Shown here in pieces: positions 1 through 57,114 of a stretch of DNA of 57,114 bases. Source of the stretch: Prevotella sp. CAG:1058. Its GTDB lineage: Bacteria > Bacteroidota > Bacteroidia > Bacteroidales > Bacteroidaceae. Every line of letters starts with the position of its first letter. The first letter of the stretch is position 1. The notes beneath the pieces are model-generated. The model was not told the origin of the DNA, did no database searches, and saw only the letters and a list, made by a program, of their open reading frames with translations. The translations under genes and the position numbers were made by a program. The stretch lies in NCBI GenBank assembly GCA_000433175.1, contig HF986650.1:1-57114 (forward strand). The letters are read 5' to 3'.

Positions 1-52
1 CTTGCGCCGATGGTACTGCAATGCGATGCGGGAGAGTAGGAGGCCGCCTTTT
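1..52 (+). rRNA. rrf: 5S ribosomal RNA, 3' end only
   Basis: The first ~50 bases match the 3' part of a Bacteroidales 5S rRNA: the GCGCCGATGGTACTGC segment, the GGGAGAGTAGG loop and the closing GCCGCC. The 5' part lies outside the window. It should be the last gene of an rRNA operon entering from the left, and a strong terminator follows at once. The exact 3' end is uncertain by a few bases. Confidence 0.9.
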
Positions 53-62
53 TTGAGTGAGG

Positions 63-101
63 GTCCTGCAGGAAGAGATTCCTGCGGGACTCTTTTTTTT
101 T
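63..101 (+). terminator. Rho-independent terminator of the rRNA operon
   Basis: A 12-bp stem (63-74 with 79-90, one G-T wobble) with a 4-base loop is followed by a run of nine T. It lies directly behind the 5S rRNA end. Confidence 0.9.
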
Positions 102-655
102 GTGCGTGCCGGTGATGGGAGGAATGGAAGATATGTGACAAATGTGGGTAATGGGACAGGATGTGAGTTATGGGAGAACCTGAGACAGGTTTGGATGAAT
201 CGTGCCTAAACAGGGGCTTTCTTTACGTGAGGAAGCGAAGATGACGTCTCCTTGCCGGGAATTTGACTCTCATGGTCGGATATTTAAGGCATGGTAAAAG
301 CCATACCAGGCCAGGATGGCTTTGATATGGCTTGTTCTTAATGATATTGTGTCCAGGTTGGACCGACTGGCATTATCAGGCTGCTGTTGGCTGGATTTTA
401 ATTTGCTGTTCCAGATGTAAGATGGAGTTTCCCCGTTCTTGTACCAACCCGATGGTGTTTTTTACAGTTATTCGTTCCTGCTCGCTTTCGGGGCAAGAAT
501 CTTTGCAAGGCCGCCGGAACTCGTTTCCTTGTAAAGCGAGGGGATGTCGTGACCGGCTGTTTCATGTAATATATCTGTACTGCTTGCTTTGCGAGACAGC
601 AGTATAGCCATAGTCCTATTTTGTGCGTCTCAGGAGCGAACCCTTGTGTGAATAT
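102..655. other. Gene-free tail downstream of the rRNA operon
   Basis: No convincing gene is seen here. A 91-codon frame at 332-607 has Cys/Trp-rich composition, no recognisable domain and no good start context. There are small stem-loops, such as 8-bp arms at 297-304 and 316-323 and 7-bp arms near 577-604. No tRNA cloverleaf or insertion-sequence end was recognised. Confidence 0.5.
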
Positions 656-693
656 TAAATACCCCCCTCCTGATCATAAATCAAGAAGGGGTA
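656..693 (-). terminator. Terminator-like stem-loop after the TPR gene
   Basis: Arms at 656-672 and 677-693 pair along about 15 positions with a few mismatches. The stem lies ~36 bp beyond the stop codon of the minus-strand TPR gene and is followed on that strand by a T/A-rich stretch. It probably ends the long minus-strand run starting at dnaN. Confidence 0.65.
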
Positions 694-728
694 TTGCTAT
701 ATATATGTAAGATAGATTGGTGTTTTAT

Positions 729-2420
729 TTAATTATTATTTTCAGTTGAATATTTGTCTATAAATTGCTTGGCTTGTGTATTACCTAATTTGTCGGCTTT
801 GTTTAAGTTTAAGATACCATTTGTTTTATCTCCCTTGCTAATTTGAGCTAGTCCGAGTATTAGATAACCATCAGAATAGTCTTGTGCAATCTCTATGCAT
901 CTGGTTGCAGTTCTTATGGCATTATCAATTAAATTTACTCTTAATTGTAGCGATGCCATTTCAGCATAATATGTAGGTTCGTTTGGAGCCAATGTTATAG
1001 ATGTGCTAATGTCTGCTAAGGCTTGCTGATAGAGTCGTGCTTTTATCTCCGCAAGAGCTCTTGTATAATAAAAATAGGCTTCAGGACGAGTTGGAGAGAG
1101 TATTTCGTACCTAGTGTAGTCGAAAACGGCTTGTCTATAGTTCCCAATTTGTTCGTATGCTTCGGCACGTTCAAGAAAATATGGAGCAGCTTCGTTTATG
1201 CGCAATGTGTCTGTTGTGTTGATAGCACTGTCAAGCAGGGCTATTATTTCTGTTTGAGATCCGTTCTGCATTTTTATGCAACGGGCAGCTTCATAAAATA
1301 ATTCAGGATTACGTATAGGTGATTTTAGTAGAGCTAAAAACTCATCGTGTGCTTCTTGATATTTTCCTTTAGCATAATTAATTTGTGCTAATTGGTGTCG
1401 ATAGATGGGTAATGGGTTTATTTCGTATGCTTTTTCTGTTTGAGAAGTTGCCATTTCTAGCGTCCAAGGGGAGTATATTACAGAGTCGCTGTATGCAATG
1501 ACATCGTAGATCAGTTTCCCGTATGCAGCGTGAGCGTCATCTTTTTGGACGGTTTGTTTAATTGCTTCTTCCATTATATTGGCAGCTTGAGAAAATTCAT
1601 TTCTGCTTACGTAAAACCGTGCAAGTGATGTATATCCGTCAATTAGTGTAGGATAATTTTTTATGTAATCCGAGGCTATAGCTTCTAATTGGGCTGTATC
1701 TGTTTTCTGGCCAGCTATCATTAGCATTAACAACGCCTGATCTTGTTTTTCAGGCAGGGCTGGAGGTATTCCGATTTGGCTCAGTACTGGGTCGTTAAGT
1801 GAGAATCCTGACGTACTGAGACTCAATGCATAATTTGCATCAATTGCATGCATTCCAGCCGTAGCTTTTGCAGGTTTTGTGAGTCCTATAGCCTTGCCGC
1901 TTTCATTAAATAAAATACATGTGTTGGGTTCGGTTTCTGATGCGTTCGTATTGAGAATGTAATATGAATACTTGTCCATGAAAGTCTCTACACTTTTAAT
2001 TGTAGATGCCGTTGGGTTTCCTTTATCATTTCCGTATGACGCTATCCATACGGCATCGCCAGGCTTTGATGGTTCCGATGCTATTTGTATAGGCTTTATT
2101 TTATTTGCTTCAGTCTTGAATTTTGCAAAATTATATAATTCGTTTGCTCCTAACATTCGGGTTACTTCCATCTGATGGCCACGTGTATCGGTAATGGTGG
2201 CTTTTGCTGCTCCAATGAAAGGGGTAAGTGTACTTATTGCAGTGCCCTCCGAGTCTGTGAATATACAGTTGCTTTCAGCTAAAATAGAGCCGTCGGCTTT
2301 ATATGTTGTAAGTTTGAATACAGACTTTGCTGCAGTTTTCACCTTTGAAGGTTGTGCATTGCATTGAACGTAAGCAGTGATTATCGCAGCAAGTAGAATT
2401 ATAAAATGTTTTTTATTCAT
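729..2420 (-). CDS. Secreted TPR protein with degenerate trypsin-like N-terminal domain
   Basis: 563 residues. A signal peptide (about 1-22, ending CNAQ) is followed by a region of ~190 residues with the pattern of a trypsin/DegP-like beta-barrel (SVFKLTTYKADGSILAES, then IFTDSEGTAISTL). The catalytic His is not at its expected place, and the usual GNSGG serine motif is replaced by CILFNESG, so this domain is probably not a protease. Residues ~250-555 form consecutive TPR-like helical pairs, for example PYFLERAEAYEQIGNYRQA. The likely role is a periplasmic scaffold or binding protein; its partner is unknown. It is the last gene of the dnaN-to-recN run, 73 bp after recN. Functional calls are inference from fold-level resemblance. 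Confidence 0.8.
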   Translation of the reverse strand: MNKKHFIILLAAIITAYVQCNAQPSKVKTAAKSVFKLTTYKADGSILAESNCIFTDSEGTAISTLTPFIGAAKATITDTRGHQMEVTRMLGANELYNFAKFKTEANKIKPIQIASEPSKPGDAVWIASYGNDKGNPTASTIKSVETFMDKYSYYILNTNASETEPNTCILFNESGKAIGLTKPAKATAGMHAIDANYALSLSTSGFSLNDPVLSQIGIPPALPEKQDQALLMLMIAGQKTDTAQLEAIASDYIKNYPTLIDGYTSLARFYVSRNEFSQAANIMEEAIKQTVQKDDAHAAYGKLIYDVIAYSDSVIYSPWTLEMATSQTEKAYEINPLPIYRHQLAQINYAKGKYQEAHDEFLALLKSPIRNPELFYEAARCIKMQNGSQTEIIALLDSAINTTDTLRINEAAPYFLERAEAYEQIGNYRQAVFDYTRYEILSPTRPEAYFYYTRALAEIKARLYQQALADISTSITLAPNEPTYYAEMASLQLRVNLIDNAIRTATRCIEIAQDYSDGYLILGLAQISKGDKTNGILNLNKADKLGNTQAKQFIDKYSTENNN

Positions 2421-2493
2421 TATGGTTATTTATTGAAATACAATTTTAGTTGATTTATTAATTATAATAAGCCACATAAATTCTGATAGTGGA

Positions 2494-4149
2494 TTAACTT
2501 TTTAGAAGTTCTTTGGCATTGCTCACAGCTGCTTCTGTTATTTCTGAGCCACTTAGCATTTGGGCTATTTCGTTAATACGTTCGGCGGATTCGAGTATTC
2601 GCATACGGCTTATGGTACCATTTTGAGTTTCCTCTTTGTATACTTTGTAGTGTGTTGTACCTTTTGCCGCGATTTGTGGCAGGTGTGTTATGCTTATGAC
2701 CTGTCGTTCTGCATGAGCCATGTCTTGCATTATTGCCGCCATCTTTTCAGCTATTGCGCCACTAACACCTGTGTCTATCTCATCAAATATTATAGTCGGA
2801 AGTTTAACTGCTCCACTTATCATGGCTTTTATAGATAACATTACTCGGGCGATTTCACCGCCAGATGCGACTTGAGTTACAGGCAGTAGTGGTGATTTAG
2901 TATTGGCGCTGAATGTAAACGTAATTCTGTCGCAGCCGTCAATTCCTAAACTTTTTGGTTCTATATTTATAATAAAACGTGCTTTAGTCATGCCGAGTGA
3001 GGCAAGTGTATTGGGAATTTTGTTTTCTATTGTTTTGATAGCTTTTATTCGTACGTCAGTAATTTGTGCGGCAAGTTTCTTGCATTCTTCCTCCAATCTA
3101 TGTTCGTTTGCATCAAGTTCAGCCAATTCTTCATCACAATTATCAATATGCCCTAACTTTTCGGAAAGCTCGGCTTGGATTTCAAGTAGGTCGTCAATAG
3201 TAGTAACACTATGCTTCTGTTCGAGAGAGTATATTTTATCTAATGTTGAGTTTACAGATTCAAGACGTTGTGGATCAAACTCAATATCGGTAGCTCTTGA
3301 ACTTATTTCTTGTAATAAATCCTTTAGTTCTATATAGCAACAGTCAATACGTTCGGCTGCCGTTTCTGATTCAGGATATATGGCTGATATACTGGCAAGC
3401 GAGCGGGATGCTTCTTTCAGTTGTGTTATCGCTCCTTTCCCGTTTCCGAGTATTTCTTCAACGTTATATAGTGTTGCTTTTATTTCTTCTACATGTCCGA
3501 GAATATCGCTTTCATGTTCGAGTTCTTCCTGCATGCCAGATTTCAGATTGGCATCAGTTAGTTCTTTCAGTTGGAATCGTATGAAATCTTCATTTTTCTT
3601 GTTTTCTGCTATTTCTTCCCTCATACGTTGCACCTTTTTCTTCGCTTCTGTGTATTGGATGAACTTTTTCCGATATTTAGTTAAAAGTTCATTATCAGAT
3701 GCAATGATGTCAACAACGCTTAGTTGGAAGTTCTCTTCATTCAGAAGCAGGTTTTGGTGCTGGCTATGTATGTCGATAAGCAGACATCCCAACGTCCGCA
3801 TGCAGGTTAATGGTACAGGTGTATCGTTAATAAAAGCCCTGCTTTTGCCAGAAGGGCTTATTTCCCGCCTCAATATGCAATCGTCAGGGTCGTAGTCTAT
3901 ACTGTTCTCGTCAAAAAAAGTTTGCATACCGTAACGGCTGATATCAAAATGTGCTTCGATTACACATTTTTGTGCAGGGTCTCTCATAAATCTCATATCG
4001 GCCCGTTGCCCTAAAAGCAGGTTGATGGCTCCAAGTATAATGCTTTTGCCAGCACCAGTTTCTCCTGTTATGACGGAAAATCCAGGAGAAAAAGGTATGT
4101 CGAGTTTATCAATTATGGTAAAATTGTTGATGTATAGATGTTTAAGCAT
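2494..4149 (-). CDS. recN: DNA repair protein RecN
   Basis: 551 residues, the usual RecN length. This SMC-like ATPase acts in recombinational repair of double-strand breaks. The Walker A motif GETGAGKS is at 29-36, the long central part is coiled coil (~160-370), the ABC signature ASGGE begins near 428, and Walker B IIFDEIDTG contains D456/E457. The family works by ATP-dependent end joining or cohesion of broken DNA in the cytoplasm. The gene lies 26 bp after the DUF4835 gene and is probably transcribed with it and coaBC. This gene order is common in Bacteroidota as far as I know. Nothing in the sequence suggests a LexA/SOS operator. Confidence 0.97.
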   Translation of the reverse strand: MLKHLYINNFTIIDKLDIPFSPGFSVITGETGAGKSIILGAINLLLGQRADMRFMRDPAQKCVIEAHFDISRYGMQTFFDENSIDYDPDDCILRREISPSGKSRAFINDTPVPLTCMRTLGCLLIDIHSQHQNLLLNEENFQLSVVDIIASDNELLTKYRKKFIQYTEAKKKVQRMREEIAENKKNEDFIRFQLKELTDANLKSGMQEELEHESDILGHVEEIKATLYNVEEILGNGKGAITQLKEASRSLASISAIYPESETAAERIDCCYIELKDLLQEISSRATDIEFDPQRLESVNSTLDKIYSLEQKHSVTTIDDLLEIQAELSEKLGHIDNCDEELAELDANEHRLEEECKKLAAQITDVRIKAIKTIENKIPNTLASLGMTKARFIINIEPKSLGIDGCDRITFTFSANTKSPLLPVTQVASGGEIARVMLSIKAMISGAVKLPTIIFDEIDTGVSGAIAEKMAAIMQDMAHAERQVISITHLPQIAAKGTTHYKVYKEETQNGTISRMRILESAERINEIAQMLSGSEITEAAVSNAKELLKS

Positions 4150-4175
4150 TTTTGTTGTATATTGTATGTAATTTA

Positions 4176-5081
4176 TTATTCTTTTATTTTCTCCCAGAAA
4201 TTATTTTGAGATGCATTTATTGAGAATAAAATTCCATATACACATTCTTTTTCCTTTTGTGTGCCTTTTCCCTTATATATATTACTGAGTTCGTCTTTTT
4301 TAAAATCTGTCCATATTTGCGGGAGCATGCTTAGCGGCTTGTCTTCATGTACTTTCTTTAAATGAGTCTGGATTGCTGTAGAGATGTTCGTGCGTCCACG
4401 GTCGGCGTTATTTGCCATTTCATCCAATCCTGTACGATAGTAGTCATATTGTAATTGACGAAATGGTTTCATCGCTCCATCCATATAGTCATTTATAATC
4501 GCAAACCTGTTCCGGTCATTGTCAAAAGCTTTCCAGCCGGTAAAATTCAGGTTTTGGGCGTTGTTTACTAAATTCAGACAACGCTGTAATATGTCTTCAC
4601 CGCCCATTGGTGAAAAACTGTCAAGGTCAAGGCCTATTATAAGGTAAGCATAATAGGCTATTAGGGCTGTGAGTTGGTTATCAACCATTTCTTCATTAAA
4701 GTTGAGTTGGTCGAATTGGGCATATTCAAAGTTGAAATCTCCGTCTTTGTTGTTGTATAGGGTAGTTGTGTAAGCAGAATTGTAAACAGGGCGGTTTGCT
4801 TGTATTAGTGCTGTACATGTGAAAAGGTTTGACGATTGGTCATATTTTGTGACTGTTATATTGAAATTGCAGACAATTCGTTCGTTTTTTTGGAATTGCA
4901 ATGATGTCCATTGTCTGTCGTTAATAAACTGTTCAAGTGTTTGTTGTAAATCGTCGAATACACTTGCATCGGTACCTTGAATTTGGCTATGGTTTACCGT
5001 AACCCTGGCTTGGAGTTCCTGGGCTATAGCCTTGTTTGCAGTTATTATGGCAAAACAAATTATTGTAAGTAACAGTCTCAT
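4176..5081 (-). CDS. DUF4835 family periplasmic protein (PorD-like)
   Basis: 301 residues with a signal peptide ending AIAQ (~1-20), so exported. The body fits the DUF4835 family: ELQARVTVN at the mature N-terminus, the central DLDSFSPMGGED segment, and NFTGWKAFDNDRNRF. This family lies between coaBC and recN in many Bacteroidota and is sometimes annotated as type IX secretion protein PorD. No other type IX secretion gene is present in this window, so I do not assign that role from context. It lies 18 bp after coaBC and 26 bp before recN, consistent with one operon. The molecular function is unknown. Confidence 0.85.
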   Translation of the reverse strand: MRLLLTIICFAIITANKAIAQELQARVTVNHSQIQGTDASVFDDLQQTLEQFINDRQWTSLQFQKNERIVCNFNITVTKYDQSSNLFTCTALIQANRPVYNSAYTTTLYNNKDGDFNFEYAQFDQLNFNEEMVDNQLTALIAYYAYLIIGLDLDSFSPMGGEDILQRCLNLVNNAQNLNFTGWKAFDNDRNRFAIINDYMDGAMKPFRQLQYDYYRTGLDEMANNADRGRTNISTAIQTHLKKVHEDKPLSMLPQIWTDFKKDELSNIYKGKGTQKEKECVYGILFSINASQNNFWEKIKE

Positions 5082-5099
5082 GTATTTTCGATTACTACG

Positions 5100-6308
5100 T
5101 TATAAATTCTTTTGTTTTATTGTGGCAACCAATTCGTCAATAATATCGCGTGCTACTTCGTGTTTGTCCTTTTTATCATATTCTTTTACTTCTGTGGAAG
5201 TTATGATTTTTATCTGATTGTCGTCTGAGCGGAATGTGGTGCCTTTGTTACGAGTTGAATTTAATACGATGAAGTCAAGATTTTTTTTATCCAGTTTCTT
5301 CTTTGCATTTGTGTCTTCGTTGTCCGTTTCCAATGCAAATCCAACCAAAATCTGTCCGGTATGTTTTGTCCGTCCCAATTCAGCTGCGATGTCTTGGGTT
5401 GGTATGAAATTGATGACCAGATCGTCATTACTTCGTTTTATTTTCTTATTGGCTGTTTGTGCAGGCTTGAAGTCAGCTACGGCTGCGCAAAGTATGGCTG
5501 CATCACAATGTTTAAATTCGTCAGTTGCCGAGTCGTACATTTCCTTGCAGCTTTCAACATTTATGCGTTTTACGTTTTGGGGACATTCAAGACTTGTAGG
5601 ACCGCTGACAAGTGTGACATCCGCACCACGTTTTGCGCATTCCTCTGCCAAGGCGTATCCCATTTTGCCACTTGAGTAGTTCCCAATAAACCTAACAGGG
5701 TCAATTTTTTCGTAAGTTGGACCAGCTGTTATCATTATATGCTTACCGCTAAGTTCGTATTTCCTCGGGTTGAAATAGTCGTCCAATATTTGTATTATGT
5801 TTTCAGGGTCTTCCATACGTCCCTTGCCTTCAAGTCCGCTAGCAAGGAAGCCGCTTTGGGGCTCGATTATTATATTGCCGAACGAGCGTAGCTTTTCAAG
5901 GTTGCAATGTGTTGAAGGATGTGCATACATGTCTAGGTCCATTGCCGGAGCCACGAACACGGGGGCCTTCATTGAAAGGTATGTCGTTACGAGCATGTTG
6001 TCTGCTATGCCATTAGCCATTTTCCCAAGTGTGCTTGCCGTACATGGCGCTATCAGCATCGCGTCAGCCCAAAGTCCGAGGTCAACATGCGAATGCCACG
6101 TGCCGTCGCGTTGTGAAAAAAATTCACTTATAACAGGTTTATGCGTAAGCGCCGATAATGTAATAGGCGTGATGAATTCTTTTCCGGCTTGCGTGATAAC
6201 TGTCTGTACTTCAGCTCCTTGTTTAATAAGCCCCCGGATTATGAGGCATGCCTTATACGCTGCTATGCTTCCTGTTATGCCGAGAACTATTTTCTTACCT
6301 TTCAACAT
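5100..6308 (-). CDS. coaBC: Bifunctional CoaBC (phosphopantothenoylcysteine synthetase/decarboxylase)
   Basis: 402 residues, full length. It makes 4'-phosphopantetheine for coenzyme A: CoaB ligates cysteine to phosphopantothenate and CoaC decarboxylates the product. The N-terminal flavoprotein CoaC domain (~1-180) has the GITGSIAAYKA FMN motif and the active-site His in HSHVDL (H74). CoaB (~187-402) has ITAGPTYEKIDPVRF and NYSSGKMG. Two CoaC active-site positions differ from E. coli: the Asn of PxMNxxMW is Asp (PAMDLDMY, 121-128), and the ACGD cysteine is Ser (ASGLEGKGRM, S157). I believe these variants are usual in this phylum, but that is recollection. It sits between the exonuclease and DUF4835 genes. 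Confidence 0.97.
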   Translation of the reverse strand: MLKGKKIVLGITGSIAAYKACLIIRGLIKQGAEVQTVITQAGKEFITPITLSALTHKPVISEFFSQRDGTWHSHVDLGLWADAMLIAPCTASTLGKMANGIADNMLVTTYLSMKAPVFVAPAMDLDMYAHPSTHCNLEKLRSFGNIIIEPQSGFLASGLEGKGRMEDPENIIQILDDYFNPRKYELSGKHIMITAGPTYEKIDPVRFIGNYSSGKMGYALAEECAKRGADVTLVSGPTSLECPQNVKRINVESCKEMYDSATDEFKHCDAAILCAAVADFKPAQTANKKIKRSNDDLVINFIPTQDIAAELGRTKHTGQILVGFALETDNEDTNAKKKLDKKNLDFIVLNSTRNKGTTFRSDDNQIKIITSTEVKEYDKKDKHEVARDIIDELVATIKQKNL

Positions 6309-6386
6309 TTTAATTGATTTTGTTTTTGAATATACTGCAACCCACTATTCTGATATTATTTAGCTTTCCCAGGTTATGGAGTGGCT

Positions 6387-7241
6387 TTATCTGTTGTTGA
6401 ATTCCCTGAGACGTATTCGGGTTAACACTTGTTTGGTGTTGTATGTGAAATCGCTGCTTAACATCCAACTGTAATATCCCGGGTCTTTGTGTAAGACGTC
6501 AGCGACCCCCCAACCTTTATATTTCCCGAAATTGAACACTTCATACATACGTGGTTTCCCTGAATTGTCGAGTATCGGATTCCCGTCTTTGTCTTTCATT
6601 TCTTTCCATACAATACGTCCTGCGAAGTCAACATTGCTGTTCAATTTCGAGAATTCGGCAAGTTCGTCCATGTCGTTGTTCAGTTGTCGTTCCGGTTCTT
6701 CCTGTTTTCCAGGTGCGTACATGTCAAGTTCTCCTTGCAGAACCCTGTATGTTGCTTCAGTGTCTTCGTCGGCTTTGTGTGCAGTGAAGTCATCCTCCAT
6801 TTTGTGTCCACAATAAAACTTATAAGCTGCTGCAAGGTTGCGTCGTTCCATTTTATGGAATATTGTCTGCACATCGATAAGACGGCACTTTGAAAAGTCA
6901 AAGTCTATACTTGCGCGTAGGAATTCTTCTGCCAACATTGGAATGTCAAAGTGGTTTGAGTTGAATCCGGCGAAATCGCATCCTTTAAATTTTTTTTCCA
7001 AATATTGAGCTATGTCTTTGAATGTCGGTGCGTCTTTGACGTCGTCGTCTGTTATTCCTGTGAGTTGCGCTACTTCAGCGGGAATAGGTCTTTCCGGATT
7101 TACAAATTTATTTTCGCGTTCTTCATTGCCGTCCGGATGTACTTTTATATATGAGATTTGTATTATCCTGTCTTTTACAAGGTCGAGGCCGGTCGTTTCC
7201 AGGTCGAATATTATGAGTGGTCTTGTTAAGTTGAGTTTCAT
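6387..7241 (-). CDS. DEDDh 3'-5' exonuclease (DnaQ/ExoX-like)
   Basis: 284 residues. The exonuclease domain (~8-175) shows FDLETTGLD (D13, E15), the ExoII-type GFNSNHFDIPML and the ExoIII-type HKADEDTEAT, so all acidic residues and the His of the DEDDh class are present. The last ~60 residues (FNFGKYKGWGVADVL to YYSWML) resemble the small C-terminal module seen in ExoX-type proteins. It could be a proofreading subunit or a repair exonuclease. Its place 76 bp after dnaN suggests work at or near the sliding clamp, which is inference. No alpha-subunit polymerase gene is nearby. Confidence 0.9.
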   Translation of the reverse strand: MKLNLTRPLIIFDLETTGLDLVKDRIIQISYIKVHPDGNEERENKFVNPERPIPAEVAQLTGITDDDVKDAPTFKDIAQYLEKKFKGCDFAGFNSNHFDIPMLAEEFLRASIDFDFSKCRLIDVQTIFHKMERRNLAAAYKFYCGHKMEDDFTAHKADEDTEATYRVLQGELDMYAPGKQEEPERQLNNDMDELAEFSKLNSNVDFAGRIVWKEMKDKDGNPILDNSGKPRMYEVFNFGKYKGWGVADVLHKDPGYYSWMLSSDFTYNTKQVLTRIRLREFNNR

Positions 7242-7317
7242 TGTAATTATTTCTTTGCGGGTTTACAGAAGCTGGCAGTAACATGCTGCCAGCTTCTGTA
7301 CCGAGTACTATTGTTTG

Positions 7318-8442
7318 TCAATCATTTAGCAACATTGGCATTATCAGCATCAGAACGTCTTCGTTTTCCGGTTGATTGGTCGGTATGATAAGGCATGGAC
7401 GGCTTGGGTCTGCTAGTTTCAGTTCAACTTCCTCTCCGTCAAGATTTGTCAGGATTTCCATGAGTGAGGTCCCTTTGAAACCTATGTCCATCGGCATTCC
7501 GTTGTAGTCGCATACAATTTCTTCTTTAGCACTTGTGTAGAAATCTATGTCTTCCGACGAAATCACGGCTTTGCCAGTTTCTATGTGCAGCCGGATTTGC
7601 TGGCTGCTGTCGCTTGCAAAAGGAAGTACTCGGCGCACTACGCTTGCTAGTACCATGCGGTCAACTGTAAGCAAGTTGGGATTGTCCTGCGGTATTACTG
7701 AATTATAGTTTGGATAACGTCCTTCTATCAGCCTGCATGCTAACGTACCTTCGGGGAATAATATGTTTGCATTGCGGTCATCGAAGCGTATTATTACATC
7801 GTCTTCGGTTTTTTGCAATACGTTTTTAAGGAGTGTCGCCGGTTTCTTCGGCAGGATGAATGACATCGGCTTTTCCGACTTTATGTTTTTGTTGAGTGTA
7901 CGTACCAATTTGTGACCATCGCTGGCCACTATGGCCAGGGAGTCTTCTTTAAGGTCAAAATATATACCGTTCATGACAGGCCTAAGCTCTTCGTTTGCGG
8001 TGGCAAATATGGAGTGGGCTATGTCGTTGGCCAATGTCTTTGACTCGATTGTTATTGCGGCTGCACTGTCATTGAGTGGTTGCATGCGCGGGAATTCGTC
8101 TCCGCTTTGAGCCGTGAAGTTGTACATGCCGTTCATGTATATGACCTTTATTGCGTAGGTTGACATATCAACGTCCAATGTCAGGGGCTGTTCAGGTAAT
8201 TCTTTTACGGCATCTAATATGTTACGGTTGTTTACGGCAAATGTTCCGTTGCCGTCAGACTCGTCTAATTGTATTTGTGTTGTCATGACATTTTCGCTGT
8301 CTGAAGCTGTTATTGTAAGCTGGTTGCTGTTAACTTCAAACAGGTAGCAGTCTAATATAGGCAAGGAGTTCTTGCTGTTGAATACTTTTGAAAGGGCCGT
8401 CAGGCGGCTTGCCAAGGTTGTACTTGAAATAGTTAGTCTCAT
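7318..8442 (-). CDS. dnaN: DNA polymerase III sliding clamp, beta subunit
   Basis: 374 residues, typical for the beta clamp. Three repeated clamp domains of ~120 residues are recognisable: N-terminal MRLTISSTTLASRLTAL, middle FPRMQPLNDSAA through GIYFDL, and C-terminal ending NEDVLMLIMPMLLND, close to the usual LIMPMRL tail. The homodimer encircles DNA and gives processivity to DNA polymerase III. It is the first gene of a minus-strand run and has a good promoter candidate ~156 bp upstream, leaving a fairly long leader. dnaA is not adjacent, so there is no sign of the replication origin here. Confidence 0.97.
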   Translation of the reverse strand: MRLTISSTTLASRLTALSKVFNSKNSLPILDCYLFEVNSNQLTITASDSENVMTTQIQLDESDGNGTFAVNNRNILDAVKELPEQPLTLDVDMSTYAIKVIYMNGMYNFTAQSGDEFPRMQPLNDSAAAITIESKTLANDIAHSIFATANEELRPVMNGIYFDLKEDSLAIVASDGHKLVRTLNKNIKSEKPMSFILPKKPATLLKNVLQKTEDDVIIRFDDRNANILFPEGTLACRLIEGRYPNYNSVIPQDNPNLLTVDRMVLASVVRRVLPFASDSSQQIRLHIETGKAVISSEDIDFYTSAKEEIVCDYNGMPMDIGFKGTSLMEILTNLDGEEVELKLADPSRPCLIIPTNQPENEDVLMLIMPMLLND

Positions 8443-8597
8443 TATGATAGTTTTTTAATTTACGTTAATAGGCAAGTTCGCGGCTTGCAACGTTCAAACG
8501 TGTCATGGCATTCATTTCAGAATGAATGACTTAATGTTTGTATTACATGCTTTTTTCACTTGTCTGTTGGGGCTTTGTACTGCCTTTTAATAGGATA

Positions 8598-8629
8598 CAA
8601 AAATACTAAAAAGCAAATTGCAAAACAAA
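8598..8629 (-). promoter_or_regulatory. Promoter for dnaN (Bacteroidota type)
   Basis: Read on the minus strand: TTTG (8626-8629), 20 bp, then TATTTTTG (8598-8605). This fits TTTG-N19/20-TAnnTTTG exactly. It would give a leader of ~150 nt for dnaN. The region is A-rich, so a chance match is possible. Confidence 0.55.
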
Positions 8630-8708
8630 AAAAATCTGCAAAAATTTCTTTATTCACAAGTATTTTATTAATTTCGCAATCGAAAAATCTAAGACTCAAG
8701 AAGAAGTT

Positions 8709-9137
8709 ATGGAAATAGAAGGAAAAATCATTGCAGTGCTTCCTGCAAGGGAGGGAGTTTCGTCTAGGACGGGTAGTCCATGGATGACACAGGATTATGT
8801 ACTTGAGACTCATGACCAATATCCGCGCAGGTGCTGTTTTAATGTATTCGGTTCAGACAAGATACAGTTGTTTAATATCCAGATAGGTGAGGAATTAAGG
8901 GTAAGTTTTGACATTGACGCCCGCGAGTATCAAGGACGTTGGTTCAATAGCATACGGGCATGGAAGGTGGAACGAATCGACCCGAATGCTGTTCAGAATG
9001 CCGCTCCAAACGCACAGTTTGCCCAGCCGGCTCCGGTACAGCCAGTTGTAAATGCCTCTCCCGAGGCCCCGGCCCCTGCAGCTTCTCCGTTCCCGCAGCA
9101 ACCGAATGATGGCAGCGAGGATGATCTACCGTTCTAA
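8709..9137 (+). CDS. DUF3127 domain protein with SSB-like acidic tail
   Basis: 142 residues, cytoplasmic. Residues ~1-95 match DUF3127, a small OB-like family common in Bacteroidota (MEIEGKIIAVLPAREGVSS, then CCFNVFGSDKI and YQGRWFNSIRAWKVERI). A Pro/Ala/Gln-rich linker follows, and the protein ends EDDLPF. That layout of OB-like domain, disordered linker and acidic DDxPF tip copies single-stranded DNA-binding protein, whose tip recruits repair and replication proteins. A role in ssDNA or replication metabolism is therefore plausible, but only by analogy. The gene is monocistronic: divergent from dnaN and closed by a terminator. Near-consensus TAATTTCG at 8669-8676 could be its -7 box. Confidence 0.88.
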   Translation: MEIEGKIIAVLPAREGVSSRTGSPWMTQDYVLETHDQYPRRCCFNVFGSDKIQLFNIQIGEELRVSFDIDAREYQGRWFNSIRAWKVERIDPNAVQNAAPNAQFAQPAPVQPVVNASPEAPAPAASPFPQQPNDGSEDDLPF

Positions 9138-9165
9138 TGCTTGTTTTGTGAAACTGACTGTCAAT

Positions 9166-9200
9166 AAAGGATTGTCGTATATAATGGCAATCCTTTTTTA
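9166..9200 (+). terminator. Rho-independent terminator after the DUF3127 gene
   Basis: A perfect 9-bp stem (9166-9174 with 9188-9196), 13-base loop, ending in a run of T. It lies 29 bp beyond the stop codon. Confidence 0.85.
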
Positions 9201-9344
9201 TTATCTATTTTACTTGTAAGTGAAAGAAGGCTTTTGACAGTGTGATTGGCTGTGTATTGTCTTATCGTTTGCCATGTTTTGCGCGGTATTTGTTTGCCTT
9301 TGTTAACTGACTTATTATGAAAAAGACAAATTAAGTTGTTGCTT

Positions 9345-11336
9345 ATGGTGAAATATCTATTTGTTGTTTTCTTTTTGTCTGTCGTTTCCGTGTTGCATGC
9401 GCAACAGCGTGAGTGGGAGCAATATTTATATCAATTGGGAGAAATTGAAGACTTTGAATCTTCCGAATGGGAAAACTCATATGACATGTTGTGTGATTTG
9501 GAGAAAGATCCGATAAACATAAATACTGCATCGAGGGAAGAACTGGAGCAACTTCCTTTTCTTACGTCAAAAGATGTAGAAAACATTGCTGAGTATATTT
9601 ATAGATACGGAGCAGTTAAATCGTTGGGGGAGTTGGCAATGATAAGCGATTTGGATTATTTCAAACGTCGCCTTCTTTCATATTTTACATATGCAGGAGA
9701 TGTTGCGAAAGGTAAGTATCCTTCGCTATCCAATATTGCGAAATACGGTAAACATGAAATTCTCGGTTCATTTAAAATTCCGTTTTATGAGAGGAAAGGA
9801 GACAAGAAAGGGTACATGGGGTACCAGTATAAACATTCTTTGATGTATGATTTTACGTATGGCGATTATGTAAGGTTGGGAGTGCTTGGCTCGCAAGATG
9901 CCGGAGAACCTTTTTTCGCAGGCAGGAACAGTTCAGGATATGACTTCTATTCGTTTTATCTTGTCGTGAAAAAATTAGGGAAGTTAAAGACCTTGGCTTT
10001 AGGCCGGTATCGTGTTAGGTTTGGTATGGGACTTGTTATCAATAACAATTATAGTTTTGGAAAATTGTCAACGCTTTCGACTTTGGGACGTGGTGGTAGC
10101 AATATCAGGGCGCATGCGTCACGTTCGGATGCAAATTATTTACAAGGAGTTGCAGCAACGGTTAATATAGCCAAAGGGCTTGATGCCAGTGCCTTTGTTT
10201 CATACCGCAAGTTTGACGCCACGTTGAATAGCGAAGACAAAACTATTGCAACTATTCTTTCATCGGGTTATCACCGTACGGAGACGGAAATGTCAAAGAA
10301 AAACAACTCTTCCCATATTTTGGCTGGTGGTAATATTGATTACAGATGGGGTGGGTTTTATGCAGGGTTGACGGGTGTGTTTGTGTCGTTGGATAAGGAG
10401 TTGAAGCCAAAGACGGAGGCTGTTTACCGGCGTATTTACGCACATGGCAAGGATTTTTACAATGTGGGTGTTAATTATGGATACACCGGCCATAGGCTTT
10501 CGATCAGCGGTGAGACTGCTACTGGTGGATGCGGTGCTGTGGCCACAATAAATTCTTTGAGTTTCAGCCTGGCAGATAATCTTGACATAATGGCTTTGCA
10601 ACGCTTTTATTCGTTTAACTATTATTCTCTTTTTGCAGAGAGTTTTAATTCAGGCGGCGCAGTTCAGAATGAAAGTGGAATATATGTCGGCGTGAATTGG
10701 AAACCGGCAATAGGGCTTAATGTTTTGGCTTATACGGATTTTGCGTATTTTGCATGGCCGAAATACCAGGCGTCAAATAGTTCAAGATCATTCGATAATT
10801 TGTTGCAATTTAATTATTCAAAAGAGCTGTGGATTTTTGCTTTACGCTATCGGTTTAAGATGCGTGAACGTGACAATGAGGATAAAAGTCGGTTGGTATA
10901 TCGGAATGAGCATAGAACACGTTTTTCTATTGCTCGTAATGGTGATTTGTTTAGTTGGAAAACACAGGCGGACATTGCTTATACTAAATATTCAGCAAGG
11001 AGTTTTGGATGGATGTTAACCCAGAATGTCAGTTTTAACCTAGCTCATGTCTTGAATGCTACGGTTACTTTGGGATATTTTAATACGGACGATTATGACA
11101 GTCGTGTGTATGCTTATGAGCGCGGTTTGTTTTATTCGTTTTATTCTCCGGCGTACTATGGCAACGGGATGAGATTTGCTGTCGTTGCAAGTTCGGCTTT
11201 TTCCGATGTCATTACTATTGCGGCTAAGATTGGCACTACGAAATATTTTGACAGGGACAAGATAGGAAATAGCTATCAGCAGATAGACAGTTCGGTGGCA
11301 ACCGACCTTGAGCTGCAGTTGAATATTACTATGTAA
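9345..11336 (+). CDS. Exported helix-hairpin-helix protein with barrel-like C-terminal region
   Basis: 663 residues from the ATG at 9345. An upstream in-frame TTG at 9336 would only lengthen the signal peptide. Signal peptide ~1-20 (ends LHAQ). Residues ~55-115 contain a ComEA-type helix-hairpin-helix: ININTASREELEQLPFL, then LGELAMISDLD. The remaining ~540 residues alternate aromatic and polar residues in the manner of outer-membrane beta strands (GDYVRLGVLGSQDAGEPF, RYRVRFGMGLVINNNYSFG). HhH modules bind DNA in ComEA, so a surface DNA-handling role is possible but unproven. It could equally be a structural barrel protein. The gene stands alone and ends at a long shared terminator. Confidence 0.85.
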   Translation: MVKYLFVVFFLSVVSVLHAQQREWEQYLYQLGEIEDFESSEWENSYDMLCDLEKDPININTASREELEQLPFLTSKDVENIAEYIYRYGAVKSLGELAMISDLDYFKRRLLSYFTYAGDVAKGKYPSLSNIAKYGKHEILGSFKIPFYERKGDKKGYMGYQYKHSLMYDFTYGDYVRLGVLGSQDAGEPFFAGRNSSGYDFYSFYLVVKKLGKLKTLALGRYRVRFGMGLVINNNYSFGKLSTLSTLGRGGSNIRAHASRSDANYLQGVAATVNIAKGLDASAFVSYRKFDATLNSEDKTIATILSSGYHRTETEMSKKNNSSHILAGGNIDYRWGGFYAGLTGVFVSLDKELKPKTEAVYRRIYAHGKDFYNVGVNYGYTGHRLSISGETATGGCGAVATINSLSFSLADNLDIMALQRFYSFNYYSLFAESFNSGGAVQNESGIYVGVNWKPAIGLNVLAYTDFAYFAWPKYQASNSSRSFDNLLQFNYSKELWIFALRYRFKMRERDNEDKSRLVYRNEHRTRFSIARNGDLFSWKTQADIAYTKYSARSFGWMLTQNVSFNLAHVLNATVTLGYFNTDDYDSRVYAYERGLFYSFYSPAYYGNGMRFAVVASSAFSDVITIAAKIGTTKYFDRDKIGNSYQQIDSSVATDLELQLNITM

Positions 11337-11375
11337 TAAGCATGAAACCAGATGTTTATGTTCATCTGATATGAT

Positions 11376-11435
11376 AACAATAACGGGATTAAATCCTACT
11401 AGTTACTATTGTTAGGATTTAATCCCGTTATTGTT
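11376..11435. terminator. Bidirectional terminator between the HhH gene and rpoD
   Basis: A perfect 23-bp inverted repeat (11376-11398 with 11413-11435) with a 14-base loop sits between two convergent genes. Its long perfect stem would serve both strands. Confidence 0.85.
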
Positions 11436-11460
11436 GTTGTATTATATTGCCTGATGCAGT

Positions 11461-12333
11461 TTATCCGAGATATTTCATCAGTATCTTTGCATTACCACTT
11501 TCCCTTAATTTGGCAATACTTTTTTCTCTGATTTGGCGTACACGTTCACGCGTAAGACCTAACTGGTCGCCGATTTCCTCAAGTCCTTTTTCATGGCAAC
11601 CTATACCGAAACACTCGCGGATTATGGTTATTTCGCGTTCTTTCAGTACCTTGCTTAAGACGGTATTGAGTTCCAATGCCATTGATTCATGGTCGACTAC
11701 ACGGTCAGTACGGCTGTCGTCTCCGCTTGGCATCACGTCAAGCATACAGTTGTCCTCACCGTCCTGAAACGGCGCGTCAATACTTACATGGTGACCGTCT
11801 GCAGCTAATGACTGGCCTATCTTCTCCTCGTCAAGTTTGGTCATTTCGGAAAGTTCAGATACAGATGGGTGTCTTTGGTTTTCCTGTTCAAACTTGTTTA
11901 TTTCGTGATTGATTTTATTTAATGAACCTACCTGGTTTAATGGCAGGCGCACAATACGGCTTTGTTCGGCAATAGCTTGGAGAATACTTTGACGAATCCA
12001 CCATACGGCGTATGATATGAACTTGAATCCACGTGTTTCATCAAATTTCTGGGCCGCTTTGATAAGACCAATATTGCCTTCGTCAATCAAGTCTGTTAAT
12101 GTGAGTCCCTGGTGCTGATATTGCTTGGCTACTGAAACGACGAAACGTAAATTTGCTGTGACAAGCTTGTTTTTCGCCCTTTCTCCTTCGGGGCCTCCTT
12201 TCCTGATTTTTTGTGCTAGTTCAATTTCCTCGTCAATAGAGATTAATGGAGCGCGTCCGATTTCAACAAGATATTTGTCTAAAGCCTCACTTGAACGGTT
12301 GGTAATACTTTTTTGAATCTTTAATTGTCTCAT
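11461..12333 (-). CDS. rpoD: Primary RNA polymerase sigma factor (sigma-70 type)
   Basis: 290 residues. It directs RNA polymerase to housekeeping promoters. Region 1.2 (DKYLVEIGRAPLISIDEE), region 2 (VVSVAKQYQHQGLTLTDLI, FKFISYAVWWIRQSI), region 3 (HPSVSELSEMTKLDEEKI) and region 4 (GLEEIGDQLGLTRERVRQI) are all present. Region 1.1 is absent, as is normal for the Bacteroidota primary sigma, which is much shorter than E. coli RpoD. Its recognition sites are the TTTG/TAnnTTTG promoters found elsewhere in this window. A TAATTTTG -7 candidate on the minus strand is at 12404-12411, with no good -33 partner. Confidence 0.96.
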   Translation of the reverse strand: MRQLKIQKSITNRSSEALDKYLVEIGRAPLISIDEEIELAQKIRKGGPEGERAKNKLVTANLRFVVSVAKQYQHQGLTLTDLIDEGNIGLIKAAQKFDETRGFKFISYAVWWIRQSILQAIAEQSRIVRLPLNQVGSLNKINHEINKFEQENQRHPSVSELSEMTKLDEEKIGQSLAADGHHVSIDAPFQDGEDNCMLDVMPSGDDSRTDRVVDHESMALELNTVLSKVLKEREITIIRECFGIGCHEKGLEEIGDQLGLTRERVRQIREKSIAKLRESGNAKILMKYLG

Positions 12334-12490
12334 CTATTTACCTTGAAAATATGTAAGTACCTGATTACTAAACTGATAGCTGTATTTTGCTTGAAAGACG
12401 CTGCAAAATTACAAAAAATATCAATACATTGTTATTGCAACCTAGTTAAAAAATGAAAAATATATTAGCCTGACGCGGATGCCGGTTGGG

Positions 12491-13327
12491 TTATACAGTT
12501 ATTACTGCGGTGAAACAGTCTTTAAAAATCAATTCCAAATTGGTTGGCGCTTGTTTGAATATGCCAAACAGAGTGCTTCCGCTCCCGCTCATTGCCGAAT
12601 AAACGGCTCCAAGCTCATAGAGCTTCTCCTTTATGCTTGCAATTTCCGGATGGTTAGGTATTATGCTTTTCTCGAAATCGTTTACAAGCAAGTCTTTCCA
12701 TGTTTCGATTGGTTGGCAGACAATGTCTTTACAGCATATTGTAGGCGCTTCCGGCGTGATGTTGGCGAATGCCTCTTTTGTGCTGATTTTTACCTGTGGT
12801 TTTACCAATGCAAAAATGTACTGGCTGAGGTCGAGGTTTATTGGGGTGAGTATTTCACCTATACCGGTAGCATAAGATGGCTTTGGATTGACAAAGAATG
12901 CACAGTCTGCACCAAGTGTCATTGCAAGTCGCTGCATTTCATGCTCTTGCATACCCAGATTAAACATTTGATTAAGTGCTGTTATAGTGTAAGCACAGTC
13001 GGAAGAACCGCCGCCCATGCCAGCTTGTGAAGGTATGTTTTTTGTTAATCTTATATTAACATCAGGAAGGTTGGTTGGAAACATTTGCTTGAGCAGCATG
13101 TATGCTTTTACGACAAGATTATCGGCTGCGTCACCTTCTATCTTAATACCATCCATGCTGAGTGTGCACGGTTGTCCGGGAGTAGTGCAGTCTGCTTGCT
13201 CGATTTCAATTTTGTCGCATAGCGGTATGGGATAAAATACGGTCTCGAGATTATGGTATCCGTCTTGGCGTTTGCTAACTATGTTCAGTCCAAGGTTTAT
13301 CTTGGCGCATGGATAAACTGTTTTCAT
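12491..13327 (-). CDS. ispE: 4-diphosphocytidyl-2-C-methyl-D-erythritol kinase
   Basis: 278 residues, GHMP kinase family. IspE phosphorylates the 2-hydroxyl of CDP-ME with ATP in the MEP route to isoprenoids. The N-terminal CAKINLGLNIVSKRQDGYHN carries the conserved Lys/Asn, and the ATP loop is PSQAGMGGGSSDCA (~95-108). The C-terminal AMSGSGSTLFGIF is the third GHMP motif. It is divergent from dnaB with 121 bp between the start codons. No other isoprenoid gene is adjacent, so it appears monocistronic. Confidence 0.96.
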   Translation of the reverse strand: MKTVYPCAKINLGLNIVSKRQDGYHNLETVFYPIPLCDKIEIEQADCTTPGQPCTLSMDGIKIEGDAADNLVVKAYMLLKQMFPTNLPDVNIRLTKNIPSQAGMGGGSSDCAYTITALNQMFNLGMQEHEMQRLAMTLGADCAFFVNPKPSYATGIGEILTPINLDLSQYIFALVKPQVKISTKEAFANITPEAPTICCKDIVCQPIETWKDLLVNDFEKSIIPNHPEIASIKEKLYELGAVYSAMSGSGSTLFGIFKQAPTNLELIFKDCFTAVITV

Positions 13328-13388
13328 AATGCTGGAGGGTTAAAATGATACGTTTTTGTTTTACTATAACTGCTAAAGTACGATTTAA

Positions 13389-13421
13389 TTGTATGAAACC
13401 CGATATTTATTTGTACTTTTG
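13389..13421 (+). promoter_or_regulatory. Promoter for dnaB
   Basis: TACTTTTG at 13414-13421 fits the TAnnTTTG -7 box. A TTG lies 22 bp upstream (13389-13391), slightly wider than the ideal spacing. It places the mRNA start ~20 nt before the ATG at 13449 and argues against the longer reading that begins at 13389. Confidence 0.55.
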
Positions 13422-13448
13422 TGGCCAGATTTTAGATATGAAGTTGAA

Positions 13449-14936
13449 ATGCCAGAAAAGAATAAACGACAGACATTGGATAATAATTATGCCCACATAC
13501 AGCCGCAAGCTTTGGATATTGAGAGGATTGTGCTTGGAGCATTGATGATTGACAAGGACGCATTCTCCGTAGTCAGCGAGATTTTGCGCCCCGAGACATT
13601 TTACGAGTCCCGCAATCAGAAAGTGTACAGGGCTATACAGAGCCTTAGCATCGAGGAACGCCCGGTTGACATATTGACGGTAACTGAAGAACTCAAGCGT
13701 CAGGGGACGCTCGAGGATGTCGGTGGTGCGGCTTACATATTGGATTTAAGCTCGAATGTGGCATCTTCGGCCCACATAGAGTATCATGCGAAAATACTTG
13801 CACAGAAATTTCTGGCCAGGCAGCTTATTTCTTTTGCAAGCGTAATAGAGACAAAAGCCTTTGACGACACTGTCGACGTGGATGAATTGATGCAGGAGGC
13901 CGAAGGTTCGTTGTTTGAATTGTCGCAGAAAAACATGCGGCAGGATTATACTCAGATAGACCCTGTCGTAAAGCAGGCTGTCGAGATATTGCAAAAGGCT
14001 GCTGCCAACAAGGGTGGATTGACCGGAATACCGACCGGATATGCCAAGCTTGACGATTACACGGCCGGTTGGCAGAAGAGTGATTTGGTAATCATAGCTG
14101 GGCGTCCGGCCATGGGGAAGACGTCGTTCGCCTTGTCATTGGCAAAGAACATCGCTGTTGATTACGGAAAGCCGATAGCATTCTTTTCTCTTGAAATGAA
14201 CAACGTGCAGCTTGTTAACCGACTGATATCAAACGTCTGTGAGATTGAAGGCAAGAAGATATTGAACGGACAGCTGGACGATGAGGAATGGAGCCGGCTT
14301 GACAAGAACGTTGCCCGGTTGCAGACTGCGCCGATATACATTGATGATACGCCTGGCATGTCGATATTCGAGTTGCGTACAAAGGCGAGAAGGCTTGTCA
14401 GGGAAAAGGGGGTAGAACTGATAATGATTGACTACTTGCAGCTTATGAACGCCAGTGGTGCGCGTTTCGGCAGCAGGCAGGAGGAGGTCTCTACCATCAG
14501 CCGTTCTTTGAAGGGGCTGGCGAAGGAGCTTGACATTCCGGTGTTGGCCTTGTCGCAGCTTAACCGTACAGTCGAGGGGCGTGAGGGGCCGGAAGGAAAA
14601 CGCCCACAGTTGAGCGACCTTCGAGAGTCGGGTGCCATAGAGCAGGATGCCGACATGGTGTTGTTCGTGCATCGTCCTGAGTATTATAGGATATTTACCG
14701 ACGAGAAAGGGAACGACCTTCACGGCAAAGCCCAGATAATAATAGCCAAACACAGAAAGGGCGGTACGGGCGATGTGCTGCTGACTTTCCGTGGCGAGTT
14801 TACCAGGTTCGAGAATCCTAATGAATACACACCTCCAACATCGGGCGGCGAAATAATAGGCTCGCGCATTAACGGCGGCGATGATATGCCCCCGTTTGAT
14901 GGCCCGTTGCCTGGTGACGGACCGCTGCCGTTCTAG
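13449..14936 (+). CDS. dnaB: Replicative DNA helicase DnaB
   Basis: 495 residues from the ATG at 13449 (MPEKNKRQ). A longer frame from 13389 would run through the promoter. This hexameric 5'-3' helicase opens the replication fork. The N-terminal primase-interacting domain includes PQALDIERIVLGALMIDKDAF; the RecA-like motor domain has Walker A GRPAMGKTS (~218-226), Walker B LIMIDYLQLM (~322) and the arginine-finger region RPQLSDLRESGAIEQDAD. No intein is present. The C-terminus is a Gly/Pro-rich tail ending PLPGDGPLPF, which resembles an SSB-type tip. The gene has its own promoter and is followed by a gene-free region carrying a 22-bp repeat array. Confidence 0.97.
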   Translation: MPEKNKRQTLDNNYAHIQPQALDIERIVLGALMIDKDAFSVVSEILRPETFYESRNQKVYRAIQSLSIEERPVDILTVTEELKRQGTLEDVGGAAYILDLSSNVASSAHIEYHAKILAQKFLARQLISFASVIETKAFDDTVDVDELMQEAEGSLFELSQKNMRQDYTQIDPVVKQAVEILQKAAANKGGLTGIPTGYAKLDDYTAGWQKSDLVIIAGRPAMGKTSFALSLAKNIAVDYGKPIAFFSLEMNNVQLVNRLISNVCEIEGKKILNGQLDDEEWSRLDKNVARLQTAPIYIDDTPGMSIFELRTKARRLVREKGVELIMIDYLQLMNASGARFGSRQEEVSTISRSLKGLAKELDIPVLALSQLNRTVEGREGPEGKRPQLSDLRESGAIEQDADMVLFVHRPEYYRIFTDEKGNDLHGKAQIIIAKHRKGGTGDVLLTFRGEFTRFENPNEYTPPTSGGEIIGSRINGGDDMPPFDGPLPGDGPLPF

Positions 14937-14997
14937 GTCCTGATGCTTTTTATTTCAGTATTTTCCGGATTAAATCACGATGCTGATTATACAATTC

Positions 14998-15035
14998 GCC
15001 GTAAACTGTATTTCGTACTGTTTGCGGCTAATAGT
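14998..15035 (+). terminator. Possible terminator after dnaB
   Basis: Arms at 14998-15006 and 15020-15028 form a 9-bp stem with one G-T pair, followed by an A/T-rich stretch with a short T run. It is 61 bp past the dnaB stop. Weak but plausible. Confidence 0.4.
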
Positions 15036-15198
15036 ATTTTTATAGTCTCCGGCTTTTATTTCTGCGAAGACGGGCATTGCTTTTATTGTTGCGACAATGT
15101 GTATAAATGATTGATTTACAATAATTTGGTACATGATGTATCATTATCCGATTAAATTCGGCATATATCTAAAATTCAGCATTTTTATTCCATGCTTG

Positions 15199-15286
15199 CA
15201 AAAGGTTGTCTTTTAGCGTGCAAAAGATAGCCTTTTGTCACGCAAGAGATAACCTTTTGCAAGCTAATAGGCCGCCTTTTGAAAGC
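15199..15286. repeat. Array A: four 22-bp palindromic units
   Basis: Units lie at 15199-15220, 15221-15242, 15243-15264 and 15265-15286, contiguous and exactly 22 bp each. The core pattern is CAAAAGG-N3-CCTTTTG followed by a 5-bp variable spacer. The second unit reads CAAAAGATAGCCTTTTG. The array lies in the ~640-bp gap between dnaB and ileS, ~225 bp upstream of the ileS promoter. The same architecture recurs at 44634-44721 and 55441-55528. Short reading frames across it are not believable genes. Nothing else was recognised in this gap apart from the possible terminator and the ileS promoter. Confidence 0.85.
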
Positions 15287-15510
15287 CGCGTTTTTACAGA
15301 CCTCTTTCCTTCAATTCCCTTAATGTTTACTTGGGGCGGTTCCGGGTGCTCCTGCCTTATTCCGACAAGCAGTAAAACGCTTGTTGATAATCAGAAACAA
15401 AACAGTCTGTTTAGGTTAATATCCGTAACGTTGAGTGGCTAATCTGCATAGTTGTTGCTCGTATATGTGCGCTTGTTGTATATAATTTGGTTTAATCTTT
15501 AATGTAATTT

Positions 15511-15541
15511 TTTGCCGTAACGATTTTTTTCCTTAACTTTG
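15511..15541 (+). promoter_or_regulatory. Promoter for ileS
   Basis: TTTG (15511-15514), 19 bp, TAACTTTG (15534-15541): an exact Bacteroidota promoter match. The start codon is 38 bp further on. Confidence 0.75.
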
Positions 15542-15579
15542 CGCCTCAAACAAATGTAAGAAAATAAAAAAGAAATAAT

Positions 15580-18500
15580 ATGGCCGATAAATTTGCCGAA
15601 CACAAAGGTCTTGACTTGACCGCAACAAACAAAACTATATTAGAGGAGTGGAATAAGAACGACGTGTTCCATAAATCAATAACCGAGCGTGAAGGTTGTC
15701 CCCAGTTCGTATTTTTCGAGGGACCTCCTTCGGCCAACGGTCATCCTGGCATTCACCATGTACTTGCCCGTACTATAAAAGACACCTTCAACCGTTACAA
15801 GACGATGAAGGGTTTTCAGGTACACCGCAAGGCCGGATGGGATACTCACGGACTGCCTGTCGAGCTTGGCGTTGAGAAAGATCTTGGCATAACAAAGGCT
15901 GATATTGACAACAAAGAGTCAGATAAATACATATCAGTTGAAGACTACAACCATAAGTGCCGCGAGAATGTGATGAAGTTCACTGCCGAGTGGCGCAGCC
16001 TGACGGAAAAGATGGGGTATTGGGTCGACCTTGACCACCCTTATATTACTTACGACAATAAGTATATCGAAACTTTGTGGTGGCTGTTGAAGCAGCTCTA
16101 CGACAAGGGTCTCTTATACAAGGGATACACAATCCAGCCTTATTCACCGGCAGCAGGAACTGGCTTGTCAAGCCACGAGCTCAACCAGCCAGGTTGTTAC
16201 CGCGACGTAAAGGATACTACTGTTACGGCGCAGTTCGCCATGAAAGACCCAAAGCCTGAAATGACGGAGTGGGGCAAGCCGTATTTCCTGGCATGGACCA
16301 CCACGCCCTGGACTCTTGCCGCTAACTCTGCATTGTGCGTTGGCCCCAACATCGATTATGTTGCAGTGCAGACTTACAATCCTTATTCGGGCGAGCCCAT
16401 CACGATTGTAATGGCCGAGGTGCTTGTAAGTTCGTATTTCAACGCGAAAGGCGAGGGCATGGACCTGTCTGAGTACAAGAAAGGCGACAAGGTTATACCT
16501 TATAAAATTATAGCACATTATAAGGGCACCGACCTTGTAGGCATGCACTATGAGCAGCTTCTGCCTATGATTAGCCCGATGACCGATGGCGCGTTCAAGG
16601 TAATCCCCGGCGATTATGTTACGACGGAGGACGGTACCGGCATTGTGCACATAGCTCCTAATTTTGGTGCTGATGACGCAAATGTGGCTAAGAAGGCAGG
16701 TGTGCCGCCTATTGTACTGATTGACAAGAAGGGCAACCAGCGCCCGGTTGTAGACCTTGAAGGCAAGTATTATGTCATTGACGACCTTGACGAAGAGTTT
16801 GTAAACAAATATGTGAATGTTGAAGCATGGAACCGTTATGCCGGACGCTACGTGAAGAATGCTTACGATGAAACTCTTACGGACAAGGACGAAACGCTCG
16901 ATATAACGATATGTATGGACTTGAAGGCGCGCGGCATGGCCTTCAAGATAGAGAAGCACGTACATAACTATCCGCATTGTTGGCGTACAGACAAGCCGAT
17001 ATTGTATTACCCGCTTGACAGTTGGTTTATCCGTTCGACTGCATGCAAGGACAGGATGGTGGAGCTTAACAAGACCATCAACTGGAAGCCTGAGAGCACA
17101 GGTACGGGACGCTTCGGTAACTGGCTTGAGAATCTTAACGATTGGAACCTCAGCCGCAGCCGTTTCTGGGGTACTCCTCTTCCCGTATGGCGTGACGAGG
17201 ATGGCAACGAGATATGCATAGGTTCATTGCAAGAGCTTTACGATGAAGTGGAAAAGAGCGTTGAGGCTGGGTTTATGGCTTCAAACGTAATGAAGGATAA
17301 AGGATTCGTGCCGGGTGATTATTCACAGGAAAATTATGACAAGATAGACCTGCACCGACCATATGTTGACAATATAATATTGTGCAGCAAGTCTGGCAAG
17401 CCCATGAAGAGGGAAACCGATTTGATAGACGTGTGGTTCGATTCAGGCAGCATGCCTTATGCTCAGATCCACTATCCGTTTGAAAACGCTGATGCGATAG
17501 ATAAAGGATTGGCATTCCCTGCCGACTTCATTAATGAAGGTGTCGACCAGACGCGCGGTTGGTTCTTCACGCTCCATGCCATAGCTACTATGGTGTTTGA
17601 CAGTGTTGCGTTCAAGAACGTTATTTCGAGTGGTCTTGTGCTTGATGCTAAAGGCAACAAGATGAGCAAGCGTTTGGGTAATGCCGTAGATCCTTTTGAG
17701 ACGATAGAGAAATATGGTGCCGATGCTGTGCGCTTCTACATGCTTACCAACTCGTCGCCTTGGGACAACCTTAAGTTTGACCCCAACGGCGTGGATGAGG
17801 TGCGCCGCAAGTTCTTCGGTACGCTGTATAATACATATTCGTTCTTTAGCCTTTATGCTAATGTAGACGCATTTGACTGTTCGCAGGAGGTAATACCCGT
17901 GAAAGAGCGTCCGGAGATAGACCAATGGATAATTTCGGAGCTTAATTCGCTCGTTAAGGGTGTTGACAATGCGCTTTCAGATTATGAGCCGACAAAGGCC
18001 GGCAGGTTGATCGATGCTTTCGTAAACGATGATTTGAGTAACTGGTATGTCCGTCTGAACCGTAAACGTTTCTGGGGTAAGGAAATGGACAAGGACAAGC
18101 TTTCAGCATATGAAACTCTTTACACTTGTCTTGAGACAGTGGCAAAGTTGCTTGCGCCGTTCTCTCCATTCTATTCAGACCAGCTTTACATGGATCTTGT
18201 TAGGGCTACAGGACGCAAGGATGTCGAATCCGTGCATCTTACGGAATTCCCCGTAGCTGACGAAAGTCTGATGGATAAGAATCTGGAAGCACGTATGAAG
18301 ATGGCCCAGAAGATTACTTCCATGGTGTTGGCTTTGCGCCGCAAGGTCAATATTAAGGTGCGCCAGCCGTTACAGTGCATCATGATTCCTGCTGTTGACG
18401 AAGTTCAGCGCCAGCGTATCGAGGCTGTGAAGAACCTCATTGTAAACGAGGTGAACGTAAAAGAGTTGAAGTTTGTCGAAGGAGCTGGTGTTTTGGTTAA

Positions 18501-19011
18501 GAAAGTTAAGTGCAACTTCCGTACCATGGGCAAGAAGTTTGGCAAACTGATGAAGAGCATAGCAGGACAAATTGAGGTACTTTCACAGGAGGATATTGTA
18601 GCATTCGAAAAGGCAGGAATGATTACGTTGCAAGTTGACGGACAGGAAGTTACCGTTGAGGCTGGTGACGTTGAAATAATCAACGAAGACATACCTGGAT
18701 GGCTTGTTGCCAATGACGGAAACCTTACTGTTGCGCTCGAAGTCGAACTTAATGAGAGTTTGCGTAATGAGGGAATGGCGCGTGAGTTGATTAATAGGAT
18801 TCAGAACTTACGTAAGGAATGCGGTTTGGAAATTACTGACCGTGTTAATATAACCATATCGTCAGACAACCGCATTGAGTCGGCTATTGCCTCGTTTGGT
18901 GAATATATTAAGGGCCAGGTTCTTGCCGATAGTATAGTTGTTGCTGATAATGATGGCAACGAGGTAGACTTGGATGAGCTTAAAGTGAGAATTAAGGTAG
19001 CCAAAGTATAA
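15580..19011 (+). CDS. ileS: Isoleucyl-tRNA synthetase
   Basis: 1143 residues. It charges tRNA-Ile with isoleucine and edits misactivated valine. The class I signature HIGH appears as GHPGIHH (54-60), and KMSKR lies at ~694-698 (GNKMSKRLGN). The editing domain in the CP1 insertion includes AWTTTPWTLAANSALCVGP and the tRNA-binding region follows in the C-terminal third. It is longer than the ~940-residue E. coli enzyme and resembles the second (eukaryotic-like) IleRS type, which often tolerates mupirocin; that subtype assignment is inference. No T-box leader is visible. The gene precedes the DksA-like gene by 158 bp; this gap holds an 11-bp inverted repeat (19041-19051 with 19096-19106). Confidence 0.97.
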   Translation: MADKFAEHKGLDLTATNKTILEEWNKNDVFHKSITEREGCPQFVFFEGPPSANGHPGIHHVLARTIKDTFNRYKTMKGFQVHRKAGWDTHGLPVELGVEKDLGITKADIDNKESDKYISVEDYNHKCRENVMKFTAEWRSLTEKMGYWVDLDHPYITYDNKYIETLWWLLKQLYDKGLLYKGYTIQPYSPAAGTGLSSHELNQPGCYRDVKDTTVTAQFAMKDPKPEMTEWGKPYFLAWTTTPWTLAANSALCVGPNIDYVAVQTYNPYSGEPITIVMAEVLVSSYFNAKGEGMDLSEYKKGDKVIPYKIIAHYKGTDLVGMHYEQLLPMISPMTDGAFKVIPGDYVTTEDGTGIVHIAPNFGADDANVAKKAGVPPIVLIDKKGNQRPVVDLEGKYYVIDDLDEEFVNKYVNVEAWNRYAGRYVKNAYDETLTDKDETLDITICMDLKARGMAFKIEKHVHNYPHCWRTDKPILYYPLDSWFIRSTACKDRMVELNKTINWKPESTGTGRFGNWLENLNDWNLSRSRFWGTPLPVWRDEDGNEICIGSLQELYDEVEKSVEAGFMASNVMKDKGFVPGDYSQENYDKIDLHRPYVDNIILCSKSGKPMKRETDLIDVWFDSGSMPYAQIHYPFENADAIDKGLAFPADFINEGVDQTRGWFFTLHAIATMVFDSVAFKNVISSGLVLDAKGNKMSKRLGNAVDPFETIEKYGADAVRFYMLTNSSPWDNLKFDPNGVDEVRRKFFGTLYNTYSFFSLYANVDAFDCSQEVIPVKERPEIDQWIISELNSLVKGVDNALSDYEPTKAGRLIDAFVNDDLSNWYVRLNRKRFWGKEMDKDKLSAYETLYTCLETVAKLLAPFSPFYSDQLYMDLVRATGRKDVESVHLTEFPVADESLMDKNLEARMKMAQKITSMVLALRRKVNIKVRQPLQCIMIPAVDEVQRQRIEAVKNLIVNEVNVKELKFVEGAGVLVKKVKCNFRTMGKKFGKLMKSIAGQIEVLSQEDIVAFEKAGMITLQVDGQEVTVEAGDVEIINEDIPGWLVANDGNLTVALEVELNESLRNEGMARELINRIQNLRKECGLEITDRVNITISSDNRIESAIASFGEYIKGQVLADSIVVADNDGNEVDLDELKVRIKVAKV

Positions 19012-19169
19012 TCTTAATGGTGAATTTATAATTGTAAACAGAAAATTATGATTGCTTCCGGTTATTGTTAAACTTTGTTTTGCAAGAAGGAAAAGTCATA
19101 ATTTTCTCAGTTTACTTAAACGTAAGTTCTTCATTTAAATGGGAATATTAACTTTAAAAGATACATATT

Positions 19170-19553
19170 ATGGCAGAAAAAACACGTTACAGCGATGAGG
19201 AACTTGAGGAATTCAGGGGAATTATCAATGAAAAGCTTAGACTTGCCAGGCGTGACTACAATCAGATGATGAGGACTCTGATGAACGCTGATGGCAATGA
19301 TGTGGATGATACGTCGCCTACATACAAGGTGCTTGAGGAAGGTAGCGCTACGCAGACAAAGGAGGAACTTATCCAACAGGCAAGTCGTTTGCAGAAATTT
19401 ATTCAAGGTCTTGAAGGGGCTTTGATACGTATAGAGAACAAGACATATGGCATTGACCGCATAACAGGCGAGTTGATACCTAAAGAGCGTTTGCGCGCCG
19501 TTCCACATGCAACGCTCAGCGTAGCTTCGAAAAATGCAAGGAAGAATAATTAA
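19170..19553 (+). CDS. TraR/DksA-family transcriptional regulator lacking the zinc cysteines
   Basis: 127 residues. DksA-like proteins enter the RNA polymerase secondary channel and modulate transcription with ppGpp. The N-terminal helices (YSDEELEEFRGIINEKL) form a coiled-coil hairpin carrying acidic tip residues (NADGNDVDDTSPTYKV). The C-terminal zinc-finger region is TYGIDRITGELIPKERL followed by RAVPHA. The protein contains no cysteine, so the usual four-Cys zinc site is absent. The globular fold may be held without metal. It lies between ileS and lspA on the same strand and may be co-transcribed with lspA (109 bp to the preferred lspA start). Regulator function is inferred from the family. 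Confidence 0.9.
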   Translation: MAEKTRYSDEELEEFRGIINEKLRLARRDYNQMMRTLMNADGNDVDDTSPTYKVLEEGSATQTKEELIQQASRLQKFIQGLEGALIRIENKTYGIDRITGELIPKERLRAVPHATLSVASKNARKNN

Positions 19554-19662
19554 AGAGTATTGCATTAATATTATTAGTGGCCAAGGATTGGGAACAGATG
19601 CAGATTAAATGAAAGTATTATGCGTTTTGTTCCCAATCCGGGTTAATTTTAAGACAGTGAGG

Positions 19663-20295
19663 ATGTTGGCATTAAACACTTGTTGGAAAAAAGGACTGGC
19701 GGTAGGACTCGCGGTAATATTATTACTTATAATCGATCAATTTATAAAGATAGAAGTAAAAACAGGCATGTGTCTGCATGAAAGTATTCATGTGACAGAT
19801 TGGTTTTATATTTACTTTATAGAGAACAACGGTATGGCTTTTGGTATGACCTTGGTCAATAAGGTTGTTCTGAGTCTTTTTAGGATTGTTGCCATTGTTG
19901 TTTTAGGATGGTATCTTTGCCGTCAAATTAAACGTTGCGCACGTGCAATTTATGTAGTATGTCTGACTCTCATATTTGCGGGTGCTTTGGGCAATCTTAT
20001 TGATTGCATGTTTTATGGTTTGATTTTTAATGCATCCTCACCATATTATTTATCTTATTTCGTACCGTTTGGTACAGGGTATGCTCCATTTCTTATGGGT
20101 AAGGTCGTAGATATGTTTTATTTTCCTTTGATTGTTACCACATGGCCTGAATGGGTTCCATTTTGGGGCGGAAATGAATTTGTTTTTTTTAGCCCGGTAT
20201 TTAATTTTGCTGATTCTTGTGTTAGTGTCGGAGTTATATTGCTTTTGATTTTTTGCCGAAAGGAACTGTCGGAAATAACGTTTGTAAGAAAATGA
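19663..20295 (+). CDS. lspA: Lipoprotein signal peptidase (signal peptidase II)
   Basis: 210 residues from the ATG at 19663, preferred because it leaves a short lead before the first membrane helix and is preceded by GTGAGG. A start at 19609 adds 18 residues. This inner-membrane aspartyl protease removes signal peptides from diacylglyceryl prolipoproteins. Both catalytic motifs are present: GALGNLID and FNFADS, Asp132 and Asp202 when counted from the 19609 start. Four membrane segments are visible, with the larger periplasmic loop (SSPYYLSYFVPFGTGYAP) typical of Bacteroidota LspA. Its last codons overlap the start of a lipoprotein gene, which suggests translational coupling of the enzyme with one of its substrates. 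Confidence 0.95.
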   Translation: MLALNTCWKKGLAVGLAVILLLIIDQFIKIEVKTGMCLHESIHVTDWFYIYFIENNGMAFGMTLVNKVVLSLFRIVAIVVLGWYLCRQIKRCARAIYVVCLTLIFAGALGNLIDCMFYGLIFNASSPYYLSYFVPFGTGYAPFLMGKVVDMFYFPLIVTTWPEWVPFWGGNEFVFFSPVFNFADSCVSVGVILLLIFCRKELSEITFVRK

Positions 20296-21263
20296 GAATA
20301 TATTCTGTTTTCAAATGTCTCATACTTTGTGCTTTGGTCTTGTCTTGCAAGCCGCAAGTTCCAGATAAGTATCTTCAGCCAGGAGAGTTTGAAGATATAC
20401 TTTACGATTACCATTTGGCAGATGCCATGGCCCAAAATGAGGAGAACTCATCAGGAGACGAATATAATACTATGTTATACCGTCAGGCTGTGTTAAATAA
20501 GTATGGTATTACTCAAGCAGAGTTTGACTCGTCTTTGGTATATTATACCCGTCACTCGGACAGATTGCATCAGGTTTATGAGAATCTTGTTAAACGTTTT
20601 GAAGATGATGCCATGTCTTTGGGTGCATCGGCAAATGACATTAGACGTTTTGGAGACATGAGGTCGGAGCGTGACACTTCAAATTTGTGGGTAGGAGAGC
20701 CTGCAACAATGCTTACTGTATTTCCTCCTTATAATTTAATGTCTTTTGAAATAATGGCTGATAGTACATATCAAGCGGGAGATAGAATAATTTTCAGTTT
20801 TAATTGTGATTTTATATATAATGAAGGCATTAAGGACGGTCGCGCAGTACTTGCAGTGCAGTTTAAGAATGACAGCGTAGCTAGCAGCATGGTACGCATG
20901 TCGTCGAATATGAATTATGTACTTACTGTGACAGATTCGGATAAAAAAGGAATTAAGGCTATTCGTGGATTTGTTTACCTTGAAAAGTCTGTTAATTATG
21001 GTTCATCCATGACAAATAATGATTTGTGCCTGATGTTTATTGATAATATCCGTATGGTTAGGATGCGCGGCATGTCTTCATTGGGCTCAGGAGTAAATGG
21101 TAATACTAGTGCTCCTATGAGTAATGATACAGCGAGGAGAATTGTTGGAGCAAATCCTGTTGGACAAGGTTCTGGCCAGATAGGACAATCACAGCATAAG
21201 CCGTCTTCAAATTCGAAACCATTAAAATTATCTGATGTAAGGCCTTTACCGCCTCACCGATAG
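20292..21263 (+). CDS. DUF4296 family lipoprotein
   Basis: 323 residues from the ATG at 20292. This start overlaps the lspA stop as ATGA, and it places a clean lipoprotein signal at the N-terminus (lipobox ALVLSC, Cys ~20). The DUF4296 module follows directly (PGEFEDILYDYHLADAM, then QAEFDSSLVYYTRHSDRL). A middle beta-rich section (~140-265) and a Ser/Asn-rich, probably disordered tail (~275-323) follow. The protein should be a substrate of LspA and sit in the inner or outer membrane facing the periplasm. DUF4296 next to lspA is a recurrent arrangement in this phylum to my knowledge. Function unknown. Confidence 0.87.
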   Translation: MRIYSVFKCLILCALVLSCKPQVPDKYLQPGEFEDILYDYHLADAMAQNEENSSGDEYNTMLYRQAVLNKYGITQAEFDSSLVYYTRHSDRLHQVYENLVKRFEDDAMSLGASANDIRRFGDMRSERDTSNLWVGEPATMLTVFPPYNLMSFEIMADSTYQAGDRIIFSFNCDFIYNEGIKDGRAVLAVQFKNDSVASSMVRMSSNMNYVLTVTDSDKKGIKAIRGFVYLEKSVNYGSSMTNNDLCLMFIDNIRMVRMRGMSSLGSGVNGNTSAPMSNDTARRIVGANPVGQGSGQIGQSQHKPSSNSKPLKLSDVRPLPPHR

Positions 21264-21291
21264 ATTTGTTGTTCCAAGAAGTGTGTTTTTT

Positions 21292-21498
21292 ATGATACGT
21301 CGTATTGCTGTACACAGGGTTATTATTGGAGGAAAAGTCATACCAATGTGCGTGGTTGGCATTGAAAATAATGGAATAGTTGCGTTTTATGAATCTTTTT
21401 CTGGTGAACCGCCATTTACAGAATGGATTGGCGGAACCGTAGTTTTGGGAAAAGATGAATGGGGTAGGATGGTGATTGAAAAATATGAAGATAGTTGA
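21292..21498 (+). CDS. Small conserved-looking protein of unknown function
   Basis: 68 residues from the ATG at 21292; an upstream GTG at 21283 is in frame. The sequence is beta-rich and compact (RRIAVHRVIIGGKVIPMCV, FTEWIGGTVVLGKDEWGRM) and has no signal peptide or membrane segment. It follows the DUF4296 gene by 28 bp and precedes the promoter-like site of the polysaccharide locus, so it probably belongs to the lspA operon. The composition looks protein-like rather than random, but I recognise no family. Confidence 0.6.
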   Translation: MIRRIAVHRVIIGGKVIPMCVVGIENNGIVAFYESFSGEPPFTEWIGGTVVLGKDEWGRMVIEKYEDS

Positions 21499-21520
21499 AT
21501 CTCATTTTCATAAAAAGTGT

Positions 21521-21528
21521 TATCTTTG
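21521..21528 (+). promoter_or_regulatory. -7 box upstream of the polysaccharide operon
   Basis: TATCTTTG fits TAnnTTTG. A TTG at 21495-21497 is 23 bp upstream, wider than usual. It lies just past the end of the small protein gene and 53 bp before the sugar transferase start, where an AGGAGG (21561-21566) is also seen. Confidence 0.45.
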
Positions 21529-21580
21529 CAACATAATAACAAAAATCGTGTTTAATACTTAGGAGGGAAAAACGAATAAA

Positions 21581-22222
21581 GTGAACAACGCATATATAGA
21601 AAATATGGAAGGTATGGCGTATAGACGAGACGCAATGAATGGTTTGCAGCGGTCAATAAAGAGATTGCTTGATTTTGTATTTGCTCTTATAGGTCTTGTT
21701 GCTTTGTCTCCATTATTTCTAATAATATGTTTGTTGTTGAAACTGCAAAATAACGGCCCCGCAATATTTTATCAAGAACGTATAGGATATAAGGGGCGGC
21801 CTTTTACCATTTACAAGTTTAGGACGATGAGTGATTGCGAGACGGAGCCACGTTTGGTCGCGAATTGCAATGAGTATAATTCTACTAGGCTTGAAAGATT
21901 TTTGCGTGAACATCATTTAGATGAGCTTCCTCAGTTGTGGAATGTATTAAAAGGAGATATGTCGTTTGTTGGTCCGCGTCCTGAGCGGAAATATTATATT
22001 GACAAGATAATGGAGTTTGACAGGAATTATGAGCTAATATATGAAATGAGACCTGGACTCACTTCAGAGGCGACGTTGTACAATGGATATACAGATACGA
22101 TGGAAAAAATGCTTAAACGTTTGCATATGGATATTTATTATTTGGAACACAGATCATTGTCTCGTGATTTTAGCATAATAATACGTACGGCATTAAGCAT
22201 AGTAAGTGGAAAGAAATTCTAA
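21581..22222 (+). CDS. Initiating sugar-phosphate transferase (PglC/WbaP-type)
   Basis: 213 residues from a GTG at 21581. An ATG at 21605 (MEGMAYRRD) is an alternative; the AGGAGG at 21561-21566 is closer to the GTG but still 14 bp away. It transfers a sugar-1-phosphate from a UDP-sugar to undecaprenyl phosphate, the first step of repeat-unit assembly. A single N-terminal membrane helix (LLDFVFALIGLVALSPLFL) precedes the catalytic part with YKFRTM and GDMSFVGPRPE, both hallmarks of bacterial sugar transferases. The short form with no multi-TM N-terminal domain is the monotopic type. It opens the polysaccharide locus, followed by export and polymerase genes. The sugar is not predictable. Confidence 0.93.
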   Translation: MNNAYIENMEGMAYRRDAMNGLQRSIKRLLDFVFALIGLVALSPLFLIICLLLKLQNNGPAIFYQERIGYKGRPFTIYKFRTMSDCETEPRLVANCNEYNSTRLERFLREHHLDELPQLWNVLKGDMSFVGPRPERKYYIDKIMEFDRNYELIYEMRPGLTSEATLYNGYTDTMEKMLKRLHMDIYYLEHRSLSRDFSIIIRTALSIVSGKKF

Positions 22223-22256
22223 ACAATATATTTTTTGTATTTGTAAGATTATAATT

Positions 22257-24836
22257 ATGAGAAGATTCTTTATATTGGCCTTTCTTATGTCATTAATGAC
22301 GATGGGAAGTATGGCACAGTCAGCAATGACGGACGAACAGGTATTACAGTATGTTGTTGAGGAACATCAATCAGGAACGTCCCAAGCACAGATTGTGACA
22401 AAGCTTATGCAGCGTGGTGTTGATATTGAGCAAATACGCCGTGTAAAGCAAAAATATGAAAGATTGGCTAAGAATCAGGGATTGGGAGCGATTGTTACCA
22501 AAGAGAAATCGGGTAATCGTTTGCGTACCAACAATAGCAAGACAAAGATGAATAATGCTAACGTTAATGATGATACTGATGAATTCTTGCCGACATATCG
22601 TTTGACTGATGGTAGAGAGAAGGATTATGATAATAAGAATATCTATGATGAAACCAATGAAGATTGGCTAATGATGCAGGATGAACTTAACGGCTTCATT
22701 CCTGATACTGCTGCTATCGTACAAAAATATATGGATGATAGGAAAAAGAAAAAAGTCAAAGTGTTTGGCCGGGATATTTTTAATAATAAAGAACTTACGT
22801 TCGAACCTGAAATGAACATTGCGACTCCGCAGAACTATCGTCTTGGACCTGGTGATGCAGTTTTCATCGAAATTTATGGTGCTTCGCAAAAGACGATTGA
22901 AGGAACCGTTTCGCCAGACGGAACAATTACGATTGAAGGTTTTGGACCAGTACAGATAAGTGGTCTTACTGTTAAGGAAGCTAATTCGCGATTAAGGTCA
23001 ACTCTTGGCAAACGGTATAGTAGTTCCAAAATAAGTTTGACTGTTGGACAGACAAGATCGATAATGGTTAATGTAATGGGTGAAGTGAATAATCCAGGAA
23101 CCTACACATTACCTGCTTTTGCAACAGTATTCCATGCATTGTATATGGCTGGAGGAACAAATGACTTGGGTACAATGCGTAATATCAAGGTTTACAGGAA
23201 TAATCGTCTTGTTTCAACTGTCGATATATATGACTATATCTTGAATGGCAAATTGACAGGGAATGTTCGTCTTGCAGATAATGATGTTATTTCTGTAGGT
23301 ACTTATGATTGCCTGGTTAATATTACTGGTAAAGTAAAACGTCCGATGTATTACGAAATGAAAAAGAACGAGAGCGTCGCAACATTGTTGAAATATTCAG
23401 GAGGCTTTACTGGTGATGCATATAAAAAGTCTGTCAGGTTGGTGCGCAAGGCAGGGAAAGAATACTCAGTTTACAACATTGACGAGTTTGACATGAGTTC
23501 GTTCCAACTAGCTGATGCTGATTCTGTAAGTGTAGATTCAATCCTACAAAGATATTCAAATATGGTGGAAATTAAAGGAGCTGTATTCCGTCCTGGAATG
23601 TACCAAGTTGGTGGTAATATAAACAGTGTCCGTACTCTTATTGAGAATGCTGATGGATTGAAGGAGGAAGCGTTCACGGCACGTGCTGTAATGCACAGAA
23701 TGAAGCCGGACCGTACATTAGAAGTCATCCCTGTTGATGTAGAAGGTATATTGGCAGGTCGAACTGCAGATATTCCAATACAGAATAATGATGTTCTTTT
23801 CATTCCTACAAAACAAGAGATGATGGAGGAGCAGACTATAACCATACATGGCGAAGTTTTTTATCCGGGAGTTTATAAGTATGCAGATAATGAGACTCTT
23901 GAAGATTTTGTTTTACAGGCTGGTGGTTTGAAGCAAACAGCATCGACAGTAAAAGTAGATGTGGCGCGGCGTATTGTAAACCCTAAGGCATTGACTACTG
24001 ATTCTGTGATAGCACGTACTTATACTTTTGCTTTAAAAGACGGATTTGTCATTGATGGAGAACCGGGCTTCAAGCTCATGCCATATGATGAAGTGTATGT
24101 TCGTAAGAGCCCAGGCTTTTATAAGCAGCAAAACGTTATGGTTGAAGGAGAAGTTATGTTTGGTGGAACATATACTTTGTCAAAGAAGAATCAAAGACTT
24201 AGTGATTTGATAAAGAATGCAGGTGGTGTTAATGATCGTGCTTATGTTGCCGGAGCAAGACTCGAGAGAAAAATGAATGAGGTCGAGCGTAAAAGGATGG
24301 AAACTATATTGAAAATGGCGCGTGAACAGGCTGAAAATCTAGAAATAGAAGCTGCTGCGCAGAATAAGAAAGTGGATTTGGAGAATAGTGAATTATTAAA
24401 ACGATTTGAGATTCCCGAAACTTATTCTGTCGGAATAGAGCTTGACAAGGCTCTGTCTAATCCTGGAAGCGATGCAGATATTGTTCTTCGTGAGGGCGAC
24501 AAGCTAATTGTTCCACAGTACACGGCTACGGTAAAGATTAATGGAGAAGTTATGTATCCTAATACTGTTGGTTACCAGCAAGGCAAGAAAGCCAAGTATT
24601 ATATAAATCAAGCCGGTGGTTATAGTAATAAGGCAAAGAAGAGCCAGACATACATAATCTACATGAACGGTACCATTGCTAAGGTTAGTGAAGGTGCAAG
24701 GCCAATGCCTGGTTGTGAGATATTTGTACCACAAAAGAAAATTAACACAATGACAGTTGCCGAGAAGTTGGCTATTGGTTCAGCCAGTGCTTCTATAGCT
24801 ACTATGATTGCAACATTGGTTAATGTATTGAAATAA
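22257..24836 (+). CDS. Polysaccharide export protein with SLBB repeats (Wza-like)
   Basis: 859 residues from the ATG at 22257 (MRRFFILAFL), giving a signal peptide ending SMAQ; a longer frame from 22206 has no such signal. It probably forms the outer-membrane or periplasmic exit channel for the polysaccharide. The export domain begins YRLGPGDAVFIEIYG, with SPDGTITIEGFGPVQI, followed by several SLBB beta-grasp modules (for example TIHGEVFYPGVYKYADNETL and MVEGEVMFGGTYTLSKKN). A charged coiled-coil insert (~680-725) and a C-terminal hydrophobic helix (~835-855) are present. Unlike E. coli Wza it has no lipobox Cys and is more than twice as long; long forms are normal in Bacteroidota. Confidence 0.93.
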   Translation: MRRFFILAFLMSLMTMGSMAQSAMTDEQVLQYVVEEHQSGTSQAQIVTKLMQRGVDIEQIRRVKQKYERLAKNQGLGAIVTKEKSGNRLRTNNSKTKMNNANVNDDTDEFLPTYRLTDGREKDYDNKNIYDETNEDWLMMQDELNGFIPDTAAIVQKYMDDRKKKKVKVFGRDIFNNKELTFEPEMNIATPQNYRLGPGDAVFIEIYGASQKTIEGTVSPDGTITIEGFGPVQISGLTVKEANSRLRSTLGKRYSSSKISLTVGQTRSIMVNVMGEVNNPGTYTLPAFATVFHALYMAGGTNDLGTMRNIKVYRNNRLVSTVDIYDYILNGKLTGNVRLADNDVISVGTYDCLVNITGKVKRPMYYEMKKNESVATLLKYSGGFTGDAYKKSVRLVRKAGKEYSVYNIDEFDMSSFQLADADSVSVDSILQRYSNMVEIKGAVFRPGMYQVGGNINSVRTLIENADGLKEEAFTARAVMHRMKPDRTLEVIPVDVEGILAGRTADIPIQNNDVLFIPTKQEMMEEQTITIHGEVFYPGVYKYADNETLEDFVLQAGGLKQTASTVKVDVARRIVNPKALTTDSVIARTYTFALKDGFVIDGEPGFKLMPYDEVYVRKSPGFYKQQNVMVEGEVMFGGTYTLSKKNQRLSDLIKNAGGVNDRAYVAGARLERKMNEVERKRMETILKMAREQAENLEIEAAAQNKKVDLENSELLKRFEIPETYSVGIELDKALSNPGSDADIVLREGDKLIVPQYTATVKINGEVMYPNTVGYQQGKKAKYYINQAGGYSNKAKKSQTYIIYMNGTIAKVSEGARPMPGCEIFVPQKKINTMTVAEKLAIGSASASIATMIATLVNVLK

Positions 24837-25079
24837 AATGGTGTTGATATAAATTTTAGTTCATCCTTATATGGTTTGTTCTGTGGTAATATTAAAGACT
24901 TTTCAAGATTCCTAAAAAGAGGATTTTGGAAAATTCCAGGGATAATTTTTTTCTTTGGTTTTTTCTCTGTTGAAATAGTATTATGGCAATTTATATAAAC
25001 AATGTAAAAACCATTAAGTTATTTAAGGATTCACCAAAAGGGGGTATTTGTCTGAAATTATAAAAACGTAGAAAATAAA

Positions 25080-26144
25080 ATGGAAAAAGCAAGAGAAAAG
25101 CAGGATTATATTGACCTGATTCAGATAGCAAAAAGGATAAAAGAACATCGTAAATTGTTTTTTACGGTTTTGCCTGTTGTTTTTGTTATAGCCTCGTTTT
25201 TTGCTTTGTGCATCCCTAGATACTATACGACAGAAGTTAAATTGGTGCCTGAAGTTGAAAACCCTGATATGGGAGGAACTTTGGGCTCATTAGCATCTTC
25301 TTTTGGTCTTGACTTAGGTAACATGCAGACTTCAGACGCGATAACTCCGTTGCTTTATCCTGATCTTATGGAAGATAACGGTTTTATATCAAAGCTGTTT
25401 TCAATAAGGGTGAAAAGTTCGGTTGATGCAGACGTTAAAGTAGATACGACATATTATACTTATTTGAAGAAGTATCAGAAAAAGCCTTGGTGGATCTCGG
25501 TAAAAGGATGGGTTGCGAAGCAGTTTAAGGAAAAAAAGAAAAAAGCGAGCACTCTTAAAGAGTATGACCCGTATAACATATCAGAAGAAGAGTTTTTGCT
25601 GATGGAGAAAATAAGAAATGACATTAGCATTCAAGTCGACAAGAAAACGGCTGTAATATCCATATTTGTGAAGGCGCAAGATCCTAACATCTGCAAGCAA
25701 TTAGCTGATGCCATAAAAGAAGAACTGCAAGACTTCATTACAAGTTATCGAACAAACAAAGCTCGTATAGATGTAGCGTATTATGAGAAACTCGCAAAAG
25801 AGGCTAAGATGGATTATGAAAGAGCGAGAAGACGTTACGCGTCATTTTCCGACTCAAACTCCGAGGCGATTCTTGAAAGTGTGCGTTCAACTCAAGATGA
25901 TTTGGAGAATGAAATGCAATTATGTTACAATGCATACAGTATGATGCAAAATCAGTTGCAGTTGGCAAGAACCAAGGTGCAAGAGCGAACTCCAGCGTTC
26001 ACGCTTCTGAAAGGAGCTATGGTACCTGTAAAACATAGTGGACCTAAAAGAATGTTAATGGTTATAGGCTTTATGATTCTGACCTTTTTCATATTGACAG
26101 GATATTTATTTAAGGATGATATAAAATATGCATTAAGCCGATGA
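25080..26144 (+). CDS. Chain-length determinant protein (Wzz family)
   Basis: 354 residues. It sets the polymer length in Wzx/Wzy systems as a ring in the inner membrane. The two membrane segments expected of the family are present: N-terminal ~29-50 (VLPVVFVIASFFALCIP) and C-terminal ~330-348 (LMVIGFMILTFFILTGYLF). The periplasmic part carries the Wzz start (RYYTTEVKLVPE) and a long coiled coil (~235-300). No C-terminal tyrosine-kinase domain is present. The 243-bp gap before it holds no gene that I can see. Co-directional with the export gene and the polymerase gene. Confidence 0.9.
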   Translation: MEKAREKQDYIDLIQIAKRIKEHRKLFFTVLPVVFVIASFFALCIPRYYTTEVKLVPEVENPDMGGTLGSLASSFGLDLGNMQTSDAITPLLYPDLMEDNGFISKLFSIRVKSSVDADVKVDTTYYTYLKKYQKKPWWISVKGWVAKQFKEKKKKASTLKEYDPYNISEEEFLLMEKIRNDISIQVDKKTAVISIFVKAQDPNICKQLADAIKEELQDFITSYRTNKARIDVAYYEKLAKEAKMDYERARRRYASFSDSNSEAILESVRSTQDDLENEMQLCYNAYSMMQNQLQLARTKVQERTPAFTLLKGAMVPVKHSGPKRMLMVIGFMILTFFILTGYLFKDDIKYALSR

Positions 26145-26190
26145 ATAATACAAAAATAGAATTTGTTTTTTTATTTGCATAAAAAGAAAC

Positions 26191-27435
26191 ATGTTGAGAT
26201 TTAAAATTAAAGATATATTTCTTATTAGCAAGCATTCATTAAGTGAAACTTTGTTTGTTATAGGAGTAACATTAGCTTTTTATGAATCTCTGCACCCATG
26301 GATTTTATGGTCATTGGGAGCTTATGCATATATATTATCGGCAATTTGCTTAATTAGTTATGTTTTAATATCCAAGACTTTAATAATTGAACCTGAATAT
26401 AATAAAGGACATATCTTGTTGTTTTGTACATATACAATTTTATCAGTATATCTCTTCTTCGTTAGTCCCAGTGTAACATTTACTCATTTTATCTCAGTCG
26501 CCCTACTTATTATAATATTCTATATTATTTTTAAGGCAGATGGTACACTATTAAAAAAAACGTTGGAAGTGATATCTAAGTCAATGGCTTGTATATTGAT
26601 AGTATCAATTTTCGGTTTTTTTTTATATATAATAGGATTCTCATTACCTTACTCCTCTGTAACATTTGGAGATGATCTATATTCATTTCTAAACTATTAT
26701 TTCTTTTTAACTAGCGATAGTTCATCCCTTATATTAATACCACGATTCCAATCTATATTTCTAGAGCCTAGTCACATGGCTATTGCGGCAACATTCTTAT
26801 TAATGACTGAATGTGGAAACTGGAAACGTTGGTATAATATAATACTGTTAATTTCCATTATAATATCTTTCTCTCTTGAAGCTTACGTTTTATTATTGTG
26901 TCTTTATTTTCTAAACAAATGGATACAAAGAAAACATTTCATAAGAAATCTCTTCATATCAATATCGATTTTTATTCTTATCATCATTGGCTCATTCTTC
27001 TATAATGACGGAGACAATATGTTTAATAGTCTCATCGTAATGCGTATGGAAGTTGATGATGGCGATTTGGCCGGAAATAATCGTACAACAGATTATTTTG
27101 ATGCAGAATATGAAAGTTTCCTAAATTCACCAGACGTATGGTTGGGACGTGATATGGATGGATCATTTGGAAATTCTGGTTATAAAGTATTCATATATGA
27201 GAACGGTTTTATAGGTATTATTTTATTGGTATTATTCTATGGCCCGTTATTATATAATAGGAACAATACACGTGCTGCTATTACTGCATTAACTCTTACT
27301 ATGATACATTTTATAGTTAGAGCACACATTATGTGGGAAAGTTGCATATTACCCATGTATTATATGGCGCAATGGTATCAATATATTCCAACAAACATAA
27401 AAAAACGAGAAGTTGAGGAGGATGGATGTGGATAA
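26191..27435 (+). CDS. O-antigen/capsule polymerase-like membrane protein (Wzy type)
   Basis: 414 residues with about ten hydrophobic segments and a larger loop around residues 270-320 (NNRTTDYFDAEYESFLNS). This layout matches Wzy polymerases, which join lipid-linked repeat units at the periplasmic face. Sequence identity in this family is always low, so the call rests on topology, length and position between the Wzz and Wzx genes. Base composition becomes clearly more A/T-rich here than in the preceding genes, suggesting that the variable, laterally exchanged part of the locus starts at this gene. The 3' end overlaps the flippase start. Confidence 0.78.
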   Translation: MLRFKIKDIFLISKHSLSETLFVIGVTLAFYESLHPWILWSLGAYAYILSAICLISYVLISKTLIIEPEYNKGHILLFCTYTILSVYLFFVSPSVTFTHFISVALLIIIFYIIFKADGTLLKKTLEVISKSMACILIVSIFGFFLYIIGFSLPYSSVTFGDDLYSFLNYYFFLTSDSSSLILIPRFQSIFLEPSHMAIAATFLLMTECGNWKRWYNIILLISIIISFSLEAYVLLLCLYFLNKWIQRKHFIRNLFISISIFILIIIGSFFYNDGDNMFNSLIVMRMEVDDGDLAGNNRTTDYFDAEYESFLNSPDVWLGRDMDGSFGNSGYKVFIYENGFIGIILLVLFYGPLLYNRNNTRAAITALTLTMIHFIVRAHIMWESCILPMYYMAQWYQYIPTNIKKREVEEDGCG

Positions 27436-28963
27436 GATGGAAAGTATATCAGATAGTAATAAAAGAATTGCAAAAAACACATTAGTGCTTTATTTTAGAA
27501 TGATTTTTGTTACGCTTTTATCATTGATAATAATAAAGTACACATTACAAATTCTTGGAGTTAATGATTATGGTATCTATAATATCATAGGTGGTGTTGT
27601 ATCATTCCTTACATTTATTACTGCCACAATATCTTCTGCAACACAACGTTTTTTGGCTTTTGAATTAGGCCGTAATAATATTGTTTCGTACAATAACACA
27701 TTTAACATGCTACTAAGTATTTTTGGAGGTATAAGTGTTATTCTTTTATTGATCTTTATTTTGTTGTCACATCCAATCGTTTATTTGTGGCTGAAAATTC
27801 CCAATAACAGACTGTATGCTGCTGAAATAGTTTATTTCTTTTCAGTATTCTCGTTCATAATTAGTATTCTTGCAATACCATATATTTCGAGTATTGTGGC
27901 TAATGAAAAAATGAATGTTTATGCATACACGACAATTATTGATACAGTTGCAAAATTAATTTTACTTTTGGCTCTAGTATTTTCACCTTTTGACAAATTA
28001 ATAACTTTTGCAATTGGAACCTTTATTGTAACATTACTTTCTAATAGCATTTACGTCTTTTATAATCAGAAAAATATAAATGGAACCCATTTGTATTTTT
28101 ATTGGGAATATAAGTTGTTTCGCAAATTAATGAGTTATGCCGGATGGTCTTTCTTTGGCTCTATCTCAGGTGTACTTTGCAATCAAGGTTTATCGATTAT
28201 AATGAACTTGTTTTTTGGTGTAGCGACAAATGCAGCCAAAGCAATTTCAGATAAAATAATGAGTGTTGTACAATCATTTGTCATGAATTTTTATATGGCG
28301 GTATCACCACAAATTACAAAAACATATGCTAATAATGATTTAGATTCTACAGTTAATCTTGCATTTAAGAGTACTAGACTTGGATATTATCTTATGCTCA
28401 TTATATCTGTACCCGTAATACTATTACTTGATAAAATACTGGCTTTATGGCTTGCTGAAACATACACACAAGACATGTTAATATTTACGAGACTTTCGTT
28501 AGTATTTGCATTAATTAATGTTTTTGAGTCACCTATAACTTTTATGGTTAGAGCTACAGGAAATATAAAAAAGTACCAAATATCTGTAGGAATATTCACA
28601 TTATTAGTTCTTCCAACAACTTATTTGCTTTATAAAATTGGTTGTCCGGCATATGTTGCTTTTTGGAGTGAAATAATCATTTATGCAATGGTACAATTAA
28701 TAAGAGTAAAAATAGCAAGTGAATTTTATCCAATTACAATAAAATACTATATAAAAGAAGTTTTAGCATTACCAATAATAATCTCAGCTGTTATATTTAT
28801 ATTGTTTAAAATACTTGAGATATTACAATTTAACATTTGGGTAATAACATCGATTTGTTTTATTATTATGGTTATTATGGTATGGTGTTATGGATTACAT
28901 TCAAGTGAGAGAAGACATATAATAAATGCAATTAAAAGATGCACTATAAAATATTTTGTGTAA
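27422..28963 (+). CDS. Polysaccharide repeat-unit flippase (Wzx, MOP superfamily)
   Basis: 513 residues from the ATG at 27422, overlapping the polymerase gene by 14 bp. In-frame starts at 27428 (GTG, spaced 6 bp after AGGAGG) and 27437 (ATG) are alternatives. It has about 12-14 membrane helices and N-terminal features of Wzx/RfbX proteins (YTLQILGVNDYGIYNIIGG, ISSATQRFLAFELGR). It flips undecaprenyl-linked repeat units across the inner membrane. A/T-rich like the polymerase. It is the last gene on the plus strand of the locus and is followed by a terminator and the IS256 remnant. Confidence 0.9.
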   Translation: MDVDKMESISDSNKRIAKNTLVLYFRMIFVTLLSLIIIKYTLQILGVNDYGIYNIIGGVVSFLTFITATISSATQRFLAFELGRNNIVSYNNTFNMLLSIFGGISVILLLIFILLSHPIVYLWLKIPNNRLYAAEIVYFFSVFSFIISILAIPYISSIVANEKMNVYAYTTIIDTVAKLILLLALVFSPFDKLITFAIGTFIVTLLSNSIYVFYNQKNINGTHLYFYWEYKLFRKLMSYAGWSFFGSISGVLCNQGLSIIMNLFFGVATNAAKAISDKIMSVVQSFVMNFYMAVSPQITKTYANNDLDSTVNLAFKSTRLGYYLMLIISVPVILLLDKILALWLAETYTQDMLIFTRLSLVFALINVFESPITFMVRATGNIKKYQISVGIFTLLVLPTTYLLYKIGCPAYVAFWSEIIIYAMVQLIRVKIASEFYPITIKYYIKEVLALPIIISAVIFILFKILEILQFNIWVITSICFIIMVIMVWCYGLHSSERRHIINAIKRCTIKYFV

Positions 28964-28967
28964 ATGG

Positions 28968-29003
28968 AAATACGGGATTCAAATTAGAGTCTCGTATTTT
29001 TTA
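28968..29003 (+). terminator. Terminator after the flippase gene
   Basis: A 10-bp stem (28968-28977 with 28990-28999, one wobble pair) runs into a T-rich tail. It starts 5 bp after the stop codon and closes the plus-strand half of the polysaccharide locus. Confidence 0.75.
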
Positions 29004-29049
29004 TTTATAGCTTTGCAAAATGATAAGATTATGAAAAAAGCATCAAGTA

Positions 29050-29539
29050 GTGCCCGATGAGGTGTTAAGCAAGGAGTTCCTTTGCCAGTTCAAGACAGAA
29101 GCCGATGTAAGCAAGTTCCTGAAGCAGTTGCATTCCCAGGTATTGGAAAAGATGCTTGAAAGTGAAATGGATGCCCATTGGGGATATGAAAAGAATTCCG
29201 TGGCCGGTAATAACAGTTGCGATTCACGTAATGGCAGCTATCCGAAGAGGAGCCAAACTACATGGAGAATCTGTCATTTCCATTCCACGTGACCGTAACG
29301 CCCAATTTGAGCCGATAGCCGCGCTCAAACATGAAAGTCGTGGACTTTCGATATAAAAGCTTGTTCTCCCTATATGCTAAAGGAATGAACGTTTCTGACA
29401 CAGAGAAAGAGATGCCGTAAAAAAGACCGTTTATCTTTCACTTATGGAGATTGAGAAGAAATGGACACAGCCTATTCATAACTGGGGGTTGATTATGAAT
29501 CAATTTATTTGTATTTTTGAAAACAGAGTTCAGATATAA
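29050..29539 (+). pseudogene. IS256-family (mutator-type) transposase, internally deleted and frameshifted
   Basis: The first part, from a GTG at 29050, reads FLCQFKTEADVSKFLKQLHS and GYEKNSVAGNNS, typical of the IS256 transposase N-terminus. The reading then shifts frame and continues as HGESVISIPRDRNAQFEPIA and, after a stop, SLFSLYAKGMNVSDTEKEM. It jumps directly to the C-terminal end, TVYLSLMEIEKKWTQPIHNW, stopping at 29539. The central ~200 or more residues, including most of the DDE catalytic core, are missing. The gene cannot make a working transposase. Confidence 0.88.
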
Positions 29540-29594
29540 GGATAAACTTACGGCTGAATCCTGTTTCTATTTACACAAAATTTTGGACAGTGTC
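29050..29594 (+). mobile_element. Remnant of an IS256-family insertion sequence
   Basis: The transposase fragments are followed by a probable right terminal inverted repeat at 29570-29594, ending GGACAGTGTC. No matching left end is visible between 28964 and 29050. The remnant sits between the convergent flippase and glycosyltransferase genes, so it may mark an old recombination junction of the locus. Confidence 0.75.
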
Positions 29595-29660
29595 TTATAA
29601 AAATACAAAATCGTCTAATTTTCACAACTTATTTTAAAATTTTCTTAACCGAACTCACGT

Positions 29661-30512
29661 TTATTTAGTTCCGCCAAAGGATTTTCTTAATAAAATCCTT
29701 TTTCTTAGAATATATTTATATATGAATGATCTTAATTCAACAGGAATAAGTCTTATTGTACTTCTTACAATTACATTGAACAAGAACTCTCTTTTTGTCA
29801 GGAATCCAACACTATAGAATTTCTTTTGTGCTCTTAAGTCATCTTTTGCATATTTCCAACCTCCACGTCTCTTATAAAGGTCAGACGTAAATCTAAAATA
29901 TAATAGACTTTCTTGTAAATTATAAAATTTACAACCGTTCATTATCATTTTTATCCAAAGATAATAATCTTCAGGAAAATCTTTATATCCTCCTAATTCA
30001 ATAACTTTATCACGTTTGTATACTACTGTAGGATGGTTAACAGGGCATCTTAGTTTTGCATATTTTATAATTTCTTCATGTGTTTCGGGAATTCTTCTTT
30101 GAGATACAACATTGTTTTTGTCATTTTCAAACTCATCAATCCAAGAACTACATATATCAATGTCATTATTATTATACATGAATTTTATTTCTTTTTCAAA
30201 TCTGTTTGGTTTGCATATATCGTCACTATCCATCCTCGCAACTAAATTATATTTGCAGTGTTTCAGTCCGATGTTTAATGCATGGCCTAACCCATAATTT
30301 TTTTCAAGTGGGATTATTTTTAGTTCTTTATGTTTATTCGAAAAGTCTTTTATGGTATTATAAAGTTCATTTGTTAATGGTCCATCTTCAATTAATATAA
30401 CTTCAGTTGGTAATAATGTTTGGTTAAATACACTATCTAATGATTCTTTAAGAAATTCAGGTTTTTCTTTAATGTAAACAGACATTAAAACAGAAAAATT
30501 CATGTTTCCCAT
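29661..30512 (-). CDS. Family 2 glycosyltransferase
   Basis: 283 residues; an internal ATG at 30503 (MNFSVLMS) is an equally good start. GT-A fold: FSVLMSVYIKEKPEFLKESL at the N-terminus, the nucleotide-sugar region EVILIEDGPL, and the metal-binding DxD as ARMDSDDI (~95). GT2 enzymes of this type transfer a sugar from a UDP- or dTDP-sugar to the lipid-linked repeat unit at the cytoplasmic face. Last gene of the minus-strand glycosyltransferase cluster, 64 bp after the preceding GT4 gene. A/T-rich. The specific linkage cannot be predicted. Confidence 0.9.
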   Translation of the reverse strand: MGNMNFSVLMSVYIKEKPEFLKESLDSVFNQTLLPTEVILIEDGPLTNELYNTIKDFSNKHKELKIIPLEKNYGLGHALNIGLKHCKYNLVARMDSDDICKPNRFEKEIKFMYNNNDIDICSSWIDEFENDKNNVVSQRRIPETHEEIIKYAKLRCPVNHPTVVYKRDKVIELGGYKDFPEDYYLWIKMIMNGCKFYNLQESLLYFRFTSDLYKRRGGWKYAKDDLRAQKKFYSVGFLTKREFLFNVIVRSTIRLIPVELRSFIYKYILRKRILLRKSFGGTK

Positions 30513-30576
30513 AATATATACAATTTAAGATATAATTTAACTCTTTATAAATTACAATATAGCATATTTTATGAAT

Positions 30577-31545
30577 TTATATTGACAAGTATAAATTTTT
30601 ATATAATAACCGTATTTTTTCAGGGTTAAAGATACTCTCTATTTTTGTAACTTCAACATTTATTCCTATTGTTTCATTGATTTTATTAATAAAATCTTTT
30701 TTGTCTCCATATTTGAAAATACTGTAGCCTTTGATGTCGTCTAAGTGGTCTAGAATTCTTACATTTTCAGACATAACTACAGGAGTTCCATAACATAGAC
30801 TTTCCAATGTTACATACGAGAATGCTTCATATTTAGAAGGAACTACTACCAATGAAGCTTGCAAATAAAGTAGTGCAAGTTCTTCGTTTGAAATGTTTAT
30901 ATGTTGTGTTATGTCACTACGTTGTTTTATATTCCCTTTTCCTACACAATGTATATCATACTTACCTTCCGGAAGAAAATATAGGTGCTGAAATCCTTTT
31001 ACAGGATCATCAACTCTACCGACAAATAATATCATGTTTTTCTTTTTCTCTACATCTATTCCAATATTTTGTGGTTTAAACCAGTGAGGTATCATAACAA
31101 CATTCTTATGGAAAGAATTAAAAAATGCATAATCTTCTTTATTGATTGTTGTTATTGCTGTTGCACAATACTTTATTGTGTTTTTAAGAAAAATATTGAA
31201 AAACATTTTTCCTAATAATGGATGTGATAATCTATCAAAAGGATGCCAATGGGCTGTATATACAATACTTTTATGTAATATTTTTGCAGTTACGAGCGCT
31301 TGGACTGTTCCCATGGCGGTATACCCATTAATATGTACAATGTCAGCCTTTTTTATAGCTGCAGTTAATGTTTTTTGTTTATAGTAATAATGAAATAACC
31401 GAGATTTAATTTCAGGGTAATTTTCTATTACTCCTGCAGTACAATCTTTATCATTGTAAAAAAAATCAAATAACGATTGGCAATACGTTACAGTGCCATC
31501 GCACCCTCCTTTTGGGGATTGTCTTATATATATAATTTTTTTCAT
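30577..31545 (-). CDS. Family 4 (GT-B) glycosyltransferase
   Basis: 322 residues. The C-terminal half shows the GT4 nucleotide-sugar domain: ILFVGRVDDPVKGFQHL and then VVPSKYEAFSYVTLESLCYG, where the Glu-x7-Glu motif lies. The N-terminal half has KKADIVHINGYTAMGTVQAL, a typical acceptor-domain segment. It should add one sugar to the repeat unit. The start overlaps the end of the upstream gene by 4 bp (ATGA), so the two are translationally coupled. The protein is shorter than usual (350-400) because the N-terminal domain is compact. Confidence 0.9.
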   Translation of the reverse strand: MKKIIYIRQSPKGGCDGTVTYCQSLFDFFYNDKDCTAGVIENYPEIKSRLFHYYYKQKTLTAAIKKADIVHINGYTAMGTVQALVTAKILHKSIVYTAHWHPFDRLSHPLLGKMFFNIFLKNTIKYCATAITTINKEDYAFFNSFHKNVVMIPHWFKPQNIGIDVEKKKNMILFVGRVDDPVKGFQHLYFLPEGKYDIHCVGKGNIKQRSDITQHINISNEELALLYLQASLVVVPSKYEAFSYVTLESLCYGTPVVMSENVRILDHLDDIKGYSIFKYGDKKDFINKINETIGINVEVTKIESIFNPEKIRLLYKNLYLSI

Positions 31546-32804
31546 TTTTTTTCAATCAAAAAAGTATGTAGTTCAGGTCGGCAATAATTGTATAGGCTCT
31601 TTACAAAAAGAACATAACGTTTGTATCCAATAAGATGATAAAGGCATTTAAACATTATTCCAATCATTTTCCGTTTATTTTCAATATTGCTTATATTTCG
31701 CTGCGTTAGTTTATCAATATTTTCTTTCTTTATCATGTGATACTTGTTTAGTATACTATAAAAAGAATTCTTGCTAGTTGAGAACGGATTTAGTATTTTT
31801 TTTCCTGATAAAGTAAGACCGTGGTACAAACGTCTATGAAATGATGATATGCTATTGCCATCATCATAAGTTGCATAAGAATATTGCATTGAAATATATT
31901 TGTCAAAAGTGTTAGCATTCTTTATTAGCATTTTCACGTAAATGTCAGTAGCTAATTTTAAGTCATCATATTCTTTCAGGTTTTCAATTCTTTTTCTGTA
32001 TACGATACCTTTTTTCATTTTTTGATAATCATATCCAGCAAAATGTAGAAATACTAATTTATCTTCTTTATCATTATTATCATAAGTCCTGGATTTTACC
32101 ATAATGTCCCCGTCTCTTAAGAATAATTGTCTTTCAAAATAATTCCATGGGGCCATATTCATTCCTAGATTTCTTATTACATAAAGGTGTTCATTTCCCA
32201 AAAGTGCAGGTAGCCAGTCCATCCATTTCTGATCTGTAAAGTTTCCCACACTTCTGTCAACAAAGCAATCATTTTTTAGTCTTTCTCTCCACCACATAAG
32301 TATTTTCATAGAGAGTTCAGTTCTTTTTATTCCACAAAAGCCAAGATTAAATATTCCATTAACATTCATTGCCCATTCAGGATGCTCTCCTGTATAGTTT
32401 ACATGTATACCTGCAACTTGTGGAGTAAGTACGATATCATGTGTTTTAAGTTTCTCAAATATTTCTGTTACTGGTGAAAAAACGCATATATCAGGATCAA
32501 AATATATAGTATAATCATATCCTTTTGAGAAAAGATATTGGAAACAAAATGGTTTTATTGAAGTACAGAATTCTGTTAAATCATATTTAAATGACATATC
32601 TGTCCATTCTGTTTCAGTATAATCAGATATATTCCTAACGGGAATAACATTTTCAGGTATTTGTATTTTTTCTATGTCTATTTCATCTGCAACAAAAATG
32701 TAGAAATCCAAGTCTGATTTGTGGAATTTCATTAGTGATTGCTCAAGTATGAGGCCTAAACCAATATAATTTTTTGCAACTATTGTAAAAGAGCATTTTT
32801 TCAT
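31542..32804 (-). CDS. GT-A glycosyltransferase, family 8-like
   Basis: 420 residues. The start CSFTIVAKNYIGLGLILEQS and the metal-binding motif YDYTIYFDPDICVF (~105-118) resemble family 8-like nucleotide-sugar transferases. The later LVFLHFAGYDYQKMKKG segment is also typical of such enzymes. The C-terminal ~110 residues are basic and not recognised; they may contact the membrane. It overlaps the following GT4 gene by 4 bp and follows the acyltransferase by 6 bp, so these three genes form a tight operon. The sugar donor is unknown. Confidence 0.83.
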   Translation of the reverse strand: MKKCSFTIVAKNYIGLGLILEQSLMKFHKSDLDFYIFVADEIDIEKIQIPENVIPVRNISDYTETEWTDMSFKYDLTEFCTSIKPFCFQYLFSKGYDYTIYFDPDICVFSPVTEIFEKLKTHDIVLTPQVAGIHVNYTGEHPEWAMNVNGIFNLGFCGIKRTELSMKILMWWRERLKNDCFVDRSVGNFTDQKWMDWLPALLGNEHLYVIRNLGMNMAPWNYFERQLFLRDGDIMVKSRTYDNNDKEDKLVFLHFAGYDYQKMKKGIVYRKRIENLKEYDDLKLATDIYVKMLIKNANTFDKYISMQYSYATYDDGNSISSFHRRLYHGLTLSGKKILNPFSTSKNSFYSILNKYHMIKKENIDKLTQRNISNIENKRKMIGIMFKCLYHLIGYKRYVLFVKSLYNYCRPELHTFLIEKK

Positions 32805-32810
32805 ATTCTG

Positions 32811-33464
32811 TTAATCATTATTTTGTTTTATTATTTTAGCAGGATTTCCGGCTACTACACAATATTCTGGAACGTTTTTGGTTACAACACTATTTGCTGC
32901 AATTATAGCTCCGTTTCCGATAGATATATTGGGCAGTATCGTGGCTTTGTCGCCGATCCAAACATTATTGCCAATTATTATAGGTCCTTTAGAGTATATT
33001 GGACGTTGCGTTGGCGGTATCTTCATCATTTCCTTTATAGAGATACCATGAGAATTGTCTGATATTGTAACCCAACGACCTGTAAGAACATTGTGACCAA
33101 TACTAATTTTATTAATACACGTTATATGATTGTATTCTCCAAAATCACACCCATTACCAATTTCTATGTTAGGGTGCAATATTATATCGTTATATTTATC
33201 CCAAGCACATATAACACAATGTTTTCCGAAAACAGTATAGTTTCCAATAGTTATATGTTTTCCACCAATAAGTTTTATAGGTCTGTAAAATATGGTACCA
33301 ATACCAACTTTTCTAAAATTGGGAATTACCCAAAATGTATAAAGATATGAAATAAATAATCCTATGTATCTGTTTAATTTATAGTTATATATATAATGAA
33401 TTATTGCACATATTACACGTACAACGGGTTCCAGTTTAACTCTAAGAAAATGTGTCGTACTCAT
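32811..33464 (-). CDS. Left-handed beta-helix acyltransferase (hexapeptide repeat)
   Basis: 217 residues. From ~65 onward the protein is made of hexapeptide repeats ([LIV]-G-x4), for example KHITIGNYTVFGKHCVI, NIEIGNGCDFGEY and PIIIGNNVWIGDKATILP, ending with the usual VVAGNPAKII. The catalytic-type His is in SDNSHGIS. Enzymes of this type O-acetylate sugars of capsules and O-antigens using acetyl-CoA. The first ~60 residues are hydrophobic and could attach it to the membrane. It lies between two glycosyltransferase genes, suggesting that the polysaccharide is acetylated. Confidence 0.9.
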   Translation of the reverse strand: MSTTHFLRVKLEPVVRVICAIIHYIYNYKLNRYIGLFISYLYTFWVIPNFRKVGIGTIFYRPIKLIGGKHITIGNYTVFGKHCVICAWDKYNDIILHPNIEIGNGCDFGEYNHITCINKISIGHNVLTGRWVTISDNSHGISIKEMMKIPPTQRPIYSKGPIIIGNNVWIGDKATILPNISIGNGAIIAANSVVTKNVPEYCVVAGNPAKIIKQNND

Positions 33465-33551
33465 GAGTGTTTTTATCAGATAGAATTTTAATTATTTTAT
33501 TTCTAAATTATTATTAATTACAGCCATAGTATGACTTTATATCGTTCATTA

Positions 33552-34733
33552 TTAGAACGAAGGATTTTTATATATATTATAATATAGTTTGTATATCTCT
33601 ATTGCATTTTGCTCAATTGAGAAAGCATTTACAGCTCTTTGTTGTATACATTTTGCGATGTTGTTATATTCTCTTTCTTGCATTTCAACAACTTCGTTCA
33701 TTCTTGAAATGAGTTCACCGACAGTTGAAAATCTTAGTCCTCCGGTATAATCAATAATCTCTTTTGTTCCAGCTGTGTTCCTGCCAATAGGTATACATCC
33801 TAACATACATGCTTCAGCTGTCATTCTGCCAAAACCTTCAAACCAAGAGGCAACAATTAGTGCACGAGCTTTGCGTATATAGTCTTTAACGTTATTTTTA
33901 TAGCCTAGCCAATCTATAGCTTCACTGCAATTTAATTGTAGTGATAGTTTTTTCATCTTATAAATAAAGTGTTTATCTCCAAATCCTAATATTTTCAACC
34001 TATAGTCTTTATGAGTTTTATAAAACTCTGCAAATGCTCTTATTACATCTTCATGCCCTTTGTTTTCTTGAATTTGGCTTGCGCATGCAAAATACTTTTC
34101 TTTACTTATAGGTTCTTTGGCGTCATCTGTACTTAGTATGCCATTATAAATACATTTACAATTGGAGTTTTTGTCCAAATGAAAATATCTGAGAATATCT
34201 TTTGTTATTGTTATTACATAATTATCAGTTTGTAATTTTTTAATGAATATTTTTTTTGATGGAAAAATCTTCCAATTGAAGTCTTTGTCTTGATATTCTC
34301 TGAGATGCCAAACATGAGGTATGTTATACTTTTTTGCAACAGTATTTCCAATGCTGACAACACCTGTATTCGTATGAACGATATCGGGATTTGTGGTTTT
34401 TATGGTGTATTCTAATTGTTTTGTACCAATCAATATTTTTATTACAAGTTTTAGGATATTTATTGGCCACAAAATTCTTTGTTCCCAATTTAGTGTTATT
34501 GGCCAAATTTGCATTGGTATAAAAATGCCATGATATTCAATATTTAATTGTTCTATTCTTTTGAAAAATTCCTTCCCTGTATTTCCTTTGTATGTATTTG
34601 GACCTACAATTATTGGTTTTATGCCATATTTTACCAATTCAGTAATCATATTTAAAAATGATATAGTGGCTCCACCCATTTGACATCCATGGATAATATA
34701 TAGGACCTTTATTTCTTTTTTCTTATTTTCCAT
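33552..34733 (-). CDS. Family 4 (GT-B) glycosyltransferase
   Basis: 393 residues, standard GT4 length. The N-terminal domain begins VLYIIHGCQMGGATISFLNM, with the Gly-rich loop of GT-B enzymes, and contains NPDIVHTNTGVVSIG. The C-terminal nucleotide-sugar domain has ASQIQENKGHEDVIRAF and the Glu motif WFEGFGRMTAEACMLG. It is first in the minus-strand glycosyltransferase cluster, preceded by a -7-like site at 34859-34866. A/T-rich. Confidence 0.92.
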   Translation of the reverse strand: MENKKKEIKVLYIIHGCQMGGATISFLNMITELVKYGIKPIIVGPNTYKGNTGKEFFKRIEQLNIEYHGIFIPMQIWPITLNWEQRILWPINILKLVIKILIGTKQLEYTIKTTNPDIVHTNTGVVSIGNTVAKKYNIPHVWHLREYQDKDFNWKIFPSKKIFIKKLQTDNYVITITKDILRYFHLDKNSNCKCIYNGILSTDDAKEPISKEKYFACASQIQENKGHEDVIRAFAEFYKTHKDYRLKILGFGDKHFIYKMKKLSLQLNCSEAIDWLGYKNNVKDYIRKARALIVASWFEGFGRMTAEACMLGCIPIGRNTAGTKEIIDYTGGLRFSTVGELISRMNEVVEMQEREYNNIAKCIQQRAVNAFSIEQNAIEIYKLYYNIYKNPSF

Positions 34734-34858
34734 AAATATATTTTAACGCAAATTCATTTCTAAGAATTGTTAATTCTATGAGTAACGAAATATGTTGTAT
34801 TCTTTGTTATGCTCAAATATAAAGAATAATGGACAATACTCGTTTACTTCACTGAAAG

Positions 34859-34866
34859 CAAAGTTA
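34859..34866 (-). promoter_or_regulatory. Candidate -7 box for the glycosyltransferase cluster
   Basis: TAACTTTG on the minus strand, 126 bp before the first gene of the cluster. A second candidate, TATATTTG, lies at 34814-34821. Neither has a clear -33 TTTG at the right distance. Confidence 0.35.
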
Positions 34867-34869
34867 TAG

Positions 34870-35576
34870 AATTATTTCGTATTGTGAATGACTTTTGTTA
34901 AGTTTCTGACTCTCAAATGGAAAATATATGCAGAAAATCCACAAAAAGCACTGATTTAACGGTGGTTCAACTATATTTAAGGCACAAATCATACTATTAT
35001 GAATTATAGCAGTAGAAGTACTTCTATCTTGAGCTAGCTAACAATTTATGTTTAGTGTTGAGAGATTGTTTGTCTACGTATTATAACCAAGTTGAGAAGC
35101 AACACGGAAGGAGTATTGATGTTACTTTCTGACAAAATACTTTCTTAGGAACTTGGTGTCAAGCATGTTAAGAGAGAAAATTCTTTACTTTATTTTGTAT
35201 GGAGTTTTCTGTATATTAGAAAATGTTGATGTGATTTATGTTAATTAAAATAGAAAATGTATGGGCAAATATAACATTTGTTTACGTATGCTGGTATAAA
35301 TCATGGTCAAAACTATTATTTATCTGTTTAAAACAGTCTTTTTGAGCTTCAAAATATGGCTATTTTGCCTGTAAAATCTATTGTATTAGCACCTGAAAGT
35401 AGGCTTGTTGTGCTACTTGTATTTGTATTTATGTTTGTTGAATTGCGTAACTTGCAGAATGTCAGCAATATAGCATGAATACGCATTTTTGTGCGTATTT
35501 TGCGTTGCGCGCAAGAATTTTTATAAAGAGGCAACTCTGAGAGCATTAAATTATAAAAGTTTTCAGTTCCGATTTA
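34870..35576. other. Gene-free A/T-rich stretch at the edge of the polysaccharide locus
   Basis: About 700 bp with stops in all frames and no recognisable gene. Short stem-loops are visible, including arms at 35350-35356/35361-35367 and 35479-35485/35492-35498, and a palindrome-like CTGTTTAAAACAG near 35324. I found no transposase fragment or invertible-promoter repeats. A 65-codon minus-strand frame at 35349-35546 is not convincing. It may be decayed DNA from former capsule genes. Confidence 0.5.
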
Positions 35577-35622
35577 ACAATTTTGCATCAACTGTTACTG
35601 CCAATTGTTGATGCAAAATTGT
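35577..35622 (-). terminator. Stem-loop terminator after the membrane-protein gene
   Basis: A perfect 16-bp stem (35577-35592 with 35607-35622) and 14-base loop, 25 bp beyond the stop of the minus-strand membrane-protein gene. The T-run is weak. Confidence 0.65.
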
Positions 35623-35646
35623 CGTATCCGGGTATTTTGTTTTATG

Positions 35647-36534
35647 TTATATTGTTTTCATCTCTTGCTTTGCGTCCATCTTTTCTATTTCCCGTGTCTT
35701 GATGCTTCCGTAAAGAAAATAGCTTACGAAGATGGTAAAGATATTGATATACGACCAGATAAAGAATGTGAGTACGAATACGACGGATTGTATTATTACG
35801 AAATATGAAGGCAGGCCAATTGGGTCGCCAAGAGTGTTTACGCCATAAACTGACATTATGTTGGCTGTCATTATTATTATTAAGGGAATCGATACGAGCA
35901 ACGAACATACAAGTGTGCACAGTGTGGTCAGCAAAAGTGCTGTGAATATTAATCCCCAATGGCGTAGTCCTGTTACGTATGACTTGAAAATTATATTGCG
36001 CAACTTGCACTCTAGCTCAATCATGTACTGCATTACTACGTAGGCGTAAGGGAGCATTAATAGCATTATGATTAATGATGCTATAACGAATGTTGCGAAT
36101 ATATTTACAAGCTGAATGGTGCCTGCAGGTTGTTCGTGGTAAATAGTGGCATAGGCTATGCCTGTGAAGATCAGTCCTATTATGGCATTGAAACAAATGT
36201 AGCATAACGTTAGTTTTGAACTTCTTACAATGTTCCATTTCATTGGGCGACCGTTTACAAGGAACATAATCCGTGCGAAGTATGCCATTCCGGCACATAT
36301 CATGAATAATGAGAATGCGACAAGTCCTATTCTTAGCGCCGTATTGTAGCCGAACAGCATGGCGTGCAAGTACAGCGAAAGGTAAATGGCGGAAACTACT
36401 GCCAGCACGGCACAATAAATCCATGTACGTGCGAAGATGGTACGTATGTTGTTGAAGAGCATCTTGTTGGCTTCGGATAGACATGCTATGTAGCTACGGC
36501 TCTTGCTTAATGCGGCTTGTTTAATATTGTCCAT
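35647..36534 (-). CDS. Polytopic membrane protein of unknown function
   Basis: 295 residues with about six strongly hydrophobic helices (for example IYCAVLAVVSAIYLSLYL, LIFTALLLTTLCTLVCSLLV, FVLTFFIWSYINIFTIFVSY). The first 30 residues are hydrophilic and basic, and the C-terminus is charged (KTREIEKMDAKQEM). No signal peptide and no transporter motif that I recognise. Normal base composition returns here after the A/T-rich region, so this gene marks the right border of the variable locus. A TACCTTTG -7 box lies on its strand at 36637-36644 without a clear -33 element. Confidence 0.75.
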   Translation of the reverse strand: MDNIKQAALSKSRSYIACLSEANKMLFNNIRTIFARTWIYCAVLAVVSAIYLSLYLHAMLFGYNTALRIGLVAFSLFMICAGMAYFARIMFLVNGRPMKWNIVRSSKLTLCYICFNAIIGLIFTGIAYATIYHEQPAGTIQLVNIFATFVIASLIIMLLMLPYAYVVMQYMIELECKLRNIIFKSYVTGLRHWGLIFTALLLTTLCTLVCSLLVSIPLIIIMTANIMSVYGVNTLGDPIGLPSYFVIIQSVVFVLTFFIWSYINIFTIFVSYFLYGSIKTREIEKMDAKQEMKTI

Positions 36535-36689
36535 TTGTCATATCTGTTTTTTGCTGCCGGAGTTTAGTTTTGTTTTAAGCATTTTATGTGCTAGTATGGT
36601 GAAGCTCCGGCAGTTCGTTCACATTAATTTTTGCGACAAAGGTAGCAATATTATTGTTAATACGAGACTAAGGTATGGATAAAATTTGC

Positions 36690-36697
36690 TAACTTTG
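36690..36697 (+). promoter_or_regulatory. -7 box upstream of the Gfo/Idh oxidoreductase gene
   Basis: TAACTTTG fits TAnnTTTG and lies 37 bp before the start codon. No TTTG at the expected -33 distance. Confidence 0.4.
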
Positions 36698-36734
36698 CCT
36701 GCAAAAATATTGAAAAAGTAAAAGCTGGATAATT

Positions 36735-37718
36735 ATGAAATTGCTTAAATGGGGATTTATTGGTTGCGGGGAAGTCACTGAAAAGAAATCAGGACCGGCG
36801 TTCAATTTGGTTGAAGGCTCGGAAGTCGTGGCTGTAATGAGCCGTAATAAGGATAAAGCCCGTTCGTATGCAGAGCGCCATCATGTAAAAAAGTGGTATA
36901 CTGATGCCCAGGAATTGATTGACGATCCCGAAGTCAATGCTATTTATATAGCTACGCCACCGTCAAGCCATGCAACTTTTGCCATTTTGTCGATGCGTGC
37001 CGGTAAACCTGTGTATGTTGAGAAACCGATGGCAGCCAGTTATGATGATTGCACGAGGATAAACCGTGTGAGCGAGCAGACAGGCGTTCCGTGCTATGTG
37101 GCTTATTACAGGCGTTACTTGCCTTATTTTAGGAAGGTGAAGGAAATAATAAGGAACAAGACCATTGGCGACATAATGAATGTCCAGGTACGTTTTTCGT
37201 GTCCGCCGCGTAATCTTGATTATTCGGCAACGGCTTCGTTGCCGTGGCGTCTCCAGCCGGATATTGCAGGAGGAGGATATTTTTATGATTTGGCTCCTCA
37301 CCAGTTGGATTTATTGCAGGATTTATTTGGCGTGATAATCGAGGCTGAAGGCATGTGTGCCAACCGTGCCGGCCTATATTCAGCGGAAGACAGTGTAAGT
37401 GCTTGTTTTCGTTTCGAGAATGGTTTGCCAGGTAGCGGCTCATGGTGTTTTGTCGGGCATGAATCGGCTCAGGAGGATAGGATAGAGGTGATTGGTGACA
37501 AGGGCATGTTGTGTTTCTCGGTATTCAATTATGATCCGATACAGTTGGTGACCAGTGACGGTACCACGAGTATATCCGTGCCTAATCCGCCGTATGTGCA
37601 GCTGCCGCTTATCAAAGCGGTTATAGAGTCTCTCCAGGGGTTTGGCACTTGCTCTTGTACAAACGTTTCGGCAACTCCTGTGAATTGGGTTATGGATAGG
37701 ATACTTGGCAAGTTTTAA
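36735..37718 (+). CDS. Gfo/Idh/MocA family NAD(P)-dependent oxidoreductase
   Basis: 327 residues. The N-terminal Rossmann domain starts WGFIGCGEVTEKKSGPAF, a slightly unusual GxGxxx loop with Glu. The family signature EKP is in VYVEKPMAASYDD (~95), and the catalytic-type His is in DLAPHQLDLL. Members oxidise or reduce sugars and their derivatives (inositol, glucose-fructose, biliverdin-like substrates), so the substrate cannot be assigned. It stands next to a DUF1460 amidase gene (69 bp) but no sugar transport genes are nearby. Base composition is that of the core genome. Confidence 0.92.
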   Translation: MKLLKWGFIGCGEVTEKKSGPAFNLVEGSEVVAVMSRNKDKARSYAERHHVKKWYTDAQELIDDPEVNAIYIATPPSSHATFAILSMRAGKPVYVEKPMAASYDDCTRINRVSEQTGVPCYVAYYRRYLPYFRKVKEIIRNKTIGDIMNVQVRFSCPPRNLDYSATASLPWRLQPDIAGGGYFYDLAPHQLDLLQDLFGVIIEAEGMCANRAGLYSAEDSVSACFRFENGLPGSGSWCFVGHESAQEDRIEVIGDKGMLCFSVFNYDPIQLVTSDGTTSISVPNPPYVQLPLIKAVIESLQGFGTCSCTNVSATPVNWVMDRILGKF

Positions 37719-37787
37719 CCGTATTCATTCTAGTAGGTGTCTTTCTGTTTTGCAGAATTGATTTGAATTTATAGGTATAGGCTTGAT

Positions 37788-38636
37788 ATGAAGTATTTGT
37801 TGATGTTTTTAATGGCTTTTGCACCATGTTTGTGTAAGGCTTACGAAGTACAGTACGAAAAGTCGGATAGCATTAAGGTTGTCGGGCTGCTTGACGGTGC
37901 ACGCCGTCTGCCTGATGGTACTAACGATGTCATCTATTTTGCACGCAAGCTGAAAGGCATACCGTACGTGGCTCATACGCTTGAGGTAAACAAGACGGAG
38001 AAATTGGTAGTAAACCTGCGTCAGCTTGACTGTACTACGTATGTTGAGAATGTTATGGCCCTTACGTTGTGTGTCAGACAAAAGAAATATACGTTCAAGG
38101 CTTTTTGTGATAATCTTTGCAGGATGCGTTACCGTTCGGGGACACAACCACATTACGTTAGCCGGTTGCATTATTTTACTGATTGGATTGACGATAATAC
38201 GCGTAAGGGCTTGTGCTGTGAGGTGCAGGAACCTAATCCTCCGTTTGTTTCTGTTCAGAAGATTAATGTGTATTATATGTCTGCTTTCCCGTCTAAATAT
38301 AAGATGCTGAAAAACAATCCAGGGTATGTTCCGCAAATAGCCGCTACTGAGAAGGAACTTAACAAGAAGTCGTACTGGTATGTACCGAAAGCGCGCATTG
38401 CAAACACTCAACTGCTTAGAAACACAATAAAAGACGGGGATATATTGGCGCTGACAACAACCTTAAAAGGTCTTGACATACAACACGTCGGGTTTGCCGT
38501 GTGGCATAAGGACGGCCTTCACTTGCTAAATGCTTCGAGTTTGAGGCACAAGGTTGTTGAGGAGCCAATGACGTTAGGCGATTATTTGAAGAAACAACCT
38601 AAAATGACTGGTGTCAGGGTGGTTAGGATTCTTTAG
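37788..38636 (+). CDS. DUF1460 family cell-wall amidase (NlpC/P60-like)
   Basis: 282 residues with a signal peptide (~1-18, ending LCKA), so periplasmic. The DUF1460 motif LRQLDCTTYVENVMAL places the probable nucleophile at Cys82; a matching His lies in GLDIQHVGFAVWH (~232). Characterised members are N-acetylmuramoyl-L-alanine amidases or cysteine peptidases acting on peptidoglycan fragments. The length fits the family. It probably trims or recycles muropeptides. It follows the oxidoreductase gene on the same strand and precedes a thioesterase; no functional link is evident. Confidence 0.87.
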   Translation: MKYLLMFLMAFAPCLCKAYEVQYEKSDSIKVVGLLDGARRLPDGTNDVIYFARKLKGIPYVAHTLEVNKTEKLVVNLRQLDCTTYVENVMALTLCVRQKKYTFKAFCDNLCRMRYRSGTQPHYVSRLHYFTDWIDDNTRKGLCCEVQEPNPPFVSVQKINVYYMSAFPSKYKMLKNNPGYVPQIAATEKELNKKSYWYVPKARIANTQLLRNTIKDGDILALTTTLKGLDIQHVGFAVWHKDGLHLLNASSLRHKVVEEPMTLGDYLKKQPKMTGVRVVRIL

Positions 38637-38669
38637 TATAACGCTTGTTCACATTAATCTCTTTTGATT

Positions 38670-39074
38670 ATGACATTCAAGGATTTTTTAAATGAAAACG
38701 ACAGGTTTGCGGTAAACGCCGGAGCCATGTTGACTGAAATACGTGACGGATATGCGCGTGCTGAAATGACCGTAACACGTGAACATCTTAATGCAGGAGG
38801 TGTATGCCAGGGTGGTGCGCTGTTTACTTTGGCGGACTTGGCTGTTGCGGCTGTTATGAACAGTCATGGCAAGCTTACGTTAAGCTTGGAGAGTACTATA
38901 TCGTTCATGAATTCCGCCGTTGAGGGAGATGTGTTGGTAGCTGAGGCCGTTGAGACTAACAACCATCATAAAATACCTTATTATGAAGTGAAAATCAGCA
39001 ATCAGAATGGTGTTATGGTATGCGCGTTTACGTGCATCGCATACCGCAAGACCCAAGACTTTGTCGTTGGTTGA
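38670..39074 (+). CDS. PaaI-type hotdog thioesterase
   Basis: 134 residues from the ATG at 38670 (a TTG at 38664 is in frame). Single hotdog domain: an N-terminal segment RFAVNAGAMLTEI, then NAGGVCQGGALFTLADLA, where the GG plus downstream Asp form the usual PaaI active-site motif, and LSLESTISFMNSAVEGD. The His often found before GG is replaced by Gln here. Family enzymes hydrolyse acyl- or phenylacetyl-CoA thioesters; the substrate is unknown. It lies 33 bp after the DUF1460 gene and is closed by a shared terminator. Confidence 0.88.
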   Translation: MTFKDFLNENDRFAVNAGAMLTEIRDGYARAEMTVTREHLNAGGVCQGGALFTLADLAVAAVMNSHGKLTLSLESTISFMNSAVEGDVLVAEAVETNNHHKIPYYEVKISNQNGVMVCAFTCIAYRKTQDFVVG

Positions 39075-39114
39075 AAGGTCTCACATTCTCCAAACTATGC
39101 CGGATGTCAAGAAT

Positions 39115-39168
39115 ACAAGCAGGCGAAGAGGAATCTTATATAAACCCCTTCGCCTGCTTGTGTCATTT
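39115..39168. terminator. Bidirectional terminator between thioesterase and nuclease genes
   Basis: A perfect 14-bp stem (39115-39128 with 39148-39161) with T-rich sequence after it on the plus strand. It lies between two convergent genes. Confidence 0.88.
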
Positions 39169-39169
39169 T

Positions 39170-40084
39170 TTATAGTCCCCAAGCCTTTAGTGCCACCTTG
39201 CTTTCAACTTCTTTTTCTATATTGTCAGGCAGGTTGCAGAAAAAGTCTATGCCTGTCAGTTTCTCAAGTTCGTCTATTGTTACGACGTAGTCCGATAGTG
39301 GCTCGTCGTCATGCCATTCATTGCTTTGTTGTTCCGCCCAAAAGCCTAAGGCCCTGTATCCCATGCTGTTTTTCATAAGGCATGCCATGAAGAAGTATCT
39401 TGGAACTATCAGTTTGCCTTTTATCCGTTCTATTATCTGGCTTTCATTGTCAATCGTTCCACCCTTGCACACATATAAGGTGTCGCTCGATGCCGATGGT
39501 GTCCAGTCTCTTATTTTATTTTCCATTCTTACCCACAGTCCTTCTCCCTTGTCGCCTGCGTTATTCGTGTATCCGTTAAACTTGTGGTACTGTGGTTGCA
39601 TGTTGGTCATGTAGAAGGTTTGGTAGTTGGCCATGTATGAATATTTACGGTCAGCGTTGGGGCAGATGTGGCCATGCTCGTATCCTGAGCCGTAAATATA
39701 GTCAGTGTTCCAATAGTCTCCATCTTCCAGGCTCGGGTCGTTCATGTATCCATCAACTACTCTACTGTAACTTCCTGTATAACCTTGGTGCATCTGGTAG
39801 CACGACCAGCGCTGCGACTTCTTGTCGCAGTCCCATTCAACGGCATAATTTACGCGGTCGTTGTCGTATTTCTTGCTATCGCTGGTCCTGTAAACTATTA
39901 CAATGCTACGGCCTCCTTTCAGTCGCGGAAATTCCAGGCGTGATACGGCGGCTTCGTCTGTTACGACATTCTTGTTGGCGTTTTGTGAGCCTTGATGGTT
40001 GGTGCCGGTGGTATCATCGTCATTGCCACATGAGACAACGAGTACCGACAGGAACAATAATGGTAGAAGATGGAGCTTTTTCAT
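39170..40084 (-). CDS. DNA/RNA non-specific endonuclease, lipoprotein (NUC1 family)
   Basis: 304 residues with a lipoprotein signal (VLVVSC, Cys19) followed by an acidic GNDDD stretch typical of surface-exported Bacteroidota lipoproteins. The NUC1 core follows: RSIVIVYRTSDSKKYDNDRV, then HGHICPNADRKYS (~136-148). This is the His-Asn site of Serratia-type nucleases in the form EHGH rather than DRGH; the catalytic His is kept. YMTNMQPQYHKFN gives the metal-binding Asn. It probably degrades extracellular DNA or RNA for nutrients or defence. The stop codon touches the terminator shared with the thioesterase gene. Confidence 0.92.
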   Translation of the reverse strand: MKKLHLLPLLFLSVLVVSCGNDDDTTGTNHQGSQNANKNVVTDEAAVSRLEFPRLKGGRSIVIVYRTSDSKKYDNDRVNYAVEWDCDKKSQRWSCYQMHQGYTGSYSRVVDGYMNDPSLEDGDYWNTDYIYGSGYEHGHICPNADRKYSYMANYQTFYMTNMQPQYHKFNGYTNNAGDKGEGLWVRMENKIRDWTPSASSDTLYVCKGGTIDNESQIIERIKGKLIVPRYFFMACLMKNSMGYRALGFWAEQQSNEWHDDEPLSDYVVTIDELEKLTGIDFFCNLPDNIEKEVESKVALKAWGL

Positions 40085-40095
40085 TATATTTTTGT

Positions 40096-40144
40096 GTATA
40101 AAAAATGCGTCTTGGCATATATGCGACTAAGCCAAAACGCATTT
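40096..40144 (-). terminator. Terminator after rpmE2
   Basis: The stem has an outer 8-bp arm pair (40103-40110 with 40137-40144) and an inner 5-bp pair (40112-40116 with 40131-40135). On the minus strand it runs into TTTTTATA. It lies 29 bp past the rpmE2 stop. Confidence 0.8.
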
Positions 40145-40173
40145 AATTTCTTATGAAAATAATAATGTATATA

Positions 40174-40425
40174 TTATTTACGTGCCTTACCGTAGCGGCT
40201 CATGAACTTGTCTACGCGACCTGCCGAGTCAACAAGCTTGCTCTTTCCAGTATAGAACGGATGCGAAGTGCTTGAGATTTCGACTTTTACCACTGGGTAA
40301 GTTTCTCCTTCAAATTCTACAGTCTCGGTAGTTTTGCATGTAGAACGTGTAAGGAACATATCGCCGTTGGACATATCCTTGAATACGACGGGGCGATAGT
40401 TTTCAGGATGAATACCTTTTTTCAT
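40174..40425 (-). CDS. rpmE2: Ribosomal protein L31 type B
   Basis: 83 residues, the length of the type B form. It is a component of the 50S subunit near the central protuberance. [18 protein letters not shown] and [20 protein letters not shown] match the family. The Cys pairs of the zinc-binding type A form are absent (only one Cys, at ~30), so this is the zinc-independent version. No zinc-containing copy or Zur-like site is seen, so this is probably the sole, constitutive L31. It has an exact promoter match at 40485-40516 and its own terminator. Confidence 0.95.
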
Positions 40426-40484
40426 TTTAGTTTATAATAATTGAATGTTAATTGATATAATCGCACTATGATGCGTTTGGGTTG

Positions 40485-40516
40485 CAAAGTTACAGTTTTT
40501 TTGCCTTATAGCCAAA
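40485..40516 (-). promoter_or_regulatory. Promoter for rpmE2
   Basis: On the minus strand: TTTG (40513-40516), 20 bp, TAACTTTG (40485-40492), an exact match. It is 60 bp before the start codon. Confidence 0.75.
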
Positions 40517-40575
40517 TTTTCATAATGTTTTTTGTTTGCTTGGATTTACATGTATCCATAATTGCGGGATATTTG

Positions 40576-41349
40576 TCATTCTGTCGTGATTTTACATCTG
40601 CATACCTCTATCGGATTGTTGTCGCCTTGTATCTTCATTATGCGTATGCAGATTACGTTTTCAGAAATGTCCTCACGGTAGAATTCGAGCTGGTCGCCGT
40701 AATGGCTCTCGGCAACATAGGCGATGTCGAAACGGCGGATTACGTGAGAGGAGTGCCACTCAAGAGCGAATAGGTCAAGTACGTGCTCAATGTATTTTAT
40801 GCTATTAATGTGACCGTTTACATCGACATCGCTGTAGCTTGTGTTTATTGACGACACCAATTTTGCGTTGTTGCTCATTTTTACACGTGATAGTTGGGCA
40901 ATGGGGCATGGCTTTTCGGTATCTATATAGTTAATTATCGAACCATTGTTCACAGCAAGGATGTCTTGTGGTTGCCTGGTTATAGTGTCAATCATTGCCC
41001 ATATGCTTCGTCCGTATCCGTACACGCGGCTACTGTCTGTAGAGTCGACTATTCTGAAGTTTCTGTGTGTGAAGTATTTCATTGCGCCTTCAATCCATGT
41101 TTCCACATTGAAGCGGGCGTATTCCTTGGGCCTTTCTGTCATTTCTATTGCCAAGCGCGAAAGCACCCACGTCTTGTTGTCCAGATTAAGGCTGTCCATG
41201 CCGAAGCCGCGTTCCGTGGCATGGAAATCAGCGGCGTTAAGCAGGTGGTTGCCTAAATGCCCGATGAATAGTTTTTTTGTGAAATCACAATGAAATGGCT
41301 CTGCCAGAAATTCGTATGTTCCTACTTTGTCAAGCATATTTGTTTTCAT
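40576..41349 (-). CDS. Acyl-[acyl-carrier-protein] thioesterase
   Basis: 257 residues, double hotdog fold of the plant FatA/FatB-like family. It releases free fatty acids from acyl-ACP. The first hotdog includes WVLSRLAIEMTERPKEYARF, and the second has the catalytic segment YSDVDVNGHINSIKYIEHVL with the Asp/Asn/His of the active site. Full length for bacterial members. It has its own promoter on the minus strand and precedes rpmE2 by 150 bp; no other fatty-acid gene is adjacent. Chain-length specificity cannot be read from the sequence. Confidence 0.93.
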   Translation of the reverse strand: MKTNMLDKVGTYEFLAEPFHCDFTKKLFIGHLGNHLLNAADFHATERGFGMDSLNLDNKTWVLSRLAIEMTERPKEYARFNVETWIEGAMKYFTHRNFRIVDSTDSSRVYGYGRSIWAMIDTITRQPQDILAVNNGSIINYIDTEKPCPIAQLSRVKMSNNAKLVSSINTSYSDVDVNGHINSIKYIEHVLDLFALEWHSSHVIRRFDIAYVAESHYGDQLEFYREDISENVICIRIMKIQGDNNPIEVCRCKITTE

Positions 41350-41370
41350 TTGGAATATTTAATATAATGG

Positions 41371-41401
41371 CAAAGATAACCAAATTGACGCAAACCTGCA
41401 A
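41371..41401 (-). promoter_or_regulatory. Promoter for the acyl-ACP thioesterase gene
   Basis: On the minus strand: TTG (41399-41401), 20 bp, TATCTTTG (41371-41378). It lies 21 bp before the start codon and just past the tRNA terminator. Confidence 0.6.
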
Positions 41402-41446
41402 GGTTTTTTATATATCTTGTTATTTTATAATAGTTGTATAATGAAT

Positions 41447-41477
41447 AAAGCCTGCAAATTTCAAATTTGCAGGCTTT
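41447..41477 (-). terminator. Terminator after tRNA-Asp
   Basis: Nearly unbroken 15-bp inverted repeat (41447-41461 with 41463-41477), so a real hairpin of ~13 bp with a short loop. It lies 12 bp downstream of the tRNA on its strand. Confidence 0.8.
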
Positions 41478-41488
41478 TAATATTTTTG

Positions 41489-41563
41489 CGGTGCGTACGG
41501 GACTCGAACCCGTGACCTCCTGCGTGACAGGCAGGCATTCTAACCAGGCTGAACTAACGCACC
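41489..41563 (-). tRNA. tRNA-Asp (anticodon GTC)
   Basis: A full cloverleaf is visible on the minus strand: acceptor GGTGCGT with ACGCACC, anticodon stem CCTGC/GCAGG around loop CTGTCAC (anticodon GTC), T-loop GGTTCGAGTCC, and discriminator G. The CCA end is not encoded. It is flanked by an exact promoter match and a terminator, so it is a single-gene transcript. Confidence 0.96.
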
Positions 41564-41592
41564 TTGATAGGTCTCTGTCTTAATTGCGGTTG

Positions 41593-41624
41593 CAAAGGTA
41601 TGAATATTTTTTCATACGACCAAA
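41593..41624 (-). promoter_or_regulatory. Promoter for tRNA-Asp
   Basis: On the minus strand: TTTG (41621-41624), 20 bp, TACCTTTG (41593-41600), an exact match ~30 bp before the mature tRNA 5' end. Confidence 0.75.
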
Positions 41625-41639
41625 TTTTATTCGAACTTT

Positions 41640-42155
41640 TTATAATAAAAGTTGCATTAAAAGTGCTTTATGATATTTTTTTCCGTCAAATAACCAATCG
41701 TTTAACTCATTTGTGCAGATAAAACCGCAGCGTTCAAACAGATTCAATGATTGCACGTTCTCTTTGTCAATACACGCGTAAAGTTGGTGCAAGTGTAATA
41801 TGTTAAGTGAATATTCCTTTATTTTGTTTATTGCTGATTGCGCATAACCAAGGTTTCTGAAATCACGCTTTATGACTATTCCTATTTCGGCACGCAGGTG
41901 TTTGGGGTCGAAGTTTATAAGGTCAACGATGCCAACTACCTCGCACTTGTTGTTTTCAATCATCATGCGTACCTGGCGGTCTGTGTAAATATCGTTTCTT
42001 GTATTGGCAATATAGTCGTAAAGCATATAGCGAGAGTAGGGCACGCTTGTTATGCTGTCATTCCATAGGCTCATGTCGTTTTCTATGCCATAAAGAATGT
42101 CGAGGTCTTCAGGCTCGATGGCCCGCAGTTTGACCAACGGTAGTTTTTCGCACAT
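41640..42155 (-). CDS. GNAT-family N-acetyltransferase
   Basis: 171 residues. It is similar to SpeG/RimJ-type enzymes that acetylate small amines or protein N-termini with acetyl-CoA. The start LPLVKLRAIEPEDLDILYGI, the acetyl-CoA loop KRDFRNLGYAQSAI (Q/RxxGxG/A type) and LYACIDKENVQSLNLFERCG are typical. Its start codon overlaps the glycosyltransferase stop (TGATG), so the two are translationally coupled. It is the last gene of the recR operon. The substrate is unknown. Confidence 0.9.
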   Translation of the reverse strand: MCEKLPLVKLRAIEPEDLDILYGIENDMSLWNDSITSVPYSRYMLYDYIANTRNDIYTDRQVRMMIENNKCEVVGIVDLINFDPKHLRAEIGIVIKRDFRNLGYAQSAINKIKEYSLNILHLHQLYACIDKENVQSLNLFERCGFICTNELNDWLFDGKKYHKALLMQLLL

Positions 42156-43348
42156 CAGCTTATAATTTCGTTATCAGTTATTATAATATTGTATTTTGGA
42201 TGGTATGTTCCAATAAGAATATTGTTTTTAACATTTTTAGAGAATATATTCAGAATCGTTTCATATTTGTACGAGCTTACGTCGTAGACGGCATAGACAA
42301 GATTGTTGCCGGCATTCTCGATGAATCTTGCATGCCCACCGTTGTTCGATGTTTCGTCTGATTCGTAGAATTCCGCATCTAGTCCGTTTCTGGCTGCAAT
42401 CTCCCGGCATGCCTTAATTGATTTTGCTGAACCGATGAATATGTAGCGTGGACTTTTGTTCCCGTGCTTATTTGTAAAGCCCAAGGTCTTGTTTACTTTC
42501 TCGGTCAACATTTTCATTAGTGCGAATGTGGCTTTGATATAGATGGCCATTTTAATGGGGATGCACAGCCAGAAGCTGAGATGCCCGTAATGTTTTCGGA
42601 AGAATATTAGCATTGCCACGTAAAACACATGCACGTACCTGAACGACGATTTCTGTGTGCTTTCACCTTTATAGTGCAGTATTTTCACAGGCAGGTACCA
42701 GTTGGAATACCCTTTTTTCAACAGTCGGTATGACAGGTCGATATCTTCTCCGTACATGAAAAAGTCTTCGTCCAAGAGTCCTATTTTGTCTAATGCAGAC
42801 CTTCTTGCCATGAAGAAAGCTCCGCTTATGATCTCAATCCTGCCAGGTTCGTCCCACGACATGTCGCACATGTAGTATTTACCGAAACGCTTGTTTGTGG
42901 GATATTTGGCGCATAGGCCGCACATCTTGTAAAATGATGTCATCGGAGTAGGGAGACCGCGGCGGCTTTCAAGTGCTTTGCTGCCGTCGCTTTTCAACAT
43001 CTGCACGCCAAGTCCGCCCGCGTCAGCATGGGCGTCCATGAATTCAAGGCAGTCTTTAATTGCATTTTCGCTAACGAACGTGTCTGGGTTCAACAGCAGC
43101 ACGTAGTCTCCCGAAGTCTGTCTTATTGCAATGTTGTTTGCTTTTGCAAACCCGTTGTTATGGGGGCTTGCTATTATTTTTATGTTTTTGCCGTAGCTTT
43201 TAAGAGAGTCAACTGTTCCATCCTTTGAATGGTTGTCAATTACGCAGATTTCGGCATCAATATCCTTGACCGCTTTTAGCAGGCTGTCAATACATTGGTG
43301 CAGGTAGTGCTTTACGTTGTAGCTTACTATTATTATCGACAGCTTCAT
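42155..43348 (-). CDS. Family 2 glycosyltransferase (rhamnosyltransferase-like)
   Basis: 397 residues. The GT-A domain (~1-240) begins LSIIIVSYNVKHYLHQCID, with ICVIDNHSKDGTVDSLKS, the DxD-like LLLNPDTFVSENAI and GAFFMARRSALDKIGLLDED. These are typical of dTDP-rhamnose transferases. A hydrophobic segment around ~255-285 is followed by an extra C-terminal domain (~295-397) with YIFIGSAKSIKACREIAARN, which I do not recognise. Its start overlaps the membrane-protein gene by 4 bp. It is well outside the polysaccharide locus and has core-genome base composition, so it may serve a conserved cell-surface glycan. Confidence 0.88.
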   Translation of the reverse strand: MKLSIIIVSYNVKHYLHQCIDSLLKAVKDIDAEICVIDNHSKDGTVDSLKSYGKNIKIIASPHNNGFAKANNIAIRQTSGDYVLLLNPDTFVSENAIKDCLEFMDAHADAGGLGVQMLKSDGSKALESRRGLPTPMTSFYKMCGLCAKYPTNKRFGKYYMCDMSWDEPGRIEIISGAFFMARRSALDKIGLLDEDFFMYGEDIDLSYRLLKKGYSNWYLPVKILHYKGESTQKSSFRYVHVFYVAMLIFFRKHYGHLSFWLCIPIKMAIYIKATFALMKMLTEKVNKTLGFTNKHGNKSPRYIFIGSAKSIKACREIAARNGLDAEFYESDETSNNGGHARFIENAGNNLVYAVYDVSSYKYETILNIFSKNVKNNILIGTYHPKYNIIITDNEIIS

Positions 43349-43770
43349 TTCTTGTTCGTTTCAGTTTCGCATCTTGACATGCTGGGATAGATGAAAATAA
43401 GGCAAACAAGGCATATTATGCCCATGTAGCCGAATGCCACATTAAATCCGAAGATATAATACAACAGGGTGTTGGCAATGAGTGGGATGCATAACATGGC
43501 CATTCTCAGGCTGCCCAGTCTTAGCAGCCCGTATTCCTGAGTATTCTGAAGGATTGTGCTTATTTTCTTGAATTTAAACAATCTGAGCGCCAGCGGTATC
43601 ATGCAGATTGTCATGATTTCCATTATCGAGACTGTTAGGAACTCGGTATTTGTGTCGCATTCGAGTGTACCAGGTGATAATATTTCCGTTTCGTAAAGAG
43701 TTACTATTGCCAGCGATATTATTATGCTGGCGAGCATTTCGGTCATTAATATGTTTCTTGTTCTTTTCAT
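43345..43770 (-). CDS. Small membrane protein of unknown function
   Basis: 141 residues with four hydrophobic segments (MLASIIISLAIVTLY, FLTVSIMEIMTICMIPLAL, MLCIPLIANTLLYYIFGF, MGIICLVCLIFIYPS). No signal peptide or recognised domain. It lies 56 bp after recR and overlaps the glycosyltransferase start by 4 bp, so it belongs to that operon and may act with the glycosyltransferase. Function not assignable. Confidence 0.72.
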   Translation of the reverse strand: MKRTRNILMTEMLASIIISLAIVTLYETEILSPGTLECDTNTEFLTVSIMEIMTICMIPLALRLFKFKKISTILQNTQEYGLLRLGSLRMAMLCIPLIANTLLYYIFGFNVAFGYMGIICLVCLIFIYPSMSRCETETNKK

Positions 43771-43826
43771 ATTTCCTGAGTTGTTATAGTGTATTAACCA
43801 TGTTCCGAAACATGGCGTGAGCAGGA

Positions 43827-44444
43827 TTATTGCCTTTCTTCAAACGGTATCCTGTTTTTTATAGACCTTCCAAGTGTGACTTCGTCGGTGTATTCTAGTT
43901 CGTCGCCAACAGAGATTCCCCTGGCAATGACGCTTAGCTTAACTCCCGATTTTGCCAATTTCCTGTATATGTAAAAATTAGTGGTGTCTCCTTCCATTGT
44001 CGAGCTGAGTGCTAGTATTACTTCTTTTATGCCGCCTTCATTCACACGCTCTACCAGCGAGTCAATCTCGATGTCGTTTGGCCCTATGCCGTCCATTGGA
44101 GAGATGACACCACCCAATACATGGTACAAGCCGTTGAATTGTTGGGTGTTTTCTACAGCAATAACGTCCTGTACGTTTTCAACCACGCATACCGTTTCTT
44201 TGTCACGGTGCGTGTTTGAGCATATCGGGCAGATTTCAGTGTCACTTATGTTGTGGCATATCTTACAGTGCCTTATTTCTTTGCGCATGGCGCTTATTGT
44301 GTTGACAAAACGCTCAACCTTGTCCTCGTCTTGCTTTAGTATGAATAGGGCAAGCCTCAAAGCTGTTTTTTGTCCAATACCGGGCAGTCCGGAAAGTTCG
44401 CTGACGGCCTTGCTGAATAGTTGTGACGGATATTGTTGTATCAT
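43827..44444 (-). CDS. recR: Recombination mediator protein RecR
   Basis: 205 residues, usual length. It works with RecO and RecF to load RecA at ssDNA gaps. N-terminal Hh[20 protein letters not shown]; the four-Cys zinc finger [16 protein letters not shown] (~57-72); the Toprim domain beginning [14 protein letters not shown]; and the C-terminal segment [17 protein letters not shown]. It is the first gene of a four-gene minus-strand operon with a promoter directly upstream. The partners recO and recF are not in the window. Confidence 0.96.
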
Positions 44445-44462
44445 GTTTCTTTGATTTCGTCG

Positions 44463-44494
44463 GCAAAGTTAATTCAATAAGCGGGAATTTCCAA
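44463..44494 (-). promoter_or_regulatory. Promoter for the recR operon
   Basis: On the minus strand: TTGG (44491-44494), 20 bp, TAACTTTG (44463-44470), 18 bp before the recR start codon. One mismatch in the -33 box. Confidence 0.6.
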
Positions 44495-44633
44495 GACAAT
44501 TCAGACAAATGACGTAACAGCGGTGGAAAAAACTTCTGTACAGTCTTTGAAACTGTATGTCGGATGTGTATCTTATCTGGTAAGGTTATATTAGTGTATT
44601 TCTCTGTTTAAGAAGCCTTGTTTATTATATTTC

Positions 44634-44721
44634 CAAAAGGTAGCCTTTGGGCGTGTAAAAGGTTACATCTTACATGATAAAAGGCATCCTTTCTCAGCGT
44701 AAAAGGATGCCTTTGGGTTCC
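44634..44721. repeat. Array B: four 22-bp palindromic units
   Basis: Units at 44634-44655, 44656-44677, 44678-44699 and 44700-44721, exactly contiguous. The first reads CAAAAGGTAGCCTTTGG plus spacer; the others begin TAAAAGG. It has the same 22-bp period and copy number as the arrays at 15199 and 55441. It lies in the gene-free stretch between the end of feoAB and the recR promoter. Apart from the stem-loop at 44743-44771 nothing else was recognised there. Confidence 0.85.
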
Positions 44722-44742
44722 CATTTGTTTTTTTGCTAATTC

Positions 44743-44771
44743 CCACTTAGCCTGCCGTGCAGGCTAAGTGG
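44743..44771 (-). terminator. Stem-loop after feoAB, terminator-like
   Basis: A perfect 13-bp G/C-rich stem (44743-44755 with 44759-44771) with a 3-base loop, 96 bp beyond the feoAB stop. On the minus strand it is not followed by a T-run, so it may be a processing or protective stem rather than a classical terminator. Confidence 0.5.
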
Positions 44772-44866
44772 CTTCCTGTCAGGCCGTTATACATCTCCGT
44801 GCTAGTTGGCGCGTACTAGTGGTTGAACTTTTTTCCGACAAGTACAGGTGCTGTCCGTTCCTGTCG

Positions 44867-47296
44867 TCATAATATCAGCATGCCTGTTTGGTAGACGCAG
44901 GCTGATACGATCCATGCCAATAGCGTTGTGTATCCGGCTGCGAAGACCGCCCATTTCCAACTGCCTGTTTCGCCTTTTATAGCTGCTATGGTTGCTATGC
45001 AGGGGAAATAGATGAGTACGAACAGCAGGTAAGAGAACGCTATGAGTGGTGTCATTCCGTCTGTTTCCATCTTTTGTCGCAATACTCCATATTTGCCTGA
45101 GTTGTCTGCCGTATCGTCAGCAACGGTTTCGTCGTCGGCATAAAGTACGCCCATGGTTGAGGCTACAATTTCTTTTGCGCCGATGCCAGCAACGAGGCTT
45201 ACGTCAAGCTTCCAATCGAAGCCTTGTGGACGGAATACCGGTTCTATGGCTTTGCCTATGCGCCCGATGTAGCTCTGCTCTTTTTGCGCCTGGTTGCTCA
45301 AGCTTTCGTCATGCGGGAAATATCCTAATGCCCACACAATAACACTGGCAACAAGGATTATTCCACCCATTTTCTTGAGGTATTGCTTGCCTTTTTCCCA
45401 TGTGTGCCTGGCTATGGCTTTAGCGGTGGGGAAGCGGTAAGGCGGTAGCTCCATTACGAATGGGGTATCGTCGCCTTTTATCATCCATTTGCTGAAAATA
45501 CGGCTCATCAGTACGGCAAGGATTATGCCGATTGCATAGAGTGAAATCATGATGACCGACTGGTACTCGACGGCGAAAAACGTGCCAATTATCATTATGT
45601 ATATTGGTAGTCTTGCACTGCAGCTCATCAACGGCAGTACAAGTATTGTAATTAGCCTGTTCCTGCGGTTTTCTATTGTGCGTGTGGCCATTACAGCTGG
45701 AACGTTGCAACCGAATCCCATGATGAGTGGTATGAAAGATTTGCCGTGAAGGCCCATCTTGTGCATCAGTTTGTCCATGATGAACGCGGCTCTTGCCATG
45801 TAGCCGGAATCTTCCATGAACGAAATGAAGAAATAAAGGATGAGTATCTGTGGAAGGAACACTATTACAGCACCGACTCCGGCTATGGCCCCATCTGCAA
45901 TCATGTCTTTCAACGGTCCGTCTGGCATCGTCGATTTTACCAAACCGCCCAATGCGTTCACTCCGGCTTCAATCCAGTCCATGGGGTATTGTCCTAACGT
46001 GAACGTGACCTCGAACATGATATAAAGAAACAGGAAGAATATCGGAAAACCGACGTACTTGTTGGTAATTAAGGAGTCTAGTACGTGGGTAAGCTGGTAT
46101 GTATCGGTGCGTGTACCTTCCTCGCATCCGGCTTCGTGCAGAGCGCCATGTATAATTCCATATTTCGCGTTCATAATGGCTGTCTCGCTGTCTTCCTTGG
46201 TTTCGGTCATTATATATTCGGCGGCTTTGTCACGCGTGGCAATTATTTCTTCCCCGTTTGGCAATGACTTTACGAAATTTTCTATGTTGGAGTCTTTTTC
46301 CAACAATTTAATCGACAAGAAGCGTGTGGAATATTTATATCTTATTTGTTCATCCTTCTGTATCTCCTTCTTTATTTCGTCTATGGCCTGCTCGATATAT
46401 TTGCCATGGTTCAGGTGTACGTGTCGTTGGCGGTTCTTACCTTTCAGGCTTTCTCCTTCGTATACGTTGATTACAGTATTGAAAAGTTCATCCACACCTC
46501 TTCCGTTTCTGAATACTGTTGGGACGAGCGGAATGCCGAATAGTTCTCCAAGCTTGTCGTAATCCAATTTGTCGCCGCGCGATTCGAATTCGTCGAACAT
46601 GTTAAGCGCCCCGACAATCTTGAGGTTCATGTCGACCAGTTGCGTGGTAAGGTAAAGGTTGCGTTCAAGGTTGCTCGCATCAATGACGTTTATTATTACG
46701 TCTGGAGTTTTGTCGATAATCTGCTTGCGTACGTAAAGCTCTTCTGGGCTGTAGGCTGAAAGTGAATAAGTTCCGGGCAGGTCGACAAGATTGAATTGGT
46801 AACCGGCATATTCGGCACGACCCTCTTTGGCGTCAACGGTTACGCCGGAATAGTTGCCTACACGTTCGTGTGCGCCGGAAGCGAAGTTAAATAGTGACGT
46901 CTTGCCACAGTTTGGATTGCCAACAAGGGCTATGTTGATTATGTGGCTCTTTTTTAGTGCAGCCTTGTGTAACCGCTCGTCGGTAAAACGGCCATCATCG
47001 TCGTTTGTGTTGTCTGATATCTCTGCCAGTCCAAGTTTCTGTGCTTCCTCTTCTTCCAATTGACGGGCTTCTTCGGTAGAAATGATTTCAATCATCTCAG
47101 CCTCGGAGTGGCGAAGTGAGATTTCGTATCCCATTATTTTGTATTTTACAGGATCTTGAAGTGGAGCGTTTAATAAAACTGTTACCATCTTTCCTCTTAT
47201 AAAGCCCATCTCTACGATGCGCTTGCGGAAGCCTCCATGTCCTAAAACTTTTACAATTACTCCTTTTTCGCCTGTATTTAATTCGGATAGTCTCAT
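44867..47296 (-). CDS. feoB: FeoA-FeoB fusion ferrous iron transporter
   Basis: 809 residues. It imports Fe(II) across the inner membrane. The first ~73 residues are a FeoA SH3-like domain (MRLSELNTGEKGVIVKVLGH); an acidic linker follows. The FeoB G domain starts NIALVGNPNCGKTSLF (G1, 126-133) with DLPGTYSL as G3. About eight membrane helices fill ~410-809, with the Gate regions (FLPQILILYFFISFMEDSGY; MGFGCNVPAVMATRT; MSCSARLPIYIMIIGTFF). Fusion of FeoA to FeoB is usual in Bacteroidales. Separate FeoC is absent. Regulation by iron is likely; a possible Fur-type site lies upstream at 47372-47387. Confidence 0.96.
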   Translation of the reverse strand: MRLSELNTGEKGVIVKVLGHGGFRKRIVEMGFIRGKMVTVLLNAPLQDPVKYKIMGYEISLRHSEAEMIEIISTEEARQLEEEEAQKLGLAEISDNTNDDDGRFTDERLHKAALKKSHIINIALVGNPNCGKTSLFNFASGAHERVGNYSGVTVDAKEGRAEYAGYQFNLVDLPGTYSLSAYSPEELYVRKQIIDKTPDVIINVIDASNLERNLYLTTQLVDMNLKIVGALNMFDEFESRGDKLDYDKLGELFGIPLVPTVFRNGRGVDELFNTVINVYEGESLKGKNRQRHVHLNHGKYIEQAIDEIKKEIQKDEQIRYKYSTRFLSIKLLEKDSNIENFVKSLPNGEEIIATRDKAAEYIMTETKEDSETAIMNAKYGIIHGALHEAGCEEGTRTDTYQLTHVLDSLITNKYVGFPIFFLFLYIMFEVTFTLGQYPMDWIEAGVNALGGLVKSTMPDGPLKDMIADGAIAGVGAVIVFLPQILILYFFISFMEDSGYMARAAFIMDKLMHKMGLHGKSFIPLIMGFGCNVPAVMATRTIENRRNRLITILVLPLMSCSARLPIYIMIIGTFFAVEYQSVIMISLYAIGIILAVLMSRIFSKWMIKGDDTPFVMELPPYRFPTAKAIARHTWEKGKQYLKKMGGIILVASVIVWALGYFPHDESLSNQAQKEQSYIGRIGKAIEPVFRPQGFDWKLDVSLVAGIGAKEIVASTMGVLYADDETVADDTADNSGKYGVLRQKMETDGMTPLIAFSYLLFVLIYFPCIATIAAIKGETGSWKWAVFAAGYTTLLAWIVSACVYQTGMLIL

Positions 47297-47371
47297 CTTC
47301 TTTCTTTTTTTAAGTGTTGCAAAAATAACAAAAAAATATGGATATGTGTTTCATCTTGCTTCAAAATACTT

Positions 47372-47387
47372 AATAATGATGATTACT
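47372..47387 (-). promoter_or_regulatory. Possible Fur-like operator upstream of feoAB
   Basis: Twelve of 16 bases agree with the GATAATGATWATCATT form of the classical Fur box, 76 bp before the feoAB start codon. A -7-like TATTTTTG (minus strand) lies at 47320-47327. In A/T-rich DNA such matches arise by chance. The rest of the 47297-47678 gap holds only the -7 box for the next gene. Confidence 0.25.
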
Positions 47388-47564
47388 CGTTGTAATAATT
47401 AAGAGAAATGCGTGCTGAATAATTGGGTAGCATAATATTCATAGTAAGAATTGCTTTACAGATTGTGACTGTAGGGGAATAACCAAAGCACATAAAATTC
47501 GTTAAACAGCTGGAAAACTAGGAAAAAACAATGTTGCAGATACATAAATTCGATATAAATTCCT

Positions 47565-47572
47565 ATCTTTGC
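47565..47572 (+). promoter_or_regulatory. -7 box upstream of the PD40 gene
   Basis: TATCTTTG fits TAnnTTTG; no TTTG at a suitable -33 distance. It would give a leader of ~100 nt before the start codon at 47679. Confidence 0.4.
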
Positions 47573-47678
47573 ATAAGGTATAATCAGCAGGCATTATTGT
47601 TCCGGAAAGCGACCTTGACTGAATTTCGCAATATGCCTGGTATATTTTGGAACTAAGGACAAAAGAGATTTTATCAAT

Positions 47679-48845
47679 ATGCTTAAAACAAGAATTGTAT
47701 CATTGTTGTTGATATTGCTGTCGACAAGTGTTTTGTCGATGTCGCAAGTAAGGAAGAATGTGGTAGTAAACAAGTCGAACAAAGGAAAAGCCGAATTGCC
47801 TGGTAAGTCGGACGAATTGTTTGAAAGTATGTTGCCGACAACGGCCCAGATATTAGTTATTGACAGTTTTATCGCCACTAAGACGGATTTTATAGACAAG
47901 ATTCCGTTGGAGAAGGATTTTGGACAAATAAGTACTTACGACAGATTGAATCATACTACTGGCCAACAGTTTGCATATACTTATGTAAATGGGTTCGGTA
48001 ACAGGATGTTTTTTGCCAAGAAAGGTAAAGACGGGCATTACAAGATGTTTTCAGCGGACAGGCTGGATAATGAATGGACCAACGTAAAACAGATCAATGA
48101 CTTTGGTGATGATTTTGAGGACATAAATTATCCGTTTATGCTTGCAGACGGAACAACGCTTTATTTCGCAGCAAAAAGTAAAGGCGGATTAGGAGGGTAC
48201 GATATTTATGTTACTAGATACGACATAAGTTCGGAAAAGTTTTATAAGCCGGAGAATATGGGTCTACCTTATAATTCTAAGGATAATGACTTTTACTGTA
48301 TTATCGATGAATTTAATGGTTTGGGATGGTTGGTGACAGACCGCAGGCAAGATGGAGATAATGTATGTGTGTACGTATTTGTTCCTCAGAAAGAGCGTAA
48401 AATATACGATTCCGAGGATGTTGACGATGACGAATTATATAATTATGCTGAACTGTATAGTATAAAAGATACGTGGACGGATAAGACGGAACTTGAAGCC
48501 GGACGTGAGAGACTTAGTAAGCTATTGGAAAAGCGTGACAATGTGAAGAGAAGTTCAATATACTTTATTGTAAATGATCATACGATTTATAAGTCTTTGA
48601 AGGACTTTAAGTCACCTGCAAACAGGAAACGTTTTATGAAACTCAATGAGCTGAATAAGTCTGCCGATGATTTGTCTAAAAGGCTTGACTCTTTCAGGCA
48701 AAGTTATTCTAAAAGCTCACAGGCAGTAAGGAGAAAATTGGGGGCTGATATATTGAAAGCGGAGAAACAGCTTGAGGACCTTCGTGGGTATATAAAAACA
48801 TTAGAGAAGGAAATAAGAAATACGGAGAATATGATTGAGCGGTAA
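47679..48845 (+). CDS. Exported PD40-repeat protein with C-terminal coiled coil
   Basis: 388 residues with a signal peptide (~1-22, LSTSVLSMSQ). Residues ~95-250 carry PD40/TolB-like beta-propeller blades (NRMFFAKKGKDGHYKMF, INYPFMLADGTTLYFAAKS, GGYDIYVTRYD, GLGWLVTDRRQDGDNV). From ~270 on the chain is strongly helical and charged, and ends in a predicted coiled coil (~340-388). PD40 proteins in this phylum are often periplasmic and bind cell-wall or outer-membrane partners, sometimes with OmpA domains; none is present here. The precise function is unknown. It stands 56 bp before the nucleoside phosphorylase gene. Confidence 0.83.
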   Translation: MLKTRIVSLLLILLSTSVLSMSQVRKNVVVNKSNKGKAELPGKSDELFESMLPTTAQILVIDSFIATKTDFIDKIPLEKDFGQISTYDRLNHTTGQQFAYTYVNGFGNRMFFAKKGKDGHYKMFSADRLDNEWTNVKQINDFGDDFEDINYPFMLADGTTLYFAAKSKGGLGGYDIYVTRYDISSEKFYKPENMGLPYNSKDNDFYCIIDEFNGLGWLVTDRRQDGDNVCVYVFVPQKERKIYDSEDVDDDELYNYAELYSIKDTWTDKTELEAGRERLSKLLEKRDNVKRSSIYFIVNDHTIYKSLKDFKSPANRKRFMKLNELNKSADDLSKRLDSFRQSYSKSSQAVRRKLGADILKAEKQLEDLRGYIKTLEKEIRNTENMIER

Positions 48846-48901
48846 TTATGACTTTATGCCGCAAATCTATTTAACATATATACAACTTAAATTTATAATA
48901 T

Positions 48902-49783
48902 ATGGAAAAACGATATTTTGCTGAATCAGAATTAATTATAAATGAAGATGGAAGTGTATTTCACCTGCATTTGAAACCGTGTCAGTTAGCTGATAAAGTT
49001 ATACTCGTAGGCGATCCTGGACGTGTAACTTTGGTTGCATCACATTTTGATTCAATCGAATGTGAAGTCGAGAGTCGTGAGTTTCATAGTATAACAGGTC
49101 TTTATAGTGGTAAACGCATCACAGTAACTTCTACTGGAATAGGTTGTGACAATATTGATATTGTACTTAATGAAATGGATGCTTTGGCAAACATCGATTT
49201 TTGTACACGTATGGAGAAAGATGAATTTAGGCAACTTGAGTTCGTTAGAATTGGAACATGTGGTGGTTTACAGACATATACGCCTGAGGGCTCTTTTATC
49301 TGTTCGGTTAAGTCAATTGGTTTTGATGGATTGCTTAATTTCTATGCCGGTCGCAATGCTGTGTGCGATTTGGCCATGGAGCGTGCTTTGATTAATCATT
49401 TGGGATGGAGTGGTAATATATGTGCACCAGCACCATATGTTATTGACGCAGATGATGAACTTATTGAACGGATTGCCCAAGATGACATGGTTCGTGGTGT
49501 TACTGTCGCATGTGGTGGTTTCTTTGGACCTCAGGGACGTCAACTCCGTATTCCTTTGGCAGATCCTAACCAGAATAAGAAAATTGAAAGTTTTGAATAT
49601 GATGGCTTGAAAATAACTAATTTCGAGATGGAAAGTTCGGCGCTTGCAGGCTTGTCATGCCTTATGGGACATAAGGCTACAACATGTTGTATGGTTATAG
49701 CGAACCGGCTTACTAAGAAAAGCGATACTGGATATAAGACACATATAGACGATTTGATACGTTTGGTGTTAGACAGAATCTGA
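48902..49783 (+). CDS. Nucleoside phosphorylase (uridine phosphorylase-like)
   Basis: 293 residues, PNP/UDP phosphorylase family, cytoplasmic. It cleaves nucleosides with phosphate to free base and ribose-1-phosphate in salvage. Characteristic segments: VILVGDPGRVTLVASHF (phosphate loop), TVTSTGIGCDNIDIVLNEM, FVRIGTCGGLQ, and TNFEMESSALAGLSCLMG, where Glu-Met-Glu contacts ribose. The overall layout suits uridine phosphorylase better than purine enzymes, but the base specificity is not certain. It follows the PD40 gene by 56 bp. Confidence 0.9.
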   Translation: MEKRYFAESELIINEDGSVFHLHLKPCQLADKVILVGDPGRVTLVASHFDSIECEVESREFHSITGLYSGKRITVTSTGIGCDNIDIVLNEMDALANIDFCTRMEKDEFRQLEFVRIGTCGGLQTYTPEGSFICSVKSIGFDGLLNFYAGRNAVCDLAMERALINHLGWSGNICAPAPYVIDADDELIERIAQDDMVRGVTVACGGFFGPQGRQLRIPLADPNQNKKIESFEYDGLKITNFEMESSALAGLSCLMGHKATTCCMVIANRLTKKSDTGYKTHIDDLIRLVLDRI

Positions 49784-49893
49784 TATTGATATAATTATTG
49801 TTTGTTTTTATAATGTTTCACAATGTTCATTTGAATGATGTCATACCAATAACCGAATCAGCATTGACAAAGAGCATCTATTGTTTTCATTAT

Positions 49894-50739
49894 ATGAATA
49901 AAATGCTTAGGTCGTTCAGACGCTCGTTCTTGTCATTATTCCTAATACTGTTTGCTTCACAAGGCGTTCATGCGCAATATGATTTTCTACGTCCGGTGAA
50001 AGATTCAATACCAGGAGGATATAACTTTTGGGTTTATACGCCTACGGATTATTATTATTCATTGGAGAACACCCCGGTAATAATCTTTTTGCACGGTCAA
50101 AGCCTGTGCGGGCGTAACTTGAATAAAGTGAAACGGTATGGACCGCTTGATGCAATAGTTAAAGGGAGACAGATTGAAGCTTTGGTGCTAGTGCCACAGA
50201 ATCCAGGTGGGGCATGGGATCCTGATAAAATTTCTTCAATGTTGGATTGGACGAAAAAACATTACGCAATGGATTCCACTCGTGTTTATGTCATTGGCAT
50301 GAGTCTCGGTGGATATGGCACTCTTGATTTTGCCGGGACTTATCCGGAAAAGGTTGCTGCTGCAATGGCTTTGTGTGGTGGCTGTACTCTGAAAGATATG
50401 AATGGACTGGGAAAGGTTCCTCTTTGGATTATGCATGGTACGGCGGATAGGGCTGTACCGGTAAAACAGTCAAAAATTGTTGTGGAAAAATTACAGGAAA
50501 ATGATGAAGACCAGCGTCTACGTTATGATTGGTTGCAAGGGGCTTTCCACGGAGCTTTAGCTCGTGTTTTGTATATGACAAAAACGTATGAATGGCTTTT
50601 CTCTCATTCTTTGCTTGACGATGGCAGGCCTGTTAATAGGGAAATAGATATTGATAAGTCTGATTTGTCTAAAGCGTATAATGATATGATTTCAGGCACT
50701 CCTGATCCGGAAGTTGTTTATGATAAGACAATTTATTAG
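49894..50739 (+). CDS. Exported alpha/beta hydrolase (esterase/PHB depolymerase-like)
   Basis: 281 residues from the ATG at 49894, which gives a signal peptide ending VHAQ; a longer frame from 49798 adds 32 residues without a signal. The serine hydrolase motif GMSLGG places the nucleophile at ~Ser136; the oxyanion segment is PVIIFLHGQSLCG, and GTADRAVPV with AFHGAL supply the probable Asp and His. It resembles feruloyl-esterase/LpqC-type proteins that cut ester bonds on polysaccharide side chains or polyesters. The substrate is unknown. It ends at a perfect palindromic terminator. Confidence 0.87.
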   Translation: MNKMLRSFRRSFLSLFLILFASQGVHAQYDFLRPVKDSIPGGYNFWVYTPTDYYYSLENTPVIIFLHGQSLCGRNLNKVKRYGPLDAIVKGRQIEALVLVPQNPGGAWDPDKISSMLDWTKKHYAMDSTRVYVIGMSLGGYGTLDFAGTYPEKVAAAMALCGGCTLKDMNGLGKVPLWIMHGTADRAVPVKQSKIVVEKLQENDEDQRLRYDWLQGAFHGALARVLYMTKTYEWLFSHSLLDDGRPVNREIDIDKSDLSKAYNDMISGTPDPEVVYDKTIY

Positions 50740-50806
50740 ATTTGGTGTGATTAGTTTTTACACAGAAACATAAATTGTCATTAATAGTTCTGCTGGTATC
50801 AATCAT

Positions 50807-50854
50807 AGTAAAATCAACGGGCATCTAGAATTCTAGATGCCCGTTGATTTTACT
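50807..50854. terminator. Bidirectional terminator, perfect 48-bp palindrome
   Basis: The arms 50807-50830 and 50831-50854 are exact reverse complements with no intervening base. It separates two convergent genes (hydrolase and ppiD). Confidence 0.9.
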
Positions 50855-50872
50855 TATAATCTTTATGTCCTA

Positions 50873-53014
50873 TTAGAAGAACATATATCGATTATCTTTT
50901 ACATCAGCCTTGAAGTATAATTCCTGCATGAAGTTGCCTGCGTATTGCATTATTCTTTGACGCTGGCGCTGCTCGTACTCCTTCTCGTTATATTTTACTG
51001 AACGAGTTTTTTTGTCTGTTACCTGGAACAGGTATACACCACCGAAGCCTTTTACTGCTTGTGAACAGAACTTGCCTTTGGCTGTTGCAGAAACAGCTCC
51101 ACTAAGTGCCGGTTCGCTCATGCCCGTCGTCTGTACGAATACAGGAGCAGCAAATGTAACTTGGTTTACGGTTGAAATCTTGCCACCTTTAGCTTTTGCC
51201 CCAGCCATGTCTTTTACGCCGTTGACTTGTGCCATGAGCATTTCAGCCTTCTTGTCGCGTAAAACTTCACTGCGGATATAGCTCTTTACGTTTTCGTCGT
51301 CAAGAGAACGATAGCCGATCTTATTGATTTTTGTCAATACTACAACAAGTAAGCGGTCATTCTCTCCGCATTCGTACAAGGGCGATATTTCATTCTCCTT
51401 AGCTTCGAACAGCCATTTCATGGCTTCACGAGTATCTTTGATATTTGCTACATAGTGTTCAGAATTACGCATGTCATCACGTTCCCTTACAGTGAATCCG
51501 TATTTTGACGCATTCTTCTGCATGGCCTCAAGTGTCTGATTTTCACTTACGAAGCGGCTGAACTTATTATATGCTTCTGAATAGGTTTCTTTAGAGAACT
51601 CAATGGGTTTCTTTATCACTGCAGCAACATATTTGGTTGTCATAGCCTTTCTGTCGGTTATCTGAAGAATGATGTTGCCTTGGGTCATTTTGAGATTCTT
51701 TGTCTCGTTGAGTCCCATTGTGTTAAGTGCCTGGATGTATGACTTAGTGTCGTTATCCATTGACGGAGCGTTCTGATATTGGGCAGAGGTTATCCATGTC
51801 TTCTCTCCTGTCTGTCCGTATTTCTTGGCGATAGCCTCGAAATCAGCTCCACCTTGAAGTGCTGTGTAAATACTGTCAGCTCTTTTCGTAGCTTCGTTTG
51901 CGGTCGCACCGCTGACCTGAATTGCACGGAACTGTATTGAATCAGGCATTTCTGATTTTGATATCAGGCGTATTATGTTGATGGTATTGTCGATCTTGTT
52001 CTCAACTGGCGATGTCGTCGTTCCAACTGCAATAGAGTCTAGGCGAGCGGCTATGTCTGATGGGAATGCTGATTTTGTCTGCGGTATTCCCAAGTAAGAG
52101 ATAGTAGAACCACTCTTTCTTACTATGCCTGAAGGATCTGCCGTATCCTTAAGTACTGCCATGTATTCATTAACAGTCTTGTCAAGGGCTTTACGGTCAG
52201 CAGCAGACGGAATGACCTGGTAATCAACATATTTTATTGAGCGAGTCTCTTCATATTGCTTGAAACGCGGTTTGAGCTCGTCGTATTTAGCCTGAAGATC
52301 GCTGTCTGTTATTTTTACCTTATTGTCATTGATTGATGAATATGCAAATGATGCAAGCTGGATATTACTTTCCTGGTTCTCGCCATCATATGCCATTTTT
52401 GCTGATACTGGGTTAGACAACAGGCATCCTGCGAACAGAGTCTGGTATTTCTGTGCAAGAAGTTGCTGGCGTAAAGACTTCTCAATGAATGTCCAAAATT
52501 CATAGAGACTTGCATACTGATCTGCAAGTTGAGGATTTGTTCCCTGAGCTTGTTTGTATTCAGCAAGGAACTGTTTGAGCATGTTAGCATCGAAACGTCC
52601 AGTCTGCTGGTTCACAAACGGAGTCTGGAGCAGCATCGGATTGGTTCCTGCATTGAGAACATTCTGCAACTCCTGGTCGGTAACCTTCAGTCCGAGCTTT
52701 TCGGCTTCATTGTTGATGATTTCATTCTGTACGTAAGTGTTCCATACGACGTCTTTAACCTGATTAAGTTCTTCGTCTGAAAGGTTTTCGCGTCCTTGTG
52801 TCATTTTGATGACGTTAGTGTATTCGTCAACAAGTTTCTGGAAGTCTTGTACGTTTACTTTGTTACCTAAAACTTCACCTACTTGTGCTCTCCTTTCATT
52901 ACTTACTGCATCGCAAGAACGGAAGAACTCTTCGGCGATAAATGCAAAAAGGGCGAATCCTATGACACCAATCAGGATTACGCCTTTGCTTCTGATTTTT
53001 CCTAAAACTGCCAT
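50873..53014 (-). CDS. ppiD: Peptidylprolyl isomerase, PpiD/SurA type
   Basis: 713 residues, periplasmic chaperone anchored by an N-terminal membrane helix (GVILIGVIGFALFAFIAEEF, ~11-30). The SurA-like N-terminal domain (~40-200) includes VGEVLGNKVNVQDFQKLVDE and GLKVTDQELQNVL. The central parvulin-type region begins near ~345 (DSIQFRAIQVSGATANEATK). A second, less clear domain precedes the charged C-terminus (~580-713). It helps fold outer-membrane proteins. lptC lies 149 bp upstream on the same strand, and a -7-like TAATTTTG is at 53076-53083. Confidence 0.93.
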   Translation of the reverse strand: MAVLGKIRSKGVILIGVIGFALFAFIAEEFFRSCDAVSNERRAQVGEVLGNKVNVQDFQKLVDEYTNVIKMTQGRENLSDEELNQVKDVVWNTYVQNEIINNEAEKLGLKVTDQELQNVLNAGTNPMLLQTPFVNQQTGRFDANMLKQFLAEYKQAQGTNPQLADQYASLYEFWTFIEKSLRQQLLAQKYQTLFAGCLLSNPVSAKMAYDGENQESNIQLASFAYSSINDNKVKITDSDLQAKYDELKPRFKQYEETRSIKYVDYQVIPSAADRKALDKTVNEYMAVLKDTADPSGIVRKSGSTISYLGIPQTKSAFPSDIAARLDSIAVGTTTSPVENKIDNTINIIRLISKSEMPDSIQFRAIQVSGATANEATKRADSIYTALQGGADFEAIAKKYGQTGEKTWITSAQYQNAPSMDNDTKSYIQALNTMGLNETKNLKMTQGNIILQITDRKAMTTKYVAAVIKKPIEFSKETYSEAYNKFSRFVSENQTLEAMQKNASKYGFTVRERDDMRNSEHYVANIKDTREAMKWLFEAKENEISPLYECGENDRLLVVVLTKINKIGYRSLDDENVKSYIRSEVLRDKKAEMLMAQVNGVKDMAGAKAKGGKISTVNQVTFAAPVFVQTTGMSEPALSGAVSATAKGKFCSQAVKGFGGVYLFQVTDKKTRSVKYNEKEYEQRQRQRIMQYAGNFMQELYFKADVKDNRYMFF

Positions 53015-53075
53015 TATTACAATTATTTATTTTTTAATTATTTTCTTGATATGGATATTTATGTTATTTAGCGCA

Positions 53076-53104
53076 CAAAATTACAAAAAAGAAAATAAAA
53101 ACAA
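53076..53104 (-). promoter_or_regulatory. Candidate promoter for ppiD
   Basis: On the minus strand TTG (53102-53104), 18 bp, TAATTTTG (53076-53083). It is 62 bp before the ppiD start; spacing slightly short. Confidence 0.4.
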
Positions 53105-53163
53105 TTATTTTTCTGTTAAAAACTTTCTTCGTTGTTGACTTTAAGCACTTTATATTATTGTTC

Positions 53164-53799
53164 TCATTGGGTTTTCTTTGCTGATGGTGTTGTTGGAAGA
53201 CGCTTTTTCGCTTTGATAGTATCGGGGGCTGCCAGGATACTGTCTCCTTCGGTATTACCCATACCTCCTCTTACGAACGAACCTTTGGAGTTTGTAATAG
53301 TGTAATGGGTCATACGCTCATCGCTTAGGAAATATGTGCCTTCCATTTCCCTGTCGGGAGTTATAAGTCTTGAATATTTGTTGCTGTAAAGCTCATGCTT
53401 ATTTTGGTCCCAATACAATTCCTCGCTAGAGAATCTTAATCCGTCGATAGTTCTGATCTTTACCCGGCCCCTTAATTCCCATAGTTTCTTTTGGTCAAAA
53501 TAATATGCGGTATCGCACTGTATGTATGCTTCTACATGGAATTTTTCATCGAACTGTTCGAGAAAAAGTCCTTTCTCGAATATCCATCTTGATGGATTCC
53601 TGACTTGGTTTACTTCCCAACATTCAGTGACAATACGGTATTTCATCATACCGGAGTCAGATACTAGGGTGTTGACTCCGTAAGATACCATCATCGAGGC
53701 TGAATCCCTAGGGTTTACAGCAGGTGCCGTATGCTCATGTCCTTCTTGGCATGATGCAAGGACAAGTACAATAATGAATATGTTGAATATCAGTTTCAA
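53164..53799 (-). CDS. lptC: LPS export protein LptC
   Basis: 211 residues. LptC bridges the LptB2FG transporter and LptA in the periplasm during LPS export. A lipoprotein-like N-terminus (IVLVLASCQEG, Cys ~17) replaces the membrane helix of the E. coli protein. The LptC fold is shown by MVSYGVNTLVSDSGMMKYRI, the FEKGLFLEQFDEKFHVEAYI segment and ELRGRVKIRTIDGLRFSSEE. The C-terminal ~20 residues are basic and disordered-looking. It is directly downstream (22 bp) of the outer-membrane protein gene, so outer-membrane biogenesis genes are clustered: membrane protein, lptC, ppiD. Confidence 0.9.
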   Translation of the reverse strand: MKLIFNIFIIVLVLASCQEGHEHTAPAVNPRDSASMMVSYGVNTLVSDSGMMKYRIVTECWEVNQVRNPSRWIFEKGLFLEQFDEKFHVEAYIQCDTAYYFDQKKLWELRGRVKIRTIDGLRFSSEELYWDQNKHELYSNKYSRLITPDREMEGTYFLSDERMTHYTITNSKGSFVRGGMGNTEGDSILAAPDTIKAKKRLPTTPSAKKTQ

Positions 53800-53821
53800 A
53801 ATACCGGAAAGTTATGTCGCA

Positions 53822-55126
53822 TTACTCGACTTTCCACTTCATGAACCAACGTTCGTTGAATGTTATGCCGATGTTTATTCTGAATGTGTTTTCTTTAAGC
53901 ATGCCTGGGGCTTCCGAACGTACCCATTGGCCTGATATGTTCAGTATTGAACGGTTGTTGTATGCATTTACAATAGGTATGCCGAAACCTACGCTTACGC
54001 TTATTTCGTCAGGTCCGTCCTGTCCGTTTACTTTGTAGTATGATGATGCGTATGATGCACCGGCACGGAAGCGTATTCGGTTTATAAAATTACGGCTTGT
54101 TTCGTTATTGCAGAATTCACCGCCTATGGTAAGCTTGTATCGGTCTGAATAATACTCGTCAGACAGGCTGTATGACGGTACATCATTTATTACTTTGTAA
54201 ACCGGGAACTTTGTGTCACCCCATTTTTGATATGTGAAATCTGCTCCTAGTTTCAATTTGTTATTGTTATTCCATGTTAGTCCGGCGCCAAATGATGTCG
54301 GTATCTCAAGTCCGTTGTTGACGGTGAACGATGTCGTATCTGCTACGGCGGTTGTCGTATTGGTTGAAATCACCATGCATGACGGGTCTGAATTCAACTT
54401 GTGTCCAAGGCCGTATGTGAGACCTAAGGTCAACGAATTCTTCTTGTTCAGCGGCAAAGTGTATTGCAATCCAAAGTCAATCCTGTAACTGCTTATTGTT
54501 GCTGTATAATATTTTGAGAGCGTGTTTATATAGCCGTCGCTGTAACTGTTTACGACAGAACGGTCTATGTCTCCCCAAATATAAGATACGTTGGCACCGA
54601 TTGAAAGCCCTTTGACGAATTCCCAACCTGCACCCAAGTAAATTTGGTGCATGCCGCCACTACCATTATAAGTGTTTGTGAAAGTGGTGCTCTTGTCGCC
54701 GTTAAGGTAGCCGCTTATTGAGTAATTATAGCCTATGTTTGTAAATGGAATTATACCGAAGCTTACGCCTAGATGTTTGCTTGCACGGAATGCTGCTACT
54801 GCATATTCGAAGTCGGCGTTGTTTGCATTCTTTTTTTGTCCGTTCTCACTGAAATTGGTAACTTGTCCGGAAAGACCGGCATCGAATATGAAAGTCAATG
54901 AGTCGATGGATGAATATGATGCAGGGTTGATGTAATTAACTTGGTTGTGTTCCCTGAAACCTAATCCTAGACCGTTCATTCCACGGTTGAATCCGCTTGT
55001 CTGCTCGCTTAATTGTCCTAATCCGTACTGACTGTAAGGCGAATTTGTGCCGCTCTGGGCTATGGCTGGCGCTACGTAGAGCGATGCCAATAGAACCGTG
55101 CCGATTATTTTTTTATGTAAAATCAT
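53822..55126 (-). CDS. Outer-membrane beta-barrel protein (FadL/OmpP1-like)
   Basis: 434 residues from the ATG at 55126 (MILHKKIIG), with a signal peptide ending AIAQ. A longer frame starting at 55177 lies across the promoter-like site and is rejected. The mature protein opens SGTNSPYSQYGLGQLSEQ and contains NYINPASYSSIDSLTF, seen in a conserved Bacteroidota porin-like family. The remainder alternates hydrophobic and polar residues with Gly/aromatic-rich strands (FGLQYTLPLNKKNSLTLGLT, RFRAGASYASSYYKVNG). The likely role is a transport or structural barrel. It is in one unit with lptC. Confidence 0.83.
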   Translation of the reverse strand: MILHKKIIGTVLLASLYVAPAIAQSGTNSPYSQYGLGQLSEQTSGFNRGMNGLGLGFREHNQVNYINPASYSSIDSLTFIFDAGLSGQVTNFSENGQKKNANNADFEYAVAAFRASKHLGVSFGIIPFTNIGYNYSISGYLNGDKSTTFTNTYNGSGGMHQIYLGAGWEFVKGLSIGANVSYIWGDIDRSVVNSYSDGYINTLSKYYTATISSYRIDFGLQYTLPLNKKNSLTLGLTYGLGHKLNSDPSCMVISTNTTTAVADTTSFTVNNGLEIPTSFGAGLTWNNNNKLKLGADFTYQKWGDTKFPVYKVINDVPSYSLSDEYYSDRYKLTIGGEFCNNETSRNFINRIRFRAGASYASSYYKVNGQDGPDEISVSVGFGIPIVNAYNNRSILNISGQWVRSEAPGMLKENTFRINIGITFNERWFMKWKVE

Positions 55127-55174
55127 CTTTATTTTTTCTATGCAGTTAAAGTCCCATCGGACAAAAAACGTTTG

Positions 55175-55206
55175 CAAAGGTGGGCATTTTTTCTGAAAAA
55201 TCCAAA
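55175..55206 (-). promoter_or_regulatory. Promoter for the outer-membrane protein-lptC unit
   Basis: On the minus strand: TTTG (55203-55206), 20 bp, CACCTTTG (55175-55182), one base off the -7 consensus. It is ~50 bp before the chosen start codon at 55126. Confidence 0.5.
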
Positions 55207-55440
55207 TCCGTACACGATATATGGTCGTTAAATAAATAAAAAGTAGCTATTTTCGTCGTGGTCAGTATGTGTAGATAACTGTAGTTGCACATTCTTTTAT
55301 TTTTAGGCAGTGTCGGCGGAATTCTGATAATGGAACTTTTGTGAATAATAGAAACCCTATGAGTCGTATTTGAGGATGGCAGGCGATAGGCCTGCTCGGC
55401 CGTTTTTGCAGCCATTATTTCTAGTACTTAACCGACGTTA

Positions 55441-55528
55441 TAAAATGTAGCCTTTTGACTCTCCAAAGCTAACCTTTTGTCTTTTAAAAGGTGGTCTTTT
55501 GCAAGGTAAAATGCAGCATTTTGAAAAC
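55441..55528. repeat. Array C: four 22-bp palindromic units
   Basis: Units at 55441-55462, 55463-55484, 55485-55506 and 55507-55528, exactly contiguous. The fourth has arms AAAATG and CATTTT: compared with the consensus AAAAGG/CCTTTT, the G-C pair has become T-A on both sides, so base pairing is kept. It sits between divergent genes, the outer-membrane protein (minus) and the DUF4105 protein (plus). No other feature is visible in the rest of this ~560-bp gap except the upstream promoter. Confidence 0.85.
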
Positions 55529-55689
55529 AGTATCTAAAGTCCTTGATAAATAAACACTTGTGTGCCTTGAGTAGGACAGGGGGGAGTCTGTGGATTGTTT
55601 GTGCGCTGTATGTGCCGTGATGTCATTCTATTGACATTTTCTTTTCAGCACACAAAATTATTGTTTTTTTTGAAATAATAGTGCGCCAA

Positions 55690-56928
55690 ATGAGAAATAT
55701 GAGCTATTTTTGCATCGTGAAACTCAAAGGATATATCATAAAGCTGTTGACGATGTGCTTGATCTCGCTGAATATCAGTGGGATACGTGCTGCTAATAAT
55801 GCAGGCACAGCTTCTTCGGAACACGATTCGATAAGGATAAGTTTGCTGACATGCTCGCCTGGAAGTGAAGTTTACAGTCTTTACGGTCATACGGCTATAA
55901 GATATACTGACTATGGTAAAGGTATAGATGCAGTTGTAAACTACGGCGTATTCTCGTTCAATAAGCCTTTTTTTATATTAAGGTTCATTTTTGGAATAAC
56001 GGATTACGAGATGGGGATTGTGCCTTATGAGTATTTCAAATTGGAATATGGTGAGGAGGGTAGGTCTGTTGTCCAACAGGAACTGAATCTGTCCGCCGAA
56101 GAAAAGGCAGCCATCCGTGATGCCATAGAATTAAATTACCAGCCACAAAACAGGACTTACCGGTACAATTATTTTTATGATAATTGTACTACTCGCGCGC
56201 GCGACATATTAATAAATAATATGCAGCGCGTCGTCTCATTCCCTGGCAAGGAGAAACGATATCCGTCTTACCGTGAATTGATCCATTCGTTTAACGAAGA
56301 TTATCCATGGGCACGTTTTGGAAATGATATTCTGTTAGGTTTCAATGCAGACAGAAGTACTTCGGTTAGCGAGCACCAGTTTTTGCCGTTCCTTTTGAAG
56401 GAAGATTTCGACAGTGCTGTCATAACGAACTCTGACGGGACCACGCAGCCGTTGGTCGTACAGTCATCTGTTATAGTTGATTGCCCGTCTGTGGGCGCAG
56501 ACGGAGGCTTCCCGTTGCGGCCGTTGCAATGTGCGTGGATGATATTTTTCGTGGTAGCAATAATTACACTTATAGAGGCTTTAAAGAGAAAAAAGCTATG
56601 GCTGTTTGACACAATTATGATGGTATTTGTCGGCTGTTTGGGCATTGTTGTTTTCATGATGCTTTTTTCTGAACATCCAGCTACGAGTACAAACCTTCAG
56701 GTGTTGCTGCTCAATCCGCTGCCGTTGTTTTTTGTTTACCGCGTGGCTAAAAATGCATGCAGGCATAAGGCTGACAAGTTTTGGAATTGGAGTATGCTGC
56801 CAATAGCATTATTTTTTATTGGTGGCTTTTTTCAACAATATGCAGAGGGAATGTACGTTTTGGCATTATCTTTGCTGGTAAGAAGTGTGTGGAATATTAT
56901 TTATCAAAAGAAATATCTATCTGCCTGA
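55690..56928 (+). CDS. DUF4105 family membrane protein
   Basis: 412 residues from the ATG at 55690; GTG codons at 55681 and 55720 are in frame. The 55720 start would give a cleaner signal peptide (KLKGYIIKLLTMCLISLNIS), and a TATTTTTG -7-like site at 55705-55712 would favour it, but it has no -33 partner. The DUF4105 domain (~45-260) has LLTCSPGSEVYSLYGHTAIR and the NYFYDNCTTRARDIL motif, where conserved His/Asn/Cys resemble a cysteine-peptidase site (inference). About four to five hydrophobic helices occupy the C-terminal third. The next gene begins 1 bp after its stop. Confidence 0.85.
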   Translation: MRNMSYFCIVKLKGYIIKLLTMCLISLNISGIRAANNAGTASSEHDSIRISLLTCSPGSEVYSLYGHTAIRYTDYGKGIDAVVNYGVFSFNKPFFILRFIFGITDYEMGIVPYEYFKLEYGEEGRSVVQQELNLSAEEKAAIRDAIELNYQPQNRTYRYNYFYDNCTTRARDILINNMQRVVSFPGKEKRYPSYRELIHSFNEDYPWARFGNDILLGFNADRSTSVSEHQFLPFLLKEDFDSAVITNSDGTTQPLVVQSSVIVDCPSVGADGGFPLRPLQCAWMIFFVVAIITLIEALKRKKLWLFDTIMMVFVGCLGIVVFMMLFSEHPATSTNLQVLLLNPLPLFFVYRVAKNACRHKADKFWNWSMLPIALFFIGGFFQQYAEGMYVLALSLLVRSVWNIIYQKKYLSA

Positions 56929-56929
56929 A

Positions 56930-57114
56930 ATGATAAACAAATATATAACAGCCACGATTATGGCCGTTGTCGCGGGTGGTGTTGTAAACGCACAAGTGTC
57001 GAGGCCTGTCCCTAGGCTTGTCGTCAATATTGCCATTGACCAGTTACGCTCCGATTATGTAGAGGCTTTCATGCCCTCTTATGGGAGCGACGGCTTCAAG
57101 AAACTATTGCAACA
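56930..57114 (+). CDS. Alkaline-phosphatase-superfamily protein (PafA-like), 5' part only
   Basis: The reading frame starts at the ATG at 56930, one base after the DUF4105 stop, and runs off the window. A signal peptide (~1-21, ending VVNAQ) is followed by RPVPRLVVNIAIDQLRSDYV, the usual start of periplasmic phosphatases of the PafA type, where the Asp binds metal. Family members release phosphate from phosphomonoesters. The close spacing suggests co-transcription with the DUF4105 gene. Length and active-site Thr cannot be checked. Confidence 0.75.
   Translation, partial: MINKYITATIMAVVAGGVVNAQVSRPVPRLVVNIAIDQLRSDYVEAFMPSYGSDGFKKLLQ

What the first reader, a model, noticed from the sequence alone, without database searches (positions are those of the whole stretch)
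15199..15286. A family of intergenic arrays with exactly four 22-bp palindromic units (array A)
Seen directly: four contiguous 22-bp units. The core is CAAAAGG-N3-CCTTTTG (17 bp), followed by a 5-bp variable spacer. Two further arrays in the window (44634-44721 and 55441-55528) have the same unit, the same exact period and the same copy number of four. Individual bases have diverged, but no unit has gained or lost a base, so length and phase seem to be kept. A period of 22 bp is close to two helical turns, which would put all four dyads on one face of the DNA. This suits a cooperative binding array for a dimeric protein, or four successive RNA hairpins. I know of no described element with this layout. 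Function is unknown; this array lies upstream of the ileS promoter.
Basis: partly seen in the sequence, partly recalled or inferred. Interest (0 to 1): 0.85.

Follow-up and report, generated by a model that had tools for sequence, protein, structure and literature searches.

The report
Evenly spaced four-palindrome DNA arrays
Prevotella-like bacteria carry, between their genes, short DNA blocks built mostly from four mirror-symmetric sites exactly 22 letters apart; the geometry is kept while the letters change, which points to docking platforms for a DNA-binding protein that is not yet known.

Summary
The three window arrays are real. The window's genome is not held, but five close relatives carry hundreds of unit pairs each (reversed-pattern control 0-3). 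In sampled contigs unit starts are 22 bp apart 366 times, 21 twice, 23 never; fifth units are rare. Of 94 arrays 93 avoid predicted genes; none of 157 assigned arrays shares its gap with another, and spacing is more even than in matched permutations (CV 0.54 versus 0.77). A letter-free scan of 80 Prevotellaceae loci singles out period 22 with an odd centre (26 hits; 0 at periods 20 and 23), with different palindromes in different species and several types per genome. Arms within units do not covary, which disfavours hairpins. Best explanation: a phased dock for about four dimers of a sequence-specific DNA-binding protein with an architectural or insulating role. Binding, stoichiometry and role are inferred. 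The protein is unknown: Y1 transposases do not track the arrays, and the two common Lrp/AsnC proteins are unlikely.

The parts
15199..15286 (.). Array A: four 22-bp units at 15199, 15221, 15243, 15265; between dnaB (ends 14936) and ileS (starts 15580)
   Evidence: PWM score 74; letter-free score 156 of 196; gene names
44634..44721 (.). Array B: four 22-bp units at 44634, 44656, 44678, 44700; between feoB (44867-47296, minus) and recR (43827-44444, minus)
   Evidence: PWM score 46; letter-free score 146; gene names
55441..55528 (.). Array C: four 22-bp units at 55441, 55463, 55485, 55507; between divergent bamG-like (53822-55177, minus) and lnb-like (55681-56928, plus) genes
   Evidence: PWM score 63; letter-free score 146; gene names (the Lnb model match is below its cut-off there; two Pfam Lnb domains are over cut-off)
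15580..19011 (+). ileS, isoleucine--tRNA ligase; the anchor used to fetch 80 related loci
   Evidence: TIGR00392 1023.6 bits, cut-off 621.4

Best explanation
Each array is a double-stranded DNA docking site for about four dimers of a sequence-specific protein, one dimer per 17-bp palindrome. Steps of 22 bp (two helical turns) put all dyads on one DNA face. The dimers bind side by side, perhaps as one octamer with 88 bp of DNA bent or wrapped on it. In Marseilla-like genomes one such complex would sit roughly every 5 kb between transcription units and act as an architectural or insulating mark; the even spacing suggests a chromosome-scale role rather than regulation of single genes. Shown: geometry, slot number, intergenic placement, even spacing in two genomes, rarity of phase breaks, lack of hairpin covariation, presence at the same place in one pair of close genomes. 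Inferred: that a protein binds, that it is a dimer, that four act together, wrapping, and the role. Unknown: the protein.
For: Geometry: unit starts 22 bp apart 366 times, 21 twice, 23 never; 44 bp 222, 66 bp 97, 88 bp 8. Slots outside the four hold a unit in 0-4% of 94 arrays. Letters vary by class: on 120 arrays found without any letter pattern, positions 1 and 7 (pooled with 17 and 11) show 33% transitions and 1.2% and 0.3% transversions (same picture on PWM-called arrays), a readout of purine/pyrimidine class and not random decay. No arm-arm covariation within units; the centres of units 3 and 4 match as reverse complements (z 5.5) while their outer positions do not (z 0.1), as expected for a symmetric assembly and not for a stem. 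93 of 94 arrays do not overlap predicted genes; 2 of 136 letter-free arrays do. Gap CV 0.54 versus 0.77 (lowest of 500 permutations 0.595); gaps under 2.5 kb 8.5% versus 24.9%; 157 assigned arrays of 165, each alone in its gap. In a pair of close genomes 8 of 8 mappable arrays of one (of 16 called) are in place in the other; of 9 mappable arrays of the other (of 20) 8 are, and the ninth has a sub-threshold copy. Published analogue: Sulfolobales BarR (Lrp type) is predicted to use 4-5 regularly spaced semi-palindromic sites two helical turns apart, with DNA wrapped on an octamer (passages of PMC10201364).
Against: No binding protein found; the two common Lrp/AsnC proteins have the same HTH motif in genomes with and without type-A arrays. 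Several array types per genome need several proteins or loose specificity. Not all four slots are equally kept: they pass in 59-87% (G002) and 82-96% (G005), and by a strict unit pattern clusters of 2 to 6 units are seen, 3 or 4 being commonest. Between G063 and G099 arrays have no fewer substitutions than flanks (61 of 703 versus 327 of 4070). Over all types runs of 4 are 34 of 60, with 13 of 3 and 9 of 5. Even spacing was measured in two genomes only, with my own gene caller. Presence at orthologous gaps between Marseilla-like species was seen in 2 gene pairs and contradicted in 3.
Confidence: 0.55

Rival explanations
1. The arrays are non-autonomous mobile repeats (REPIN- or MITE-like) moved by an unseen transposase; the 22-bp sites are transposase binding sites and even spacing is target immunity.
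For: Hundreds of dispersed copies; in G063/G099 the copies belong to a longer conserved element of about 280 bp; an adjoining B motif lies beside arrays for 13 of 17 hits; well-localised rearrangement joints lie near arrays in 5 of 6 cases; 3 of 5 occupied orthologous gene pairs among Marseilla-like species hold an array in one genome only.
Against: Y1 transposase PF01797 has no match in 5 of the 10 type-A genomes tested; other transposase families were not tested. Mappable arrays of G063 and G099 are in place in both, no empty site seen. Phase breaks expected of decaying copies are rare. No viral contig carries the exact three-unit pattern. No terminal repeats or target duplications seen by eye in the 60 of 94 Marseilla flank pairs printed.
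Confidence: 0.2
2. An RNA element: four successive hairpins, or one long hairpin formed by paired units, acting in transcripts as terminator, stabiliser or attenuator.
For: Units are palindromic; units 3 and 4 pair at 15 or more of 17 positions in 25 of 94 arrays; 12 of 39 tandem arrays start within 34 bp of the upstream stop codon.
Against: No covariation of arms within units; for units 3-4 only the centre covaries, not the variable outer pairs; G-U and A-C mismatches are about equally common. Arrays lie in divergent, tandem and convergent gaps, with no orientation preference in tandem gaps. No Rfam match.
Confidence: 0.1
3. BIME-like topological element: a gyrase or nucleoid-protein landing site that absorbs supercoiling between transcription units, recognised by shape and not by one specific protein.
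For: Even spacing, intergenic position, A-tract and YR-step pattern with 11-bp phase in type A.
Against: The GTG..CAC type does not show the same A-tract phase (by eye); divergent gaps are most often occupied, 52 of 82, versus 23 of 69 convergent, not what positive supercoiling downstream of genes predicts.
Confidence: 0.15

Closest known systems
Lrp/AsnC-family operator clusters (BarR of Sulfolobales; passages of PMC10201364 and PMC2995911)
   Same: Several 13-17-bp semi-palindromic sites, 4-5 regularly spaced by two helical turns, octamer of four dimers, DNA wrapped
   Different: Described for single control regions, not hundreds of intergenic arrays; the two common Lrp proteins here keep the same HTH motif in genomes with and without type-A arrays
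Lambda-type operator regions (recalled, not looked up)
   Same: 17-bp imperfect palindromes in tandem with short spacers, bound cooperatively by dimers
   Different: Three operators per site with 23-24-bp steps, two sites per phage; not genome-wide in a chromosome
Stoperators of Cluster A mycobacteriophages (passages of PMC6550527)
   Same: Many dispersed repressor sites; the site motif differs between related phages, with repressor preference for the cognate site
   Different: Single asymmetric sites oriented with transcription, on phage genomes; here symmetric multi-site arrays without orientation preference in tandem gaps
BrickBuilt MITE of Porphyromonas gingivalis (passages of PMC4596501)
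   Same: Bacteroidota, intergenic, short tandem units; the paper mentions 22-nt tandem direct repeats in strain W83 without detail, which I could not compare
   Different: 23-nt units, number variable (18 full repeats in one copy), found 19 times in ATCC 33277, leader and tail with inverted ends like IS5-family IS
REP/REPIN/BIME elements (recalled; PMC3116915 seen in a search listing only)
   Same: Many intergenic palindromic copies with lineage-specific sequence
   Different: One or two hairpins linked to Y1 transposases; here phased multi-unit arrays with no link to Y1 transposases

Membership tests
REPIN/REP (RAYT-linked) | Y1-type transposase (PF01797) in the genome | tested here: not met
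   No match in 5 of 10 type-A genomes (G001, G004, G063, G099, G143); matches in 8 of 16 genomes without type-A excess, one of them below cut-off
REPIN/REP (RAYT-linked) | Hairpin-forming palindrome kept by compensatory changes | tested here: not met
   Within-unit covariation z -2.1 to 1.0, -2.0 to 0.6
Lrp/AsnC octamer operator | Several phased palindromes of 13-17 bp, two turns apart | tested here: met
   17-bp palindromes every 22 bp; yardstick from passages
Lrp/AsnC octamer operator | A cognate Lrp protein whose distribution or HTH follows the arrays | tested here: not met
   PF01037 in 26 of 26 genomes, with or without type-A arrays. Motif SGAAIHQR in 18 rows and SRAAIHQR in 13 rows from both groups; 7 of 43 rows were wrong-strand ORFs. 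A third, more variable group (G007, G063, G099, G011, G021; 5 rows) was seen and not followed; no row of it came from a Marseilla-like genome
MITE (BrickBuilt-like) | Terminal inverted repeats and target duplications; filled and empty orthologous sites | tested here: inconclusive
   None seen by eye in 60 of 94 Marseilla flank pairs; mappable sites filled in both G063 and G099; among Marseilla-like species 2 orthologous gene pairs filled in both and 3 in one
Known structured RNA | Rfam match at gathering score | tested here: not met
   Only one tRNA in the window
Lambda-type operators | Cognate XRE-type repressor | not tested
   Recalled analogue; no search for a repressor was made

The most novel reading that the evidence does not exclude
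A chromosome-wide docking system of fixed geometry and changing letters: roughly every 5 kb a four-dimer (octameric) protein-DNA complex sits between genes, and across Prevotellaceae the DNA-binding specificity has been replaced repeatedly while the 4 x 22-bp frame, and at some loci such as upstream of ileS the position, were kept. It would be a bacterial, sequence-specified counterpart of positioned nucleosomes with a fast-evolving binder.
Probability: 0.3. Interest if true: 0.92.

Novelty: categorically new. Interest (0 to 1): 0.8.

Why it matters
A dense, evenly spaced set of intergenic sites with a strict ruler and replaceable letters would expose a chromosome-organising or insulating protein in a major gut and oral bacterial group, and gives a ready bait (88 bp of DNA) to fish it. 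The five papers opened here (PMC4596501, PMC5771137, PMC10201364, PMC2995911, PMC6550527; passages only) and the listings of searches showed no description of these arrays. Those listings are capped (20 of 30 papers, 20 of 642, 15 of 19,826) and the library holds open-licence papers only, so this is weak evidence of absence.

Tried and rejected
Lrp/AsnC as the binder: attractive by geometry, but PF01037 is in all 26 genomes tried and the two common orthologues keep their HTH motif. RAYT/REPIN: no link. RNA: no covariation, no Rfam match. Phage carriage: no viral contig with the exact three-unit type-A pattern. Position at ileS: outside Marseilla 11 of 39 ileS-upstream gaps of 200 bp or more hold an array versus 15 of 139 other gaps (Fisher p 0.010); arrays lengthen gaps, so this is suggestive only. 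Spread beyond Prevotella-like genomes: stretches of up to 20 kb from 20 order/phylum genomes (0.30 Mb) gave 7 hits at period 22, AT-rich by eye, against 3-5 at periods 20, 21, 23 and 25 and 6 at the even core; the type-A pattern (up to 1 mismatch) had 1 match in 40 order genomes and 3 matches in 2 of 40 phylum genomes besides G002. In the family sample 4 of 151 genomes (G002, G063, G099, G143) clearly exceed control; a fifth, G115, has 19/13 against 10/10. In 20 family stretches (18 of them 18-20 kb) 2 hits reach 105, both in G143, against 7 at the even core and 0-4 at other periods; G010 shows a five-unit AACTAACGTTAGTT array just below. Orthology among Marseilla-like species is thin: of 42 shared gene pairs with gaps of 100 bp or more, 37 lack an array in both, 2 have it in both, 3 in one only. 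Literature search for unit sequences returned unrelated papers among the 20 listed; PMC8040213, on candidate RNAs of human microbiomes, was seen in a listing and not opened. The reversed-sequence null is valid for a fixed pattern but not for palindromes in general, so the letter-free scan used shuffles and other periods. Even cores at period 22 give 5-6 hits in the 80 loci, 35 in G005 and 8 in G002; I did not resolve how many of these are type-A arrays scored off-centre. The class pattern rests on a PWM seeded with those classes, so I repeated it on arrays found without letters; it held.

Full report
WHAT IS THERE. The window holds three arrays of four contiguous 22-bp units at 15199, 44634 and 55441. 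Against CAAAAGG-N3-CCTTTTG their summed scores are 49, 46 and 47 of 56; the best spot elsewhere is 34 and the maximum over 40 Markov randomisations is 32. They lie between dnaB and ileS, between feoB and recR, and between two divergent envelope genes (names). The window's own genome is not held. Its ileS is 86-89% identical to those of Marseilla massiliensis (L001) and four MAGs (L002, L003, L006, L063), so the window is Prevotellaceae.

HOW MANY. A pattern of two units with up to two mismatches finds, forward/reverse, 612/603 unit pairs in G001 (M. massiliensis), 552/539 in G002, 165/185 in G003, 566/547 in G004, 677/697 in G005, 281/279 in G006 (Xylanibacter caecicola) and 33/32 in G007 (X. 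brevis); the reversed control pattern gives 0-3 in all but G006 (15/11). Matches overlap on the two strands and within arrays, so these are not array counts. In 0.62 Mb of G005 a PWM arrays, in 0.54 Mb of G002 58, and none in the reversed sequence.

FOUR SLOTS, 22 BP. In the 94 arrays of the first samples (39 from G002, 55 from G005) the four slots pass a score cut in 59-87% (G002) and 82-96% (G005), the slots outside in 0-4%. By a strict unit pattern clusters of 2 to 6 units are seen, 3 or 4 commonest. Distances between unit starts, over the G002 and G005 contigs plus the ileS loci of G001-G005, are 22 (366), 21 (2), 23 (0), 44 (222), 43 (2), 66 (97), 65 and 67 (1 each), 88 (8) and a few singles. 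The consensus is YRAAAGRYSRYCTTTYR with a spacer near CANNG. Variation goes by class. Because the PWM was seeded with those classes I repeated the count on 120 in-register arrays found without letters: position 1 (pooled with 17) has 33% transitions and 1.2% transversions, position 7 (with 11) 33% and 0.3%. Beside one end of many arrays lies a different palindrome, about CGTTGANNNTCAACGNNTTA (B motif); a strict form occurs 17 times in the G002/G005 contigs, 13 of them beside an array.

WHERE. One of 94 arrays overlaps a gene predicted by my own hexamer-based caller, and 2 of 136 letter-free arrays. Of 504 gaps of 100 bp or more, 157 hold one array and none holds two; 8 of 165 arrays were not assigned to such a gap. 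Divergent gaps are occupied most (52 of 82), then convergent (23 of 69) and tandem (82 of 353). In 39 tandem cases the array lies at least 48 bp from the next start codon and its orientation is indifferent to transcription (22 same, 17 opposite). Along the contigs the arrays repel each other: gap CV 0.54 against 0.77 in permutations among gaps matched by genome, type and length (lowest of 500: 0.595); 8.5% of gaps are under 2.5 kb against 24.9% (lowest 16.9%). Mean gap is 5.5 kb over 138 gaps.

NOT A HAIRPIN. If units folded as RNA or cruciforms, their arms should covary. Within-genome shuffles give z values of 1.0, -0.5, -2.1 and -0.1 for units 1-4, and 0.6, -0.2, -2.0 and -0.8 on the letter-free set. 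Units 3 and 4 match each other as reverse complements in their central seven positions (z 5.5); units 2 and 4 (z 3.0) and 1 and 2 (z 2.6) do so weakly. The outer ten positions of units 3 and 4 show nothing (z 0.1), although four of them vary. That is not a stem. It fits a protein assembly with a dyad between units 3 and 4 (inference).

GEOMETRY WITHOUT LETTERS. I scanned the 80 ileS loci (1.64 Mb, the five Marseilla-like ones included) for four palindromes sharing a half-site, whatever its letters. At a strict threshold period 22 with odd cores 15, 17 and 19 gives 24, 26 and 22 hits, even cores 5-6; periods 17, 19, 20, 23, 25, 26, 28, 29 and 31 give 0; periods divisible by three give 1-7 and period 32 gives 0-2; one shuffle of each locus gives 0. 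At threshold 108 there are 36 hits, 8 of them in the Marseilla-like loci. Unit examples: GGAAAGCATAACTTTCC (L019), TAAGAGCTTAGCTTTTA (L020, Hoylesella marshii), CGAAGCCCCGGGCTTCG (L037), CATCTAGACTCTAGAAT (L055, X. brevis), GCTTGCTTCGAGCAAGC (L015). At threshold 100 the 51 hits in the loci and window are all outside predicted genes, though several are AT-rich and doubtful. At 108, 28 of 80 loci hold at least one. A genome can hold several types: G063 and G099 have a CAAAAGGTGCCCTTTTG-like type inside a longer conserved element and a second GTG..CAC type; in X. brevis a TCTAGA type follows the first type in the same 22-bp register. Over 60 arrays of all types the run of units is 4 in 34, 3 in 13, 5 in 9, 7 in 2, 6 in 1 and 2 in 1; the detector looks for four, so three may be undercounted. 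In 80 kb of X. caecicola there are four type-A arrays, two of them with four good units, one with three and one weak, and other types; control periods 20, 21, 23 and 24 give 0 and the even core 5. Twenty order/phylum stretches show nothing convincing.

EVOLUTION. Aligned blocks of G063 and G099 are 90-97% identical. Of 16 called spots in G063 8 fall in aligned blocks and 8 have a counterpart in place in G099; of 20 in G099 9 fall in blocks, 8 have one and the ninth has a sub-threshold copy; one of the shared spots (76740) is AT-rich and doubtful. Across eight pairs arrays differ at 61 of 703 sites and flanks (partly coding) at 327 of 4070; gap events are 4 in arrays, all in one poorly aligned pair, and 43 in flanks. 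So letters drift about as fast as the flanks while the length seems kept. Of eight non-collinear joints six are localised to under 1 kb, and five of these lie within 300-600 bp of an array in one or other genome; the numbers are small and two joints share one array.

MECHANISM. Phased palindromes on one face, length kept and letters tolerant by class, even spacing and no orientation preference point to a DNA-level dock for about four dimers. The closest published picture is an Lrp-type octamer with four to five sites two turns apart and DNA wrapped around it (PMC10201364 and PMC2995911, passages). I tested membership: Lrp/AsnC genes are in all 26 genomes tried and the two common orthologues keep the motifs SGAAIHQR (18 rows) and SRAAIHQR (13 rows) in genomes with and without type-A arrays; 7 of 43 rows were wrong-strand ORFs and are ignored, and 5 rows of a third, more variable group were not followed (which residues form the recognition helix is recalled). 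Genomes without type-A excess may carry other array types, so this test is not complete. It may work like an Lrp array, but I do not file it as one. The change of letters with kept geometry resembles stoperators, whose motif differs among related phages with their repressors (PMC6550527, passages), and lambda operators (recalled). The binder remains open.

VERDICT. Real, found in many Prevotella-like genomes, strictly built and not described in the searches made. Mechanism confidence is moderate; the protein is unknown.

Noticed in passing
G002:C1 about 13203, 17165, 99534 (contig joined): Three places with about four copies of a 22-bp direct, strand-asymmetric repeat (GACGAGGGACAAGCGACAAGCA-like); same period, not an evident palindrome.
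   Followed up: no
L304 from about 11624 to 11850 (G006): A long 22-bp tandem array (ATGCGATAGATTTGTATctcat) of about ten units, unlike the four-unit arrays.
   Followed up: no
L081, L088, L055 6296-6500 (X. brevis): Two array types with different palindromes lie side by side in one 22-bp register (CAATAGTGCCACTTTTG-like, then TCTAGACTCTAGA-like).
   Followed up: partly
G063/G099 copies, e.g. L146, L165: There a five-unit array sits in a conserved element of about 280 bp whose two ends carry similar TGTAA..TTTTCA-like motifs.
   Followed up: partly
G063 C1 900-1100 kb versus G099 C2 500-700 kb: Five of six well-localised rearrangement joints between two close genomes lie near arrays.
   Followed up: partly
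window 15287-44633: No type-A array in 29 kb, a long gap compared with the 5.5-kb mean in relatives; the stretch around 26-36 kb has few confident genes in my caller and may be foreign. Window 35316 has a weak, undecided array-like spot.
   Followed up: no
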